Origin: an uncultured Selenomonadales bacterium
GTDB taxonomy: Bacteria > Bacillota > Negativicutes > Selenomonadales > Selenomonadaceae
Direction of reading: 5' to 3'
Length of the DNA stretch: 64,000 nucleotides
Assembly: GCA_900314765.1 (NCBI GenBank)
Contig: OMWN01000099.1
Coordinates: 1-64,000 of the forward strand
Of this stretch, positions 1-64,000 are shown one piece after another (the stretch's first letter is position 1; each line of letters opens with the position of its first letter). The notes under the pieces are model-generated. The model made no database searches, had not been told where the DNA came from, and saw only the letters and a list, made by a program, of their open reading frames with translations. The translations under genes and the position numbers were made by a program.

Positions 1-216
1 CCTCTCCGCCCCCTGTGGGGGCACCTCCCCCAGAGTGGGAGGCATAGGATGAGAGGCTTTGTAGTCTGAAGTTAAACGAAAGAATAAAGCATTCTACACT
101 CTCGTTAGACGATTATTTAGCTAGCAAATCGATTCAGCTAATGTAAATAATCCCGGCATCTGTAACGCCAGCCTCCCCAATGGGGGAGGTGCCGAGCGAA
201 TGCGAGGCGGAGAGGG
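1..216. repeat. MITE-like element with ~44-bp terminal inverted repeats
   Basis: The first 44 bases (CCTCTCCGCC, then GCACCTCCCCCA and GGGAGGC) recur inverted at 171-215, where GCCTCCCC is followed by GGGGGAGGTGCC and GGCGGAGAGG. Each arm is itself a small palindrome (CCTCCC/GGGAGG). The ~125-bp interior is AT-richer and has no credible ORF. GC-rich terminal inverted repeats around a non-coding core fit a non-autonomous MITE-like repeat. The left end lies at the window edge, so a target-site duplication cannot be checked. Positions 217-278 hold nothing I recognise. Confidence 0.6.
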
Positions 217-278
217 TTGCACCCCACCATTGCACTAGTCAACAAAATGGACACAAATTTTACAAACTCATAGGCATG

Positions 279-320
279 AAAAAAGCTGACCTCAACGACG
301 TTTTGTCGCGGTCAGCTTTT
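279..320 (-). terminator. Intrinsic terminator after the envelope operon
   Basis: AAAAGCTGACC at 281-291 pairs with GGTCAGCTTTT at 310-320, with a loop of about 18 bases, just past the stop of the phosphoethanolamine transferase gene. Read on the minus strand the hairpin is followed by a short T-run. It is A-rich upstream and T-rich downstream, so it could act in both directions. Confidence 0.75.
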
Positions 321-334
321 GCTTATGGAAAATT

Positions 335-2053
335 TTATTGCAGATAAGAATCATTCACCTCAAAGACCTGCTCAGTGTTGCCACCGAGTATTTGCTTCTC
401 GTAGTCGAGGTGATTGAAAATGCGCGGACGCGTCGCATCGAACGCGCTGTTGATGACGCTTTTCTTTGGATTGTAGTCCTCCGTCTTGACGTCAGCCACA
501 TCGAGCATCGTATGTATCATATCATCCGTCATGTATGGCCTGTTCACAGCCTCCATCACGGCTTTCCACTTCTCTGGGTATTTCGCCTTGAACGCGTCAG
601 ACGCCCAAACAATCATGGGAATCTCAATCATGTGGCGATTCGGATTTTCCTCGATGTGACCCGAGACGCTGCCTTCATCATAGACGGCCTCGCCGTGGTC
701 TGGAACGTAAAACACGATGGCTTCCTCATCTTTGAAGCGATCGATGATGGATTTGACGACGTAGTCATTGTAGAGGAGCGCATTATCGTACTCCGCCACC
801 ACGGATTTGAACTGCTCCGAGACATTCAGCTTTATATCCTTGCCCGTGAATTTGTTGAAGGAATACGGATAACGGTTATAGTAAAGCCCGTGCCCGCCCA
901 TCAAATGCAGCACGAAAAAGTTCTTGTCGCCCGTGCGCTCCGCCATTGCGTTGTCCAAGAGCGGGAACAGTTCCTCGTCGAGTATGCCCGTGTCCTCCAT
1001 CGAGTCACGCAATCGCGTGAACTCATGCACATTGCTGTGGTCTGCATAGACCTGTGCCACGCTGCCCCACGAGCCAGAGCTCTCTTGATTGGAAAGCCAA
1101 TGCGTTTTATATCCTGCGGCGTTCATGATGTCAATGAGATTGTTGTAATCGTACCACGGGCGCTCGGACTCATGGTCGCAAAACGTAAAAAGCTCCGACA
1201 GCACGGCAACGGTCGTCGAATGTGGGCTGATGATGTCGCGAAACACGGCGATGTCGCCATTCGCTGACATCTCGTCAAGGTAAGGCGTATTCGGCAAATA
1301 ATAGCCGTAAAGATGCATATGATTGCGATTCGTCGACTCACCAAGAATGAACACAATGTTTTTTATCTCGCTGTTGTTCTCTGTAATCTTCACGTCATTC
1401 GTGATTTTATTCGCGAGACGGTGATATGCCCTCATGTTGTTGACGGCAGTGATGGTCGCATTCGTGAGGCGCTGTATCGGCAGCATTTCCTCAGAAACGA
1501 AATTTGAATAGCAGACAGCCGTTGGAACCGCGACAACGAACGACAAAATCATGACCGCGTTGAACACGGGCGCGATGAGTTTTGTCTCGAAATGAAATTT
1601 GCTCCACAAATTCTTTTTGGCAGCAAAGACGATTGCCGCCACCAGAACGATGAGCCCCACAATCTCAGGCAGCGTCACGTACATCTTGATGAACTCTATC
1701 GTTTCTTTCTCGTTTGTCTCGAGTATCGCGTTGACGATGCCTGAGCCAATCAGCGCCCTGTAGTTCAGCATGACGAAGAACTCAATCGCGAACGGGATGA
1801 AGCAAATCACGAACGCTATCACCTTGAGCGCCTTGAATAAGGAAGGCGGCAGATGACGATAGCATATATACGTCAAAATCATTATCGGGAAAAACAGCGT
1901 CAGTCCGTACTCGATGCAAAGCAAAAACTCATGCTTGTGTATGACAGACCATGCGAGCGTCGCAAAATTCACGAAAAAAAAGAGCAGTACGAAGCCGCTG
2001 TTTTCCTCGAAGCAGTCAGCCATACGCTCAAGAAATGTTCTAATCCTTGACAA
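335..2053 (-). CDS. Phosphoethanolamine transferase (sulfatase superfamily, EptA/CptA-like)
   Basis: A 572-residue inner-membrane enzyme expected to move phosphoethanolamine from phosphatidylethanolamine to an envelope glycan such as the lipid A or LPS core. Residues 1-185 contain about five hydrophobic segments, followed by a periplasmic sulfatase-fold domain. The stretch ILGESTNRNHMHLYGY places the metal-binding Glu at 239 and the Thr nucleophile at 241, as in EptA-type enzymes. A later VPDHGE motif and a conserved His (SGHIEEN) supply further metal or substrate ligands. It is last in the operon psd-pssA-GT2-queD-queE, 36 bp after queE, so PE supply and PE use are in one transcript. The family is secure. 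The acceptor is not visible, and other phosphoglycol transferases of this superfamily are possible. Confidence 0.85.
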   Translation of the reverse strand: MSRIRTFLERMADCFEENSGFVLLFFFVNFATLAWSVIHKHEFLLCIEYGLTLFFPIMILTYICYRHLPPSLFKALKVIAFVICFIPFAIEFFVMLNYRALIGSGIVNAILETNEKETIEFIKMYVTLPEIVGLIVLVAAIVFAAKKNLWSKFHFETKLIAPVFNAVMILSFVVAVPTAVCYSNFVSEEMLPIQRLTNATITAVNNMRAYHRLANKITNDVKITENNSEIKNIVFILGESTNRNHMHLYGYYLPNTPYLDEMSANGDIAVFRDIISPHSTTVAVLSELFTFCDHESERPWYDYNNLIDIMNAAGYKTHWLSNQESSGSWGSVAQVYADHSNVHEFTRLRDSMEDTGILDEELFPLLDNAMAERTGDKNFFVLHLMGGHGLYYNRYPYSFNKFTGKDIKLNVSEQFKSVVAEYDNALLYNDYVVKSIIDRFKDEEAIVFYVPDHGEAVYDEGSVSGHIEENPNRHMIEIPMIVWASDAFKAKYPEKWKAVMEAVNRPYMTDDMIHTMLDVADVKTEDYNPKKSVINSAFDATRPRIFNHLDYEKQILGGNTEQVFEVNDSYLQ

Positions 2054-2089
2054 TTTCCCTTTCTCCTATAGTAAATTTCATACTGAATT

Positions 2090-2836
2090 TCATAGCAAAT
2101 CTATCAGCGTGTGCGTCTGCGGGATGATGCGCACGTCGGTCAGCACATTGAGAGCCGTCCTCTGCACCGAAAGGAGCTTCGCCGCCGTCGGGCGATAGCA
2201 CGTCCCATTCGGCGTCACGGGCTGAATGATGAGCGGCGTGTCCTTGTTCACATCCGCAATGAGCGCAAATGCTTTTTCAAGCTCTGCCATGGGCGTTTCA
2301 TCAGCCACGACGATTTTCACATAGACGTCCTTTTTAGACGCTATTGACAAAAATTCTCTATGCTCATCCCACAGTTCTTTGTGTGTGACGCTCGGCAGCT
2401 TTATGTCCATGCTGATGATGTCGATGAGCGGCAACACACTTTTCAGCCTTTCCGCAAGCGTGCCATTCGTTTCAAGTAGTATCGGCACACCTTCATGAAG
2501 CCGTGGCAGGAAATCCATCAAAAAATCTGACGCCAAAAGCGGCTCGCCGCCCGTAATGCTGACCGCCTGATGACGCATCTGTGCCAGCATTTTATTCACT
2601 ATGTCGGCAAGCTCTTCGCTCTTCACGGGATTATGAATCATGTGAAAAGATTGCGCGCCTACTCCGTCCTCGACACCGCACATCTCAAATGCACCCGCCA
2701 AGTGCATCGTGTCGCAGTAATCACATCTTATGTTGCACCCTGCGAAGCGCACGAAAATCTCAGGATAGCCAACGTACTTTCCCTCACCCTGAACGGATGA
2801 GAAAACTTCGATGACCTCAGCCTTTTTTTCATTCAT
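2090..2836 (-). CDS. queE: 7-carboxy-7-deazaguanine synthase QueE
   Basis: Radical SAM enzyme of queuosine biosynthesis that converts 6-carboxytetrahydropterin to 7-carboxy-7-deazaguanine. The CNIRCDYC motif supplies the three cluster cysteines at 34, 38 and 41 with the CX3CX2C spacing usual for this family, preceded by the typical SVQGEG segment. ITGGEPL matches the SAM-binding GGEP motif. The frame is open further upstream, but the ATG at 2836 gives a normal 248-residue protein. It lies 7 bp past the queD stop and has a GAGG-type ribosome site inside queD. Its substrate is the product of the adjacent queD. QueC and QueF are not in the window. Tgt, which uses the end product, is encoded about 53 kb away. 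Confidence 0.93.
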   Translation of the reverse strand: MNEKKAEVIEVFSSVQGEGKYVGYPEIFVRFAGCNIRCDYCDTMHLAGAFEMCGVEDGVGAQSFHMIHNPVKSEELADIVNKMLAQMRHQAVSITGGEPLLASDFLMDFLPRLHEGVPILLETNGTLAERLKSVLPLIDIISMDIKLPSVTHKELWDEHREFLSIASKKDVYVKIVVADETPMAELEKAFALIADVNKDTPLIIQPVTPNGTCYRPTAAKLLSVQRTALNVLTDVRIIPQTHTLIDLL

Positions 2837-2843
2837 CGCGCTG

Positions 2844-3227
2844 TCAATCCTCGCTGTAGCGCACAGCTGAATGTGCCGACTCCCAGACGCGCACGCTTTT
2901 AAGGACAGCACGCTCTCCATCGAACACCTTCGACGATTTGATTGCGCTGTAAATGTATTTGGCGATATTCTCGGCTGTCGGATTTATATTGTGTTCCTTG
3001 AACATCGGCAGCTCATTCAGATATTGATGGTCGAGCTCACCGAGGACATCCTTGAGCTTCTGACGGACGCCCTTGAAATCGACGAGCATGCCGAGCTCAT
3101 CGAGCTCTGTACCCGCCGCATTCACCTCAACGCGCCACGTATGACCATGCAGCCTGTCGCATTTCCCTGGATACGATACGACGCGATGAGCCGCATCGAA
3201 TGTATCTTGGACTTCTATTTCAAACAT
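2844..3227 (-). CDS. queD: 6-carboxy-5,6,7,8-tetrahydropterin synthase QueD
   Basis: A 127-residue protein of the 6-pyruvoyltetrahydropterin synthase family that makes 6-carboxytetrahydropterin from dihydroneopterin triphosphate, the second step to queuosine. Zinc ligands are His14 (FDAAH), His27 and His29 (LHGHTW). Cys23 in GKCDRLHGH is the catalytic cysteine expected for QueD. It sits directly upstream of queE, which takes its product, and 31 bp downstream of the GT2 gene. It therefore appears to be carried on the envelope operon transcript. Confidence 0.93.
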   Translation of the reverse strand: MFEIEVQDTFDAAHRVVSYPGKCDRLHGHTWRVEVNAAGTELDELGMLVDFKGVRQKLKDVLGELDHQYLNELPMFKEHNINPTAENIAKYIYSAIKSSKVFDGERAVLKSVRVWESAHSAVRYSED

Positions 3228-3258
3228 TTAAGAAATACACCTCATATTAAAACAAAAA

Positions 3259-4503
3259 TCAAGTTCGTTCCTCATTCATGAACTCGCTGTAGGAAAGAGC
3301 CCTCGTATGTTTCGTATGGCTCCACTCATGGTCATTGCGATGAATGAATCCCATGAAGACGATTGGTATCCATGAGTAAATGAAAATCGGATAGAGCAAC
3401 AGATAGAACCATGCCTTTGGTTTTGCATGCACTTTGATGAGCACAATCATCGGCAGAACATACTGAACAATCGTGATGGCCGTCATGAGCTCTGACGGCA
3501 TGAAGTTATAAATATTCGTGTAGAACGGCGGGAAAAGCAGCTGAATGTAGCTGATGAGGATGAAAATCGTCGATATCATCAGAAAGTGCGGCTGTACAAG
3601 ATGAAAGCAGCCGTCAATGATGCGTATGTCGTGCTGACGAATGCCTTCGCGCAGCATCTTCGGAATGAAGCGATCCGCCACATCGAACTGACCTTGCGCC
3701 CAGCGGCGACGCTGACGATATGCCTGCATGAACGTAAGCGGCTTCTCGTCGTATACGATGGCGTCGTGCGCCCACGTTGTCTTTATGCCCTCGCACAGCG
3801 ACTTCATCGTGAACTCCATGTCCTCCGTCAGACACGTCGCTCCCCAGCCGTGGCGCTTCAGCACATCCGTCGTGATGCACATGCCCGTGCCGCCAAGGAC
3901 TGACGACAGGCCAATATTCGTCTTTGCCAAATGCCAAACATAGTCGATGACCCAGAACGAAATCGCAAACGTGCCTGAAATCCATGTGTCGTATGGATTC
4001 TTTGCATCAAGGAAACCCTGTATGACTTTGTCGCCCTTGAGCAATCTGTTATTCATCTCAAGGAGAAACTTCGGATGAACGAGATTGTCTGCATCGAAAA
4101 CGCAAATGGCATCATACTGGCGCTTCATGCTGAAAAGACGGTTGAACATCCACTCGAGCGCGAAGCCTTTGCCCTTATCCTTGTCATTCGTGCGCTCGCA
4201 GACAATGGCGCCCGCCTTGCCCGCTATCTCGGCCGTATTGTCGTTGCAGTTATCGGCAATCACGAATATGTCATAAAGTTCCTTCGGATAATCAAGGCGC
4301 TTCAAGTTGTCAATCAGCTGTCCAATGACGGCGCTCTCGTTGTGCGCCGCCACGATCACGGCAAACGTCTTTTGCGGTGTGAGTATCTTCTTTTCTTTGC
4401 GACGCCACAGGCCAAAGAAGGCAATGAAGCAATAATATATCGTAAAGAAAAACATGATGAGCTGCAGCGGAACCATCACAGCATCGAACCAATAGTTAAA
4501 CAA
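3259..4503 (-). CDS. Membrane glycosyltransferase, GT2 family
   Basis: A 414-residue GT-A enzyme of the processive or semi-processive GT2 type. It has one N-terminal hydrophobic segment (about residues 10-32), then a nucleotide-sugar domain with VAAHNES, FDADN (DxD at about 137-139), LTEDME and QRRRWAQGQ. This D, DxD, ED, Q(x)RRW set is shared with cellulose- and hyaluronan-synthase-like enzymes. Several membrane segments follow in the last 130 residues. The start is TTG (4503) with AGGAGG about 5 bases upstream. It lies between pssA and queD. A role in lipid glycosylation or surface polysaccharide synthesis fits, but donor and acceptor cannot be read from the sequence. Confidence 0.8.
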   Translation of the reverse strand: MFNYWFDAVMVPLQLIMFFFTIYYCFIAFFGLWRRKEKKILTPQKTFAVIVAAHNESAVIGQLIDNLKRLDYPKELYDIFVIADNCNDNTAEIAGKAGAIVCERTNDKDKGKGFALEWMFNRLFSMKRQYDAICVFDADNLVHPKFLLEMNNRLLKGDKVIQGFLDAKNPYDTWISGTFAISFWVIDYVWHLAKTNIGLSSVLGGTGMCITTDVLKRHGWGATCLTEDMEFTMKSLCEGIKTTWAHDAIVYDEKPLTFMQAYRQRRRWAQGQFDVADRFIPKMLREGIRQHDIRIIDGCFHLVQPHFLMISTIFILISYIQLLFPPFYTNIYNFMPSELMTAITIVQYVLPMIVLIKVHAKPKAWFYLLLYPIFIYSWIPIVFMGFIHRNDHEWSHTKHTRALSYSEFMNEERT

Positions 4504-4526
4504 TTTTTCCTCCTGATGATGAAAAC

Positions 4527-5231
4527 TCAGTCATTGCCGCTGACACTGGCAATAATCGAGTTTATGATGCCGAAAAGCGCATACGTCGCAAAAATGCCGA
4601 ACAGCACGGCAAAATGAATCGCGGAGCTTCCCACATAAAGTATCGCGATGAAAATGACGGCAGCGAGAACTTTTGACACCATATAAATCTTCTCGCCCTT
4701 GCCCTTGAAATCGGGGTAATGAACATGGCTCACCATCAAGAAAGCGACAATGGTCATTATGATGGGATAGGCATAGCCGAGCGTGTGAGGGTCAAAGCCA
4801 ATCGCGTTCATCAGAAGCGTGGACGTCGCGACAAAGCACCCGCCTGCCGGTATGGCGAGACCCATGAAATAGCCATGCACGATGCCGACATTGACATTGA
4901 AGCGAGCAAGACGCCACATGCCGCAAAGCGCGAAGATAATGGCAACAATCCAGCCCAAATAGCCGAAAGCATCCAAGCACAGCTTATACGCCAGTATGCC
5001 GGGTGCCACGCCAAACGAGACGAGGTCGCAGAGTGAGTCCATTTCCTTGCCCATCTCGCTTGACACGCCAAAGAAGCGGGCGGCCCTGCCGTCCATGCCG
5101 TCAGCGCACAGAGCAATGAGGATGAATATCGACCCCATGAATAAATCGCCATTCATCGTAGATAATATAGAACAGACACCAAACAGAAGATTTGATGATG
5201 TCAATGCGTTTGGAATTATAGACTTACCCAT
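4527..5231 (-). CDS. pssA: CDP-diacylglycerol--serine O-phosphatidyltransferase PssA
   Basis: Integral membrane enzyme that makes phosphatidylserine from CDP-diacylglycerol and serine. It carries a complete CDP-alcohol phosphotransferase motif, D44-x2-D47-G-x2-A51-R52-x8-G61-x3-D65-x3-D69, in a 234-residue protein with about seven hydrophobic segments. Its start overlaps the psd stop by 8 bp, the common psd-pssA arrangement, so the two are translationally linked. Together they provide phosphatidylethanolamine, the donor for the transferase at the end of the same operon. Confidence 0.94.
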   Translation of the reverse strand: MGKSIIPNALTSSNLLFGVCSILSTMNGDLFMGSIFILIALCADGMDGRAARFFGVSSEMGKEMDSLCDLVSFGVAPGILAYKLCLDAFGYLGWIVAIIFALCGMWRLARFNVNVGIVHGYFMGLAIPAGGCFVATSTLLMNAIGFDPHTLGYAYPIIMTIVAFLMVSHVHYPDFKGKGEKIYMVSKVLAAVIFIAILYVGSSAIHFAVLFGIFATYALFGIINSIIASVSGND

Positions 5232-5856
5232 TAGATTTTATCCTCCCGATTATCGTTTCTCCGCCGACAACTTTGTCGCCCTTTTTCACAAGCACCTCAA
5301 CAGAGCGCGGCATTACAATCTCCGTGCACGAGCCAAAGCGAATGAGACCGTACCTCTCGCCCTTTTCGAGCTTGTCATCGAGTGTCACCCACGAGACGAT
5401 GCGCCGTGCCAAAATACCCGCAATCTGCGTCACAGTCACACGCAGGCGGTCATTTTCTATGCCTATCATGTGACGTTCATTTTCAAACCCGACTTGATCC
5501 TTGTACGCAGGTCTGAACCGCCCGCATATATAGGACTGCACTTTTATGACGCCCTCTATAGGGCTGCGATTGATGTGCACATTGAAAACGGACAGAAAAA
5601 TAACCACTTTATTGCATGGCTCTTTGACAAAATCATCATCGTCGAGCGGCACAATCTCCATGACCTTGCCATCTGCCGGCGATACGATGACATCGTCATC
5701 CTCTGGGATTTTGCGATCTGGATTGCGAAAGAAATACGCAAAATACAGCATCAGCACGACGGGCGGTATCGCCCAATATGGTCCCAGCACAAGTGCCAAT
5801 ATCACGGCAACGACAAGAGCCACGAGAATAAAAGGAAAGCCATCCTTTAAAATCAT
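5224..5856 (-). CDS. psd: Phosphatidylserine decarboxylase proenzyme
   Basis: Converts phosphatidylserine to phosphatidylethanolamine. This is the short, archaeal/Firmicute-like form (210 residues). Two N-terminal hydrophobic segments lie at about 8-42, followed by the catalytic core with SPADGKV and VHINRSPIEG. The self-cleavage site is in RFGSCTEI: the bond between Gly175 and Ser176 should break, and Ser176 becomes the pyruvoyl cofactor of the small subunit. First gene of its operon, with a good promoter 50-80 bp upstream. The pssA start overlaps its stop. Confidence 0.94.
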   Translation of the reverse strand: MILKDGFPFILVALVVAVILALVLGPYWAIPPVVLMLYFAYFFRNPDRKIPEDDDVIVSPADGKVMEIVPLDDDDFVKEPCNKVVIFLSVFNVHINRSPIEGVIKVQSYICGRFRPAYKDQVGFENERHMIGIENDRLRVTVTQIAGILARRIVSWVTLDDKLEKGERYGLIRFGSCTEIVMPRSVEVLVKKGDKVVGGETIIGRIKSNG

Positions 5857-5904
5857 GAGCTTCGCTCCTTAGAAATCGAAATCTTCTTCATAAGCATGAT
5901 AAAT

Positions 5905-5933
5905 ATTATAGTATTACAAATTTTCTTTGTCTA
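5905..5933 (-). promoter_or_regulatory. Sigma-70-type promoter for the psd operon
   Basis: On the minus strand, TAGACA (5928-5933) and TATAAT (5905-5910) are separated by 17 bp, about 50 bp before the psd start. The -10 is perfect and the -35 matches 5 of 6. This gives psd-pssA-GT2-queDE-transferase its own promoter, separate from the WecG-like gene upstream. Confidence 0.7.
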
Positions 5934-5949
5934 GCCTTTTCTATTCCTA

Positions 5950-6684
5950 TCAACTTTTGCGAGACGCATGAACCTTCATGACAAATTTTGGCAACGCCAT
6001 GAGACGTCCGATGCGTTTCGGCTGCCTAAGCCCGCGGAAAAGCCACTCGAGCTTTGCGCGTTGCATCCATTTCGGAGCGCGCGGGACAATGCCCGCCATG
6101 ACGTCGAGCGTCCCCCCCACGCCTATGGCCAACGGCACGCCGATGTCACGCTGATATTTCTTCAGCCATTTCTCCTGCTTTGGCACGCCCAGTGCCGCAA
6201 TGAGCAAATCGGGATTTGCCTTTTTTATTTCCGCGACGATTTTCTCGTTGTCTTTCTCCGTGAAATAGCCATTGCGCGTTCCGACGATGTCAATGCCTGG
6301 ATATTTTTCCTCGGCAGCGTGCTTTGCGGCATCCGAAACGCCAGGCGCAGAGCCAAAGAAGAACACACGGCGATGACGACTTGGCGCCTCCCTCAATATT
6401 TCCTGCACGAGGTCATAGCCCGCCACGCGCTCTGGCATCTCGTGATGAAGATGATGAGCCGCCCATACAGTGCCCGCGCCGTCCGGTACTACGAGCGACG
6501 CAGAGTTTAGAATATCGCGGAGGCTCTCGTCGTATGTTGCCATCATGATCATTTCGGCATTCGCCGTGGCGATAAGATGATGACCATCGGCGTCATCCAT
6601 GAACCGCTCCGCTTCTTCGACAGCCTCAGCCATTGTGATGGAAGCGACATTCACTCCAAGTATATTTACTGTCTTATATGGCAA
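5950..6684 (-). CDS. WecG/TagA/CpsF-family glycosyltransferase
   Basis: GT26 enzyme that adds an N-acetylmannosamine-type sugar to an undecaprenyl-linked intermediate in teichoic acid, ECA or exopolysaccharide assembly. Family landmarks are ATANAEMI, VVPDGAGTVWAA, FFGSAPGV, GTRNGYF, ALGVPKQEKW and GVGGTLDVMAG. I place the start at TTG 6684, which has GAGAGGAG 8 bases upstream and gives 244 residues. An in-frame ATG at 6729 has no ribosome site. The protein has no obvious membrane segment, typical of peripheral TagA proteins. It is monocistronic or weakly linked to psd, 93 bp downstream. The sugar and pathway are not determined. Confidence 0.85.
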   Translation of the reverse strand: MPYKTVNILGVNVASITMAEAVEEAERFMDDADGHHLIATANAEMIMMATYDESLRDILNSASLVVPDGAGTVWAAHHLHHEMPERVAGYDLVQEILREAPSRHRRVFFFGSAPGVSDAAKHAAEEKYPGIDIVGTRNGYFTEKDNEKIVAEIKKANPDLLIAALGVPKQEKWLKKYQRDIGVPLAIGVGGTLDVMAGIVPRAPKWMQRAKLEWLFRGLRQPKRIGRLMALPKFVMKVHASRKS

Positions 6685-6763
6685 GAAGTTTTCTCCTCTC
6701 TTTGCTTCGCTATACGAAAATTTGTGCATTGAGTAAGACTCATAAAGTCATACAGCTTGCCAT

Positions 6764-6792
6764 ATTCTACCACGTTGAAAAATTTATGGCAA
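6764..6792 (-). promoter_or_regulatory. Sigma-70-type promoter for the WecG/TagA-like gene
   Basis: On the minus strand, TTGCCA (6787-6792), a 17-bp spacer and TAGAAT (6764-6769). The predicted transcript start near 6757 leaves about 70 bases before the TTG start at 6684. Confidence 0.65.
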
Positions 6793-6823
6793 ACAAAGAC
6801 GCAGGTACATGGGATTTAAATTT

Positions 6824-8332
6824 TTACGATTTTAAGTCGCCTGTGCTCGTGAAGAAGCATGACTTGCCAACGAATTCACGAAGAATCGAATTGTTCGGTA
6901 TCTCGTCCTCGTTCGTGATGTCAGCAAAATACGGACAGAAGTCGAGCAGGCGACGCGCCTTTTTGTATTCAGGCATATTGGGGCTCACTTGCTTGAGAAG
7001 AGGAACCACGTATTTTTTCAAGACGGCGAGCTCATAAAGCAGTGCCGAATTGAACACGGCATCGGCTTCCTCTTGGAATGGGAAAATATTTTTCTCCTCG
7101 CCCGCTCTGACATCTGGCCATTGGCGCAGTGTCTTGAGCGCACTCGAACCTCTGAACTGATAATCGCGCACGAGCCTTCTGATGAGGCGAGCGTCCGTTG
7201 TTGGAATCCTGTTGTGTGCATCGATATTGAGCTGCGTGAGTGCGCTCACATATATTTTGAATTTCTTGTCGCGCGGTATCGATGATGTCAGCTTCTCATT
7301 GAGACCGTGTATGCCCTCGACAATGATGGGCTGGCGTGGGCCAATCATGACGGGCTCAGACGGCTTTGGGTCACGCGCGCCGGTGATAAAGTCATAGCGT
7401 GGCAAAGAGACATCGCGCCCCGCCAAAAGCTCGACTAAATCCTCATTGAATTGCTTGACGTCGAGCGCGTCTATCGACTCATAATCGTAACGGCCATCAG
7501 GAGTGAGCGGCGTCGCGTCCCTGTCCACGAAGTAATCGTCGAGTGAGATGGAGACAGGATTAAGGCCGACGACGCGCAGCTGCACCTTTAGCCTTTGCGA
7601 GAATGACGTTTTGCCCGATGACGAAGGCCCCGCGATGAGCACAAGTCTTGCATTGTCGATGTTCTTTTCTATTTTGTCCGCGATTTCAGCGATCTTTTTT
7701 TCCTGCAGCGCCTCAGAAACGCGTATGAGGTCTCCCGCCTTGCCGTTCTGTATTTGCCTGTTGAGATCTGGAATAAACGAGCAATCGAGTATAGATGCCC
7801 ATTTTTTCGAGTCTGACAACGTATGAAGCAGCTTTGGTTGCTCAACGCGCTCGGGAATCTTGCCGCTCATGTCTGGCGTTCTGATGAGCAGTCCCGGCGC
7901 GCAGTAGTCGAGCGCAAACGAGCCAAGAGCGCCCGTGCTTTTCATCATGTCACCATAGAAGTAATCATAGCTGTCCCCGCAGAAATAAATGCTCACCGTC
8001 TCCTGTGGCAACGCCGCAATGAGATTCGCCTTCGCAATTTGTCGGGATTTCTCACCTTTGAAAAGCTGCACGGCTTCACCACGCGGCAGTATTCGCTTCT
8101 CTATTGGAATATCTTCGTCGATGAGCTCGCGCATCCTGCCCGCCAATGTTTTGACCATGCTTTCATCGAGCATATCTTTGCCGTTCATCGTGACATCGCA
8201 GTAAAGGCCCTTATTCGCCGTGAGCCTGACGACGACCTCAGCCTCCGGGTACATCTCCTGCACGGCCATCGTGAACAAAAACACGACCGAGCGGCGATAT
8301 GTGCGTACATTTTCTTCATCATCGTAATACAT
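6824..8332 (-). CDS. Nucleoside (uridine) kinase-like protein, PRK family
   Basis: About 502 residues. The C-terminal half is a phosphoribulokinase/uridine kinase domain with Walker A GPSSSGKT at about 235-242, then SLDDYFVD, YDYESIDALD and VEGIHGLNE. The N-terminal half resembles the TGS/ThrRS-editing-like region fused to such kinases in Firmicutes. That combination is usually annotated as nucleoside or uridine kinase. The ATG at 8332 is chosen because GGAGG lies 7 bases upstream; the in-frame ATGs further upstream have no such site. Substrate and the role of the N-terminal module are unknown to me. Three 11-bp direct repeats lie just upstream. Confidence 0.8.
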   Translation of the reverse strand: MYYDDEENVRTYRRSVVFLFTMAVQEMYPEAEVVVRLTANKGLYCDVTMNGKDMLDESMVKTLAGRMRELIDEDIPIEKRILPRGEAVQLFKGEKSRQIAKANLIAALPQETVSIYFCGDSYDYFYGDMMKSTGALGSFALDYCAPGLLIRTPDMSGKIPERVEQPKLLHTLSDSKKWASILDCSFIPDLNRQIQNGKAGDLIRVSEALQEKKIAEIADKIEKNIDNARLVLIAGPSSSGKTSFSQRLKVQLRVVGLNPVSISLDDYFVDRDATPLTPDGRYDYESIDALDVKQFNEDLVELLAGRDVSLPRYDFITGARDPKPSEPVMIGPRQPIIVEGIHGLNEKLTSSIPRDKKFKIYVSALTQLNIDAHNRIPTTDARLIRRLVRDYQFRGSSALKTLRQWPDVRAGEEKNIFPFQEEADAVFNSALLYELAVLKKYVVPLLKQVSPNMPEYKKARRLLDFCPYFADITNEDEIPNNSILREFVGKSCFFTSTGDLKS

Positions 8333-8353
8333 GCTAAAGCCTCCAAACATCAT

Positions 8354-8386
8354 AGATTGCAAACAGATTGCAAATAGACTGCAAAT
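8354..8386. repeat. Three tandem 11-bp repeats upstream of the nucleoside kinase
   Basis: AGATTGCAAAC, AGATTGCAAAT and AGACTGCAAAT follow one another without gaps. The 11-bp period is about one helical turn, as in arrays of regulator half-sites. They lie 22-54 bases before the kinase start, in the likely 5' untranslated region or promoter. No regulator is identified. Confidence 0.55.
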
Positions 8387-8453
8387 TAACGTCTATGCAC
8401 AAAAAAAGCCTAGAAAAGCACGTTGCCTCCCCAAGCATCACAATCACACAATA

Positions 8454-9449
8454 TTAAAATAACAGCAAAAAAATCTTGTAAATGATGGCGCCCATGATGG
8501 CCGTGCACGGAATCGTCAACACCCACGCGACAAGCATTTGCTGCGCAACATCCCAATGAACGGCCCTTATGCGCTTCGCCGTGCCCACGCCCATGATTGA
8601 GCCCGAGACGACATGCGTCGTGCTGACCGGCAGATGAGCAAGCGTCGCCGTGAAAATGACCGTCGCGCTCGTGAGGTCCGCCGCAAAGCCGCTTATCGGC
8701 TCGAGCTTGAATATTTTCGTGCCGACCGTGCGAATGATGCGACGTCCGCCCGATGCCGTGCCGATTGCCATGGCGCTCGCCGCCAATATTTTGACGATGA
8801 GAGGCACATCGAACGTCTCAATGTAGCCGCCCGCCAACAGCGCAAGCGTGATGATGCCCATAGACTTCTGCGCGTCGTTTGAGCCATGAGAAAACGCCAT
8901 GAGCGACGCAGAGACGAGCTGCATCCTCATGAAATTGTCATTCACGACGTACGGCTTCAAATTGCCGAATATCATATAGAAGACCCGCATCATGACGAAT
9001 CCGACGCACAGCGCCACGAGCGGCGAAAGAATGAGCGACAGTACGATTTTCCCGATGCCGATCAAATTGAGCCCCACAACACCCGTCGACACGAGGACAG
9101 CACCAATTACGCCACCGACAAGCGCATGCGATGAGCTGGACGGAAGCGCTATATACCACGTTATGATATTCCAAATGACCGCGCCCGAAAGCGCGGCGAT
9201 AAGAATCTTTTCGTCCACATGGTTCGCTGACTTCACGATGTCCGTGCCAATGGTTTTCGCGACGCCAGTGCTATAAAGCGCGCCCAAAAAATTGAGCACA
9301 GCCGTCATCATGATGGCATGCGTCGGCGATATGGCTCTCGTCGATACGGATGTGGCAATGGCATTCGCCGTGTCATGAAAGCCGTTTATGAAATCAAAAA
9401 TGAGTGCAAGCCCGATTACGAGGAAAATCATTATCTGAAGGTCAGGCAT
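8454..9449 (-). CDS. Inorganic phosphate transporter, PiT family
   Basis: A 331-residue PiT/Pho-4 membrane protein that carries phosphate or metal-phosphate with a cation. It shows the duplicated PiT signature: FDFINGFHDTANAIATSV near the N terminus and AFSHGSNDAQKSMGI around residue 190, within about ten hydrophobic segments. Its start overlaps the end of the PhoU-like gene by 8 bp, the standard DUF47-pit pair. PiT carriers are usually low-affinity, and no Pho-box is evident. Confidence 0.92.
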   Translation of the reverse strand: MPDLQIMIFLVIGLALIFDFINGFHDTANAIATSVSTRAISPTHAIMMTAVLNFLGALYSTGVAKTIGTDIVKSANHVDEKILIAALSGAVIWNIITWYIALPSSSSHALVGGVIGAVLVSTGVVGLNLIGIGKIVLSLILSPLVALCVGFVMMRVFYMIFGNLKPYVVNDNFMRMQLVSASLMAFSHGSNDAQKSMGIITLALLAGGYIETFDVPLIVKILAASAMAIGTASGGRRIIRTVGTKIFKLEPISGFAADLTSATVIFTATLAHLPVSTTHVVSGSIMGVGTAKRIRAVHWDVAQQMLVAWVLTIPCTAIMGAIIYKIFLLLF

Positions 9450-10071
9450 ATTTCATCACCACGCCGCGAATCATGTTCGACAAATCCTCACAATGATCCA
9501 TCGTTTCCTCGAGATTCTCGATAATATCCTTCCACTTTATGAGCTCTATAGGATTTTTCTCATTGTCAAACAATGACGCGACCTCATTGCGATAAACTTT
9601 ATCGCCTTCGCTTTCGAGCTTTCCAATCCGATGCGTCGTCGCGAGCAGCTCCTCGCGATTCTTTTTGATGTCCTTCAAGAGCGAAAATGCCTTTATGATT
9701 TGCTCAGTGGCCTGAAGCAAAAGCTTCGTCATGGCTATGGCGCCATCTTTTAGCTCCGCCGTCCTGTACATCACAATACGCTGAACCGTCCCCTGCAGCA
9801 AATCCACGCCATCGTCGAGCCCATTCGCGACAGCAAATATGTCTTCACGGTCAATCGGCGTTATGAATGTCTGATTGAGCTTATCAATGATGCTGTTGTT
9901 GACATTGTCTGCCGCATGCTCGAGGTCGATGATTTCCTTCACGCGTTTCTCTGCCGTCGACGGCTCTATCATAATTTCATCCATGATGACAGCACATTTA
10001 TAGAAAAACTTTGCGCTGTCTACAAACAAATCGAAGAACTCACTGTTATTATTATGTTTAAAATTAAACAT
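9442..10071 (-). CDS. PhoU-like phosphate transport accessory protein (DUF47)
   Basis: A 209-residue all-helical protein of the DUF47/TIGR00153 group, PhoU-related. Such genes accompany PiT transporters and are thought to modulate them. The helices carry acidic, metal-binding-like stretches (EIIDLEHAAD, NLEETMDHCEDL). AGGAGG lies just before the ATG, and the gene overlaps pit by 8 bp. The pair has its own promoter at 10117-10145. Confidence 0.88.
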   Translation of the reverse strand: MFNFKHNNNSEFFDLFVDSAKFFYKCAVIMDEIMIEPSTAEKRVKEIIDLEHAADNVNNSIIDKLNQTFITPIDREDIFAVANGLDDGVDLLQGTVQRIVMYRTAELKDGAIAMTKLLLQATEQIIKAFSLLKDIKKNREELLATTHRIGKLESEGDKVYRNEVASLFDNEKNPIELIKWKDIIENLEETMDHCEDLSNMIRGVVMKYA

Positions 10072-10116
10072 TCAGTCCTCCTGCTCATACACTCTAAAAT
10101 TTTTAAGCACGTTCCA

Positions 10117-10145
10117 ACTATACCATTATTTTTTGCGTTCATCAA
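10117..10145 (-). promoter_or_regulatory. Promoter of the DUF47-pit pair
   Basis: Minus-strand TTGATG (10140-10145), a 17-bp spacer, TATAGT (10117-10122), about 45 bp before the DUF47 start and just after the zapA stop. Confidence 0.6.
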
Positions 10146-10162
10146 TACGAATGAGGCATAGA

Positions 10163-10453
10163 CTATATCATCGCTTCGTTTGGCTTGCCGCCGCTCTTGT
10201 CTGGCTTATTCTTTTTCTCAATCAATGCGGCAAGCTCCTCGTAATCCTTTTTCATCTGCAAATAAGAATCGGCTATCTCGAGTGCCGCAAGGACGCCTAT
10301 GCGCGTATTCGAAAAACTGCGCGTTCTCTTCGCTATCGTGCGCATCTCGCCGTCAACGATCTTCGCGAGCTTCTTCACGTACTCTGGATCACTCGTCACC
10401 TTCAATGGATAGCTTTCGCCAAATATATCCACTACCAGCTTATTGTCGCTCAA
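10163..10453 (-). CDS. zapA: Cell division protein ZapA
   Basis: A 96-residue FtsZ-ring-associated protein that crosslinks FtsZ filaments. The N terminus has the ZapA globular head (VVDIFGESYPLKV), with the SFSNTRIGVLAALEIADSY segment and then a charged coiled coil. The start is TTG (10453) with AGGTGA upstream. It has its own promoter between it and the pheT terminator. It is downstream of pheT, as in many Firmicutes. Confidence 0.88.
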   Translation of the reverse strand: MSDNKLVVDIFGESYPLKVTSDPEYVKKLAKIVDGEMRTIAKRTRSFSNTRIGVLAALEIADSYLQMKKDYEELAALIEKKNKPDKSGGKPNEAMI

Positions 10454-10506
10454 TCACTTCACCTGCGTTCCGAAATTCTAAACTAAATTTCAATCATATC
10501 CACTTT

Positions 10507-10534
10507 ATTATATCATTTCATGGCCTTATGGCAA
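10507..10534 (-). promoter_or_regulatory. Promoter of zapA
   Basis: Minus-strand TTGCCA (10529-10534), a 16-bp spacer and a perfect TATAAT (10507-10512), just downstream of the pheT terminator, so zapA can be transcribed independently. Confidence 0.65.
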
Positions 10535-10543
10535 AATTTTTTT

Positions 10544-10583
10544 AAAAAAAAGATTAGCGATTTTGTCGTCGCTAATCTTTTCT
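10544..10583 (-). terminator. Intrinsic terminator after pheT
   Basis: AAAGATTAGCGA pairs with TCGCTAATCTTT around an 8-base loop. On the minus strand it ends in a run of eight T. It closes the cysE-mrp-glyQS-pheST transcript. Confidence 0.88.
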
Positions 10584-10619
10584 TATATACGATACTATAT
10601 GATGGCCTTGTGATGGCTT

Positions 10620-13052
10620 TTACATTCTAAGCTCAGCTTTGAAATCTTTTTCCACGGCGCTCACGATTTCCTTGAACGCTTCCTGCACTTCATCATCTGT
10701 GAGCGTCTTGTCGCTCGACTGGAAAATGATTGAGAACGCGAGGCTCTTCTTGCCGCTCTCGACTTGCTTGCCCGTGTAAACATCAAACAGCGCAACATTC
10801 TTGAAGTATGGGCCAGCATTTTTCTTTATCGTGCGCTCGACATCTGCCGCTTTGACATCGTCAGCAACGATGATGGCGAGGTCGCGATCAATCGCTGGAT
10901 ACTTTGGAAGAGACGTGTATGTGAATTTCTTTGCCGCGTACTTCATCAGCGTGTCTATATCCGCTTCGAAAATGTAAAGCTTCTGCTTGACGCCGAACGA
11001 TGCCGCGACTTCCGGGTGCACCTCGCCCACAACGGCCAAAGTGTCCCTGCCCTTCTTGAACACTGCCGTCTTGCCTGGATGCATCGCGTAGTGCTCTCCC
11101 GCTTCGACAGTGTATCGCGATACGGAAAGCTCAGACAAAAGTTCCTCCATGACGCCTTTTGCATCGTAGAAATCAATATTGTCTGCGCCATTCGTCCATC
11201 CCACAGGAGCACGACGGCCCGTCATGAGGCCCGCGAGCTTCACGACCTCTTTCGGCAGCTCCGTCACGGGCACAGCCTTTGGCATGAAAACAGGCGCAAT
11301 CTCAAAGATGCGGACATCTTCGTTTTTACGCGAAAAATTTCTCATCGCGTTGTCAAACACATTCGTGAGCAGTGTCGTCCTCACGAGCGGATAATCGTCC
11401 GTGAGTGGATTCATGATGGGGATTGCGTTGCGAAGCGGATCATCCTGCGGCACGTGCAGCTTGTCGAACATCGACGGATGAACGAACGCGAATGACGCCG
11501 TCTCATCGAGGCCCAACGTGACAAGAATATTCTTCATGTGCTCTATGAATGTCTGGCACTCACTCTGATGTGCGAGCATGATGGAGCCCCATGGCGTCGT
11601 CGACGGAATGTTATGGAAGCCGTAGATTCTCGCTATTTCCTCCGAGAGGTCTTCCCACACGCTCACGTCGTTGCGCCATGACGGCACGTGCGCGATATAG
11701 CTGTCCTCTCCCGTGCTGTCGACTCTGAAGCCAAGGCTCTCGAGAATGGCCGTCATCTTGTTGCCCGTGAGCTTTGTGCCGAGACGCTCATTGATTTTAT
11801 CTGCGGTGAATGATACTTCAACGGGCTTTGCTGGGTTTGGATAAACGTCGACAATGCCTTCGCAGACGGTGCACGCGCCCATGTCCTGCAACAGCTGTGC
11901 CGCGCGTGTGAGCGCGCGCTGTGTCTCCTTCACGTCAACGCCACGCTCGAAGCGGCCAGATGCTTCTGAGTGAAGTCCGCACGCTCTCGCAGTACGACGA
12001 ATGGATGGTCCCGCAAATGACGCAGCCTCGAGCACCACCGTCGTTGTCTTGTCCGTTATCTCTGTCTCGAGACCGCCCATGATGCCTGCGAGTCCCGCTG
12101 GCTTCTCCGCGTCCGCGATGACAAGTTCGTCGCCTTTCGCCACGCGTGACGAATCATCGAGCGTGTGAAGATTTTCACCTTTGATGGCTCGACGCGCAGT
12201 CAGCGTGTGACCTTTTATTTCATCATAATCGTAAGCGTGCATCGGCTGACCCAGCTCGACCATTACGAAATTCGTCACGTCCACGACGTTGTTTATCGCG
12301 CGAATGCCTGCGCCCTCAAGACGCTGCTGCATCCACTCAGGCGACGGCCCGATCTTGACATTCTTCAGCACCTTCGCGGAGAAACGCGAGCACAGTTCAG
12401 GCGCATCGATATTGATTTTTACGAGCGATGAGCTTGGGACATCGTCTTCTTTGACCTGTATGATTGGCCATTTCGGCTTGTTCGATGTGAGGACCGCAAT
12501 CTCACGCACGAGGCCGATGACGCTGAAGCAGTCGCCGCGATTTGCCGTCAGCTCAAACTCGAGGACGACGTCATCGAGCCCGAGCACGCCCTTCACGGGA
12601 ACACCGACAGGCGTATCGTCTGGGAATATGTATATGCCTGTCTTCTGCTCCTCCGGCAGCGACTCGAGGTCAAGCTTCATCTCTCCCGCTGAGCATAGCA
12701 TGCCGTTGGAGACGACGCCGCGCATTTTGCCTTTCGATATTTTCTGGCCGTTTGGCAGATGTGCGCCAACCAAAGCGACAGGAACAATCTGACCATCTTT
12801 GACGTTTGGCGCACCTGTCACGATCGTCAGCGGCTCCTTCGCGCCTACGTTCACCGTGCAGATTTTCAAGTGGTCGGAGTTCTCGTGCGGGACGACTTTG
12901 TCAAGCCTTCCTGTCACGACTTTTTCGAGACCCGCGCCGGCGTGTATGACATTTTCCACAGGAACGCCGGCCATCGTCAGCTTGTCCGCCAGTTCTTCAG
13001 GTGTTTCCAAAAAATCTATGTAGTCTTTAAGCCATTTTATAGATACCTGCAT
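10620..13052 (-). CDS. pheT: Phenylalanine--tRNA ligase beta subunit
   Basis: An 810-residue PheRS beta chain. In order: N-terminal tRNA-binding (EMAP-like) domain with GVPVENVIHAG, B3/B4 editing region (RPxxNNVVD-like RAINNVVDVTNFVM), B5 domain, catalytic-like core, and a C-terminal anticodon-binding FDX-ACB domain (FTYTSLPKYPAIDRDLA). The length is normal. It works as an alpha2-beta2 tetramer with PheS, whose gene is 15 bp upstream. No T-box leader is seen before pheS, since the gap from glyS is only 10 bp. Confidence 0.97.
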   Translation of the reverse strand: MQVSIKWLKDYIDFLETPEELADKLTMAGVPVENVIHAGAGLEKVVTGRLDKVVPHENSDHLKICTVNVGAKEPLTIVTGAPNVKDGQIVPVALVGAHLPNGQKISKGKMRGVVSNGMLCSAGEMKLDLESLPEEQKTGIYIFPDDTPVGVPVKGVLGLDDVVLEFELTANRGDCFSVIGLVREIAVLTSNKPKWPIIQVKEDDVPSSSLVKINIDAPELCSRFSAKVLKNVKIGPSPEWMQQRLEGAGIRAINNVVDVTNFVMVELGQPMHAYDYDEIKGHTLTARRAIKGENLHTLDDSSRVAKGDELVIADAEKPAGLAGIMGGLETEITDKTTTVVLEAASFAGPSIRRTARACGLHSEASGRFERGVDVKETQRALTRAAQLLQDMGACTVCEGIVDVYPNPAKPVEVSFTADKINERLGTKLTGNKMTAILESLGFRVDSTGEDSYIAHVPSWRNDVSVWEDLSEEIARIYGFHNIPSTTPWGSIMLAHQSECQTFIEHMKNILVTLGLDETASFAFVHPSMFDKLHVPQDDPLRNAIPIMNPLTDDYPLVRTTLLTNVFDNAMRNFSRKNEDVRIFEIAPVFMPKAVPVTELPKEVVKLAGLMTGRRAPVGWTNGADNIDFYDAKGVMEELLSELSVSRYTVEAGEHYAMHPGKTAVFKKGRDTLAVVGEVHPEVAASFGVKQKLYIFEADIDTLMKYAAKKFTYTSLPKYPAIDRDLAIIVADDVKAADVERTIKKNAGPYFKNVALFDVYTGKQVESGKKSLAFSIIFQSSDKTLTDDEVQEAFKEIVSAVEKDFKAELRM

Positions 13053-13067
13053 GTTGTCTCACTCCCC

Positions 13068-14102
13068 TCAAAACTGCCGCAAAAAGCGAAGGTCGTTATC
13101 ATAGAACAGGCGCAAATCGTCAATGCCGTAAAGGAGCATCGCGATGCGCTCAACGCCCATGCCAAATGCGTAGCCCGACACCTTCGTCGAATCATAGCCG
13201 CTCATTTCGAGCACATGCGGGTGAACCATGCCGGAGCCAAGTATCTCAAGCCATCCCGTGCCCTTGCAAACACGGCAACCTTTGCCGTGGCACATGACAC
13301 ATGAAATGTCCACTTCCGCGCTCGGCTCAGTGAATGGGAAAAAGCTCGGGCGGAAACGAACGCCGACATCATTTCCAAAGATTTGATGCAGGAAGAGCTC
13401 AAGCGTCCCCTTTAGATCTGAAAGGCGAATGCCTTTGTCTATCACAAGGCCCTCGACCTGAGTGAACATCGGCGAGTGCGTCGCGTCATAGTCATCGCGG
13501 CGATAGACTCTGCCCGGCGCAATCATGCGTATCGGGCTGTTTGGCTCATGCGCCTGCATCGTCCTCGCCTGCACAGGCGACGTCTGCGTGCGCATGAGGA
13601 TTTCATCTGTGATGTAGAATGAGTCCTGCATATCGCGAGCCGGATGATCCTTCGGCAAATTCAGTGCCTCGAAATTGAAATAATCCTCCTCAATCTCTGG
13701 CCCTTCCTCGACGGTAAAGCCCATATCAAGGAATATTTTCTTTATCTGATTGAGCGTCAGCGTCAACGGATGAAGATGCCCCTGCCATGCTTTTCTGCCG
13801 GGCAACGTCACATCGATGCGCTCACTTTCAAGGCGCTCCTTCAATTCACGCGCATGAAGCTCATCGTTTTTCTTTGCGATAAATTCGCTGAGATCATTTT
13901 TCGCGTCGTTGACGATTTTGCCTATGCGCGAACGATCTTCCGCGTTCAGTTCCTTGAGACCACGAAGCAGGCTCGTTATCTCGCCTTTTTTGCCAAGATA
14001 TTTGACGCGCAGGTCGTTGAGCTCAGCGAGGTTTTCAACGTGCCTGTCTATCGTCTCACGCGCCTGAGCCTTCAGTGCAGCTATTTTTTCCTCTAATCCC
14101 AT
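13068..14102 (-). CDS. pheS: Phenylalanine--tRNA ligase alpha subunit
   Basis: A 344-residue catalytic chain of PheRS. An N-terminal coiled coil (about 1-90) is followed by the class II core with motif 2 ([18 protein letters not shown]) and motif 3 (GFGMGVER variant [14 protein letters not shown]). The cysteine-rich stretch around residues 270-282 ([12 protein letters not shown]) looks like a small zinc-binding insert in the catalytic domain. Directly upstream of pheT. Confidence 0.97.
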
Positions 14103-14112
14103 TTTGCACCTC

Positions 14113-16185
14113 TCACTTATCTAATACAATTTTGCTGAAATCCGCAACCTTGTTTATGAGCCTGTCAATCGCCAGCAAGAGACCGAGGCGATTATTTTTG
14201 ATTTTCTCGTCCTTGTCCATGACCATTACCGCGTCAAAGAAATCATCTATCGGACGGCTCAAATCCTTCAGCGCATCGATGGCGCCGACAAAATCATAAT
14301 CTTCAACGAGGCTCTTCATCGAGCCCTCGGTCGAGGTGTATGCCTGGTACAATGCCTTTTCAGCTGGCACGGCAAAGAGCGACTCATCTATATGGTCAGC
14401 CATAGATTTGTCGGCTTTCTCCGATATGTTCTTCGCTCTGACGAATGACTGGATGACAGGTGTCATGTCGCTCGAATTCAGCTCGCTCGCCAAGGCATTT
14501 GCCTTGAGGAATGTCGCATAAACGTCATCAACATCGTCAAGCACCGCATCCGCGATGTCATAACGAATCTTTGCCTCGTCGAGAACATTCTTCACTCTGA
14601 GCCTTATAAACTCGCCCACATCGGACTGCATCTTTTCGCGCGCAACTTTATCCGTGATGGCGAACTGATCCATCGAGAGGCTTACAATATCTGAAAGGTT
14701 TATATTTGTTTTCGCGTTAATCAGCTGATTGACAAGGCCAAGCGCCTGGCGTCTGAGGCCAAATGGATCCTGCGAGCCTGTCGGTATGAGTCCACGGCTG
14801 AACGTCGCGACAATATTATCGACCTTATCCGCAATGCTCACAATGAGGCCAACGCGCGTCGACGGGTCCACATCGCCAGAGAAACGTGGACGATAATGCT
14901 CGTCTATCGCCGTCGCGACATCGTCGTTTTCGCCGTCGAGCTTTGCATACTCGCGACCCATGATGCCCTGAAGTTCCGTGAATTCCGTGACCATGCCCGT
15001 CACGAGGTCGGCTTTTGACAGCTCAGCCGCGCGCACAGCGTTCTTCTTTTCCTCCGCGCTCGCACCAACCATATCCGCTATTTTGTCCGCGAGCTCCATG
15101 AGGCGTTCCGTCTTCTCATATACGCTGCCGAGCCCTTCTTGGAACACAACGGTCTTGAGCTTGTCGCGGTGCCCTTCAAGCGTCTTTTTCCTGTCCTCGT
15201 CAAAGAAGAACTGCGCATCCGCAAGTCTCGCGCGCAGGACACGCTCATTGCCATGCTGCACGATGTCGAGGTATTCCTTGCCGCCGTTTCTCACCGTGAT
15301 GAAGAGCGGCAACAATTTGCCATTGTCATCTTTTACAGGGAAATAGCGCTGATGGTCGCGCATCGGCGTGATGACAGCTTCCGGCGGAAGCTTTAAATAT
15401 TTGTCCTCAAAATGGCCGCAAAGCGCCGTCGGATATTCCACGAGATACGTGACCTCTTCGAGCAAATCATCATTGATTTCCGCAGTGCCGCCATTGGTCT
15501 TCGCGACATCATTTATCTGCTTGCGAATCATGTTCTGGCGACGCACAGGGTCAACGATGATGAACTCCGCTTCGCAGTCTGTCTCATATGAATCCGCATT
15601 CTTTATATCAAAATTTTCATGACCAAGGAAACGATGGCCACGCGACGAACGACCAGATTTCACGTTCGCTATCTCGAAATCGACGACATCGTCACCATAA
15701 AGCGCCACAATCCAGCGAATCGGGCGAATGAATTTGAAATCGAGGCTGCCCCACCTCATATTATTTGGGAATGAAAGTCCACAAATGAGATTTTTTAAAA
15801 GCTGCGGCAGGAGCTTTGCGGTCTCCTCGCCCTTCGTATGAACGATGGCATAGACATATCCATCTTTTTTCACTAAATCGCTCGGGTCAACCTTCTGCCC
15901 GCGCGCAAATCCCTGCGCCGCTTTTGTGGGATTGCCGTCAGCGTCAAATGCCGCCTTTATCGATGGACCGCGACGCTCGCTCATCATGTCTGGCTGATTT
16001 TCGTCGAGTCCCTTTATGATGAGCGCCATGCGTCTTGGCGTGCCGAGCGTCTTTATGGAGTCAAACGAAAGCCTTTCGCTCTCGAGCATTTTTTTCGCGT
16101 CTTCGCCGATTTCAGAAAGCACACCTGGCATCACATGCGCGGGAACTTCCTCCGAACCAATTTCCAAAAGCAAATCTTTTTTCAT
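14113..16185 (-). CDS. glyS: Glycine--tRNA ligase beta subunit
   Basis: A 690-residue beta chain of the bacterial alpha2-beta2 glycyl-tRNA synthetase. It begins with [14 protein letters not shown] and has the conserved [13 protein letters not shown] and FIRPIRWI segments, an HD-like central domain (around ALCGHF and [10 protein letters not shown]) and the C-terminal anticodon-binding region. The start overlaps the glyQ stop by 4 bp (ATGA). The two-subunit GlyRS is usual in diderm bacteria and many clostridia. Confidence 0.97.
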
Positions 16186-17063
16186 GCCTTCTGCCCCCTT
16201 TTCAGCATTGGATAGCCTAGCTCTTCACGCTGCTTCAGGTAGCATTGAGCGCAAAGGCGTGCCAGTCTCCTGACGCGACCGATGAAAGCCGTGCGCTCCG
16301 AGACGCTGATGGCGCCGCGCGCATCGAGCAGATTGAACGTATGCGAGCATTTGAGGACATAATCGTAGGCGGGGTGAACGAAACCTTTGTCGATAACGCG
16401 GACAGCCTCTTTCTCATATTTGTCGAACAACTCAAAAAGGAGTGCCTCGTCGGAAAGCTCAAACGAATACGTTGACTGCTCGAACTCGTTCTGATGGAAA
16501 ATATCGCCATACGTGTAGTTGTCTGTCCACTGCACATCGTAGACATTCTCGACGCCCTGTATGTACATCGCGAGACGCTCAAGGCCGTACGTGATCTCTG
16601 ACGACACAGGCGCCACATCCACGCTGCCGACCTGTTGGAAATACGTGAACTGCGTTATCTCCATGCCATCGAGCCAGACTTCCCAGCCGAGACCCCATGC
16701 GCCGAGCGTCGGCGACTCCCAGTTATCCTCGACGAAACGAATATCATGCTTTTTCGGGTCGATGCCGAGCGTCTCGAGGCTCTTCAGATAGAGTTCCTGA
16801 ATATTGTCCGGCGACGGCTTCATGATGACCTGAAACTGATGATGCTGATACAGCCTGTTCGGATTATCACCGTAGCGGCCATCTGCCGGACGGCGTGATG
16901 GCTCCACATACGCGACATGCCACGGCTCCGGCCCGAGAACGCGCAGGAACGTCGACGGATTCATCGTTCCTGCGCCTTTTTCCACATCGTAGGGTTCTGC
17001 CAATATGCAGCCCTGCTCTGCCCAAAACTTTTGCAGAGCCAGGATCATATCCTGAAACTTCAT
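16182..17063 (-). CDS. glyQ: Glycine--tRNA ligase alpha subunit
   Basis: A 293-residue catalytic chain. Recognisable class II segments include [42 protein letters not shown] and [10 protein letters not shown], followed by [20 protein letters not shown]. Length and content are typical. It lies 15 bp after mrp and overlaps glyS by 4 bp. Confidence 0.97.
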
Positions 17064-17078
17064 TTATTAATGTCCCCC

Positions 17079-17930
17079 TTATAAATTTTGTTTTTTGACT
17101 GGCATTTTTTTGAGGACATCAACCATTCCATCAAGGAAATGCCCCTCTATTGTCTCTATCAATCCATCGTCTGACGCTTTCGCTATGGCTGGGTCGATAG
17201 GAATATGGCCAAGCACTGAAAGCCCATACTGCGCCGCAATCGACGGCAGATGGCTTTCGCCGAAAATATGATGCTCCTTGCCGCAGTTCGGGCAAACGAA
17301 ATATGACATGTTCTCTATGATGCCAAGCACGGGAATGTCCATCATTTCCGTCATGTTCACGGCTTTTTTGACAATCATCGAGACAAGGTCCTGCGGGCTC
17401 GTCACGACGAGTATGCCGTCAACGGGAAGCGACTGAAAAACGGTCAGCGGCACATCACCCGTGCCGGGCGGCATATCGATGAAAAGATAGTCAATATCCT
17501 GCCAGATAATGTCTGACCAAAACTGCTTCACGACGCCCGATATGATAGGGCCACGCCATACGACGGGGTCCGTGTCGTGCGGCAGCATGAGGTTCATCGA
17601 CATGACATCGATGCCGCCGTCGCTTGAGATCGGATACGCGCCCGACTCCGTGCCGCGCACCTCGCCCGATATGCCAAACATCTTTGGAATCGACGGACCC
17701 GTGACATCCGCGTCCATGATGCCGACGTGGAATCCCTGCCTCGACATGAGCACCGCCGAAAGCGCCGTGACAAGCGATTTGCCGACGCCGCCTTTTCCGC
17801 TCATGACGGCAATGACACGCTTCACATTGCTGAGCTCATTTGGTTTTTCGATGAAACTTTGCGGCTCTGTCCTGTCGCCACAGGTCACGCCACATGAACT
17901 ACAATCGTGAGTGCAATTTTCCTCAGCCAT
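17079..17930 (-). CDS. Mrp/NBP35-type P-loop ATPase (Fe-S carrier)
   Basis: A 283-residue MinD/Mrp-family ATPase expected to bind and transfer iron-sulfur clusters. The deviant Walker A is SGKGGVGKS at about residues 44-52. DADVTGPSIPK and DMPPGTGD are family hallmarks. Cysteines in CTHDCSSCGVTC near the N terminus and CPNCGKEH near residue 215 are likely cluster ligands. It lies between cysE and glyQ, so cysteine supply and Fe-S handling share a transcript. Confidence 0.9.
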   Translation of the reverse strand: MAEENCTHDCSSCGVTCGDRTEPQSFIEKPNELSNVKRVIAVMSGKGGVGKSLVTALSAVLMSRQGFHVGIMDADVTGPSIPKMFGISGEVRGTESGAYPISSDGGIDVMSMNLMLPHDTDPVVWRGPIISGVVKQFWSDIIWQDIDYLFIDMPPGTGDVPLTVFQSLPVDGILVVTSPQDLVSMIVKKAVNMTEMMDIPVLGIIENMSYFVCPNCGKEHHIFGESHLPSIAAQYGLSVLGHIPIDPAIAKASDDGLIETIEGHFLDGMVDVLKKMPVKKQNL

Positions 17931-17972
17931 TTAGTTCTCCCCTTAATATTTTTAAACTATATATGATGATTT

Positions 17973-18926
17973 TCAAATCATGTAGAACCATGCGCCCTGT
18001 GACAGGTCCTTCTCCGTCATCTTTTTCTCGCGCTCATCGCATTGAAGTTCGAGATTTTTGATGCTCACACGCGAATACGGCTTGACGGGCTGCGTGATGA
18101 ACGAGTTGCCGCCGATGACGGAGTCGTGGCCGATGACAGTGTCGCCTCCAAGTATTGACGCGCCGGAGTATATCGTGACATTGTCCTCGATGGTCGGGTG
18201 GCGCTTTTTGCCCTTGAGTTTCTGCCCGCCGCTCGTCGAGAGCGCGCCTATCGTGACGCCCTGATAAATCTTCACGTGCTCACCAATGATAGACGTCTCA
18301 CCGACGACGACGCCGGTCGCATGGTCTATGAAAAAATATCTGCCAATCGTGGCACCGGGATGAATGTCAACGCCCGTTTGGCTGTGCGCGTACTCCGTCA
18401 TCATGCGCGGAATGAGCGGCACATTAAGCACGAAAAGCTCATGAGCGATACGATAAATCGTAATGGCGAGAAGACCCGGATATGCCATCACGATTTCCTC
18501 CATGCTCTTCGCCGCAGGATCTCCATCGTATGTGGCAAGCAAATCGGAATTGATGTAGTCGCGCAGTTTTGGTATCTTGTGCAGAAATTCAAATACAAGC
18601 CGCTCCGCCTCGCGCTTTATGACAGGCTCGTCCACGTGCTCATAATTCTTCATGCCGCGCAGCACGCCTGTGATTTGACGGCCGAGCTGAAACACGACTT
18701 CCTCGATGTAAAACGAGAGACTCGCGTAGTCATCGTGCGGGCTGTAAGATTTTTTTCTGTAGTAGCCGGGAAAGATGATGCGCAAAAGTTTTTGTATCAC
18801 GTCCACGATGGCCTTCTCATCGATGCGCGTTGAAAATGCCTGCTGATCGATTTGACGACTCTGACCATAATCATTGAGGATTTCGTTTACAACATTTTGG
18901 ATTTCATTTTCTTTTGCCAATGCCAT
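17973..18926 (-). CDS. cysE: Serine O-acetyltransferase (EpsC/CysE type)
   Basis: A 317-residue enzyme making O-acetylserine from serine and acetyl-CoA, the carbon precursor of cysteine. An alpha-helical N-terminal region (1-190) precedes a left-handed beta-helix of hexapeptide repeats (TGVDIHPGATIG, GVVVGETSIIG, VKIYQGVTIGALS, HPTIEDNVTIYSGASILG). The His-Asp pair of the active site is in DIHPGATIGRYFFIDHATG. Length matches the longer EpsC form. It is the first gene of the operon with mrp-glyQS-pheST. No T-box is visible in the short upstream gap. Confidence 0.92.
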   Translation of the reverse strand: MALAKENEIQNVVNEILNDYGQSRQIDQQAFSTRIDEKAIVDVIQKLLRIIFPGYYRKKSYSPHDDYASLSFYIEEVVFQLGRQITGVLRGMKNYEHVDEPVIKREAERLVFEFLHKIPKLRDYINSDLLATYDGDPAAKSMEEIVMAYPGLLAITIYRIAHELFVLNVPLIPRMMTEYAHSQTGVDIHPGATIGRYFFIDHATGVVVGETSIIGEHVKIYQGVTIGALSTSGGQKLKGKKRHPTIEDNVTIYSGASILGGDTVIGHDSVIGGNSFITQPVKPYSRVSIKNLELQCDEREKKMTEKDLSQGAWFYMI

Positions 18927-19100
18927 TACAATATTCTCCCTTAAACGGTGGTATAATAATCGACACAGTTGATTTTATATTTGTGATTTCTTATGATGTC
19001 TCGACGACAAATTCTTGCAATATTTATTGATTATAACATTTTTAGACGGCCGTCGCAATAAAGCCGCACAATGAATAGAGCACGAAAGGAGCACGCCCAC

Positions 19101-19616
19101 ATGAAAGAAAATCCAAACTGCGTAGGCTTCCCACCAAACATAAATGAGCAATGCAAACTCATCATCCTCGGCTCTATGCCGAGCGTCGCCTCGCTCAATG
19201 CAGGACAATATTACGCGCACCCGCAGAACAGATTTTGGCCGATGATGGCCGCGATACTCGAAGGCAAGGAGGCGCCACGCGAATACGACGAAAGAATCGC
19301 GATGCTCATGAAGCACAATATCGCGCTGTGGGATGCCATCAGCACGTGCGACAGGGACGGCAGCCTCGACTCCGCCATAAAGAATGAACGCTACACAGAT
19401 ATTTCTGGACTGCTCGAAAAGTTTCCGAGCATAAAAACGATTCTGTGCAACGGCAATAAAAGCTTCGCGTGCTTCAAGCGCGGCAACAAAAAAATTTTAA
19501 CGCGCGCGGACATCGTCGTGAAAGCCATGCCATCGACGAGCCCCGCAAACGCAAAATGGAGACTGCCCATGCTCATAGACGTGTGGAGCGAAGCCATAAA
19601 AGCAGGGCTGCAATAA
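19101..19616 (+). CDS. DNA glycosylase of the uracil/hypoxanthine (Mug-like) group
   Basis: A 171-residue protein of the UDG superfamily, close to DNA-deoxyinosine glycosylases. It starts the fold with LIILGSMPSVASL (motif 1), then YYAHPQNRFWPMM and ALWDAI, and ends with MPSTSPANAKW, the His/Ser-containing motif 2 equivalent. It excises deaminated bases in repair. The start at 19101 has AAGGAG 9 bases upstream; an ATG at 19071 has none. It is a lone plus-strand gene between two minus-strand blocks and faces leuA-ASCH convergently. Confidence 0.85.
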   Translation: MKENPNCVGFPPNINEQCKLIILGSMPSVASLNAGQYYAHPQNRFWPMMAAILEGKEAPREYDERIAMLMKHNIALWDAISTCDRDGSLDSAIKNERYTDISGLLEKFPSIKTILCNGNKSFACFKRGNKKILTRADIVVKAMPSTSPANAKWRLPMLIDVWSEAIKAGLQ

Positions 19617-19633
19617 CATACAAACAAATATAC

Positions 19634-19675
19634 AAATAGAGTTGCCTGAGTGACACTAATCAGGCAACTCTATTT
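19634..19675. terminator. Bidirectional intrinsic terminator
   Basis: AAATAGAGTTGCCTGA (19634-19649) pairs perfectly with TCAGGCAACTCTATTT (19660-19675) around a 10-base loop. A/T runs on both sides let it stop the plus-strand glycosylase gene and the convergent leuA-ASCH transcript. Confidence 0.85.
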
Positions 19676-19676
19676 T

Positions 19677-19836
19677 AGGAAACGCTGATTATTTCAGCAG
19701 TCGTCTTGACAGGTCTTTTTCCGCATATCTTCGTCGATGCTCATCAGCGTAGGCACCACTACGCTTCTTCGCATCTCCTTGCTATGCGAAAAAATCTCTC
19801 GTCAATACTTCTGCTTTCATTAATCAGCGTTTCCTT
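19677..19836. repeat. Long copy of the AGGAAAC palindromic repeat family
   Basis: Begins AGGAAACGCTGATTA and ends TAATCAGCGTTTCCT. The two halves are imperfect inverted repeats over nearly the full 160 bp (matching TTGAC, TTTTTCCGCATA and CGTAG segments) with a small central loop at CACCA. Two shorter copies with the same ends lie at 43296-43340 and 63033-63071. No coding potential. It looks like a non-autonomous palindromic element. Confidence 0.7.
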
Positions 19837-19841
19837 TATTC

Positions 19842-20189
19842 TTATTCCGTTATCTCCGTAAAATATATCACGGTCACCGTATCATCCATCGTTATGCGTT
19901 TCTTGTACAGTTGCTCAAAATCCTCAATCAATGCCTCGCGCGTCGAAATCTCAGGGTTCTGGTGCGTGAGGTCCTCGCTTGTGAGCTCGGCCATCGTCTT
20001 GACGCGCACCTTGTCGATGAACGCGGCATAAAGTTTTTCCTTCGGCTTGAATTTCGGGCCCGTCGTGATCCAAACGATGGAGCTCTCCGGATACAGCTTG
20101 CTCCTGTCGCCAAGGCGAACCGTGCAATTCTTCGTGCGCTCCTTCAACATTCTGGCATGCTTTGATGCCTGAAAATTAAGTGCCATCAT
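19842..20189 (-). CDS. ASCH-like domain protein (putative RNA-binding)
   Basis: A 115-residue soluble protein. The pattern LNFQASKHARMLKERTKNCTVRLGD, followed by a beta-rich segment and a polar C-terminal helix, resembles ASCH/PUA-like small domains, in which a conserved K-x-T-x-R-xG turn contacts RNA or nucleotides. This assignment is by eye and modest. GGGAGGA precedes the ATG. It lies 37 bp after leuA on the same strand, and no function can be taken from that. Confidence 0.55.
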   Translation of the reverse strand: MMALNFQASKHARMLKERTKNCTVRLGDRSKLYPESSIVWITTGPKFKPKEKLYAAFIDKVRVKTMAELTSEDLTHQNPEISTREALIEDFEQLYKKRITMDDTVTVIYFTEITE

Positions 20190-20226
20190 GATGCTTCATC
20201 CTCCCGTCACATTTTCATCGTCAAAA

Positions 20227-21903
20227 TCATATATTTTCGCATTTGCCATTTTTCATGCGGTTTATCGCGCTTACGAGCGCCATGATGGAGGCCGTGATGA
20301 TATCGGTGTCCATGCCGGCGCCCCAGTACGTCTTGCCGCCATCGTCAATGCCGATGTACGCCATGGCCCTCGACGTCTGGCCGATTTCAAGAGCATGCTC
20401 ACTGTATGTGAGGTTGTCGTATTTCAGATTCAAATTCTTTTGCAGCGCATTTGAAATGGCATCGAGTCGGCCATTGCCACGTGCCACGAAAATTTCTTCG
20501 GCGCCATTCACATTCATCGTTACCGTGCCAAATCGTATGCCGTTCGGCTCCTTCTGTAGCAGAAAATCGACGAGTCCATATGGCTTTGACACATTGACGT
20601 ATTCGTCCTGGAAAATCTGATAAATCTCGTCCGGCATGAGTTCCTTATGCTTGTGGTCGGAAACGCCCTTGACAAAGTAGCCGAAATCCTCGCGCATCTT
20701 TTTCGGCATGCTGATGCCATATCGCTGCTCCATGATGAAGCCAACGCCGCCTTTGCCGGACTGGCTGTTGATGCGAATGACATCGCCGTCATACTGGCGC
20801 CCGACATCCTTCGGGTCAATCGGAAGATACGGCACGGTCCAGCGCTCTGGATGCTCCTCGTGATACCTCATGCCCTTCGCGATGGCATCCTGATGCGAGC
20901 CGCTGAACGCAGCGAACACGAGAGAGCCCGCATACGGCTGACGGTCATGCACGTGCATGCGCGTGACACGCTCGTACATCTCCTGTATGGCCGGCATATT
21001 TGAAAAATCGAGGCCCGGGTCAACGCCAAGAGCGTACATGTTCATGGCAATCGTCACGATGTCCGCATTGCCCGTGCGCTCGCCATTGCCAAACAGCGTG
21101 CCCTCTATGCGATCTGCACCAGCGAGCAGTCCCATTTCCGAATCCGCAACGCCGCAGCCGCGATCATTGTGCGGATGAAGCGAAAGTATCACATTGTCGC
21201 GATACTTGAGATTTTGCGAAATGTATGCCACCTGCATCGCGTAAATGTGAGGCATCGACATCTCGACTGTCACAGGAATATTGATGATGGCCTTTTTGTC
21301 TGCCGTCGGCTTCCAAACATCGAGCACGGCATTGCACACCTCGAGAGCGTACTCTGGCTCCGTCCCCGTGAATGACTCTGGCGAATACTCAAAGCGATAG
21401 TCAGCGCCCGCCTCATCCGTGAGCTTCTTGAGAAGCTTCGCGCCGCTCACGGCTATTTCCTTGATTTCTTCCTTCGATTTCTTGAAGACCTGCTCTCTCT
21501 GAGCAACAGACGTCGAATTGTAAACGTGAACGATGGCGTTCTTGACGCCCTTCAGCGCTTCAAACGTCTTCTTTATGATGTGCTCCCTCGCCTGCGTGAG
21601 CACCTGAACCGTCACATCATCGGGAATGAGATTTTCATCGACGAGGCGACGCAGGAACTCAAACTCCGTTTCGGACGCCGCAGGGAATCCCACTTCTATT
21701 TCCTTGAAGCCAATCTTCAAAAGCATCTTGTAAAATTCAATTTTCTCATCAAGGCTCATCGGTATGATGAGAGATTGATTGCCGTCGCGCAGATCAACGC
21801 TGCACCATGTGGGCGCGTGGTCCGGATACTCTTTCTTCGCCCATGAGAGGTCACAAACGGGAGGCATATAGTAGCCCTTGCTGTACTTTTGACAATTTTT
21901 CAT
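20227..21903 (-). CDS. leuA: 2-isopropylmalate synthase (long LeuA form)
   Basis: First committed step of leucine synthesis, condensing acetyl-CoA with 2-oxoisovalerate. 558 residues, the longer class with a C-terminal allosteric LeuA dimer domain. The catalytic domain opens with WCSVDLRDGNQSL (metal Asp and Arg) and carries LSLHPHNDRGCGVADSE with the metal-binding HxH-type histidines. GNGERTGNADI is a family signature. The first ATG (21903) matches the usual N terminus; an ATG at residue 13 with AAGGG upstream is an alternative. leuB, leuC and leuD are not here. It lies 18 bp after a universal stress gene, leaving no room for a T-box. Confidence 0.94.
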   Translation of the reverse strand: MKNCQKYSKGYYMPPVCDLSWAKKEYPDHAPTWCSVDLRDGNQSLIIPMSLDEKIEFYKMLLKIGFKEIEVGFPAASETEFEFLRRLVDENLIPDDVTVQVLTQAREHIIKKTFEALKGVKNAIVHVYNSTSVAQREQVFKKSKEEIKEIAVSGAKLLKKLTDEAGADYRFEYSPESFTGTEPEYALEVCNAVLDVWKPTADKKAIINIPVTVEMSMPHIYAMQVAYISQNLKYRDNVILSLHPHNDRGCGVADSEMGLLAGADRIEGTLFGNGERTGNADIVTIAMNMYALGVDPGLDFSNMPAIQEMYERVTRMHVHDRQPYAGSLVFAAFSGSHQDAIAKGMRYHEEHPERWTVPYLPIDPKDVGRQYDGDVIRINSQSGKGGVGFIMEQRYGISMPKKMREDFGYFVKGVSDHKHKELMPDEIYQIFQDEYVNVSKPYGLVDFLLQKEPNGIRFGTVTMNVNGAEEIFVARGNGRLDAISNALQKNLNLKYDNLTYSEHALEIGQTSRAMAYIGIDDGGKTYWGAGMDTDIITASIMALVSAINRMKNGKCENI

Positions 21904-21921
21904 GATGAAATATGATTCCCC

Positions 21922-22317
21922 TTATCTTTGATTTTGTTTGACAACCATCACTGGCAGCCTCGACTCCTCTATAACTTTTTGACTCACGCTGCCGATGAGC
22001 GCACCGCGGAATATTCCGAGTCCGCGGCTTCCCATGATGATGATGTTATCGCCCAGCTCCTCCGCCACCTCGACAACTTTCCGCGCGATGTTTCCTGACG
22101 CGGTGTGGAGCTCATACTTTATGTCGTTCGGCACCTTCTTTACCATCTCATCAAAAACGATGTCGCTCGGTATATCCTTATGGACATCGCTGGCAACGTA
22201 CAGAAAATCAATCACAGCATCACACGCCTTGGCGAAATACGCGGCTTGCTCCGTGGCCTTCGTGCTGCTGACTGACCCATCGACAGGGACGAGAATTCTT
22301 TTTATCGTAGAAGACAT
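21922..22317 (-). CDS. Universal stress protein UspA family
   Basis: A 131-residue single-domain USP. RILVPVDGS at the N terminus and GSRGLGIFRGALIGSVS near the C terminus give the ATP-binding G-x2-G-x9-G-S pattern, so it is probably of the ATP-binding type. The ATG at 22317 has AAGGAGG 8 bases upstream; in-frame upstream ATGs lack a site. It precedes leuA by 18 bp and is likely cotranscribed with it. Confidence 0.9.
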   Translation of the reverse strand: MSSTIKRILVPVDGSVSSTKATEQAAYFAKACDAVIDFLYVASDVHKDIPSDIVFDEMVKKVPNDIKYELHTASGNIARKVVEVAEELGDNIIIMGSRGLGIFRGALIGSVSQKVIEESRLPVMVVKQNQR

Positions 22318-22443
22318 AAATATTCCTCCTTGTTGTCCACATTCGGTACACATTGCATACATTCACACGCAACAGATACATAATATCATAATCGCACGAT
22401 AAAATATATAGAAAATCCCCTTTAATGTAAAATATTTTCGCAT

Positions 22444-22483
22444 AAAAAAATGAGCACCGCGTTCATGCGATGCTCATTTTTTT
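22444..22483 (-). terminator. Intrinsic terminator downstream of alaS
   Basis: AAAAAAATGAGCA and TGCTCATTTTTTT form a strong hairpin with A/T runs on both sides. It lies past the 160-bp palindromic element that follows alaS, so the element would be transcribed as part of the alaS 3' untranslated region. Confidence 0.82.
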
Positions 22484-22513
22484 ATGCTATGAGGTTGTGA
22501 AATTAGATAAAAA

Positions 22514-22673
22514 TGACTCGGTGATGCCAGTCCTCATCCACTGCGCAATTTCGACAGGCTCTAATGCTGGCTTCCTCGCGGCAAAAGCGAAAACATGCCG
22601 CTTCGGAGCCAGCCAAAGAGCCTCTAGGAAATTGCTAAGTTACTTCGGACTGGCATCGCCTCGGGATTAGTCA
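22514..22673. repeat. 160-bp palindromic hairpin element between usp and alaS
   Basis: The ends are TGACT and AGTCA. Inside, GATGCCAGTCC pairs with GGACTGGCATC, GCAATTTC with GAAATTGC, AGGCTCT with AGAGCCT, and GCTGGCTTCC with a GAGCCAGC segment, so the whole length folds into one imperfect hairpin. It has no credible ORF. Its sequence is unlike the AGGAAAC family and the element at 1-216. It could be a MITE or a structured RNA in the alaS 3' region. Confidence 0.65.
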
Positions 22674-22687
22674 CAATATCATCTATT

Positions 22688-25312
22688 TTATTTTGCGAGT
22701 TCGCTGATCATGCTAATGCCTTTTTCAAATGCTTCTGGAATCCTTTCCTCGAGCTTGCCGCCGGCAGTCGCCATGTCTGGTCGTCCGCCGCCGCCACCGC
22801 CGACAATCTTAGCCATTTCCTTGACAATCTTGCCCGCATGAACGCCGAGCTTGACGGCCTCTTTCGAAGCCTTCACGACGAACATGACCTTGCCGTCAAT
22901 CACAGCGGAAAGAATCGCAACGCCATTCTCCAAGCGGTCGACAATCATGTCGGCCATGTTTCTGAGCTCATCGACACTCTCAACGTTTGCACGGCCACTC
23001 ACAACACTGATTTCGCCATATTTCTTTACGGCCATCAACAGTTTCTGCGCGTCTGCCTTTTCCTTCATTTTATTAATTTCGTCGATACGCTTCTCCATAT
23101 CGCCGTACTTCGCAATCATGTCGCTGAGATGTGACTCGATGTCTGCAGGCTGGCACTTGAGCGCGGTCGAAACGGCCTTCACGTGCTCCTCCTGCTCTTT
23201 CGCGTACGCGAGAGCCGCGCCGCCCGTTATTGCCTCGATGCGGCGCACACCTGCCGCGACGCCCGTCTCGCTGACAATCTTGAACATGCCAATCTGGCCG
23301 ACGTTCTTGACATGCGATCCGCCGCAAAGCTCCATGCTGAAATCTGGCACCGTCACGACGCGGACGATGTCGCCATATTTCTCGCCAAAGAGCGCCATCG
23401 CACCCATCGCGCGCGCCTCGGACTGTTTCATCTGCTTTATGTCTACGTCTTGCCCCTTGAGGATAATCTTGTTGACAAGCTCCTCGACGTCCGCGAGCTG
23501 CTGCGCTGTGACCGGCTCAAAGTTCGAGAAGTCGAAACGCAGGCGCTCCGGCGTGACGAGCGAGCCCGCCTGATTGACTTGATTGCCGACGACGCGCTTC
23601 AATGCAGCCTGAAGAAGATGCGTTGCCGTGTGGTTCCTCGCCGACGCGAGTTTCTTCTCTTGGTCAATCTCGATGCTGACCTTCTCGCCGACCTTTATGC
23701 CACCCTCAGCGACGTACGAGATATGATAAACCGTTCCATCTGGGAGCTTCTTCGCATTTGAGACCTCGATGCGGCCAAACTCGCTCTTGAGGACGCCGAC
23801 GTCTCCGACCTGTCCGCCGCCCTCGGCATAGAACGGCGTCACATCGAGGATGATGCCCGCCTCGTCGCCGTCCTTCAGCTCGTCGACGAGCTTGCCGTCC
23901 TTCCAAATGGCGACGACCTTTGCTTCCGTCGCACTCTCGTCGCGCTTGAGCTCGCCGATATTCGTATCGCGGAGATTTGGCACGTTGACGCGCTGATTAG
24001 CCTGACGCGCCGCCCTTGCGCGCTCGCGCTGAGCCTTCATCGCCTTGTCAAAGCCGTCCTTGTCGATATCAAGCCCCTGCTCGTGAAGAATTTCCTCCGT
24101 AAGCTCCCACGGGAATCCAAACGTATCATAGAGCTTGAATACTTCTTCGCCAGCGAGCTCTTTCTTGCCTGCCTTCTTGAGCTCGTCAATCTGCTGATTC
24201 AAAAGTTCCATGCCCTGCGAAAGCGTCGTATGGAAGCGATCTTCCTCGAGCTGAATGACCTTCTTTATGTAGTCCTGCTTCTGCACGAGCGCCGCGAAAT
24301 CCGGCACATCTTGATAAATCTTCACGACAGCGTCCACAGCACCCGTGAGGAAGCTGTCCTTTATGCCAAGCAGTCTGCCATGACGAACGGCACGGCGCAG
24401 GATGCGACGAAGAACATAGCCACGGCCTTCATTTGAAGGAAGAATGCCATCCATGATCATGATGGCCATGCTGCGCGCATGGTCAGCGATGACCTTCAGC
24501 GAAATATCGTTGTTTTTGTCCTCGCCATATTTCACGCCCGCTTTTTCTGCCGCATATTCAATGATAGGGAAAAGCAGGTCTGTCTCGAAATTCGACGGCT
24601 TCTCCTGAACGACAGAAGCGAGACGCTCGAGGCCGCAGCCCGTATCGATGTTTTTATGAGCGAGCTGATTATATTTGCCATCCTCTGTGCGATCGAACTG
24701 CGTGAAGACGAGGTTCCAAATCTCCAAGTACCTGTCGCAGTCACATCCGACGCCGCACGTCGGCTTGCCGCAGCCGCGCTCCTCGCCGAGGTCTATGTAT
24801 ATCTCAGAGTCTGGGCCGCATGGTCCCGGTCCTATTTCCCAGAAATTGTCATCGAGGCGCACGATATGATCTGGATTGAAGCCCGGCTGTTTCTTCCAAA
24901 TCTCGGCCGCCTCATCATCTTTTGGATAAATCGTCACCCAAAGCTTTTCTTTTGGCAGCTCGACGACTTCTGTCAAAAATTCCCACGCCCAAGGAATAGC
25001 CTCTGCCTTGAAATAATCGCCGAACGAAAAATTGCCGAGCATTTCAAAATACGTCTGATGACGCGCCGTGCGGCCAACATTCTCAATATCGCCCGTGCGG
25101 ACGCAGCGCTGACTCGTCGTGATGCGCGTGCGAGGCGGCTTCATCTTGCCCGTGAAGAACGGCTTCAATGGCGCCATGCCTGCGCCTATGAGCAGAAGTG
25201 ATGGATCATTTTCCGGTATGAGCGAAAAGCTGGGGAGCCTCAAGTGCCCCTTTTTCTCCTCAAAAAATTTGAGATAAGCTTCTCTGAGCTCATTTCCTGT
25301 CATATATTTCAA
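22688..25312 (-). CDS. alaS: Alanine--tRNA ligase
   Basis: An 874-residue AlaRS. Class II core at the N terminus (LREAYLKFFEEKKGHLRLPS, TTSQRCVRTGDIENVGRTARHQTYFEMLGNFSF), then an editing domain with the zinc motifs HTATHLLQAAL and ELCGGSHV, and a C-terminal C-Ala domain with a Gly/Asp-rich GGGGGGRPDMA segment. The start is placed at TTG 25312: GGAGGG lies 7 bases upstream, and MKYMTGNELR then aligns with the usual AlaRS N terminus. The ATG at 25327 overlaps that ribosome site. Confidence 0.96.
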   Translation of the reverse strand: MKYMTGNELREAYLKFFEEKKGHLRLPSFSLIPENDPSLLLIGAGMAPLKPFFTGKMKPPRTRITTSQRCVRTGDIENVGRTARHQTYFEMLGNFSFGDYFKAEAIPWAWEFLTEVVELPKEKLWVTIYPKDDEAAEIWKKQPGFNPDHIVRLDDNFWEIGPGPCGPDSEIYIDLGEERGCGKPTCGVGCDCDRYLEIWNLVFTQFDRTEDGKYNQLAHKNIDTGCGLERLASVVQEKPSNFETDLLFPIIEYAAEKAGVKYGEDKNNDISLKVIADHARSMAIMIMDGILPSNEGRGYVLRRILRRAVRHGRLLGIKDSFLTGAVDAVVKIYQDVPDFAALVQKQDYIKKVIQLEEDRFHTTLSQGMELLNQQIDELKKAGKKELAGEEVFKLYDTFGFPWELTEEILHEQGLDIDKDGFDKAMKAQRERARAARQANQRVNVPNLRDTNIGELKRDESATEAKVVAIWKDGKLVDELKDGDEAGIILDVTPFYAEGGGQVGDVGVLKSEFGRIEVSNAKKLPDGTVYHISYVAEGGIKVGEKVSIEIDQEKKLASARNHTATHLLQAALKRVVGNQVNQAGSLVTPERLRFDFSNFEPVTAQQLADVEELVNKIILKGQDVDIKQMKQSEARAMGAMALFGEKYGDIVRVVTVPDFSMELCGGSHVKNVGQIGMFKIVSETGVAAGVRRIEAITGGAALAYAKEQEEHVKAVSTALKCQPADIESHLSDMIAKYGDMEKRIDEINKMKEKADAQKLLMAVKKYGEISVVSGRANVESVDELRNMADMIVDRLENGVAILSAVIDGKVMFVVKASKEAVKLGVHAGKIVKEMAKIVGGGGGGRPDMATAGGKLEERIPEAFEKGISMISELAK

Positions 25313-25366
25313 TATTTTTCCCTCCAAAAATATGATTTACGAAATTATGCACAAATTAACTTTTTA

Positions 25367-25395
25367 ATTATATAGTTTAGCCGTGTTAAAGTCAA
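25367..25395 (-). promoter_or_regulatory. Promoter of alaS
   Basis: Minus-strand TTGACT (25390-25395), exactly 17 bp, TATAAT (25367-25372). The leader is only about 50 bases, so no T-box element fits. Confidence 0.8.
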
Positions 25396-25423
25396 TCACG
25401 AGCACGACGCACATATGGCATTA

Positions 25424-25453
25424 TTGCTTATGTTGACTCATTGATGATATAAT
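25424..25453 (+). promoter_or_regulatory. Promoter of the GT51 transglycosylase
   Basis: Plus-strand TTGCTT (25424-25429), an 18-bp spacer and perfect TATAAT (25448-25453), about 60 bp before the start at 25515. It is divergent from the alaS promoter. Confidence 0.55.
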
Positions 25454-25514
25454 AGCTCTCGTCGCCTCAACAGGCCGATTGAAACTTTGATTGGAATTTT
25501 GATTGGAGTTTTCT

Positions 25515-26321
25515 ATGAAAAAATTATTTACCATATTTATTCTATTGGTCGCCGTTTTTTTCGCAGGCTTTTTCTTCGCAGGCGGCTCGACGGCCATGGG
25601 TCCTCAAACACTCGCGAGCGTCAAAAATTTCATCAACACGCGCGCGAATGAATCAAAAACAGAATCAAAGCCATCACAAAGCGAAGATGGCGGCTCATTT
25701 CAGCACATAAAACGATTCATCTTCCTTCCCGACGCTGTCAACGAGCGCGTCCCTGCGAAACATTTCGTTCCCATCAGCGCGTTGCCGAACAGATTAGTCG
25801 AAGCCATCGTCGCCGTCGAGGATGAGCGCTTCTACTCGCATCACGGCTTCGACCTCGAGGCCATCGGGCGCGCCACGCTCGTGAATCTGCAATACGGCGA
25901 AGTCACGGAGGGTGCGAGCACCATCACGCAGCAGCTCGTGAAAAATCTTTTTCTCTCGCCGGAACAAACGCTCTCGCGCAAAGCTGAGGAGCTCATGCTC
26001 TCTCTTGACTTCGAAGCGCGCTACTCAAAAAATGAAATTCTCTCGCTTTATCTGAACACGATTTATTTTGGCTCGGGATATTACGGCATATACAACGCGT
26101 CGCAGGGCTACTTTGGCAAAGAGCCGTCTGAGCTCAGCCTGCCTGAAGCAGCCATGCTCGCAGGTCTGCCGAATGCGCCATCACTCTACTCGCCATACGA
26201 AGATTTTTTGATGGCGAAAAAAAGGCAGTTCATCGTCCTCGACGCCATGGTAAAAAATGGATACATCGATGAGAAGACAGCCGAATCGGCAAAGATCGCG
26301 CCGATTTATCTCGCGCATTAA
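25515..26321 (+). CDS. Monofunctional peptidoglycan transglycosylase (GT51)
   Basis: A 268-residue membrane-anchored glycosyltransferase that polymerises lipid II. One N-terminal membrane segment (about 5-22), then all GT51 motifs: VEDERFYSHHG, GASTITQQLVKN, RKAEE and SKNEILSLYLNTIYFG, ending at PNAPSLYSPYE. No transpeptidase domain follows; the stop comes about 50 residues after the GT51 core. It is either a MtgA-like enzyme or a PBP1 that has lost its C-terminal half. The clean end and terminator favour a true monofunctional enzyme. GGAG lies 6 bases before the ATG. Confidence 0.88.
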   Translation: MKKLFTIFILLVAVFFAGFFFAGGSTAMGPQTLASVKNFINTRANESKTESKPSQSEDGGSFQHIKRFIFLPDAVNERVPAKHFVPISALPNRLVEAIVAVEDERFYSHHGFDLEAIGRATLVNLQYGEVTEGASTITQQLVKNLFLSPEQTLSRKAEELMLSLDFEARYSKNEILSLYLNTIYFGSGYYGIYNASQGYFGKEPSELSLPEAAMLAGLPNAPSLYSPYEDFLMAKKRQFIVLDAMVKNGYIDEKTAESAKIAPIYLAH

Positions 26322-26369
26322 AAAACGTATTGCTCCCATGCTTTTACACTTGTGAATCATCGCCGCATC

Positions 26370-26413
26370 AAAAAAGCGTTGCTTGTCAGCTCAACTGACA
26401 GCAACGCTTTTTG
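26370..26413. terminator. Bidirectional intrinsic terminator
   Basis: AAAAAGCGTTGCTTGTCAG pairs with CTGACAGCAACGCTTTTT around a 5-base loop (one bulged T). It sits between the convergent GT51 gene and the exported-protein gene. Confidence 0.88.
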
Positions 26414-26436
26414 GATGCCATTATTTTCTCATTGTC

Positions 26437-27072
26437 TTAGTCTTTGTCTCTCGCGCGTGCCGCTTCACGTTCACGCTCGCGCTGAGCCTTCTCAGCAGCC
26501 TTGGCCGCGTCTTCGCGCGCCTTCTCCTGCTCTTTTATCTGCATTTTCTGCGATGTCTCGAGCCCGTTGTAGAAGTCCTGCACCATGCCCGTGTAGTCCT
26601 TTATGGTGTCGCTCTCGTCCGTCGTCGTAATCATGCGATTTGAGTAAAGCAATTCATTAGTGCCGGAGCGATAGACATCGAAATAAAATACGGTGCGCGT
26701 ATTGTTCGCAACCGTCAGCAAAACATACGCGTCGGCATAGCGCTTGACGTTGTCGCGGAACAGCTTCGCCGCGACGTGACGGTCGAGCTTGTCTATGTCC
26801 TTGCCCGTGTCCACCTTTATGCCGTTCGCGACGTCCGCATACGGCACGACCTGAATGACTTTGTTCTTCGCCGCGCCGTTTGACACAGCGAGCGTCAGCT
26901 CATCGAGCGATGGGAAATCTTTGAGCGGCACATACAGTGGACGCGCCACGGCTATTTTTTCGATGCTCGCAATATTCGCGCCCTCCGGCATCGTCACCGT
27001 GTCATTGTGCGCCAGCACGACGCTCGTCATGAGCATCATGATGGCAAATACCATTACGATTATTTTTTTCAT
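26437..27072 (-). CDS. Exported protein of unknown function
   Basis: 211 residues. A clear signal peptide (MKKIIVMVFAIMMLMTSVVLA, cleavage probably after ALA-type residues near 22) is followed by a mixed alpha/beta domain of about 130 residues. The tail of about 45 residues consists almost entirely of K, E, A, R, Q and D (from KMQIKEQEK onward) and is probably a single charged helix or coiled coil. I do not recognise the domain. It lies 12 bp after dapA and is probably cotranscribed. In a diderm it would be periplasmic. Confidence 0.7.
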   Translation of the reverse strand: MKKIIVMVFAIMMLMTSVVLAHNDTVTMPEGANIASIEKIAVARPLYVPLKDFPSLDELTLAVSNGAAKNKVIQVVPYADVANGIKVDTGKDIDKLDRHVAAKLFRDNVKRYADAYVLLTVANNTRTVFYFDVYRSGTNELLYSNRMITTTDESDTIKDYTGMVQDFYNGLETSQKMQIKEQEKAREDAAKAAEKAQREREREAARARDKD

Positions 27073-27084
27073 TTCTGTCTCCTT

Positions 27085-27972
27085 TTAGTCAATCAGATGA
27101 TGAGCTTTCATCGCGGCCTTCAGCTGCTCCAGTGTCCCCTGTTCCATGTCGCAAAGCGGCAGACGCAGCGGCCCGACATTATATCCCATGAGACGCATCG
27201 CCGTCTTTACAGGGATTGGATTGACCTCACAGAAAAGCGCATCGACGAGGTCGGTGTAGTCAATCTGCATCGCGGCGGCTTCCTTGACCTTGCCGTCGAA
27301 ATAAAGCTGACAAATCTTATGCGTGTCGCTTGGCGCCACATTCGAGAGCACAGAGATGACGCCTTTGCCGCCGAGCGAAAGAATGGGCACAATCTGATCG
27401 TCGTTGCCGGAATACACGGTGAGCTCGTCACCAACGGCTTTGCGCAGGCGAAGAATGAACGACAAATCTCCGCTTGCCTCTTTTGCCGCGACGATGTTTT
27501 TATGCTTGCTGAGCTCGACGTACGTCGCGAGCTTTATCGAGACGCCCGTGCGCGACGGCACATTGTAGAGAATGCACGGCACATTGACGCTGTCGGCGAT
27601 TTTCGTGAAATGCTGCACGAGACCCTTCTGCGTGCACTTGTTGTAATACGGCGTGACGAGAAGCAGTCCGTCCACGCCGACTTTCTCGGCGTACTGCGAA
27701 AGCTGGATGGCGTAGCTCGTGTCGTTCGAGCCCGTGCCCGCTATGACGGGCACGCGCTTTTTGACGTGCTCGACAGCGTACTTTATCGCTTCCTTGTGCT
27801 CCGCGTCGCTCATCGTCGCCGCTTCGCCCGTCGTGCCCGCGACCACGATTGCGTCTGTGCCCGCTTTGATTTGGTCGTCGATGATGCGACCAAATTCATC
27901 GAAATTTATGCCATTCTCCGTGAAAGGTGTTACGATGGCGACGCCAGCACCCTGAAAAATCAACTTTTTCAT
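27085..27972 (-). CDS. dapA: 4-hydroxy-tetrahydrodipicolinate synthase
   Basis: A 295-residue TIM-barrel aldolase joining pyruvate and aspartate semialdehyde toward lysine and meso-diaminopimelate. VVAGTTGEAATM holds the carboxylate-binding Thr-Thr, ILYNVPSRTG the catalytic Tyr and Arg, and VAAKEASGD the Schiff-base Lys near 163. It supplies diaminopimelate for peptidoglycan, fitting the nearby transglycosylase. The upstream gap (90 bp) is too short for a lysine riboswitch. Confidence 0.96.
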   Translation of the reverse strand: MKKLIFQGAGVAIVTPFTENGINFDEFGRIIDDQIKAGTDAIVVAGTTGEAATMSDAEHKEAIKYAVEHVKKRVPVIAGTGSNDTSYAIQLSQYAEKVGVDGLLLVTPYYNKCTQKGLVQHFTKIADSVNVPCILYNVPSRTGVSIKLATYVELSKHKNIVAAKEASGDLSFILRLRKAVGDELTVYSGNDDQIVPILSLGGKGVISVLSNVAPSDTHKICQLYFDGKVKEAAAMQIDYTDLVDALFCEVNPIPVKTAMRLMGYNVGPLRLPLCDMEQGTLEQLKAAMKAHHLID

Positions 27973-28023
27973 GATAGCCTTTCTCCTTTTAGTTCATATT
28001 TCTGATTACGAGGTTATATTTCC

Positions 28024-28036
28024 GACTATTATAGCA
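28024..28036 (-). promoter_or_regulatory. Extended -10 promoter of dapA
   Basis: On the minus strand TGCTATAAT (TATAAT at 28028-28033), an extended -10, about 55 bp before the dapA start. The -35 region (TTCGCC, 18 bp upstream) is weak. Confidence 0.5.
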
Positions 28037-28062
28037 TAAAATCATCATAATGGCGAAGTATG

Positions 28063-30996
28063 TCATTCGAGCACCGGAATGATGCGCCTAAACAGCTCCT
28101 TGCTCTGCTTTACTTTCTCCTCGTTGCCGAAAACGCAATACATATTCTGCTTCATGCCGTCATCGACGACATCGGCGAGAGCGTGAATATCATTCACCGT
28201 GCAGCCGAGTATTTCATCACGTTGCTGTTGCTTTGCCTGCTGCGTCAATCCCGACATATAGCCCAATGCGGCCGTGTTGCCCTTCATCGCTGGTGTCATC
28301 GGCGTGTCGAGCAGTGAAATCGTGCCGATGATGTACTTCGTCATTTCACGGTCTGTCGCATCGAAATTTCTCAGATAATCCGCAATGCCGTCATAGGCAT
28401 CAAGCGTCTCCACGAGATTCGGGTCGCGATACGATGTGAAGAGCATCACGCCGTCGCGCATGAACTGAGCCGACGCGCCATAGGCACCGCCCTGCACGCG
28501 AAGCCGCGTCCAAAGATAACCGTAGCGCATGATAGTCTCGAGCACGCGCATGGCACCCGTGAATTTATGACCCGCGCGGAGGAAATTTGCACCCTTGCCG
28601 ACATACTGGACGCGCGACGATGACGTGAGCGCCTCGTTCGACGCCTCAAGCGACACATCATAGTTCACGCTCGCGCGCTTCTCATTCGGCAGCGACTTGA
28701 GCAATGTGCTGACAGCTTTCGCCACCGTGTCGTAGTCCTCGTCCGACGTCGTTATGCCGACGATGAGATTGTCGCGGCTGTATAGCAGCTTGAGCGTCTC
28801 GGAAAGGTCTCTCGAGAACATCTCGAATTTTTCATCGTAGTGCTCGAAAATGTCATTCAGAAAATGATAGTAGCTCAAGCCCGCCACATCGTTGAACTTC
28901 GCGCTCGCGCTCATATATGACGCCAATCTCTTCGACATGAGACGCTGCGGCATGTTCATCGTCTGACGTTCCCAGCCTGCGATGCACTGCTTGACGAGGT
29001 CGAGCACACGCTTTTTGTCATCGAACTTTGACGTCGTCAATATTTCCGTCAATATATCGGCGAGTTCATTTGCTTTTCTCACGAGCACGCGCGACTTCAC
29101 TGGCGCCTTGACGTACCATCCGTCCGGCGCACTTTCATCCACTTTGCTATGCGCCTCGAGCGAAAATCCGATGCCGCCCGTGTGAAGATTCATCAATGTC
29201 GTGATGTCCTGATACGAATGTTTCGACGTATCGACGCCGCCGAGCACATCGCAGAGAAAATACGCGCACAACTGCTGCTCCGGCGTCAAAACGGACGCAT
29301 CGAAATAGAGCGTCACATAGGCGATGCCATGCGTTTTGATGTCAGAGTACAGCACCTTGCTCCCGTCGATGCTTCGCTCCTCGAGCGGAAGAACATCCGC
29401 CTTTTTCTCAATGTCGCTGAGCTTGAGGAGCGGTATCGTCGCGAGATTTTCCGGTGAGTCTGGTGCCGCTTGATATTCCTTGAGGTGCGCTGTCGTCTTT
29501 ATGATGTCATTTATCTCCGCCTCGCTCATGGCCGCCTTTTTCTCTGCCAAGCGCTCGGCAATTTTCTTCTCACGTTCTTTTGCCATCGTTGTGCTCGGCA
29601 CCATCGTCACAAGCACTTGATGCGGATTATTGATGAAGCAACGCTCCACGACCTTTTCAAAGTAACCATTATCGAGACCCTCTCTGAGCGTCTTCATGTC
29701 ATCCTCATAGTAGAGCGTGATGGCGGGGTCATCATCGTACAGCCATGTCGTGAGCGCGCTCATGTTGTAAATCAAGCCTTTTGGCGTCTGGCCGAAATCC
29801 GCCTCGCGCATCTTGAATTCCTCTGTGTTGAGCGATGCCTCGAGGAGCGTACGGTCAATGCCATTTTTGACGAGCTTTTTGAGCTCATCCATCATGACGC
29901 GATAAAATTTGTCAGCGTCGCTTGGTCCCGCGTTCGTGACCTCAACGGAAATCGTCGGCTGTATGAGATTTGCCTCGAAAGTCGCGTCCATGTCCTTGCC
30001 TATGCCAGCGTCGATGAGCGCCTGACGTACAGGCGCCGCGTCCGTCAAGAACAGCGCATGAACCAGCACCGAGAGCGCCGCCCGCGTGAGGCTGTCATGC
30101 TCGTCGGCACCGATTGCGCCCCACAGCAGATACGTCTTGTCCTTCGTGTCCTCATCCGCACCGATAGGATACGACTTTTCGACTTTCTTTATTTTATCGC
30201 TGTTATTGAATAGCGCCTGCTTCTCAACCTGGGAATTGACTTCGATTTTCGTGAAGCGTGACAAATATTCCTCGTCGAGAAATTTGAGCTTTTCCTCGAT
30301 GTCCATGTCGCCATAGAGGAAAATATAGCTGTTCGCTGGATGATAATATTTTTTATGGAACGCGACGAAAGCCTCCTGCGTGAGTTCCGTGATGCACTCT
30401 GGATTGCCGCCCGACTCGAAATGATACGTCGTGTCGGGAAAAATCGCCTTCATCGACTCCGTCTCGAGGAGGTCCTCGGGCGACGACGTCGCGCCTTTCA
30501 TCTCATTGTAAACGACGCCGCTGTACTTGAGCGGCTTCTCGGGGCTGTCTATCTCGTAGTGCCAGCCCTCCTGCATGAGCACCTCATTCTTCTCATACAT
30601 CTGCGGATAGAAAACGGCGTCGAGGTACACGTCCATGAGGTTTTGGAAATCCTTGTCGTTGCGGCTCGCCACGGGATACATCGTCTTGTCTGGGAATGTG
30701 ATTGCGTTGAGGAACGTGTTGAGCGAACCTTTGACAAGCTCAACAAATGGCTCTTTCAGCGGAAATTTGCGTGAACCGCAGAGCGTCGAGTGCTCGACGA
30801 CGTGCGGCAGTCCCATGTCGTCATACGGCGGCGTGCGAAACGTGATGGAGAAAACCTTGTTGTCATCACTGTTTTGCAAGAAAAAAAGACGCGCACCACT
30901 TTTTTCGTGAACGAATTCGAAAGCCTCCGAGTCCACTTCGTGAATGGTTTGCGTCTTCAAAAGCCTAAAGCCATGAATCATATCGTTTATCTTCAT
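28063..30996 (-). CDS. M16C-family zinc metallopeptidase (presequence protease-like)
   Basis: A 977-residue insulinase-superfamily peptidase of the PreP/falcilysin type, made of four homologous domains in one chain. The inverted zinc motif H65-V-V-E68-H69 lies in DMGLPHVVEHSTLCGS, and the downstream Glu is probably in YNEMKGA. No signal peptide, so it is probably cytosolic. It likely degrades short peptides. It is 45 bp downstream of the CsoR-like regulator on the same strand and could share its promoter. Confidence 0.9.
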   Translation of the reverse strand: MKINDMIHGFRLLKTQTIHEVDSEAFEFVHEKSGARLFFLQNSDDNKVFSITFRTPPYDDMGLPHVVEHSTLCGSRKFPLKEPFVELVKGSLNTFLNAITFPDKTMYPVASRNDKDFQNLMDVYLDAVFYPQMYEKNEVLMQEGWHYEIDSPEKPLKYSGVVYNEMKGATSSPEDLLETESMKAIFPDTTYHFESGGNPECITELTQEAFVAFHKKYYHPANSYIFLYGDMDIEEKLKFLDEEYLSRFTKIEVNSQVEKQALFNNSDKIKKVEKSYPIGADEDTKDKTYLLWGAIGADEHDSLTRAALSVLVHALFLTDAAPVRQALIDAGIGKDMDATFEANLIQPTISVEVTNAGPSDADKFYRVMMDELKKLVKNGIDRTLLEASLNTEEFKMREADFGQTPKGLIYNMSALTTWLYDDDPAITLYYEDDMKTLREGLDNGYFEKVVERCFINNPHQVLVTMVPSTTMAKEREKKIAERLAEKKAAMSEAEINDIIKTTAHLKEYQAAPDSPENLATIPLLKLSDIEKKADVLPLEERSIDGSKVLYSDIKTHGIAYVTLYFDASVLTPEQQLCAYFLCDVLGGVDTSKHSYQDITTLMNLHTGGIGFSLEAHSKVDESAPDGWYVKAPVKSRVLVRKANELADILTEILTTSKFDDKKRVLDLVKQCIAGWERQTMNMPQRLMSKRLASYMSASAKFNDVAGLSYYHFLNDIFEHYDEKFEMFSRDLSETLKLLYSRDNLIVGITTSDEDYDTVAKAVSTLLKSLPNEKRASVNYDVSLEASNEALTSSSRVQYVGKGANFLRAGHKFTGAMRVLETIMRYGYLWTRLRVQGGAYGASAQFMRDGVMLFTSYRDPNLVETLDAYDGIADYLRNFDATDREMTKYIIGTISLLDTPMTPAMKGNTAALGYMSGLTQQAKQQQRDEILGCTVNDIHALADVVDDGMKQNMYCVFGNEEKVKQSKELFRRIIPVLE

Positions 30997-31041
30997 ATAT
31001 GCCGCTCCTTTTATAATGAAAAATTGATTTTGCTTAAACTG

Positions 31042-31317
31042 TTATGTCATATTGGCAAAGCGCTCGACTGCCTTCGTGAAGTTGGCGATGGTCTTGTCCG
31101 CGTCGCCGTGCTCGATGCCGTCCTTGACACAATGCTGGATGTGCCCCTCGAGTATGACCTGACCACAGCGGTGGAGAGCCATTTTCGCAGCATTCACCTG
31201 AGCAAGAATATCTTCACACGGAATATCCTCATCAATCATCCTGTCAATGGCCTGTACCTGTCCAATGACTTTCTTCAGCCTTCTGTGAAGATTTTCGGAA
31301 TCCATGCACTGTCTCAT
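31042..31317 (-). CDS. CsoR/RcnR-family metal-sensing repressor
   Basis: A 91-residue helical repressor of the DUF156 family. Cys34, His59 and Cys63 (in EGHIQHC) reproduce the Cys-His-Cys copper(I) set of CsoR. FrmR and RcnR differ at these positions, so copper is the best guess by family knowledge. The ATG at 31317 is chosen for the GAGGTGGG site just upstream. No copper ATPase or chaperone gene is nearby. A 14-bp perfect palindrome lies inside its own promoter, suggesting autoregulation, though it is unlike the GC-rich CsoR operators known elsewhere. Confidence 0.82.
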   Translation of the reverse strand: MRQCMDSENLHRRLKKVIGQVQAIDRMIDEDIPCEDILAQVNAAKMALHRCGQVILEGHIQHCVKDGIEHGDADKTIANFTKAVERFANMT

Positions 31318-31354
31318 AACAACCCACCTCGTAAATATTACTAGCACATTTTTT

Positions 31355-31383
31355 ATTTTACATGAAAATTTTCATAAGCACAA
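31355..31383 (-). promoter_or_regulatory. Promoter with embedded palindromic operator candidate
   Basis: Minus-strand TTGTGC (31378-31383), a 17-bp spacer, TAAAAT (31355-31360). The spacer contains the perfect palindrome ATGAAAATTTTCAT (31362-31375), placed where a bound repressor would block RNA polymerase. Confidence 0.55.
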
Positions 31384-31445
31384 TCATCTTTTAACGAAAA
31401 GGCATTAAGACGACTTGATTTTTTGATATAATGTAAATCCATAGA

Positions 31446-31889
31446 CTAGACTTCGTCCGTGTCGAAGAGCAGCGTCACGGGACCATCGTTTATCGACGAG
31501 ACCTTCATGTCCGCGCCGAATTCGCCGTGCTCCACATGAAATCCGCGCGCGCGGCACGCATCTATGACGAGCTCATAAAGCGGCTTTGCGATGTCGGGCT
31601 TCGCCGCCTTTGAAAATCCAGGGCGACGGCTTTTGAGGTCCGCGTAGAGCGTGAACTGCGACACGATGAGGAGCTCGCCGCCGACTTTGTCGAGCGCGAG
31701 ATTCATCTTGTCGTTTTCGTCCGTGAATATGCGCACATTGCAAATCTTCTCAGCGAGATGATTCGCCTCCTTCTCCGTATCATCCGGACCGACGCCGAGC
31801 AAGACAAGAAGGCCCTTGCCTATCGTTCCGACGATATTTCCATCAATCGCAACGGATGCTTCACTGACACGCGTAACAACGGCTCGCAT
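31446..31889 (-). CDS. dtd: D-aminoacyl-tRNA deacylase
   Basis: 147 residues, full-length DTD. It hydrolyses D-amino acids (and glycine) from mischarged tRNAs. Hallmarks are SQFTLYAD near residue 78 and the Gly-cisPro motif NDGPVTLLFD near the C terminus, which forms the chiral-selective pocket across the dimer. The N terminus MRAVVTRVSEASV is typical. It is divergent from the DUF4127 gene, 56 bp away. Confidence 0.95.
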   Translation of the reverse strand: MRAVVTRVSEASVAIDGNIVGTIGKGLLVLLGVGPDDTEKEANHLAEKICNVRIFTDENDKMNLALDKVGGELLIVSQFTLYADLKSRRPGFSKAAKPDIAKPLYELVIDACRARGFHVEHGEFGADMKVSSINDGPVTLLFDTDEV

Positions 31890-31945
31890 TTTTATCCCCC
31901 TAAAAATTCATTTTCTTTATTATCCATATAAAGGCTGAACTCATC

Positions 31946-33646
31946 ATGAAAAATTTTTTTCCTGCGCTTTTTCCTGTCATCTTGGTTTTGCTGATTATCG
32001 GCGCGTATCACGCTTCCAATCGTGACTTCGCGACTGCTCTGCGGCCTTGCTCCATTGAGCGTGGCTCGACGCTCAGCGGCCAAAAAATATTGCTCGTGCC
32101 GCTCGACAGCAGGCCGCCGTGCTCCGATTTCGTGACAAAGGCCGCTGCCATCGTCGGCGACGACGTCGTCATGCCGCCGAGCGACATCATGGACTACTAC
32201 TCAAAGCCGAGCGAAACCGAGAAAATAAAATCATGGGCTAATGATAACATATCATCGTGCGATGTCGCAATCATCTCCATTGACCAAATTCTCTACGGTG
32301 GCCTGCTCGCGTCGCGTGAGCTCGAAAAATCATCGGCAGACATCGCAGGCGTCGTCGATTTTCTGACGGAGCTTCATCGAAAATATCCCGAAAAGCCGCT
32401 CTACATCTTTACGATTCTTCCGCGTTTCGCACCGCCCGACAGCATCGACACGAGCAGCGACCGCAAAAACCTCATGCAATACTCGCGCCTTGTCGACAAA
32501 ACGGAGCAATCACTCAATCCCGATGATGAGGACATCGCCAAGCTCAACGATTTAAGGCAAACGATACCACCAAAAATTCTCTCACGTTATGAATCGCTGT
32601 TCACGTTTCACGAAGCGCTCACGAAGCATCTCATAGAGCTCGCCGAAAATGGCACCGTGACACAGCTTGTCATTGGACTCGACGACGGCGAAAAATACGG
32701 CATGCCCAATCGCGAACGACGCAACCTCGAAAATTATATTGGACAAGCAAAAAACAAATCGTCCGTATTCATGATGCACGGAGCGGACGAAATCGCGCTT
32801 TCCATTGTCGCTGAGATGGAGGCAAAGCGCAGTAGCTATACGCCGTCCATCTTCATTGATTACAATGACGAAAGCACAGCCGCGCGCATCATGCCATACA
32901 TGGCGACGACAAACGAAGCAAACGCTGTCGAAAAAATCAACTTCATTTATGGCGTGCGCGTGGCTTCACGCGATGACGCAGATTTCACGCTTTCCATTTC
33001 AGCAAACGACTATGAAAGCGATACGATGAACACGAGGCGCGCAAATGCAACGCGCATAAAAAATTTGCTTGACGCAGGAAAAAGCATCGCGCTCGTCGAC
33101 CTCGCCGTTCATTTTCGTGAGGAAGAGACACTGCTGCCACTGCTCATCGATGAAGACGCGCCGATTCATCGTCTTGCGGCGTACGCAGGATGGAACACTG
33201 CGAGCAACTCGATTGGCACCGCACTGGCGGAGGCCGTGCTGTTTGACATTGCGAAAAAACGGGCGGCGACGACAAACGAGCTCATCGGCGCCTCTGACAA
33301 GCAGCTGCTATTTCTCGACGAACGCTTCATTGAGGATTGCTACTATCTCAAAAGCACAATAGACACCATCAACTTCTCTTTGAGAAAAGAAGGCTACTAC
33401 GATGTCAACGACCTTGACCTCGACCACAATACTCATTGGGCGAATGACATGCTCAGCAAAGCGCTGAAAAGGAGAATCGATTTTCTCACATCGTCGAGAG
33501 CTTATAACATGCCGATGATTTGCACGACGCCAAGCGGCGAAACGCTAAAATTCACCGTAAAAAATCTCAAAGCCGACGCATATTTCCCGTGGCCGAGAAC
33601 ATTTGAAATTCGATTGACAACGAAGCACGATTTGATGACAGAATAA
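31946..33646 (+). CDS. DUF4127 family protein, exported or membrane-anchored
   Basis: A 566-residue protein. Residues 1-21 form a signal peptide or anchor, after which ILLVPLDSRPPCSDFV, VMPPSDIMDYY and IISIDQILYGGLLASRE match the DUF4127 family as I remember it. These segments recall carbohydrate- or phosphoester-active folds with surface Asp residues, but no biochemical function is established. In Firmicutes the family is often secreted. Its only neighbours are dtd (divergent) and pyrE (convergent), so context does not help. Confidence 0.78.
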   Translation: MKNFFPALFPVILVLLIIGAYHASNRDFATALRPCSIERGSTLSGQKILLVPLDSRPPCSDFVTKAAAIVGDDVVMPPSDIMDYYSKPSETEKIKSWANDNISSCDVAIISIDQILYGGLLASRELEKSSADIAGVVDFLTELHRKYPEKPLYIFTILPRFAPPDSIDTSSDRKNLMQYSRLVDKTEQSLNPDDEDIAKLNDLRQTIPPKILSRYESLFTFHEALTKHLIELAENGTVTQLVIGLDDGEKYGMPNRERRNLENYIGQAKNKSSVFMMHGADEIALSIVAEMEAKRSSYTPSIFIDYNDESTAARIMPYMATTNEANAVEKINFIYGVRVASRDDADFTLSISANDYESDTMNTRRANATRIKNLLDAGKSIALVDLAVHFREEETLLPLLIDEDAPIHRLAAYAGWNTASNSIGTALAEAVLFDIAKKRAATTNELIGASDKQLLFLDERFIEDCYYLKSTIDTINFSLRKEGYYDVNDLDLDHNTHWANDMLSKALKRRIDFLTSSRAYNMPMICTTPSGETLKFTVKNLKADAYFPWPRTFEIRLTTKHDLMTE

Positions 33647-33698
33647 AAAAGAGACCTCGCGATGAATTTGAATCAAACTCATCGTGAAGTCTCTTTTT
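33645..33698. terminator. Bidirectional terminator between DUF4127 gene and pyrE
   Basis: AAAAAAGAGAC and GTCTCTTTTT form the base, and GATGA/TCATC the upper stem, with an internal bulge. It stops both the plus-strand DUF4127 transcript and the minus-strand pyr operon. Confidence 0.85.
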
Positions 33699-33718
33699 AT
33701 TTGCTTAAATTATTTCTG

Positions 33719-34303
33719 TTACTTTTTGCCCGTGCTGCCTCTCTTTGTCATCGGCACATTCTTCTTGCACAGCGGACATTCATCTGGCTTGTACGTCTCG
33801 ACATTGAGATGCAGGAGCGCATGATACGGCACATCGCCAAAGCTGACTTTGCCGCCGCTGCGGTCCACGAGCATGCCAACAGCCACTGGAACACCGCCCG
33901 CCTTGCGCACGACGTCTATGACTTCTTTGACAGAGCCGCCCGTCGTCACGATGTCCTCGACGACGAGCACGCGCTCGCCCTCGTTGAGCTTGAAGCCGCG
34001 ACGGAACGTCATCTTGCCATTGACGCGCTCCGTGAATATCGCGCGTGTGCCTAGCGCCTTGCCCGTCTCATGAGCGAGCAATATGCCGCCCGTCATGGGG
34101 CCGACGACCGTCTCGATATTCGCATCCTTGAAATGCTCCGCGATTTCCTTGCAGAGAATTTCCGTGTATTTCGGATGCTGGAGCACGTTGAACTTCTCAA
34201 CGTAGAGCGGACTATGAAGTCCCGACGTCAAGAGGAAATGACCTTCCATGATGGCCTTTGTCTTGATGAAAATATCTTTGATCTCATTTTCTGTCATGCT
34301 CAT
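33719..34303 (-). CDS. pyrE: Orotate phosphoribosyltransferase
   Basis: Fifth step of UMP synthesis, orotate plus PRPP to OMP. The PRPP loop is VLVVEDIVTTGGS. Residues about 172-194 form a short extra tail with CPLCKK and a Lys/Arg-rich end, beyond the normal OPRTase fold. The CxxC could be half of a zinc site. It overlaps pyrF by 4 bp (ATGA) and is the last gene of the operon. Confidence 0.95.
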   Translation of the reverse strand: MSMTENEIKDIFIKTKAIMEGHFLLTSGLHSPLYVEKFNVLQHPKYTEILCKEIAEHFKDANIETVVGPMTGGILLAHETGKALGTRAIFTERVNGKMTFRRGFKLNEGERVLVVEDIVTTGGSVKEVIDVVRKAGGVPVAVGMLVDRSGGKVSFGDVPYHALLHLNVETYKPDECPLCKKNVPMTKRGSTGKK

Positions 34304-35022
34304 TTCACTGCTGCGCCTCCCATTTCTTCAATGATACGCTTCGCCGCCTCACGCGGATTCGCTGCCGCTCTGATGGGACGACCAACGACGATGCTCGTCG
34401 CGCCGCTCTCGAGTGCGGAGCGCGGCGTCGCGATGCGGCTCTGGTCATCCGTCGATGAGCCCGCAGGTCTGATGCCCGGCGTGACGATTAGAAAATCTTT
34501 TCCGCACGCCTCGCGGATGAGCGAAGCCTCGTTTGGCGACGCCACGACGCCGTCGAGTCCCGCCTTTTTTGCAAGCCGCGCGAGCCTCACGACGCGCTCT
34601 TTTATCGGCTCCGTCTCGCCCATCTCTTTCCAGTCATCATCGCTCATGCTTGTGAGTATCGTGACGGCGATGAGTTTCGGTTGCTCGACATTGGCTTTCT
34701 TCGCCGCTTCCCTTAGCCTCTCTGCGGCCATCTTCATCATCGTGTAGCCGCCCGACGCGTGAACATTCATCATCGTCACGTGATGAGACAACAGCGAACA
34801 AAGGCCGCCTGCAACCGTGTTCGGAATATCGTGGAGCTTTAAGTCAAGGAAAATCTTTTTGCCTTTTTCCGAAAGATAATCGAGCACTGCCTCGCCGACG
34901 CTGTAATAAAGCTCCATGCCGACCTTGTAATAGCTCACGGCGTCGCCGAGCTCATCAACGAGCTTTTTTACGTCGTCCATCGTGTGAACATCGAGCGCGA
35001 CAATCAGTCTTTCATCCGCCAT
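34300..35022 (-). CDS. pyrF: Orotidine 5'-phosphate decarboxylase
   Basis: A 240-residue (beta/alpha)8 enzyme making UMP from OMP. The catalytic array is in LDLKLHDIPNTV (Lys-Asp), with VTPGIRP for phosphate binding and VVGRPI near the end. It abuts pyrD with no gap and overlaps pyrE. Confidence 0.97.
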   Translation of the reverse strand: MADERLIVALDVHTMDDVKKLVDELGDAVSYYKVGMELYYSVGEAVLDYLSEKGKKIFLDLKLHDIPNTVAGGLCSLLSHHVTMMNVHASGGYTMMKMAAERLREAAKKANVEQPKLIAVTILTSMSDDDWKEMGETEPIKERVVRLARLAKKAGLDGVVASPNEASLIREACGKDFLIVTPGIRPAGSSTDDQSRIATPRSALESGATSIVVGRPIRAAANPREAAKRIIEEMGGAAVK

Positions 35023-35952
35023 TTACTCACCCACCTTCAGCTTGCCGATGATGTCATGAATGCTTGATAGACCACGCGCTTTCAGATATTCATCGAGGCC
35101 GCTGATGATTTTCATCGTGACACTCGGGTCACGGAAATTCGCCGTGCCGATGGACACAGCCGACGCGCCCGCGAGGAAAAACTCCACCGCGTCCTCCGCC
35201 GTCTCTATGCCGCCCATGCCGATGACAGGAATGGACACAGCATTCGCAACTTGCCACACCATGCGCAGTGCAACAGGCTTCACGCAAGGACCCGAGAGAC
35301 CGCCCGTCACATTGCCGAGCACGGGGCGCCACGTGCGTATGTCGATGGCCATGCCCATGAGCGTGTTTATGAGCGAGAGCGCATCTGCTCCTGCCTCCTC
35401 TGCGGCCTTCGCGATGGAGACGATGTCCGTCACATTCGGTGACAGCTTCAGTATGACGGGCTTCGTCGTATGCGCTTTTGCCGAGCGCACCACGGCCGCT
35501 GCAGATTTCGCGTCCGTGCCAAATATGATGCCACCGTCCTTGACGTTCGGGCACGACACGTTAAGCTCTATGGCCGCCACGCCATCGACATCGAGCATAT
35601 TCGCAAGCTCGCCGTATTCCTCCGTCGTGCTGCCAGAAATATTGACGATGACATTCATGCCGTATTTTGAAATGCGCGGCAAAATATCGCCGAGAAAATA
35701 ATCGACGCCTGGATTTTCGAGGCCGATGCAATTCAGCATGCCGCCTGGCGTCTCCGTCATGCGCACGCCGTCATTGCCGCGGCGCGGTTTCAGCGTTGTG
35801 CCCTTCACGACGACGCCACCGAGCGCCGAGAGGTCCACAAAATCAGCGAATTCCTCGCCAAATCCAAACGTGCCCGAGGCCGTGAGCACAGGCGACGCCA
35901 TGTCTATGCCGCAGAGATGCGTCCGCAGTCTTTCACTTGTAGCCATAGCCAT
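35023..35952 (-). CDS. pyrD: Dihydroorotate dehydrogenase 1B, catalytic subunit
   Basis: A 309-residue FMN enzyme, NAD-linked class 1B, which needs the PyrK subunit encoded just upstream. ELNVSCPNVKDGG contains the catalytic-base Cys, INTLMGMAID is the substrate loop and GMGGIETAEDA the FMN phosphate site. The ATG at 35952 shares a base with the pyrK stop (TGATG) and has AGGAGG 6-7 bases upstream. Oxidation by NAD suits an anaerobe. Confidence 0.95.
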   Translation of the reverse strand: MAMATSERLRTHLCGIDMASPVLTASGTFGFGEEFADFVDLSALGGVVVKGTTLKPRRGNDGVRMTETPGGMLNCIGLENPGVDYFLGDILPRISKYGMNVIVNISGSTTEEYGELANMLDVDGVAAIELNVSCPNVKDGGIIFGTDAKSAAAVVRSAKAHTTKPVILKLSPNVTDIVSIAKAAEEAGADALSLINTLMGMAIDIRTWRPVLGNVTGGLSGPCVKPVALRMVWQVANAVSIPVIGMGGIETAEDAVEFFLAGASAVSIGTANFRDPSVTMKIISGLDEYLKARGLSSIHDIIGKLKVGE

Positions 35953-36740
35953 CAGAGCACCTCCTGCGCCCAAAACACAGGGCCATCAGTGCAAACTTTT
36001 TTGCGCTTGCCGTCATTCGTGTCAACAACGCACGAGAGACATGCGCCCATGCCGCATGCCATGCGGCGCTCGAGCGACACTTGACACGGCACGCCCTTTT
36101 CTTTCGCAATTTCGTAAATTTTGCGCATCATGATGTCTGGCCCGCAGACGTAAATCGTGTCGTAATGCGTTTTGTTGAGCATGTCTGGCAACGCGTCCGT
36201 TGTGAAACCTTTTTGCCCCATAGAGCCATCGTCCGTCGTGATGTGAATGTGCTCCACGAATGGCTCAAAATATTTCTGCCAAAAAATCTCATCACTGTTC
36301 CTGCCGCCGAGGAGCAAATCTGCTTTCTCGCCACGTTTTGCAAGCGCTTTCGACAAGAACAGCAACGGCGCTAGTCCCATGCCGCCGCCGATGATGAGCG
36401 ACTTGCCATCGCCGAGCGTGAATCCATTGCCGAGCGGGCCAAGGCAATTTACCGTGTCGCCTTTTTTCATCAATGCAAGCGCGTGCGTGCCTTTGCCGAT
36501 GAGCCTGTAAAACATCGTGACAGTGCCCTCTTTTGCATCGACGTCGGCAACACCGAGCGGGCGGCGCAGTATCGTAAGAGCAGAATCTATTCTCACATGA
36601 ATGAATTGTCCAGGGCGCGCAATCATCGCTATCTCCGGTGCATGAACGCGAATGCGGAAAACGTCAGGCAGTATCTTCTTGTTATCGACAATCTCCGTGT
36701 CTATCGCGAACCTTGTCTTCTCATTTTCAGGCAAGACCAT
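35952..36740 (-). CDS. pyrK: Dihydroorotate dehydrogenase electron-transfer subunit
   Basis: A 262-residue FAD/[2Fe-2S] protein that passes electrons from PyrD to NAD. FAD-binding [12 protein letters not shown]-binding [12 protein letters not shown] and the C-terminal cluster motif [15 protein letters not shown] with a fourth Cys ([10 protein letters not shown]) are all present. The ATG at 36740 is preferred over a GTG at 36749. Either lies inside the carB 3' end, so translation is coupled. Confidence 0.94.
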
Positions 36741-39700
36741 CACCGCCACCTACATAGTCCTGAAGCGCAAGCGTGTACACAAGGCGACGCTCACGCATGA
36801 ACGACAGGACGCGGAGCACCTCCCATGCCGTATCGAGCGACGTGAGGCACGCTATGCCATGCTCGACCGTAGCGCGACGTATCTTGAAGCCGTCCTTCGC
36901 GAAATGGCGGCCCTGCGTCAGCGTGTTGATGACCATATTTATCTGGCCCGTCTTTATCATCTGAATGATGTCCGTGCTGCGCTCATGCACCTTGCCGACG
37001 ACATCGGCGTCAATGCCCATCGAATGTATCGCCTTCGCCGTGCCCTCCGTCGCGACGAGATCAAATCCCAAATCAGAGAACGCCTTCGCGAGCTGCTTCA
37101 TCTCTTCCTTGTCCTTGTCCGCGACCGTGAATAGGATGCAGCCATGCGTCGGAATATTCATACCGGCGCCCGTAATGGCCTTGTACAGCGCCCTCGCGTA
37201 GTGATAATCGATGCCCATGACTTCGCCCGTCGATTTCATCTCTGGTCCGAGCGTGATGTCAACGTCCTGCATCTTCGCGAACGAGAAGACAGGCGCCTTG
37301 ACTGCGACGTATGGGCGTGGCTCGACGAGACCCGATTTGAAGCCCTGCTCCTTGAGCGAATGGCCGAGTGATACCTTCGTCGCCACGTTGACCATGTTGA
37401 TGTCGGTAATCTTGCTCAAGAATGGCACGGTGCGGCTCGAGCGCGGATTGACCTCAATGACGAACACTTCATCATTGACAACGACGTACTGAATATTCAA
37501 GAGGCCTCTGACGTGAAGATTGAGCGCTATGCGCCTCGTGTAGTCGGCAATCGTGTATATGACTTTCGCCGATAGCGTCTGCGGCGGATAGACGGCGATG
37601 CTGTCGCCCGAATGAACGCCCGCGCGCTCGACGTGCTCCATGATGCCCGGTATGACGACATCCGTCTCGTCCGCGATGCCATCGACCTCGACCTCTGTGC
37701 CCATCATATAGCGATCGACGAGGACGGGATGATCTGGCGTCACCTTGACGGCGCGGCTCATGTAGTCGCGCAACTCGTCCTCGTTGTAGACGATTTCCAT
37801 AGCGCGGCCACCGAGCACGTACGACGGGCGCACCATGACAGGATAGCCGATGTCCTTTGCGCCCTTAAACGCCTCATCAACTGTCGTGACACTGATGCCG
37901 CGCGGGCACGGTATCTGCGTCTGATTGAGCACCTCTTCAAAGCGCTCGCGATCCTCAGCGCGGTCTATGCCATCGACTGACGTGCCGAATATCTTGACGC
38001 CTGCCTTCTGCAGAGCCGATGCGAGATTGATGGCTGTCTGCCCTCCGAACTGCACGATGACGCCTTCTGGCTGCTCCATGTCGATGACGTTCAGCACATC
38101 TTCCACGGTCAGCGGCTCGAAATACAGCCTGTCCGACACATCGAAGTCCGTGCTGACCGTCTCTGGGTTGTTGTTGATAATGATGGCCTCGATGCCCATT
38201 TCGCGCAGCGCCCACACAGAATGAACGGAGCAATAATCGAATTCGACGCCTTGACCTATGCGAATTGGACCCGAGCCAAGAACGACGACCTTGCGACGCT
38301 TTGACGGCTCCGCTTCATTTTCCTCGCCGTTGAATGTCGAGTAGTAGTATGGCGTCGCCGCCTCAAACTCTGCGGCGCACGTGTCGACCATCTTATAATG
38401 CGGCAGGATGTTCATCGCTTTTCTCAGCGTGCGTATCTCGTCCATCGTCTTTCCCGTGAGCTCTGCGATGGAAACATCCGCGAGGCCGAGATTTTTCGCG
38501 CCGCGCATGATTTTCGGCGTCAGGTCTCCTTTGGCGAGAAGATTTTCCATGTCGGCGATGTTCTTTATTTTTTCGATGAACCATTCATCAATCTTCGTGA
38601 TGTCGTGAATCTCATCGACGGTCGCGATGCCGCGACGCAGTGCCTCCGCGATGACGAAAAGGCGCTGGTCGTTTATCTTGTAAAGATTTTCCTTGACCTT
38701 CTTGTCGTCCCACTCGTCCATGAAATTCATGTGGAGTCTGTTGACGCCAATCTCGAGCGAGCGCGTCGCCTTCAAAAGCGCGCCCTCGAATTTACGGTCT
38801 ATGCTCATGACTTCGCCCGTCGCCTTCATCTGCGTGCCGAGCGTATGGTCGGCGTAGACGAACTTGTCGAACGGCCAGCGTGGGAACTTGACGACGCAGT
38901 AGTCAATAGACGGCTCGAAGCAAGCCATCGTCTTCTGCGTAACGGCGTTCACAATCTCATCGAGGTTGTAGCCTATGGCGATTTTCGTCGAGACCTTCGC
39001 TATCGGGTAGCCCGTCGCCTTCGACGCCAGCGCCGACGAGCGGCTCACGCGCGGATTGACCTCTATGACATAGTAGTGGTTGCTGTCTGGGTCGAGCGCG
39101 TACTGAACATTGCAACCGCCCTCGATGCCGAGCTCACGAATGATGCGGATGCTCGCGCTTCTGAGCATTTGATATTCTTTGTCCGTCATCGTCTGCGATG
39201 GCGCCACGACGACGCTGTCGCCCGTATGGACGCCCACGGGGTCAACGTTCTCCATGTTGCATATCGTGATGCAGTTATTGGCACCGTCGCGCATGACCTC
39301 GTATTCGATTTCTTTCCAGCCCGCGACGCTGCGCTCGATGAGCACCTGGCCTATCATGCTGTATTTGAGACCCTTTATGACGATCTCAATGAGCTGCTCC
39401 TCATTGTCGGCAATGCCGCCACCCGTGCCGCCCATCGTGTAGGCGGGGCGCACGATGATTGGATAGCCGATTTTGTTCGCAAACTGCACGGCGTCCTCGA
39501 CGTCCTCGACGATGGTGCTCTCAGGGATTGGCTCACCGAGCTTTTCCATCGTTTCCTTGAAAAGCTCTCGGTCCTCTGCCCTTTCAATCGCGCTCAGCGA
39601 TGTGCCGAGCAGCTCGACATTATATTTCTCGAGCGCGCCCGCCTCAGATAGCTTCACGGCGAGGTTGAGTCCCGCCTGGCCGCCGAGCGTCGCGAGCAGT

Positions 39701-39954
39701 CCGTCTGGGCGTTCTTTTGAAATGATTTCCTCGAGGAATTCCTCCGTCAGTGGCTCGATATACACGCGGTCTGCAATGTGCGTGTCCGTCATAATCGTGG
39801 CAGGGTTGCTGTTCACGAGCACGACCTCGAGCCCTTCCTCTTTCAGAGCGCGGCAAGCCTGCGTGCCCGCGTAGTCGAACTCAGCCGCCTGTCCTATGAT
39901 GATTGGGCCAGAGCCAATGACCATGACTTTTTTGAGATAATCCTTCTTTGGCAT
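36727..39954 (-). CDS. carB: Carbamoyl-phosphate synthase large subunit
   Basis: 1075 residues, full length. Two homologous ATP-grasp halves (first phosphate-transfer domain near 1-400, second near 550-930, each starting with a VxVLGSGPIxIGQ-type segment), an oligomerisation domain between them and a C-terminal allosteric MGS-like domain. It makes carbamoyl phosphate with CarA. The operon position suggests it serves pyrimidines; arginine genes are absent. Confidence 0.97.
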
Positions 39955-39957
39955 TGC

Positions 39958-41022
39958 TCAGCCCTCCTTTTTTATCATGTCAACAAATTCATCGAAGAGA
40001 TACGTGTTGCCTTCAGGACCCGGCGATGCCTCTGGATGGAACTGCACGGAGAATATCGGGAGCTCCGTGTGACGCATGCCCTCGACGGTGTCATCGTTCA
40101 CGTTGCGATGCGTCACAACGAGCGGCAGCCCTGCCAGCGATTTCTCATCGACCGCGTAGCCGTGGTTCTGCGACGTGATCTGTACGTGCCCCGTCGTCAG
40201 ATGCTTCACAGGCTGATTTGAGCCGCGATGACCGAACTTCATCTTGTACGTGTCCGCGCCCAATGCGAGCGCGAGCAGCTGATGGCCGAGGCAAATGCCG
40301 AATATCGGCTTTTTGCCAATCAGCTTCTTCACATTTTCGACGACATCGGGAATATCCTTCGGATCGCCGGGGCCATTCGAGAGGAATATGCCGTCCGGGT
40401 TCATCGCAAGAATTTCCTCCGCCGTGGTGTCCGCCGGCACGACCGTCAGCCTGCAGCCCCACTTCACAAGCGACAGCAGGATGTTTTTCTTTATGCCAAA
40501 GTCCATGACGACGACATTGAGACCATCATCGCCCATCGTATATTTTTCTGGCGTCGTCGCCTCGCTGACGACGGCCTTTTTTATTGGCACAGCAAAAAGC
40601 TCGTCTATCTCCGACTTTGACACATCGTCAGCGACAATGATGCCCTTCATCGTGCCCGCAGAGCGTATGTGACGCGTGACTGCGCGCGTGTCGACGCCGT
40701 AGAGGCACGGTATGCCCTCGTGCATGAGGAAGCTCGGCAGCGTGTCCTCTATCTGCCAATTACTCGGCTTGTCGCAGAGCTCGCCAATGATAAAGCCATT
40801 GACGAACGATTTCCTTGACTGCATGAACTGCTTTGCCACACCGTAGTTGCCGACCAATGGATATGTAAGCGTGACAATCTGCCTGCAGTACGATGGATCC
40901 GTCAGTATCTCCTGATAGCCTGTCATGCCCGTGTTGAAAACGACTTCGCCCGTCGCCTTTATGTTGTTGAGAAGTTCACCGTGGAAAACCTTGCCATCTT
41001 CAAGTATTAGCTTTCCCTTCAA
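39958..41022 (-). CDS. carA: Carbamoyl-phosphate synthase small subunit
   Basis: A 354-residue glutaminase chain. The N-terminal CPSase domain is followed by a class I amidotransferase domain with nucleophile Cys in PIFGICLGHQLLALA and His-Glu in VQFHPEASPGPEG. The start is TTG 41022, with GGAGG 8 bases upstream. It is 3 bp before carB. Confidence 0.97.
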   Translation of the reverse strand: MKGKLILEDGKVFHGELLNNIKATGEVVFNTGMTGYQEILTDPSYCRQIVTLTYPLVGNYGVAKQFMQSRKSFVNGFIIGELCDKPSNWQIEDTLPSFLMHEGIPCLYGVDTRAVTRHIRSAGTMKGIIVADDVSKSEIDELFAVPIKKAVVSEATTPEKYTMGDDGLNVVVMDFGIKKNILLSLVKWGCRLTVVPADTTAEEILAMNPDGIFLSNGPGDPKDIPDVVENVKKLIGKKPIFGICLGHQLLALALGADTYKMKFGHRGSNQPVKHLTTGHVQITSQNHGYAVDEKSLAGLPLVVTHRNVNDDTVEGMRHTELPIFSVQFHPEASPGPEGNTYLFDEFVDMIKKEG

Positions 41023-41035
41023 TCGAACTGCCTCC

Positions 41036-42325
41036 TTATTCTATGATTTTTCCATCCTTCATGACGACTTTGCCATCGACAATCGTCATGACTGCCTTGC
41101 CCTTCAGCTTTTTGCCGACAAAAGGCGAATGTGTGCCGCGCGTATAAAATTCCTTGTCGTCAACGACCCATTCTTTGTCGAGGTCAATGATCGTGACGTC
41201 GGCAGGGCTGCCCGCTGATAGCTTGCCGCCTTCGAGCGCGAATATCTTTGCGGGGTTCGTCGTCATCCTCGAAATGAGCGTCGGCAAATCCATTTTGCCC
41301 GTGTGATAAAGCGATGTGAGCACGACGCCGAGCGATGTCTCAAGCCCTGGGAAGCCGCTCGGTGCGAGCGCGTATTCCATGTCCTTTTCCTCTTCGGCAT
41401 GCGGCGAATGATCCGTCACAATCATATCAATCGTGCCGTCCTTAAGACCTTCGACGACCGCATCGACGTCAGCCTGTGAGCGCAGCGGCGGATTTACCTT
41501 CGTCGCACTGTCCCTGAGGTCAACGCATTCATCCGTAAGCGTAAGATGATGCGGCGTCACCTCAGCCGTGACCTTGACGCCGCGCTTCTTCGCCTCGCGC
41601 ACGATGTCGACGGCCTTTGCTGAGCTGATATGCGCCACATGGACGCGCGCATCAGCGTACTCCGCGAGCATGATGTCTCGCGCGACGGCAATGTCCTCGG
41701 CGACGGTCGGGCGACCTTTTGCGCCGAGCATGGCGCTCATGTGACCCTCGTTCATGTAGCCTTCCTCGACGAGCGACGTCTCCTCATCGTGATTGATGAT
41801 GATTTTGTCGAACGCGCGCAGATAATCAAAACCATTGAGAAGCGTCTTCGCGCGCTTCACATAATGGCCATCATCCGAAAACGCGACAGCACCTGACAGC
41901 GCCATATCACCGACTTCGGCAAGCTCCTCGCCATTCTGGCCCTTCGTCAGCGCGCCGATGATGGCGACATGCGTCACGCCCGTCATCTCCGCTTCTTTTT
42001 GCAGGCTGCGCACGAGCGCTGCGTTGTCCACGACAGGCTTCGTGTTTGGCATCGTCGCGATTGTCGTGAAGCCGCCCGCTGCAGCCGCGCGCGTGCCCGA
42101 GGCGAAGTCCTCTTTTGCCTCTTGGCCTGGCTCCCTTAGATGCACGTGCATATCGATGAGCCCCGGCACGACGACCTTGCCCGACGCGTCGATGACCTCG
42201 GCATCGTCCGCCTTTATGTCTGCGGCGACCTCTTTTATTTTTCCGTCCTCAATCAATACATCAAATTTTCCATCAATTTTATTGGCGGGGTCGATGACGC
42301 GCCCATTTTTAATGATTTGCTTCAC
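41036..42325 (-). CDS. pyrC: Dihydroorotase
   Basis: A 429-residue type I dihydroorotase. Zinc ligands are in DMHVHLREPGQE and later in HVAHISS and VTDHSPH. It closes carbamoyl aspartate to dihydroorotate. The start overlaps the pyrB 3' end by 17 bp. Confidence 0.96.
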   Translation of the reverse strand: MKQIIKNGRVIDPANKIDGKFDVLIEDGKIKEVAADIKADDAEVIDASGKVVVPGLIDMHVHLREPGQEAKEDFASGTRAAAAGGFTTIATMPNTKPVVDNAALVRSLQKEAEMTGVTHVAIIGALTKGQNGEELAEVGDMALSGAVAFSDDGHYVKRAKTLLNGFDYLRAFDKIIINHDEETSLVEEGYMNEGHMSAMLGAKGRPTVAEDIAVARDIMLAEYADARVHVAHISSAKAVDIVREAKKRGVKVTAEVTPHHLTLTDECVDLRDSATKVNPPLRSQADVDAVVEGLKDGTIDMIVTDHSPHAEEEKDMEYALAPSGFPGLETSLGVVLTSLYHTGKMDLPTLISRMTTNPAKIFALEGGKLSAGSPADVTIIDLDKEWVVDDKEFYTRGTHSPFVGKKLKGKAVMTIVDGKVVMKDGKIIE

Positions 42326-43271
42326 TGTCTTTACCTCCCGTCAATGTCAACGTCAAAAGTGCCATGCGCACCGCGACGCCGTTCTGCACCTGCTCTTGTA
42401 TGGCCGAGTTGTCGCCGTACGCCACATACGGCGAAATCTCGAGGCCTTTGTTCATCGGCCCCGGATGAAGCACGAGCACATCGTCCTTCGCGAGAGCGAG
42501 CCGCTCATCATTGAGACCAAAAATCCTCGCATATTCGCGCTTCGATGGGAAAAGGCCCGCCTTCATGCGCTCGAGCTGAATGCGCAGCACATTGATGGCG
42601 TCCGCGTCCTTTATGGCGTCCTCTATGCGGTCATGGACGAATATGCCCGGCTCTTGATAGAGGAAGCGCGGCATCATCGTCTTTGGCCCCGCGAGGTGCA
42701 CCTCTATGCCCATTTTGCGCATGCCCCATATATCGGAGCGCGCGACGCGGCTATGAGATATATCGCCGATGATGGCGACCTTGAGTCCCTCGAGATGTCC
42801 CTTGTGCTCGAGCAGAGTGAAAAGATTTAAGAGTCCCTGCGATGGATGAGCATGAGCGCCGTCGCCCGCATTGATGATGACTGGATGATGAACGACCTTC
42901 GTCGCGTACTCTGCCGCGCCTTCATTCTTGTGGCGCATGACGATGGCATCAAAGCCCATCGCCTCGACCGTGAGCAGTGTGTCGCGCAGGCTCTCACCTT
43001 TGACAATGCTGCTCGTGCCCGACGTGATGTTCACGACGTCGGCGCCGAGGTACTTGCCCGCTGTCTCAAACGACGTGCGCGTCCTCGTGCTGGGCTCGTA
43101 GAAAAGCGTGACAATCGACTTTCCACGCAGCGTTGGCACTTTCTTGATGTCGCGATGAATGATTTGCTTCATCTCTTTCGCGGTCGCGAGCACGAGCTTT
43201 ATCTCCTCAGGCGAGAAATCCTTCAGCCCAAGGACATGCTTTCCCCGCAGCGATACGGTGCTTTTCTCCAA
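42309..43271 (-). CDS. pyrB: Aspartate carbamoyltransferase catalytic subunit
   Basis: 320 residues. Carbamoyl-phosphate binding YEPSTRTRTSFE, then HPSQGLLNLFTL and HPGPMNKG. No pyrI regulatory subunit gene is nearby, as in Gram-positive-type ATCases. The start is placed at TTG 43271: AAGGAG lies 8 bases upstream, while the in-frame GTG at 43280 overlaps that site. It is the first gene of the pyr operon, behind a PyrR-type leader of about 210 bases. Confidence 0.95.
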   Translation of the reverse strand: MEKSTVSLRGKHVLGLKDFSPEEIKLVLATAKEMKQIIHRDIKKVPTLRGKSIVTLFYEPSTRTRTSFETAGKYLGADVVNITSGTSSIVKGESLRDTLLTVEAMGFDAIVMRHKNEGAAEYATKVVHHPVIINAGDGAHAHPSQGLLNLFTLLEHKGHLEGLKVAIIGDISHSRVARSDIWGMRKMGIEVHLAGPKTMMPRFLYQEPGIFVHDRIEDAIKDADAINVLRIQLERMKAGLFPSKREYARIFGLNDERLALAKDDVLVLHPGPMNKGLEISPYVAYGDNSAIQEQVQNGVAVRMALLTLTLTGGKDSEANH

Positions 43272-43295
43272 TCGAATCACTCCTTAAAAAATTTG

Positions 43296-43340
43296 AGGAA
43301 ACACTGAATTAACCTTGCTTCAACTAATCAGCGTTTCCTT
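43296..43340. repeat. Short copy of the AGGAAAC palindromic repeat in the pyr leader
   Basis: AGGAAACACTGAATTAA and CTAATCAGCGTTTCCT form an inverted pair with a short centre. It matches the ends of the long copy at 19677-19836 and the copy at 63033-63071. It lies between the attenuator's terminator and the pyrB ribosome site, so read-through transcripts must carry it. Confidence 0.7.
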
Positions 43341-43344
43341 GAGC

Positions 43345-43387
43345 AAAATAAAATGAGCTTCCCCATGCCAAGGCATAAGAAAGCTCA
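43345..43387 (-). terminator. Attenuator terminator of the pyr operon
   Basis: On the minus strand, TGAGCTT and AAGCTCA with inner ATGCC/GGCAT pairs make a hairpin (43354-43387) followed by TTTTATTTT. It lies between the PyrR loop and pyrB, as in PyrR-controlled leaders. CCAGC (43420-43424 complement) can pair with GCTGG (43388-43392 complement) as part of an antiterminator next to the terminator base. Confidence 0.75.
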
Positions 43388-43435
43388 CCAGCTTCACATA
43401 ATTAATAAGCCGAAAAACGGCTGGCAACCTTTATC

Positions 43436-43449
43436 AGCCTCACAGGACT
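43436..43449 (-). promoter_or_regulatory. PyrR-binding loop in the pyr leader RNA
   Basis: The minus strand reads AGTCCTGTGAGGCT, which fits the known PyrR recognition sequence ARUCCNGNGAGGYU at all 14 positions. It is about 35 bases after the predicted transcript start and upstream of an antiterminator/terminator pair. UMP-bound PyrR should hold this loop and favour termination. The pyrR gene itself is not in the window. Confidence 0.82.
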
Positions 43450-43486
43450 AATTTCAAAGGTACAAACGCTATTAATTGTTTTATTG

Positions 43487-43515
43487 ATAATACCACACAA
43501 AGAGACGTGCGTCAA
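43487..43515 (-). promoter_or_regulatory. Promoter of the pyr operon
   Basis: Minus-strand TTGACG (43510-43515), exactly 17 bp, TATTAT (43487-43492). The transcript would begin near 43480, giving a leader of about 210 bases. Positions 43516-43617, up to the OGG-type gene stop, hold nothing else I recognise. Confidence 0.75.
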
Positions 43516-43617
43516 ATTAAAATTCATCAAGCGATTCATTCGCGCCATCGAAAAATTCCAGCTCAAAAATTTTTCAACGATTTCTCGCCAATATTTATTG
43601 AGCGATTTCATTCACGA

Positions 43618-44451
43618 TTATTTCGTCGGCTCATCGCGATGCTTCATATAGTAGAAAACGTATTGCTGAATGATGCCCGCGTCGTTGCCGAACGGCGCAA
43701 ATGGGTCGTCGCCCTCGCATATATCGAGTACGCGCGCTATCCACACATCGACGGGAACGCGCGCCGTCCTGCCGTAGCCGAAAAGCGCGACGCAGTTCGC
43801 AACTTTTTTGCCGACGCCTTTCACCGAAATGAGCGCATTAAAAAGCGCGTCATCGGAGAGGCGACCGATGGCGTTCAAATCGAGCGCACCATTCGACACC
43901 TTCGCCGCCGCGTCGACGAGATACGGCGCGCGGTAGCCGAGACTGCACTCGCGCAGCTCGCTCTCGCTCACGCGCGCGAGCATATCGGCGTCTGGAAACG
44001 CGTATATCTCCTCTTTGTATTTCAGCGGCGTCTCGAGCCTGTGGCCGTATCTTTTGGCAATCGTCTCAACGCAGTTCGCAATCGCGGGGATGTTTTTCCT
44101 CTGCGAGATGATAAACGTGATGAGCATCTCCCACGCGTCCTGCCGCAGCACGCGAATGCCACGGCCACAATCGACAGCGGCCGCTATGAAGTCTCTGTGC
44201 GGCACGTCGCCGATGTCGCGCCCGATGGTTTTATATTCGCGGTTCATGTCGAAATAATCATGCCATACGTTTTGCCATGTGTCAGCGTCGCACGAAATAT
44301 CAAATTTGCCGTTGCCATTCGGCTTAATGTAAAGCACATTGTCGCGGCAAATGAATCGAAATGCGCCGTCATTGAGTTCATGCGCGCGGAAACATTGACC
44401 GCAGTCTATAATCTTGCCTAAATCGAAATCGTCATGGATTGTTATTATCAT
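43618..44451 (-). CDS. 8-oxoguanine DNA glycosylase/AP lyase (OGG1 type)
   Basis: 277 residues. An N-terminal OGG-like domain (IIDCGQCFRAHE) precedes an HhH-GPD domain: helix-hairpin-helix LISVKGVGKKVANCVALF with the Schiff-base Lys in the VKGVGKK segment and the catalytic Asp in VPVDVWIARVL. It removes oxidised guanine and cuts the strand. It does not carry the C-terminal 4Fe-4S cluster of MutY/Nth. It abuts the panE-like gene on the same strand. Confidence 0.88.
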   Translation of the reverse strand: MIITIHDDFDLGKIIDCGQCFRAHELNDGAFRFICRDNVLYIKPNGNGKFDISCDADTWQNVWHDYFDMNREYKTIGRDIGDVPHRDFIAAAVDCGRGIRVLRQDAWEMLITFIISQRKNIPAIANCVETIAKRYGHRLETPLKYKEEIYAFPDADMLARVSESELRECSLGYRAPYLVDAAAKVSNGALDLNAIGRLSDDALFNALISVKGVGKKVANCVALFGYGRTARVPVDVWIARVLDICEGDDPFAPFGNDAGIIQQYVFYYMKHRDEPTK

Positions 44452-44454
44452 ATC

Positions 44455-45387
44455 TTATTCTGCGAGCTTCTTCTTCAGTTTATCGGCTATCTCATCATAC
44501 ACGGGCGACGCAACGCCGAGCTCCTTGCAGCGCTCAGGCACGCTATACACGAGCCCCGCGACCTCAGACGACTTTCCCGCGGCGATGTCACGCTGCATCG
44601 ACGTCGTCGACTCTGGCTTCGACTTGTCCATGATTGTGAGGTTCTGCTCGACGAGCTGTGCTGGAAGCTCTATGGACTCGGCTTTGCCCATCGCCATGAT
44701 TTCCTTTATCATCGCGATGAACGTCTCTCGATACGCTCCGCCCACTTGCATGTCCTTCGCCGTCGCGCCGTATAGCGAGCCAAGCGCCGCAAATGGCGCG
44801 ACAAATGAAAATTTTATCAGCGCGTCTCGCTCAATATGCGGCGAGACCTCGGCACGAATATTGGCCTTTTCCAAATCTGCCGCGACGTTATTCAACACAG
44901 GCATCACATTGCCTCGAATATCGTCAGCGGTATCATGGCGCAGGCCAAACACTACGCGGAAAATCTTGTTGTTAATATCTATGATACCAGGCTCCGCAAT
45001 CTGCGCGTATATATAAATGCAGCCATCTGTAACGACATTGTCGGGCAAATGCTTTTGGAGCCTCGCGCCCGTGCCGTAAATATTTAGTATCGGTATGACA
45101 ATGGTGTTTTTCCCAATGATGCGCTTCAAAAACGGCACCGTGTCGGGAATGGAATATCCCTTGACGCACACGAACACGACATCCGGTGTGTCATGGTATT
45201 CATCCATCGTGAATGCGCCGGGGTGCACGACGAACGTCTCAGCAAGCGTCTTCACCGTGAGGCCATTTTTGCGTATGGCATCGAGATGCGCGCCGCGCGC
45301 AATCAGCGTGACATCGAGCCCCGCATGTGCAAGAAAGCCACCAACAGCGCCGCCCGTCCCGCCAGCGCCAACAATCAAATATTTCAT
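44455..45387 (-). CDS. 2-dehydropantoate 2-reductase-like protein
   Basis: A 310-residue PanE/ApbA-family NADP-dependent reductase. The N terminus VGAGGTGGAVGGFLAHAG is the Rossmann loop. VKGYSIPDTVPFL and the helical C-terminal domain follow the family. KFSFVAPFAALGSLYGA is near the usual catalytic-Lys helix. The family contains many paralogs of uncertain substrate, and no other pantothenate gene is nearby, so the ketopantoate role is likely but not certain. Confidence 0.78.
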   Translation of the reverse strand: MKYLIVGAGGTGGAVGGFLAHAGLDVTLIARGAHLDAIRKNGLTVKTLAETFVVHPGAFTMDEYHDTPDVVFVCVKGYSIPDTVPFLKRIIGKNTIVIPILNIYGTGARLQKHLPDNVVTDGCIYIYAQIAEPGIIDINNKIFRVVFGLRHDTADDIRGNVMPVLNNVAADLEKANIRAEVSPHIERDALIKFSFVAPFAALGSLYGATAKDMQVGGAYRETFIAMIKEIMAMGKAESIELPAQLVEQNLTIMDKSKPESTTSMQRDIAAGKSSEVAGLVYSVPERCKELGVASPVYDEIADKLKKKLAE

Positions 45388-45415
45388 TTATCATCGCTCC
45401 TTTAATTCATCAACA

Positions 45416-46048
45416 TCACCATTGCAGGAACATGTTGAATCGCCTTTCATAACCAATCGTCGTCATCGGCCCATGTCCCGTGAGCACGCGCACATCGTCA
45501 TCGAGCTTCATGAGCTTGTCCTTTATGCCGCGAACGAGTGTGACCTCCGAGCCGCCTGGAAAATCCGTGCGCCCTATGGAGCCTTGAAAAAGCGTGTCGC
45601 CGACAAACGCAAGACCATCCGCCTCGTCGACGTAGCAGACGCCGCCGGGCGAATGACCCGGCGTATGCAGCACGTTGAGCGTCGTGTGGCCGAACGTGAT
45701 TTTGTCGCCTTCGCCCACGAGATTTTCCGCTGGGCGTGCCACCGCCATAAATCCCATGTACGCCGAGAGATTTTTCCTTGGGTCTGTCAGCATGGGATTG
45801 TCGAGCGCGTGAATATAGAGCGGCACATTCAGCGCATCCCTGATTTCGTCATTGGCGCCGATATGATCGCCGTGGCCGTGCGTGTTCAAAAGCGCTTTCA
45901 CATTGATATGCTCTTTAGCAACATAGTCGAGAATCTCTTTTGCCCCGCCGCCCGCATCTACAATGACGCCTTCATTCGTATCGTCCGAGACGATATAGCA
46001 GTTCACGTCGATGGGGCCAACGATGAAACTTTTTATTTTTATTGGCAT
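45416..46048 (-). CDS. Metallo-beta-lactamase-fold hydrolase (glyoxalase II-like)
   Basis: 210 residues. The metal motif is NTHGHGDHIGAND, with further ligands in HTPGHSPGGVCYV and VGDTLFQGSIGRTDFPGG, the latter typical of the YcbL/glyoxalase II-like subgroup. It is probably a thioester hydrolase. Its ATG overlaps the rel stop by one base (TAATG), a pairing common in Firmicutes. Confidence 0.85.
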   Translation of the reverse strand: MPIKIKSFIVGPIDVNCYIVSDDTNEGVIVDAGGGAKEILDYVAKEHINVKALLNTHGHGDHIGANDEIRDALNVPLYIHALDNPMLTDPRKNLSAYMGFMAVARPAENLVGEGDKITFGHTTLNVLHTPGHSPGGVCYVDEADGLAFVGDTLFQGSIGRTDFPGGSEVTLVRGIKDKLMKLDDDVRVLTGHGPMTTIGYERRFNMFLQW

Positions 46049-48273
46049 TATTTTTCCTTTCCTGAACCAACGGCTCGCGTCACACTGAAAACGTCCTTCT
46101 GGCGGCGCAGCTTCGTGATGATTTGCTCCACCTGATCCGCGCTTTTCACGTCGAGTCCCATGATGATTGTCGATGTCTTGTTGCGGCGGTTCGGCTTCGC
46201 GTTGATGGAATTTATGTTGACCTTCATCTCAGCCGGCACGGCCAAAAGTGTCGAGAGCACGCCCGTCTTGTCGTTGCAGACGATGGCAATCGAGACCGTG
46301 TAGACCTTGTCGAGTCCCACATCCCAATCGACCTCTATGACGCGCGAGAGGTCGCCCATGTCGTTTATCGCGTTCGGACAGTCGGCCCTATGAACCGTGA
46401 CGCCGCGCCCGCGCGTGATGTACCCGACGATATGGTCGCCCGGGATAGGGTTGCAACACTTGGCGAGCCGCACGAGCAGACCTGCCTCGCCCGCGACGAG
46501 GATGCCGTGGCTCGCTTTTTTCTGCACGCCCTCGTGCGGCTTGAGCTCCGACAGGAGCTTCGATATATCGGGTGCCGTCGTCTTCTGGAGAAATTCTTTG
46601 TGCATCGTGATGAGCTTCGTCATCACACCTTTGACCGCGACGCCTCCATAGCCGATGGCCGCGAGCAAATCGTCCTCGCTCGTCATCTTCAGCTTGTCCG
46701 CGACGTCCTTGAGACGCCCTTCCTTCAGCAAATCCTTCGGGTCGTAGCCAAGGTGCTTTGCCTCCTCGCGAATGAGCTCCATGCCGCGCTCAATATTTTC
46801 ACCGCGCTTTGCCTTTTTGAACCACGAACGTATCTTGCTCTTCGTCTCACTCGACGCCACGATGTTGAGCCAATCCGGCGACGGCCCATTGTTCGCCATG
46901 TTCGTGATGATGGAAACGATGTCGCCATTTTTCAGCTTGTATTCGAGCGGCACGAGCTTGCCATTCACCTTTGCGCCGACGCAGTGATGGCCGACCTCCG
47001 TATGAATGCGATAGGCAAAATCCAGCGGTATCGAGCCCTTCGGCAAATCGATGACATCGCCTTTCGGCGTGAATACAAAGACCTCATCCGAGAAAACATC
47101 GACTTTCAACGCCTCGACATATTCCTTCGGGTCAGAGAGCTCCTGCTGGAGATTGACCATCTGCCGCAAGAATGAGAGCTTTTGGTCGTATGCCCCGCTC
47201 GCGTTCGCGCCCTTGCCTTTTTCCTTGTATTTCCAATGCGCCGCAACGCCGTACTCAGACACACGATGCATCTGATACGTGCGAATCTGTATCTCCAGCG
47301 GATAGCCGCGCGTCATCACCGTCGTATGGAGTGACTGATAGCCGTTCGATTTTGGCATGGCGATATAGTCCTTGAACCGTCCCGGCATCGGCTTCCACAT
47401 CGCGTGTATGACGCCGAGCACCGCATAGCAGTCCTTCACCGTATCGACGAGCACACGCACCGCCGAGAGGTCATATATCTCGCTGATGTCCTTGTTGTCG
47501 CGCTTCATTTTCTTGTATATGCTGTAGAAATGCTTCGCGCGGCCTCTTATCTCGGCTTTCATGCCCGCCTCGTCGAGCTTTTCGCGCAGCTGCTTTATCG
47601 ACTCGTCAATGAACGCCTGACGCTCCTGCCGCTTTTGCTTGACGCTCTCCACGAGGTCATAGTATATGTCCGGCTCGAGATAATGAAGGCACAAATCCTC
47701 GAGCTCCCACTTTATGCTCGATATGCCGAGCCTGTTAGCGAGCGGCGCGTATATCTCAATCGTCTCGCGCGCAATGCGCTTCTGCTTCTCGGCTGACACA
47801 TATTTGAGCGTGCGCATGTTGTGCAGGCGGTCTGCGAGCTTTATGAGGATGACGCGAATGTCCTTCGCCATCGCAAGAAACAGTTTTCTGTAGTTCTCGA
47901 GCTGCTGTTCTTCTTTTGACTTGTACTTTATCTTGCCGAGCTTCGTCACGCCGTCGATGAGCATGGCGATTTCGTCGCCAAACTCCTCCTGCATTTCCTC
48001 AATCGTATACGTCGTGTCCTCGACGACATCGTGAAGAAGTGCCGCACTGATGGTCGCTTCATCGAGGTGCATGTCTGCCAGAATTTTCGCGACATGGAGC
48101 GGATGAATGATATACTCCTCACCCGACGCGCGCTTTTGACCCTCGTGCGCCGACTTCGCGAGCTCGTACGCGCTCCAAATCACGTCGAGGTCGGCGTCTG
48201 GCTGTGTCTGTCTGACCGTTTCTATGATATCTTCTATTTTTACAGTTTCGCTTGCTTCTCTGCTCTCTTTCAT
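46048..48273 (-). CDS. Bifunctional (p)ppGpp synthetase/hydrolase (RelA/SpoT)
   Basis: 741 residues. HD hydrolase domain (HPLHVAKILADMHLDE, LLHDVVEDT), synthetase domain (RLHNMRTL, then GRAKHFYSIYKKMKR and YQSLHTTVMT), TGS domain near 400-460, helical region and a C-terminal ACT domain. An intact HDxxED-type site means it can both make and break the alarmone. It is followed by the MBL hydrolase. The upstream gap holds an extended -10 promoter. Confidence 0.95.
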   Translation of the reverse strand: MKESREASETVKIEDIIETVRQTQPDADLDVIWSAYELAKSAHEGQKRASGEEYIIHPLHVAKILADMHLDEATISAALLHDVVEDTTYTIEEMQEEFGDEIAMLIDGVTKLGKIKYKSKEEQQLENYRKLFLAMAKDIRVILIKLADRLHNMRTLKYVSAEKQKRIARETIEIYAPLANRLGISSIKWELEDLCLHYLEPDIYYDLVESVKQKRQERQAFIDESIKQLREKLDEAGMKAEIRGRAKHFYSIYKKMKRDNKDISEIYDLSAVRVLVDTVKDCYAVLGVIHAMWKPMPGRFKDYIAMPKSNGYQSLHTTVMTRGYPLEIQIRTYQMHRVSEYGVAAHWKYKEKGKGANASGAYDQKLSFLRQMVNLQQELSDPKEYVEALKVDVFSDEVFVFTPKGDVIDLPKGSIPLDFAYRIHTEVGHHCVGAKVNGKLVPLEYKLKNGDIVSIITNMANNGPSPDWLNIVASSETKSKIRSWFKKAKRGENIERGMELIREEAKHLGYDPKDLLKEGRLKDVADKLKMTSEDDLLAAIGYGGVAVKGVMTKLITMHKEFLQKTTAPDISKLLSELKPHEGVQKKASHGILVAGEAGLLVRLAKCCNPIPGDHIVGYITRGRGVTVHRADCPNAINDMGDLSRVIEVDWDVGLDKVYTVSIAIVCNDKTGVLSTLLAVPAEMKVNINSINAKPNRRNKTSTIIMGLDVKSADQVEQIITKLRRQKDVFSVTRAVGSGKEK

Positions 48274-48325
48274 GCGGCCACATCTCCCCTGAGAAAGGAT
48301 TAGTCATTACACATTTACATACGAT

Positions 48326-48334
48326 ATTATACCA
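48326..48334 (-). promoter_or_regulatory. Extended -10 promoter of the rel gene
   Basis: Minus-strand TGGTATAAT at 48326-48334, about 55 bp before the rel ATG and directly after the recJ stop. No good -35 is seen. Confidence 0.5.
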
Positions 48335-50308
48335 TCATTTTCCCTGCGTGAATGTCTTTGACGCATTTAAATCCAATTTTTCTTTTGGCCTCGGGAGCAT
48401 CCTGTACTCGTCATTGTCCTTCTTTATGAGACCGAGCTCCATGAAAATATCTAGACATTTCCTCAGCGTATAAAGGGAATAATTGAGCCTCGTCGAAAGC
48501 TGCAGCTCCGACACGGCCGCGATGCCCGCCTGCGTCTTCGTCACGGCGCCCGACAGCTCGCGAATGGCGATATACACGTTCGCGAGTATTTCCCTGTTCG
48601 GGAAAATGCGCCTGCTCATCGCCTCGCGCACGTCCTGCAGCTTTATCTGCACATAGCGGTTGCCGTTCCACTCATCTATCTCGGGCATATACGCTATGTC
48701 GATGGGGCCGCCCGTCGCGAATGAAAGCTTCTCAGCCATGTTCCAGCCGATGGCATGCACGTTGCCCACGTTGAACATCAGATGCCTTTTGTCCTCGCGT
48801 CCAACGAGGCGCGCGCCGTCCGCCACGGACTCATGCGCTATGAAAATCGGCCTCGGGTTGCCCATGCCATACGGCTCGAGTTTTGACAGCGTATCGACGA
48901 AGTCCGTGCTCACGTTCAGCGGCGACAGCTCTGCCTCGCCGCTCAGCACGGGTATCATCTGCTCCGACGTCAAGTGCGCGTCTGCAAAAGCGTTGAGCTT
49001 CTCTTCGAGCTCACCAATTTTTTCAGGCTTTATCGTTATGCCCGCCGCCATCGAATGACCGCCAAACTGAATCAAAGAGTCCTTTGCGCTTGTCAGCGCA
49101 TCAAACATGTGAAAGCCCTCGATGCTGCGACATGAGCCTTTGCCAACGCCATCATGAATGCCGATAACGACGGACGGCCGATAATATTTTTCCGTGATGC
49201 GCGACGACACGAGGCCGATGACGCCCGCATGCCAATCGTCGCCATACGCCACGATGACCTTCGCCTGTGATGGGTCCTCGTAGCGCTTTTTTATTTGCTC
49301 CTCTGCCTGTGCGAGTATGTCGAGCTCTATTCTCTTGCGCTCCTCGTTTGCGCCGTCGAGCTCTGCCGCGAGCTCACGCGCTTTTTCCTTGTCGCTTGAA
49401 AGCAACAGCTCCGTGCCGATGGATGCTGTCTCGAGCCTGCCTGCGGCGTTGAGTCTCGGCGCGATGACAAAGCCCACTTGCCCCGACGTGACAGATTTCC
49501 CAGAGAGACCCGACACGTCAATCAGCTCATGAAGCCCGAGTATTCTCTCTGGATTTTCATTTATGGCCTTGAGCCCAGCCTTCACGATTTTGCGATTTTC
49601 GCCTAAGAGCGGCACGAGGTCGGCAATCGTTCCGAGCGCCGCGAGCTCCAAATCGTACGCGTACTCCTCATTGTACAGCTGCTTCGAGAGCGCTTGGCAC
49701 AGCTTGAACGCCACGCCCGCGCCGCAGAGGTCCTTGAACGGATATTTGCAATCTTTTTGATGCGGGTCAACAACGGCCACGGCTTTTGGCATGTCGTCGC
49801 CCGGCAAATGATGATCCGTGACGACGATGTCGAGCCTGTCCCTCACAGACTCGACGATGTCCGCCGACGATATGCCGCAGTCGACGGTGACGACGAGCGA
49901 CGCGCCCGCGTCAGCGATTTTCATCAGTGGCTCCGTGTGAAGACCATAGCCGATTTTCCGCGTCGGTATGAAATAGCTGACATAGTCGCCCGCGCCGATG
50001 TGCTCGAAAAATCGCATCAAAATCGTCGTCGCCGTTATGCCGTCCACATCATAGTCGCCGTAAATAACAAAGCGTTCCTTGCCCTCTATCGCCTCGATGA
50101 TTCTCTTCACGGCCTTGTCCATGTCCTTCATGAGAAAAGGATCATGATACGGCTCCGTCTCCGGCATCAAAAATTTTTGTGCTTCATCCACTGTGTCAAT
50201 GCCGCGCGACATCAATATGCCGGCAATGACCTGCGGCACGCCAATCGCGTCGGCCAATTTTTTTTCGGCCGCCACGTCGTGCTCGCGCACGCACCATTTT
50301 TTCTCCAT
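48335..50308 (-). CDS. recJ: Single-stranded-DNA exonuclease RecJ
   Basis: A 657-residue 5'-3' exonuclease of the DHH phosphoesterase family. YGDYDVDGITATTILMRF carries the first metal Asps, VVTDHHLPGDD the DHH motif and GGHSMAAG the DHHA1 signature. OB and C-terminal domains follow. The last 70 or so residues (LSGAVTKTQAGIAAVSELQ...) look like a small winged-helix tail. It is downstream of the secF terminator. Confidence 0.93.
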   Translation of the reverse strand: MEKKWCVREHDVAAEKKLADAIGVPQVIAGILMSRGIDTVDEAQKFLMPETEPYHDPFLMKDMDKAVKRIIEAIEGKERFVIYGDYDVDGITATTILMRFFEHIGAGDYVSYFIPTRKIGYGLHTEPLMKIADAGASLVVTVDCGISSADIVESVRDRLDIVVTDHHLPGDDMPKAVAVVDPHQKDCKYPFKDLCGAGVAFKLCQALSKQLYNEEYAYDLELAALGTIADLVPLLGENRKIVKAGLKAINENPERILGLHELIDVSGLSGKSVTSGQVGFVIAPRLNAAGRLETASIGTELLLSSDKEKARELAAELDGANEERKRIELDILAQAEEQIKKRYEDPSQAKVIVAYGDDWHAGVIGLVSSRITEKYYRPSVVIGIHDGVGKGSCRSIEGFHMFDALTSAKDSLIQFGGHSMAAGITIKPEKIGELEEKLNAFADAHLTSEQMIPVLSGEAELSPLNVSTDFVDTLSKLEPYGMGNPRPIFIAHESVADGARLVGREDKRHLMFNVGNVHAIGWNMAEKLSFATGGPIDIAYMPEIDEWNGNRYVQIKLQDVREAMSRRIFPNREILANVYIAIRELSGAVTKTQAGIAAVSELQLSTRLNYSLYTLRKCLDIFMELGLIKKDNDEYRMLPRPKEKLDLNASKTFTQGK

Positions 50309-50346
50309 TCCACTTCACTCCAAATCTCTTTTGATACTTATCATAC

Positions 50347-50395
50347 CAAAAAAGGCTATCGATTTCATCACTTTTAATGAAATCAATAGCCTTTA
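50347..50395 (-). terminator. Intrinsic terminator after secF
   Basis: AAAGGCTAT and GATTTCAT pair with ATGAAATC and ATAGCCTTT (one unpaired base on each side). On the minus strand it ends in TTTTTT. It closes the tgt-yajC-secDF transcript before recJ. Confidence 0.85.
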
Positions 50396-50416
50396 AATTC
50401 AAATGCTTATAAAATT

Positions 50417-51397
50417 TTATGCTTTCACTGCCTCAGCGTCGCCGCTGTATTTTTTTGCTCTGCGCTTTTCACTGAAATCTTTGAGCGAGACCCAAAGCGG
50501 GCTCGCGATGAAGATGGATGAATAGCAGCCGCTGAAGAAACCAACGAGCAACGCGAACGAGAAATCTTTCGTCGTGTCGCCGCCGAAGAAGTACAGCGCG
50601 AACGTCGTGAAGAGAACGGTGCACACCGTGTATATCGAGCGCGTGAGCGTCTGATATATGCTCCTGTTCGCGAGCGCGACGACATTGCCGCCCCTGCGGA
50701 AATGAAGCTTCAGATTCTCACGTATTCTGTCGAATATGACAATCGTGTCGTTGATGGAGTAGCCGACAATCGTCAAGAGTGCCGCGACGAATGACGAGTC
50801 AACTTGCTTCTGCGTGAACGAGAACACAGCGAGCACGACGAGCACGTCGTGAACGAGCGCGAGCACGGAGGCAAGGCCAAACTTGAACTCGAAGCGTATA
50901 GAAACGTATATGACGATGAGCACCCACGAGAGGAGCGTCGCCCACAGCGCATTGAGCAAAAGCTCCGTGCCCATCGTGGCGCCGACTTTTTCCTCGCGCA
51001 GCACCTTGTACTCGCCGAGCTTGTCCTTGAGCGATGCCATGACGGCCTTGCGCTCATTTTCCTCGAGATCCACGGTGCGTATCATCACGTCAGTAGACTC
51101 CGTGACGTCCTTTTCTGCGCCCGAGAGCTGTATCGTGCTGTTGTCGAGGTCGTACACTTTCATGACATCACGCACCGATGTGATCGCGACGGGTTGCTCA
51201 AATCTGAGCTCTATGATCGTGCCGCCCGTGAAATCGATGCCGAAATTGAACCCCTTCATGAACATACAGATGATGCCGGGGATGATGACGCAGAGCGAAA
51301 TGAGATACCAGATTTTCCTGTGGCCGACGATGTCAAATCGTCCCTTCATGTATTCCTCATTTTGATCGACGCGCGTCTTTTTTTCATTTTTAGGCAT
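50417..51397 (-). CDS. secF: Protein translocase subunit SecF
   Basis: 326 residues, six membrane segments, with the SecF opening FDIVGHRKIWYLISL, GFNFGIDFTGGT and the RND-type VGYSINDTIVIFDRIREN. It works with SecD to drive export using proton motive force. The ATG at 51397 has AAAGGAGGTG 6-8 bases upstream and overlaps the secD 3' end by 8 bp. Confidence 0.95.
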   Translation of the reverse strand: MPKNEKKTRVDQNEEYMKGRFDIVGHRKIWYLISLCVIIPGIICMFMKGFNFGIDFTGGTIIELRFEQPVAITSVRDVMKVYDLDNSTIQLSGAEKDVTESTDVMIRTVDLEENERKAVMASLKDKLGEYKVLREEKVGATMGTELLLNALWATLLSWVLIVIYVSIRFEFKFGLASVLALVHDVLVVLAVFSFTQKQVDSSFVAALLTIVGYSINDTIVIFDRIRENLKLHFRRGGNVVALANRSIYQTLTRSIYTVCTVLFTTFALYFFGGDTTKDFSFALLVGFFSGCYSSIFIASPLWVSLKDFSEKRRAKKYSGDAEAVKA

Positions 51398-52634
51398 TAT
51401 GCGGCACCTCCTTTGCGGTGCTGCCCATGCCAGCGCCAAAGAAGAACGGATTGTGGAAAATATTTGCTCCGATGAGCAACTTCAGCATGAACTGCGTCAG
51501 CGAAATCGCCGTAATCATCGAGAGGATGACACCAAGGCCGAGCGTAATGGCGAAGCCACGTATCGAGCCCGTGCCGAACATGAACAGCACGATTGACGCG
51601 ATGATGGTCGTGATGTTCGAGTCGAAAATCGTCGTGAACGCGCGCTTGAAGCCCGAGTTCATCGCCATCCTCATCGTCTTGCCTGTCTTGAGCTCCTCTT
51701 TGAAATGCTCAAATATGAGGACGTTCGCGTCGACCGCCATGCCTATCGACAATATGATGCCCGCAACACCCGGCAGCGTCAGCGTCGCGTCGAGGAACTT
51801 CAGCGCGGCGAGCAGCATGAGGACGTACGCCATGAGGCTGATGTCCGCAATGAAGCCCGACAGGCGATAAAACGCAATCATGAACAGAAGCACAGCTCCG
51901 ATGCCGATGGAAAATGCAAATTCACTCTTGTCTTTCGAATCTTGACCGAGCGTCGGACCAACCGTGCGCGTCTCGATGATGTTCACCTTGACCGGCAGTG
52001 CACCACTGCTGAGCAGTATCGCGAGATTGTGCGCTTCCTCGAGCGTGCGCGAGCCCGTGATGACAGCTTTGCCGCCCATGATTGGCTCATTGACGTTTGG
52101 CGCCGTCAGCACCTCGCCATCAAGCAAGATTGCGATGCGGCGGCCGACATTCTTCGACGTGAGCTCACCAAACTTCTGGCCGCCCTCGTCAGAGAACTCG
52201 AGCGCGACGAGATTCTGTCCGCTCTGGTCTGTCTGCTCTTTCGCGTCCTTGAGGTCCGTACCCGTGAGGACGGTGTTGCCTTCCTCATCCTTGAACTCAA
52301 GCATGGCCGTCTTGCCGATGACCTGTATAGCCTTGTCTGGGTCATTGATGCCCGGCAGCTCGACGATGATGCGGCGCTCACCTTGGCGCTGGATGATAGG
52401 CTCCGTGAGGCCGAGCTCATTGACGCGCTTCTCCATGATGTGCGTCACGCGTTCCATCGCGTCGTCATTGACCTGTGCCTCCGGCGTGTCCTCCGCCTCG
52501 AGCACCACATGTGTGCCGCCCTGCAAATCGAGGCCCTGCCTGATTGAGTACGCCAGTGGCGACACGAATGCGATGAAAAGCCCGACTATCACCGCGACGA
52601 CGATGATGAGCTTGCCAAATTCTCCTTTTCTCAA
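51390..52634 (-). CDS. secD: Protein translocase subunit SecD
   Basis: 414 residues. It has RQGLDLQGGTHVVLE near the N terminus, the periplasmic P1 head (GERRIIVELPGINDPDKA) and the C-terminal membrane block with GMAVDANVLIFEHFKEEL. Shorter than E. coli SecD, as usual in Firmicutes. The start is TTG 52634 with a GGAAGGAA ribosome site. It overlaps secF. Confidence 0.95.
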   Translation of the reverse strand: MRKGEFGKLIIVVAVIVGLFIAFVSPLAYSIRQGLDLQGGTHVVLEAEDTPEAQVNDDAMERVTHIMEKRVNELGLTEPIIQRQGERRIIVELPGINDPDKAIQVIGKTAMLEFKDEEGNTVLTGTDLKDAKEQTDQSGQNLVALEFSDEGGQKFGELTSKNVGRRIAILLDGEVLTAPNVNEPIMGGKAVITGSRTLEEAHNLAILLSSGALPVKVNIIETRTVGPTLGQDSKDKSEFAFSIGIGAVLLFMIAFYRLSGFIADISLMAYVLMLLAALKFLDATLTLPGVAGIILSIGMAVDANVLIFEHFKEELKTGKTMRMAMNSGFKRAFTTIFDSNITTIIASIVLFMFGTGSIRGFAITLGLGVILSMITAISLTQFMLKLLIGANIFHNPFFFGAGMGSTAKEVPHNA

Positions 52635-52658
52635 ATCGTTCCTTCCCTTCCTTATATT

Positions 52659-53012
52659 TTACAAATGCTCTTTCTTCCATTCCTCAATATACGCGATGAC
52701 ACGCTCACGCACCGCGTCCGCGTCGAGATTGTCCGTCTCGAGATACAGATTCGCATGGGCGCGCGCGTCTGCCAGCCTTTTATGCTGAACGACAAGTCTT
52801 TCTTCATCCCAATAGACGAGTCGACGCTTCTTTATCGCTGGCAATGTCGCGTCAATCATCACGAGAATATCGGGATGATGCTTGTCCCAGAAATTATGAA
52901 TGCCCGAGTGCTCCTGCGCGACGTTGTAAGCGTCGTAGCCGGCATCACGGAGTCCCTTCACGAGCGTTGTTTTGCCAGACGCACATACACCTACGATTGC
53001 TATTCGCACCAC
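52659..53012 (-). CDS. Small P-loop NTPase, unknown substrate
   Basis: About 117 residues, hardly more than a P-loop core. IAIVGVCASGKTTLVKGL gives a Walker A motif at about residues 7-14. ILVMIDATLPAIKKR resembles the kinase Walker B/lid region. This is the layout of small nucleotide or metabolite kinases, but I cannot name one. The first open codon, GTG 53018, overlaps the GGAAGG ribosome site, so GTG 53012 or 53009 is likelier. It sits between the PP2C gene and secD on the same strand. Confidence 0.6.
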   Translation of the reverse strand: MVRIAIVGVCASGKTTLVKGLRDAGYDAYNVAQEHSGIHNFWDKHHPDILVMIDATLPAIKKRRLVYWDEERLVVQHKRLADARAHANLYLETDNLDADAVRERVIAYIEEWKKEHL

Positions 53013-53069
53013 ACTCACCCTTCCAAAATATCAAAAGCGAAGATTTGCAATCACATCATTAGCACCGCA

Positions 53070-53780
53070 TCACACACGATACGTCGCTGAGAATGTATCG
53101 ACTTTCGGGCTCACGCGCGCACCGTCGGTGATGCCCATGACGACGACCGTCATATCGTCTGCTGGCTGATTTTTGTCCATCTCAATGGCATAGTCCATGA
53201 TGCTCTTTGCTATGAAATCCACATCATCAGCCGTATTGTCACGGATAATGCCCATGATTTTGTTGAAATCAGCTTGGCTGCTGTTTCGCTTTTTGCCTGC
53301 GGCCTGTATGCCGTCCGTATACGAGACGACAACCATGCCCGCCTCAAACGGCACCTCATATATGAGCGGCTTCATGTGGCGATTGACACCAATCGGCCCC
53401 ACCTCGTCATCATAGACCGTCTCATATTCCTCCGTCTTTACGATGACGGGGCAATTCGAGTTGCGGCTGATGACGACAGTCTCCGTGTCGATGTCGGCAC
53501 TCAGCACCGTGAGCGTGCACGACACCTTACGATCCTTCATCGCGTAGAGATAGTCATGCACCGCGCGAGCCACGGCGCCATCACGCGCACCGTCAGATAT
53601 GAGCTCCGTCGCCTTGTTCACGACCCAGCTCGACGTGTGATGCGCCGCGAGGCCATTGCCCTGACCGTCAGCGATGATGGCCGATATGCCGCCATGCGGG
53701 CGCTCTGCGATGTCGCAGCTGTCGCCGCAATACTCCATAGCATATTTTGATGTCCTTGCAATGCCGATTTTGATTTCCAT
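53070..53780 (-). CDS. SpoIIE/RsbX-type PP2C serine phosphatase
   Basis: A 236-residue stand-alone PP2C-like phosphatase. Metal-binding acids lie in IIADGQGNGLAA (about 35-46), SYTDGIQ (near 155) and QPADDMTVVVM at the end. There is no sensor, receiver or membrane domain. Such proteins reverse anti-sigma or anti-anti-sigma phosphorylation, but no STAS or kinase partner is encoded in the window. The ATG at 53780 has AAGGTG upstream. Confidence 0.8.
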   Translation of the reverse strand: MEIKIGIARTSKYAMEYCGDSCDIAERPHGGISAIIADGQGNGLAAHHTSSWVVNKATELISDGARDGAVARAVHDYLYAMKDRKVSCTLTVLSADIDTETVVISRNSNCPVIVKTEEYETVYDDEVGPIGVNRHMKPLIYEVPFEAGMVVVSYTDGIQAAGKKRNSSQADFNKIMGIIRDNTADDVDFIAKSIMDYAIEMDKNQPADDMTVVVMGITDGARVSPKVDTFSATYRV

Positions 53781-53802
53781 TTCGCTCACCTTGATACATT
53801 GC

Positions 53803-54384
53803 TCATTTTTGCTTGCAATCTATGATTCCGCTCTCCGTCACGATTTTATCGACCTTCTCGTCATTATCGGACATCGGAAGCGTCTCAAAAATCTGGCAGT
53901 CATACGTCAGCGCCACGCGACGCGCCTTCACTGCGCTCTTAAGGAAATTGTCATAGTAGCCGCCGCCCATGCCGAGGCGATCGCCGCTGCGCGTGAATGC
54001 GACGCCCGGGACGAGCACGAGGTCTATCTTCTCTGGTTCCACGATGGTCTTTGCGTCCTCGCGAACCGTCAAAATGTCATATTTGCCGGGCTCAAGGTCG
54101 AGCATGGACTTGAGGCGCACGGCCTCCATCGCGCTGTTGCCGACAATATATGGCAGGCAGACCGTCTTGCCAGAGCCCAAAAGGTCGAGAATGATATTCT
54201 CCGTGTGCACCTCCTCATCCATCGAGGCATAGAGGAACACACAGCGCGCCCCGAGATATTCGTCCATGTCAAACAGCAACTTTTGTATCTTGTCGCTCGC
54301 CTCTGCGCGCGCATCTTCCGTCATACCGCGACGCGCGGCGAGTGCCTTGCGACGTATCAGGCGTTTTTCCTCATACATATCCAT
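53803..54384 (-). CDS. 5-formyltetrahydrofolate cyclo-ligase family protein
   Basis: About 193 residues. RRKALAARRGM at the N terminus and LVLVPGVAFTRSGDRLGMGGGYYDNFL hold the ATP/folate signature (GxGGGYYD). It recycles 5-formyl-THF to methenyl-THF. The ATG at 54384 (or TTG at 54387) starts a few bases past the yajC stop, with GAGGA inside yajC. Confidence 0.92.
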   Translation of the reverse strand: MDMYEEKRLIRRKALAARRGMTEDARAEASDKIQKLLFDMDEYLGARCVFLYASMDEEVHTENIILDLLGSGKTVCLPYIVGNSAMEAVRLKSMLDLEPGKYDILTVREDAKTIVEPEKIDLVLVPGVAFTRSGDRLGMGGGYYDNFLKSAVKARRVALTYDCQIFETLPMSDNDEKVDKIVTESGIIDCKQK

Positions 54385-54390
54385 CAAGTT

Positions 54391-54732
54391 TTATTCCTCT
54401 TTCTTGTCATCCTTGCTCTCGGTCTGCTCGCTCTCGTCATCATTTCTCATCGAGATGCCCTGCGAGATATTCGCGTTGATGGAGGCGCGCGACACCTTTA
54501 TGACGACGCCGTCGGCAATCTCGAGCATGATGGTCTTCGCATCAAGCTCGACAATCTCGCCATATATGCCGCCAATCGTCACGACCTTGTTGCCCTTGTG
54601 CAGATTCGCGAGCATCTCGCCGCGCTTTTTGCGCTCTTTGCTCTGCGGACGAATCAGCAGGAAATAAAAGAGGGCAAACATCACGACAATCGGTCCGTAA
54701 GTAGTAAGCATGGCCAAAGTTTCTTGATCCAA
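54391..54732 (-). CDS. yajC: Preprotein translocase subunit YajC
   Basis: 113 residues. A single N-terminal membrane segment (YGPIVVMFALFYFLLIRPQSKERKKR) is followed by a small basic-to-acidic cytosolic domain (GNKVVTIGGIYGEIV). The tail is strongly acidic (ESEQTESKDDKKEE). It lies between tgt and the cyclo-ligase, with secDF three genes downstream. This tgt-yajC-secDF order is widespread. Confidence 0.95.
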   Translation of the reverse strand: MDQETLAMLTTYGPIVVMFALFYFLLIRPQSKERKKRGEMLANLHKGNKVVTIGGIYGEIVELDAKTIMLEIADGVVIKVSRASINANISQGISMRNDDESEQTESKDDKKEE

Positions 54733-54808
54733 AATGAATTCCTCCTAAAAAATTGTAAATGTAAAAATCCAATTAAACATTATACTACAAATGCCACCTA
54801 TTTGTCTT

Positions 54809-55942
<1,134 letters not shown>

Positions 55943-56053
55943 TTAGATTCAAATGAATGATGATTGAGTCTTGATGACATTCTTTTATCATCGTCTCATT
56001 AAAATTGAAATCAGATTCTTTGATATTTTATCATGTTTCGCGCTAAAAATGCA

Positions 56054-56084
56054 AAAGAAAAAGGACACCGAGCGAACGGTGTCC
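56054..56084 (-). terminator. Intrinsic terminator after the SLH porin gene
   Basis: GGACACCG (56063-56070) pairs with CGGTGTCC (56077-56084), loop of 6, then TTTTTCTTTT on the minus strand. Confidence 0.88.
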
Positions 56085-56121
56085 AAATGATTTATGTAAG
56101 ACAAATGACGAAGCGAATTTA

Positions 56122-57447
56122 TCAGAAGAAGAACTTGATGCGGCTGAAGAGGATCTTGAAATCCTCACCTGCATTAATATTATTTCCATCGAAATAGCCG
56201 AGATAAAGGTCGATGTTCTTTGCAAGCACAACATCGCCGCCGATGTACCAGCCTCTCGTGTTCTGGTCGCTGTAGTCATACGTCGGAGCTAATGACGCAT
56301 AAGCGCCGAGGTGACGATAGCCCGCCTGAATGCCATAGGAACCTGGCTTATTCTTGTTCGAGCCTTTGTAGTCAAACTCGATATTGTATGCTTCGCGCTG
56401 TCCGCTCTGGACATTGCCCTCTGTGTTCTTTGCGTATGCACCGAAGAGACGAGCATTATCATCAAAGCGATAGCCAAGACTGCCAACCCAGATATTAAGG
56501 TCGTCGTCGCCATATCTCTTGTCTTTAGAATCTTTATAGAAACTCTCCGACTTCCATCCCTCGTCATTGGCAAAATGATGATATCCTACGCCTGCACTGA
56601 GCTTTCCTGGTGCATAAGTAAGTTCTGCACCCTGATATGAAGACGTAAAGCTTCGAGTTTTGTCTTTCAATTTTCCAGTAGCAGGATCTGTCTTTTCACC
56701 AATTTTCTCGCCAAACCAAGGATCTGTATTTACACGTCCTGCCGTGACAGCAAGCTTCAAATCCTTGCCGAACGTCACGCGTGCGCCAGATACATAATCA
56801 TCAAAGACCATGCCTTCATCGACGTTCGTGTAGTGCGAGAGACGACCGAGGTCTATAACCGTATTGCCATAGACTCCCTCTGCATACGCCCATTTGAGTG
56901 CAACTGAATTAGAATTCTCTGCGGATTTTAAGTTATTCTTCTCGCCGCTATAGTAAATTCCAGCATAGCCATTCCAATGGTCGTTAACAGAAAAGCTCGG
57001 CTTTAAACGAAGCTCTGCACTGTTCTTATTGTTGTGCGCCGTATTCTCTGTCTGACGGCTTGCGAAGGTGTAGCGAATCTCGCCTTTCCACTTCACGTTG
57101 TCGACTTTCTTCTCTAGAGCTGCAACGCGAACACCGAGGTTGTTGAGCTCGTCTGCGAACTCAGCGGCGAGCTTGTCAATCATCGCCTTGTCTGCGTCAT
57201 TGACGCCGCCCTTCGCCATCGCGCGCGCGACCATCTGCGCCATCTCATAGCGCGTGATTTCCTGATCGCCACGATACGTGCCATCGCCATAGCCCTCGAT
57301 GACGCCGTCAGCCGCGAGCTGTGCGACTGCGTCGTATGCCCAATGGTCTGCCGGCACATCCTCGAAAGGATTTGCCGCAGCAAACGTGACCGCGCTCGAT
57401 GCGGTGATAGCTGTCGCAACGGCAGCCGCTGCCAAGAATTTTTTCAT
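56122..57447 (-). CDS. SLH-domain outer-membrane porin (OmpM/Mep45 type)
   Basis: 441 residues. Signal peptide 1-23 (MKKFLAAAAVATAITASSAV...A). One SLH domain follows at about 27-80 (FEDVPADHWAYDAVAQL, GYGDGTYRGDQEITRYEMAQM), then a short coiled coil (about 90-116). The C-terminal half is a long beta-rich barrel with alternating hydrophobic residues, ending in aromatic FFF as outer-membrane barrels do. In Negativicutes such proteins tie the outer membrane to polyamine-modified peptidoglycan through the SLH domain and form its main pores. It has its own promoter and terminator and AGGAGGAG before the ATG, consistent with high expression. Confidence 0.93.
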   Translation of the reverse strand: MKKFLAAAAVATAITASSAVTFAAANPFEDVPADHWAYDAVAQLAADGVIEGYGDGTYRGDQEITRYEMAQMVARAMAKGGVNDADKAMIDKLAAEFADELNNLGVRVAALEKKVDNVKWKGEIRYTFASRQTENTAHNNKNSAELRLKPSFSVNDHWNGYAGIYYSGEKNNLKSAENSNSVALKWAYAEGVYGNTVIDLGRLSHYTNVDEGMVFDDYVSGARVTFGKDLKLAVTAGRVNTDPWFGEKIGEKTDPATGKLKDKTRSFTSSYQGAELTYAPGKLSAGVGYHHFANDEGWKSESFYKDSKDKRYGDDDLNIWVGSLGYRFDDNARLFGAYAKNTEGNVQSGQREAYNIEFDYKGSNKNKPGSYGIQAGYRHLGAYASLAPTYDYSDQNTRGWYIGGDVVLAKNIDLYLGYFDGNNINAGEDFKILFSRIKFFF

Positions 57448-57480
57448 GCTTGAATCTCCTCCTGTGTGTAAAAGATAGGG

Positions 57481-57509
57481 GTAATAGATTTATCACAAGG
57501 AGACATCAA
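57481..57509 (-). promoter_or_regulatory. Promoter of the SLH porin gene
   Basis: Minus-strand TTGATG (57504-57509), 17 bp, TATTAC (57481-57486), about 35 bp before the porin ATG. Confidence 0.5.
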
Positions 57510-57568
57510 CTGAAGCGGCAGTGTCCATGTTTCCTGCAATATCATTTGAATTCTCCTCATAACCAAAG

Positions 57569-58570
57569 TTATTCCTGTGACTCCGGCACATCGTCATACA
57601 GATGGCACGCGACAAAGTGCTCTTTGCCGACACGACGCATCTCCGGCATCGTCTCACGACAGCCGTGATCCATGCACTCAGGGCACCTGTCCTGGAATGG
57701 ACATCCCACAGGCAAATCAAGCGGGCTCGGTATCTCGCCCTCAAGCGTCGAGACGGAGCCCTCGCCCTTCGGCACGAGCGGGAAGACGGACTTCAGAAGC
57801 GCCTTCGTGTACGGGTGCTTTGCCTGCTTCAAGTTGCCCGCAGGGATTTTCTCGACGACATTGCCGAGGTACATGACGATGGCCCTGTGGCACATCTGAT
57901 AGACGAGCGCGAGGTCGTGACAGATGAATATGATTGAGAGATTTGTCTTTTTCTGAATGCCTAGGAGCAAATCGACAATCTGCTTCTGCACGGACACGTC
58001 GAGCGCGCTTGTCGCCTCATCGCAGACGAGGATGTCTGGATTCATCGCGAGCGCACGTGCAATGCCGATGCGCTGACGCTGACCGCCGCTCATATTCGCA
58101 GGGAATCTATCGACAACGTCCTCCGGCAGCTTCACGAGCCTCAGCATTTCGCGCGCCTTTGCGTCCGCATCCTTTTTCTCAATCATGTTGAAATTGTAGA
58201 GCGGCTCGCAAATGATGTCGCGAATCTTCATCTTCGGGTCAAAAGCCGTCGTCGGGTCCTGAAAGACCATCTGAATGTGCTGGCGCGTCTGCCTCAGTTC
58301 CTCGCCCTCGAGCTTCGTGAGGTCCTTGCCGTCGTAGATGATTGAGCCGTCTGTGACATTGTGAAGGCGCATGATGCACTTCACGAGCGTCGATTTGCCA
58401 CAGCCCGACTCGCCGACGATGGCGAGCGTCTCGCCCTTGAAAAGTCTTATCGTCGCGTCATTGACGGCCGTGAGCACTTTCCCTTTGCCGACAGGGAACT
58501 TCTTCGTGACTTTTTTTGCAAGGAGTATGATTTCCTTATTGTGCTTAACAGCAGTCTTAATAGTAGTCAT
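57569..58570 (-). CDS. ABC transporter ATP-binding protein (OppF/DppF/NikE-like)
   Basis: 333 residues. Walker A GESGCGKSTLV, signature MSGGQRQRIGIARAL, Walker B ILVCDEATSALD. The C-terminal oligopeptide/dipeptide extension carries the Cys motif CPFQDRCPECMDHGC. It powers the importer encoded upstream. The ATG at 58570 has GGGG 9 bases upstream and overlaps the first ATPase gene by 14 bp. It is the last gene of the cobalamin-riboswitch operon. Confidence 0.92.
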   Translation of the reverse strand: MTTIKTAVKHNKEIILLAKKVTKKFPVGKGKVLTAVNDATIRLFKGETLAIVGESGCGKSTLVKCIMRLHNVTDGSIIYDGKDLTKLEGEELRQTRQHIQMVFQDPTTAFDPKMKIRDIICEPLYNFNMIEKKDADAKAREMLRLVKLPEDVVDRFPANMSGGQRQRIGIARALAMNPDILVCDEATSALDVSVQKQIVDLLLGIQKKTNLSIIFICHDLALVYQMCHRAIVMYLGNVVEKIPAGNLKQAKHPYTKALLKSVFPLVPKGEGSVSTLEGEIPSPLDLPVGCPFQDRCPECMDHGCRETMPEMRRVGKEHFVACHLYDDVPESQE

Positions 58571-59348
58571 GAACTTCATCCCCTATCTGCGGGACTGCCG
58601 CAAGCAGCTCCTTCGTGTAGTCTTTCTGCGCGTGATTTATGATGTAGTCTGATGTGCCACGCTCGACGACATGGCCGTTCTGCATGACGATGATTTCATC
58701 CGCCATGTACGCCGCAACACCGAGGTTGTGCGTGACGATGATGATGGCCGTGTTGTCTTTCCTGCATATCTGCATCATTTCCTCGACGACCTGCGCCTGC
58801 GTAGTGACATCGAGCGCCGACGTTGGCTCATCTGCGAGCAAGAGCTGCGGCTTGAAATACATGCCCATCGCGACACCGACACGCTGCATCATGCCGCCTG
58901 AGAGCTCAAACGGAAAACTTGTCATGATGCGCTCCGGGTTTGGCAGATTCATCTTCGCAAGCATCGCAATGGCACTCTGCTCCGCCTCTTCCGTCGATAT
59001 ATCCTCATGCTGCTGGATATACTCGACGAATTGCTTACCGATGTGCTGTATCGGGTCAAGCATGCTGCCCGACGACTGAAACACCATCGTGATTTTGCGG
59101 CCGCTCACCTCGCGCCACTCGTCAGGAGTGTTTTGAACAAGGTCTTTTCCATCAAAGAGAATCTTGCCGCCCGTGACATGCCCTTCGTTCGGAAGGCACC
59201 CCAGTATGGCGCGAATGACCGTCGTTTTGCCGCTGCCTGATTCACCGACGATGGCGATGACCTTACCGGCATCGAGCGAAAGACCGACGTCATGCACAAT
59301 CGGGTGATTCCCATACGATATCGAAAGGTTTGAAACTTCTAACAGCAT
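58557..59348 (-). CDS. ABC transporter ATP-binding protein (OppD/DppD/NikD-like)
   Basis: A 263-residue ATPase with GESGSGKTTVI, ELSGGMMQRVGVAMG and LLLADEPTSALD. It is shorter than OppD or DppD (about 320-350) because it lacks the C-terminal Cys-containing extension. That size is closer to NikD, which agrees weakly with a metal substrate. AAGGAG precedes the ATG. It follows the binding-protein gene after a 165-bp gap with a stem-loop. Confidence 0.9.
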   Translation of the reverse strand: MLLEVSNLSISYGNHPIVHDVGLSLDAGKVIAIVGESGSGKTTVIRAILGCLPNEGHVTGGKILFDGKDLVQNTPDEWREVSGRKITMVFQSSGSMLDPIQHIGKQFVEYIQQHEDISTEEAEQSAIAMLAKMNLPNPERIMTSFPFELSGGMMQRVGVAMGMYFKPQLLLADEPTSALDVTTQAQVVEEMMQICRKDNTAIIIVTHNLGVAAYMADEIIVMQNGHVVERGTSDYIINHAQKDYTKELLAAVPQIGDEVHDYY

Positions 59349-59445
59349 AGCGTTCTCCTTTTGATAAATTTTACGGTAAAGAATAACAAACGAACAATTT
59401 TACAATCAAATTCTAAAATCAAATTTTAAAATCACAAAATGGCAA

Positions 59446-59485
59446 GTATTGACCTCGCGCCTAGATGAAGGAGCGCGGTCAATAC
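59446..59485 (-). other. Intercistronic stem-loop between binding-protein and ATPase genes
   Basis: GTATTGACC and CGCGC pair with GCGCGGTCAATAC (one bulged T), loop of about 12. It is not followed by a real T-run, so it is more likely an RNA-stability or partial-termination hairpin than a full terminator. Positions of this kind often raise the level of the binding protein over the ATPases. Confidence 0.6.
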
Positions 59486-59513
59486 GTGTCACTCGTGATT
59501 ATGTTTCTGATGA

Positions 59514-61115
59514 TTATTTTGCCGGAGCAATCGTATCTGTCAGCCAGTAGTAATCCGATGGGTGCATGATGGCGCCCTTGATCTTCGTCGAGCTGATGAG
59601 GTTCGTGATAGGATAGCCGTAGATGATCGTGGCCGAATCGTCCATGATGATCTGCTGCAGCTGGATAATGAGGTCACGACGCTTTGCAGGGTCGAACTCG
59701 CCCTCGAGCTGATCCCAAAGAGCATCATACTGCGGATTGGAGTAGCCGGAGCCGTTCTGCGGGTTGCCGCCGTCTGGGTTCGAGTACCAGTAGCCTTTGA
59801 GGAAGCTCTGTGGGTCGCCCGTCGCAGCCGTCGTGATATTGGAAATCAAGAGGTCATACTCGCCGTTGATGCCCATCTTGTCGAGCAGGTTGTAGTCAAC
59901 AGTCTTGATCTTGATGTCGATGCCGACTTTCTTCGCATCAGCCTGCGATGCCTCTGCGTAGATTGGGAGCTCTGCGCGGCTGTTGTAGACGACGAAATCG
60001 AGGGAGAGCGGCTTGCCGTCCTTGTCGCGTATGCCGTCGCCGTCCGTGTCTTTCCAGCCCGCCTCATCGAGAAGCTTGTTTGCGCGCTCGACATTGTACG
60101 CATCTGGATTCTTGATCTGGTCAAAGCCGAAGTCGAGGGATGGAGGAACAGGAGCGCTGCCCTCTTTGAACGTGCCCTTGAGGACGACCTCATTGTAGTT
60201 CTTGCGGTCGAGAGCGCAGATGAGAGCCTCGCGGACTTTCTTGTCGGAGAGAATATGATCTGGGCGCTGGTTGACACGAGCGAGGACGTCGCGCAGCGAC
60301 GAAATTTCATCGACATGGAATTTGTCGTTGTTGCGGAAGAGTCCGATGTCGCCGGCAGCGATATTGACAGCCATGTCAACTTCGCCGGACTGAAGCGCCA
60401 TCGCGCGGGTATTCGGGTCATCGATGGACGGAATCTCAACCGTCTCAAATGGCACCTCAACCTTGTTCGGGCCGCCCCAGTAGTTTGGGTTCTTCTTCAT
60501 GACGGCCTTGTCGCGCGTGAAGCTCTCGCACATGTATGGGCCCGTGCAGATTGGGCCCTGCTTTGCGAAGTCACGATCTTTCTCAGCCGTGACGTCGACA
60601 ACGAGCCACAGCGGGTCAGCAAGCTGTCCAGGAAGCGTAGCGACTGGCTTCTTTGTCGTGATGGTGAGAACCTGACCCTCAGCCTTCATCTCTGTATATT
60701 CGAAGAATGTCTTTGCGCGGTTCTGCTTCTCGAATACGCGCTCAAACGATTTCTTGACAGCCTCAGCCGTGACGGGGTTGCCGTTCGAGAACTTCACGTT
60801 GTCGCGGATTTTGAACGTCCATGTGAGATGGTCGTCGCTGACCTGCCAGCTCTCAGCGAGCCACGGCGTCGAGCGCATCTTCTCATCGAACTTCACGAGC
60901 GTCTCGCCCATGCCATAGCGCATGACGACCCAAGCGAAGTAGTTCTGCGTCGGCTCGAGCGTATCAGCGAAATTCGTGACGCCAAACTTCAGCGTCTTGG
61001 AGTCTCCCGCCGCCTTCTTGTCGCCGCCACCGCCGCAGCCAACGAGCATCATGGTCGTCATGCCGACAGCGAGAGCCGCAGTAATGCCTTTTTTGAGTTT
61101 CGAGGAAATCATCAT
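59514..61115 (-). CDS. ABC transporter substrate-binding lipoprotein (SBP family 5)
   Basis: 533 residues. Lipoprotein signal with lipobox LVGC at about residue 27 and a glycine-rich linker after the Cys. The body is a cluster C (SBP_bac_5) binding protein: WLAESWQVSDDHLTWTFKIRDNVKFSNG is the family signature, and GYWYSNPDGGNPQNGSGY falls in the ligand region. NikA, CntA, DppA and OppA all belong here. The cobalamin riboswitch upstream makes cobalt, a cobalt-metallophore or another B12-related solute more likely than peptides. This is inference. Confidence 0.88.
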   Translation of the reverse strand: MMISSKLKKGITAALAVGMTTMMLVGCGGGGDKKAAGDSKTLKFGVTNFADTLEPTQNYFAWVVMRYGMGETLVKFDEKMRSTPWLAESWQVSDDHLTWTFKIRDNVKFSNGNPVTAEAVKKSFERVFEKQNRAKTFFEYTEMKAEGQVLTITTKKPVATLPGQLADPLWLVVDVTAEKDRDFAKQGPICTGPYMCESFTRDKAVMKKNPNYWGGPNKVEVPFETVEIPSIDDPNTRAMALQSGEVDMAVNIAAGDIGLFRNNDKFHVDEISSLRDVLARVNQRPDHILSDKKVREALICALDRKNYNEVVLKGTFKEGSAPVPPSLDFGFDQIKNPDAYNVERANKLLDEAGWKDTDGDGIRDKDGKPLSLDFVVYNSRAELPIYAEASQADAKKVGIDIKIKTVDYNLLDKMGINGEYDLLISNITTAATGDPQSFLKGYWYSNPDGGNPQNGSGYSNPQYDALWDQLEGEFDPAKRRDLIIQLQQIIMDDSATIIYGYPITNLISSTKIKGAIMHPSDYYWLTDTIAPAK

Positions 61116-61178
61116 ATTCTTTTCTCTCCTTTTAATGAATTTGATAAATATGTTGAATATTGCTTTACTTGCTGATGT

Positions 61179-61997
61179 TTACGCGCTCTTTGACGGGTCC
61201 ATGATGTCGCGGAGTGCATCGCCCCAAAGGTTGAACGTGGCGACGACAAAGAGGATTGCAAGACCTGGGAATATCATCGCCCACGGCGCTGTCTGGAGAA
61301 CCTGACGGCCTTCGTTCAGCATGAGTCCCCACTCAGCCGTCGGCGGCTGCGCGCCAAATCCGAGGAACGAGAGACCTGCGATTTCCATGATCATCGAGCC
61401 AATATCCATCGCTGCCGTGACGACGACGAGCGGGAATATATTCGGCACGATGTGACGATAAAGCAGTGGGAAAGGCTTCGTGCCGTTCGTGACCGCAGCC
61501 GCGATGAACTCGCTATGCTTGAGCTTTATCGTGAGGCTTCGGCCAAGGCGAGCGTACTTCGTCCAGCCGACGATGGCGAGCGCGAGCACCGTATTCACGA
61601 CGCTGCCGCCGAGGACACCGGCGATGGCGATGGCGAGGACGATGCCCGGGAATGCCATCATCATATCGGTGAAGCGCATGAGAACCATCTCAATCCATCC
61701 GCCGCAATAGCCAGAAATGATGCCGATGAGCGTGCCAACACAGCTCATGATGACGACGGTCGCTATCGTCATCGAAAGCGACACGCGCGCGCCGTATATG
61801 ATGCGCGTGAAGCAGTCGCGCCCGAGCTTGTCCGTGCCAAACCAATGATCCGCCGACGGCGCAAGCAGAGAATTTGCCATGTTTGAATTATACGGGTCTG
61901 CCGTGCACAGGAAAGGACCTATCGCGGCAACGAGTACTATGAAAATGACGATTCCGCTGTAGACGCGGAACATGAATTTATCATCATGCTTTCCCAT
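61179..61997 (-). CDS. ABC transporter permease (DppC/NikC-like)
   Basis: 272 residues, about six membrane segments. An N-terminal extension with the OppC-type N-terminal motif (PYNSNMANSLLAPSADHWFGTDKLGRD) and the ATPase-docking loop with RHIVPNIFPLVVV. The ATG at 61997 shares a base with the stop of the preceding permease (TGATG). The second transmembrane subunit of the importer. Confidence 0.92.
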   Translation of the reverse strand: MGKHDDKFMFRVYSGIVIFIVLVAAIGPFLCTADPYNSNMANSLLAPSADHWFGTDKLGRDCFTRIIYGARVSLSMTIATVVIMSCVGTLIGIISGYCGGWIEMVLMRFTDMMMAFPGIVLAIAIAGVLGGSVVNTVLALAIVGWTKYARLGRSLTIKLKHSEFIAAAVTNGTKPFPLLYRHIVPNIFPLVVVTAAMDIGSMIMEIAGLSFLGFGAQPPTAEWGLMLNEGRQVLQTAPWAMIFPGLAILFVVATFNLWGDALRDIMDPSKSA

Positions 61998-62941
61998 CAC
62001 TCGCGCCCTCCCTTCCTGAGTCTTGGATTGAGATAGTAATACGATATATCAATCAAGAGATTGATTACCATATAGAGAATTGCAATCCAAAGCACGAAGC
62101 CCATGAGCAGCGGATAGTCGCGCATCATGATGGCGCGCACGGCCATGGCACCGAGGCCAGGCCACGAGAAGACCATCTCGACGACGGCGACGCCGCCGAG
62201 GAGCCAGCCGATGTATGTGCCGAAAAGCGTGACAAGCGGCAGGCAGGCATTTGGCAGGACGTGATGCCAAAGGATTTTATTCATTGGAATGCCGCGCGCC
62301 AAAGCGCCCGTGACGTAGTCCTTGCTGATTTCCTCAAGGATTTCTGTCCTGACCTGCCTCGTGAATTTCGATATCATGACGATTGCGAGCGTCGCAGCAG
62401 GAAGAACCATGCGGTCAGCCGTGACTTCGCCACCGGCTATCGGGAACAGCCCGAGCTTCAGTCCGAAGAAATAGAGCATCAACAGGCCAACCCAGAAGCT
62501 CGGCATTGAGACGCCGAGGAACGAAAAGAATCTTGCGATATAATCAATGAATGTATTGCGCTTCACGGCCATGAGTATGCCGAGCGGCACTGAAACGATG
62601 AGCATCATCAGCGTCGCTGTGACGGTCAGCAAAATCGTCCCCGGTGCGCCGAGCATCATGCGGTCTATGACGGGCATCTTCGCCGAATACGAAAGGCCCA
62701 TGTCGCCGTGCAGAAGACCGACGAGCCAGTTCAAGTACTGCACCAAGAATGGCTGATCGAGTCCCAGCTCATGACGCGTCTGCTCGATGACCTCGGGCGG
62801 CACAATCGTATCGCCGACCTCCAATATCATCTCGACTGGATCGCCTGGCGCTATGTACGTCAAGCCGAACGTCAGAAACGTCACGCCCAACAGCGTGATG
62901 ATCATCTGTCCCAGTCTTTGCAGTAATTCTTTCCTGCTCAA
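61997..62941 (-). CDS. ABC transporter permease (DppB/NikB-like)
   Basis: 314 residues. The DppB-type opening LGVTFLTFGLTYIAPGDPVEMIL is followed by HGDMGLSYSAKMPV and the docking loop KILWHHVLPNACLPLVTL. The frame is open further upstream to an ATG at 62995, but that falls inside the terminator. TTG 62941 has GGGGGA 8 bases upstream and is the start I use. It is the first gene after the cobalamin riboswitch. Confidence 0.92.
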   Translation of the reverse strand: MSRKELLQRLGQMIITLLGVTFLTFGLTYIAPGDPVEMILEVGDTIVPPEVIEQTRHELGLDQPFLVQYLNWLVGLLHGDMGLSYSAKMPVIDRMMLGAPGTILLTVTATLMMLIVSVPLGILMAVKRNTFIDYIARFFSFLGVSMPSFWVGLLMLYFFGLKLGLFPIAGGEVTADRMVLPAATLAIVMISKFTRQVRTEILEEISKDYVTGALARGIPMNKILWHHVLPNACLPLVTLFGTYIGWLLGGVAVVEMVFSWPGLGAMAVRAIMMRDYPLLMGFVLWIAILYMVINLLIDISYYYLNPRLRKGGRE

Positions 62942-62965
62942 AACATCATCCCCCTGAATGAAACT

Positions 62966-63016
62966 AAAAATAATAACAAAAAAATCCATCAGCAAAACGG
63001 TTGTTATGCTGATGGA
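62966..63016 (-). terminator. Terminator in the riboswitch leader of the ABC operon
   Basis: TCCATCAGC (63008-63016 complement) and GCTGATGGA form a 9-bp stem, then a T-rich tract (ATTTTTTTGTTATTATTTTT) on the minus strand, ending 25 bases before the permease start. Placed between riboswitch and coding region, it should stop transcription when the aptamer is bound. Confidence 0.78.
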
Positions 63017-63032
63017 TTACAGTTCGCCAATT

Positions 63033-63071
63033 AAGGAAACACGGATTAATTCAATTAATCAGCATTTCCTT
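63033..63071. repeat. Short copy of the AGGAAAC palindromic repeat in the B12 leader
   Basis: AAGGAAACACGGATTAAT pairs with ATTAATCAGCATTTCCTT around a tiny centre. It has the same ends as the copies at 19677-19836 and 43296-43340. It lies between the cobalamin aptamer and the terminator. Confidence 0.7.
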
Positions 63072-63164
63072 CACATTGACAGGCGCCCGCACATGATAAA
63101 TCATGCGCGGGATGACCTGCCAAAACCCATCTTCCCATAACGCCGTAGGTTAAACGATGAATTC

Positions 63165-63335
63165 TATCGTGAGCAGGTCTTCTGACTTAGGCCTAAAATG
63201 ACTGAGACCTCACCTTCCCAGGAATAATGCCCAGTGGTAAACGAAATCTCCGTCGCCAACACAGCTGCGGAACAGTCCGGGACTCGCACCCGATGTTTCC
63301 CTTATCAGCGAAAACGCCGATATAGCTCGCGATGA
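63165..63335 (-). ncRNA. Cobalamin riboswitch
   Basis: On the minus strand the 3' end carries the B12 box AGTCAGAAGACCTGC. Upstream lie ACTGGGCATTATTCC and TGGGAAGGTGAGG, and at the 5' side AAGGGAAACATCGGGTGCGAGTCCCGGAC then TTCCGCAGCTGT, all in the order of the cobalamin aptamer. Stem P1 forms between GCTCGCGAT (63325-63333) and ATCGTGAGC (63166-63174) with one mismatch. Downstream, GCAGGTC (63114-63120 complement) can pair with GACCTGC of the B12 box, followed by a GC-rich hairpin at 63086-63111 and the terminator at 62966-63016. Orientation and distance assign it to the ABC operon, not to the MATE gene, which ends before it. Confidence 0.93.
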
Positions 63336-63379
63336 CAATATGAAAAACTTATGTACAAATCTGAATTAACGCTGGAATG

Positions 63380-63409
63380 ATTATAATTCCAACTGAAAGT
63401 GCTTGTCAA
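63380..63409 (-). promoter_or_regulatory. Promoter of the cobalamin-riboswitch ABC operon
   Basis: Minus-strand perfect TTGACA (63404-63409), 18 bp, perfect TATAAT (63380-63385). The transcript would start near 63373, about 40 bases before stem P1, and run about 430 bases to the first start codon. Confidence 0.8.
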
Positions 63410-63447
63410 TACTGATAGGGGGTAGGGTATACCCCTCCCTTTTCAAT

Positions 63448-64000
63448 TTAATCTCTCTTGTACGGCGCCTGCTCCATGAATGAGTCGCGGTGCGCGATAT
63501 AGCGCACAAAGAGCTCGGACGCGATGGCGCGGATGCACTGGTCGATGAGCAGCGCGCGCCAAAGACCAATGATGCCCCACCCCATCACGTACGTGAACAC
63601 AGCTGTGATGATGGGGCGCATGACCGTGACGCTCAAGAATGAGTAAGCGGCGACGAGCGATGTGCGGCCGCTGCCGCGCAGCACGCCCGCCGATATGAGC
63701 GCGTGCGCCTCGGGGAAGCTCACGACGGCGGCGTAAATCATGACGGTGCTCGCTATCACGATGGACTCCGCGTCGCTCGAGTAGAGGCCAAAAATCTGGT
63801 CTCTGAATATGAACGTCAAGAGGAACGAAATCGCCGAGAAAAGGAATGTCCACTTGATGCCGATGCGACGATAGCGGTGCCACTCCTCATGGTCGCGACG
63901 ACCAAACGATTGACCCGCGAGGACCATGCTTGCTTTGCCGAGTCCCTGCGCGAAGCAGAAGTAGAAATCACAGATGTTCATGCAAATGCTGTGAACCGCG
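63448..64000 (-). CDS. MATE-family efflux transporter (partial, C-terminal part)
   Basis: The frame stays open through the window edge at 64000, so only the last ~184 residues are seen. AQGLGKASMVLAGQSFGRRD matches the second-half MATE signature. At least four hydrophobic segments follow, ending in a basic tail. MATE carriers export cationic drugs or metabolites using sodium or protons. The internal ATG at 63981 is not the start. The gene ends about 40 bp before the promoter of the B12-regulated operon, and a functional link is possible but unproven. Confidence 0.8.
   Translation of the reverse strand, partial: AVHSICMNICDFYFCFAQGLGKASMVLAGQSFGRRDHEEWHRYRRIGIKWTFLFSAISFLLTFIFRDQIFGLYSSDAESIVIASTVMIYAAVVSFPEAHALISAGVLRGSGRTSLVAAYSFLSVTVMRPIITAVFTYVMGWGIIGLWRALLIDQCIRAIASELFVRYIAHRDSFMEQAPYKRD

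Follow-up and report, generated by a model that had tools for sequence, protein, structure and literature searches.

The gene for alanyl-tRNA synthetase (alaS) lies on the minus strand of the window (the whole stretch of 64,000 nucleotides of DNA analysed here), and a long palindrome stands between its 3′ end and a gene for a universal stress protein (Table 1). The host AlaS is of the Selenomonadaceae type; its nearest named matches reach 76% identity, and many of them are rumen or gut assemblies. When the sequence was re-read and refolded, the palindrome at 22514-22673 reported in the preliminary description proved to be real, with exact coordinates and arms. It begins with TGACT at 22514-22518 and ends with AGTCA at 22669-22673. 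While the palindrome itself stood, its extent as a genetic element had to be widened: judged by its ends, the whole element is 194 bp in length and runs from about 22489 to 22682. In a fold of 22488-22683, both outer ends pair at the base, giving one end-to-end hairpin. This element belongs to a repeat family that is called family A here.

The right end of the element is 5 nt away from the alaS stop codon (22688-22690, minus strand), and its left end is 1 nt away from a hairpin with T-runs on both strands. A pattern-based terminator scan listed no terminator, though folding gives this T-run hairpin. The palindrome had been placed in the 3′ region of alaS, where it would be transcribed with the gene, and this position holds, with the T-run hairpin lying beyond. 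Since this likely terminator is on the far side, it is plausible from the arrangement of the sequence that alaS transcripts read through the element before they end. The palindrome itself was rejected as an intrinsic terminator, because its core is not followed by a T-run and the terminator hairpin is a different one, farther on. Relative to alaS, the window copy is in antisense orientation, the less common one for family A, and no ORF of 80 or more amino acids crosses it. Membership in a known Rfam family was also rejected: in the window, only a cobalamin riboswitch (63155-63345, minus strand) and a PyrR binding site (43348-43463, minus strand) reached the gathering score, and the matches at the element were at chance level.

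Table 1. Positions of the family-A element, its neighbours and related elements (window coordinates unless a locus is named)
Feature	Coordinates (strand)	Basis
Universal stress protein gene, far side of the element	21922..22362 (-)	ORF, family search
Hairpin with T-runs on both strands, likely alaS terminator	22440..22487 (.)	Fold, -27.2 / -31.3 kcal/mol
Whole family-A element, ATGAGGTTGTGAA to GTCACAATATCAT	22489..22682 (+), 194 bp	Aligned copies (row L067) and fold
Left outer end TATGAGGTTGTGAA (consensus TATGAGTTTGTGAA)	22488..22501 (+)	1 mismatch
Right outer end GTCACAATATCAT (consensus TTCACAAACTCAT)	22670..22682 (-)	Aligned copies, sequence
Structured core, 148 nt, conserved	22516..22663 (+)	Covariance-model match 1-148
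Basal helix, 5′ arm, GATGCCAGTCC	22523-22533 (+)	Sequence and aligned copies
Basal helix, 3′ arm, GGACTGGCATC	22647-22657 (+)	Sequence and aligned copies
alaS (alanyl-tRNA synthetase)	22688..25327 (-)	ORF; Pfam tRNA-synt_2c
Family-C end, same 14 bp TATGAGTTTGTAAA, closing the window-start element	259..272 (-)	End search
Family B (AGGAAAC), 160-bp copy	19677..19836 (-)	Sequence comparison
Both haem-operon copies of family A; the regular one lies between hemD (Pfam HEM4) and hemB (Pfam ALAD)	Locus L150, 768-918 and 1995-2142	

Copies in the genome and their position relative to genes

Is the palindrome confined to the alaS locus? The genome (2.33 Mb in 103 contigs, 98% complete) was searched for a 22-mer of the core with up to three mismatches. 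There were 62 matches and none for the reversed control, which rules out a single-copy chance palindrome. BLAST, which had been proposed as the way to look for further copies, returned 80 candidates, 40 of which were scored as full copies; apart from reverse-strand echoes, the full copies other than the window copy are 90-96% identical to it. A covariance model built from 52 intact copies found them again, together with a divergent copy on contig C67 and two miniatures (contigs C84 and C73). Beyond the 62 pattern copies, the genome thus holds one very divergent copy and several partial ones. The miniatures keep the basal stem only, their interior being deleted (L151 990-1043 and L152 about 905-957). 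Several contigs end inside or right beside copies, namely C4 and C8 (loci L261 and L293), C34, and C78; since contigs break at copies, the true number is probably higher than 62. A truncated copy (L121) was considered as joined to an insertion sequence, but this was dropped, as the ORF next to it looks, on inspection of its sequence, like a ribonucleotide reductase.

Outside this genome, family A was not found in any collection searched. BLAST against 40 relatives gave no copy, and neither did a second covariance model, which included the divergent copy, in 39 relatives. Among 379 other class genomes, the first covariance model found none, eight candidates being scored per genome under strict filters. 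The alaS 3′ region was extracted from 16 relatives; nine of these regions, along with L175 and L201 from two further relatives, gave no match to the covariance model. An exact 20-base pattern had no match in genome_contigs, a scan that may leave out the own genome of the element. A phage or plasmid origin was rejected, because phages and plasmids gave no match to family A and viral contigs gave none to one exact pattern. In the literature on MITEs or palindromic repeats of Selenomonas, Negativicutes, and Selenomonadaceae, nothing on family A was found among the matches listed. In summary, family A is a species-specific, dispersed, palindromic, intergenic repeat whose copies have unrelated flanks.

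The copies are not spread evenly with respect to genes, as judged by gene calls used just as a simple codon model built on the window gave them. Among the gene ends that face a copy, 35 of 63 3′ ends but 12 of 54 5′ ends lie within 30 nt of it (Mann-Whitney p 0.0002 on the distances). The 3′ ends that face a sense copy are within 30 nt of it in 29 of 42 cases (22 of them within 10 nt), against 6 of 21 for antisense copies. Between co-directional neighbours, sense copies outnumber antisense copies by 27 to 10 (p 0.008). The copy is nearer to the upstream stop codon in 29 of these 37 gaps (p 0.0008).

Fold of the core and its conservation among copies

The 160 nucleotides of the window palindrome fold with -80.5 kcal/mol (z -8.9), a value equalled by none of 200 shuffles, and the reverse strand folds with -82.1 kcal/mol (z -8.0). 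Across the family, the core forms a single long hairpin whose internal loops are fixed; the core measures exactly 148 nt in 48 of the 52 intact copies. These 52 copies form the main alignment (A1). The ten of the 62 copies that were left out either carry a family-B insertion (L061, L070, L071, L073, L081, L106, L114, and L119) or are truncated (L111 and L121). A second alignment (A2) joins 15 of the 52 intact copies with the divergent copy. In the 52 intact copies, 96.7% of the stem cells are paired, and 16 of 40 stem pairs have changed on both sides (44 cells); shuffles gave 4.1 such pairs and 10.8 such cells. Control structures slid out of register have at most four pairs and seven cells changed on both sides. 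At its base, helix 2 can pair in two alternative registers. The covariance analysis advocated in the preliminary description, which was meant to distinguish a mobile repeat from a conserved RNA, revealed compensatory changes. In place of the contrary outcome named there, a single copy devoid of such changes, there are 62 copies, with compensatory changes among the 52 intact ones. The two possibilities are not mutually exclusive; family A behaves as a dispersed repeat with a conserved core structure.

A more distant comparison is offered by a haem operon (L150), in which the gene order is hemD-[copy]-hemB-[very divergent copy]-hemL; the name of the last gene, a member of Aminotran_3, was assigned by eye and is presumed here. 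In the divergent copy, 15 of 46 pairs are changed on both sides, two on one side only, and six are broken, while 23 are unchanged. It is identical to the consensus at 41 of 49 internal unpaired positions and at 54 of 92 paired ones; when all unpaired positions are taken, 43 of 56 are identical (Fisher p 0.03). Since unpaired positions are kept more than paired ones, it appears that the stems drift and the loops stay.

Which molecule is constrained? The G-U test was done without pairs 30/119 and 57/93, in which G-U is already the most frequent state. With these two pairs left out, there are 18 G-U cells on the forward strand as against 41 A-C cells, while the opposite would be expected from selection on the RNA. 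Thus, selection on a forward-strand RNA is unsupported, and on this account the constraint may act on DNA or on the reverse transcript.

The core is far more uniform than the ends. The mean pairwise difference without gaps is 0.10 for the core, about 0.55-0.58 for the ends, and 0.74 for the unrelated flanks; the average difference from the consensus is 31% for the ends (gaps allowed) and 6.3% for the core. In the 12 copies whose ends have decayed, the core diverges by 6.2%, and in ten with good ends it does so by 6.1%. The rank correlation between core and end divergence is -0.03 (rho) over 50 of the 52 copies, L109 and L112 being omitted as they stop at contig ends. Because the divergence of the core is independent of the decay of the ends, a recent burst fails as an explanation. 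Constraint on the core after insertion does explain its uniformity, and gene conversion among the copies might do so as well.

Shared outer ends, other palindromic families, and mobility

The inverted ends of family A, ATGAGTTTGTGAA and TTCACAAACTCAT, are 13-14 bp in length and pair with each other in the fold. With up to two mismatches, TATGAGTTTGTGAA has 90 matches in the genome, as against 12 for the reversed control. Of these, 23 adjoin a family-A core. Among the other 67, two lie within 80 nt of partial family-A copies, which makes 25 for family A, and 31 face inward onto another palindromic module within 80 nt: family C in 19 cases, family D in ten, both C and D in one, and family E in one. 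A module is on the outer side of the end in two of the 67. The 34 matches that have no module inside 80 nt include two that lead to family E at about 100 nt, and many of the module-less ones read as coding DNA and may be due to chance. The 14-bp ends are thus common to family A and at least three other palindromic families (C, D, and E), which suggests a single mobility system behind several palindromic families of this genome.

The family-C palindrome, CCTCTCCGCCCC ... GGCGGAGAGGG, occupies window positions 1-272, takes in the element described earlier at 1-216, and is closed by the same 14-bp end as family A. An exact pattern in which one end was joined through a gap to the start of family C had no match even in the own genome and so carries no weight. 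Family D, GTCACCCCACCACC ... GGTGGTGGGGTGAC, is about 300 bp in length with the same outer ends (L272 1501-1800 and L239 1501-1801), and family E is about 252 bp, also with the same outer ends (L280 216-467 and L290). Family B occurs in the window also as two short versions that scarcely extend beyond its two ends (from 43340 downward on the minus strand, and at 63033-63071). It is inserted in eight of the 62 family-A copies: five share one site, two are reversed and occupy the mirrored position in the opposite arm, and one is at a different place. The window had been said to hold three different palindromic families. Their cores are indeed distinct; their separateness did not survive, since A and C have a common 14-bp end and B inserts into A.

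Signs of transposition were assessed in 19 copies with recognisable ends, one of which (L119) has a nested insertion. The element is 194-196 bp in length in 17 of them. A target-site duplication of 4 or 5 nt was found in none of the 19, and at any other length or offset tried in at most two, as in shuffles. In the genome, which is in 103 contigs, transposase genes were searched for through three Pfam families. Y1 transposase (PF01797) gave no match in the 98%-complete genome, while positive controls were found, and there was no IS630-type DDE_3 (PF13358). Two DDE_Tnp_1 (PF01609) genes are present, without family-A ends within the fetched loci. In the account of PMC2229807, a MITE is a non-coding repeat of under about 200 bp in many copies. 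Family A agrees with that account in size, copy number, and terminal inverted repeats; the target duplication that the account also includes was not found.

Possible role of family A and comparison with known repeats

Taken together, it is probable that family A is a MITE-like dispersed palindromic repeat with a structurally conserved core, transcribed as a hairpin at the 3′ end of mRNAs or between cistrons. Such an element would have spread non-autonomously, mobilised in trans by an enzyme specific for the ends that the families have in common. Once inserted, it would be transcribed with the upstream gene, here alaS, as a 3′-untranslated or intercistronic hairpin, the real terminator lying beyond. 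The hairpin may have been retained for its usefulness, most likely because it protects the upstream mRNA at its 3′ end or offers a cleavage site for a double-strand-specific RNase. Against this reading stand the lack of a target duplication in 19 copies, the lack of a transposase with these ends among the three families searched, the G-U result on the forward strand, and the antisense orientation of the window copy. A bolder version, which I regard as unlikely, is that one mobile chassis (the 14-bp inverted ends) has taken up at least four palindromic modules unrelated to one another (A, C, D, and E) and brings them to gene 3′ sides, module A, at least, then being selected for its fold and loops. 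The families would then make up a portable 3′-end hairpin kit rather than ordinary junk MITEs.

Could family A instead be a neutral, selfish repeat? Its core would be uniform through recent spread or gene conversion, and its copies would lie near stop codons because insertions elsewhere are harmful. The mobile-looking ends common to other families and the nesting of family B in eight of the 62 copies fit this view, and purifying selection on promoters and coding sequences would also be expected to give a 3′ bias. I consider it somewhat unlikely all the same. A recent burst should leave ends and core equally fresh, yet they differ by 31% and 6% from the consensus, and in an uncorrelated way. 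Compensatory changes and a divergent copy that keeps its loops are not readily made by gene conversion alone, and the bias of 27 to 10 in co-directional gaps is unexpected under avoidance alone.

Rather unlikely, too, is a constraint at the level of DNA, in which a cruciform or single-stranded hairpin is bound by the mobility enzyme or by a nucleoid or recombination protein, and correction from arm to arm helps the pairing. The nearly equal folding of both strands, the shortage of G-U relative to A-C cells on the forward strand (18 against 41), and the sequence conservation of the internal loops, which resembles that of binding sites, are in its favour, but the genome has no Y1 single-strand transposase, and the proximity to stop codons and the orientation bias suggest a role in the transcript. 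That family A is a multiplied cis-regulatory or small structured RNA, riboswitch-like or an sRNA gene, is improbable. Covariation, conserved loops, and a very strong fold would suit an RNA of its own. On the other hand, nothing in Rfam matches at the gathering level and sub-threshold matches are at chance level, the copies come after genes rather than before them, and no member of the family was found in the 379 other class genomes or in the exact 20-base genome_contigs scan. Finally, a REP/BIME repeat mobilised by a RAYT transposase, which would likewise be palindromic, extragenic, high-copy, and near gene 3′ ends, is very hard to reconcile with a 148-nt core in place of 20-40 bp, the absence of a Y1 (RAYT) gene from a 98%-complete genome, and the lack of a GTAG/CGTC tag at the hairpin foot, and it was rejected.

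The reading of family A as a structurally conserved, MITE-like repeat bears on a wider question. The evidence on which short palindromic repeats of bacteria are usually labelled as junk or as mRNA stabilisers is thin. The present genome combines 52 intact copies with compensatory changes, a divergent copy that keeps its loops, decayed ends as a yardstick, and a clear bias in position and orientation; with these features together, the functional maintenance of such repeats becomes directly testable.

How does family A compare with known repeats? By their published descriptions, several systems resemble it. REP/BIME elements are also extragenic palindromes, often just downstream of genes (PMC3733652), but with their 20-40 bp and GTAG or CGTC tag they are unlike family A in length, tags, and transposase. 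The pneumococcal RUP (107 bp) shares the high copy number and short inverted ends. It is believed to be moved in trans by the transposase of an IS630-type partner (PMC2229807), whereas no IS630-type DDE_3 gene was found in the family-A genome. NEMIS, or Correia, elements of Neisseria (about 107 and 155 bp) are likewise short non-coding repeats with inverted ends and a stem-loop fold; RNase III processing of their stem-loop transcript has been proposed, and they have target duplications and TA termini according to the same source (PMC2229807), while family A shows no duplication. YPAL, or RU-2, of Yersinia is palindromic, intergenic, and about 168 bp in length, forms one long stem-loop, and is said to be co-expressed with the upstream gene, perhaps affecting its stability (PMC2229807 and PMC2267715). 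Compared by description, YPAL is like family A in being an intergenic palindrome with a long stem-loop whose consensus structure is kept across copies; it differs in its target duplications of 3-26 bp and its internal inverted repeats (PMC2229807), where family A has terminal inverted repeats and no duplication in 19 copies. Family A is therefore a new family of a kind already known, and by the published descriptions its place is nearest to repeats of the YPAL, NEMIS, and RUP type.
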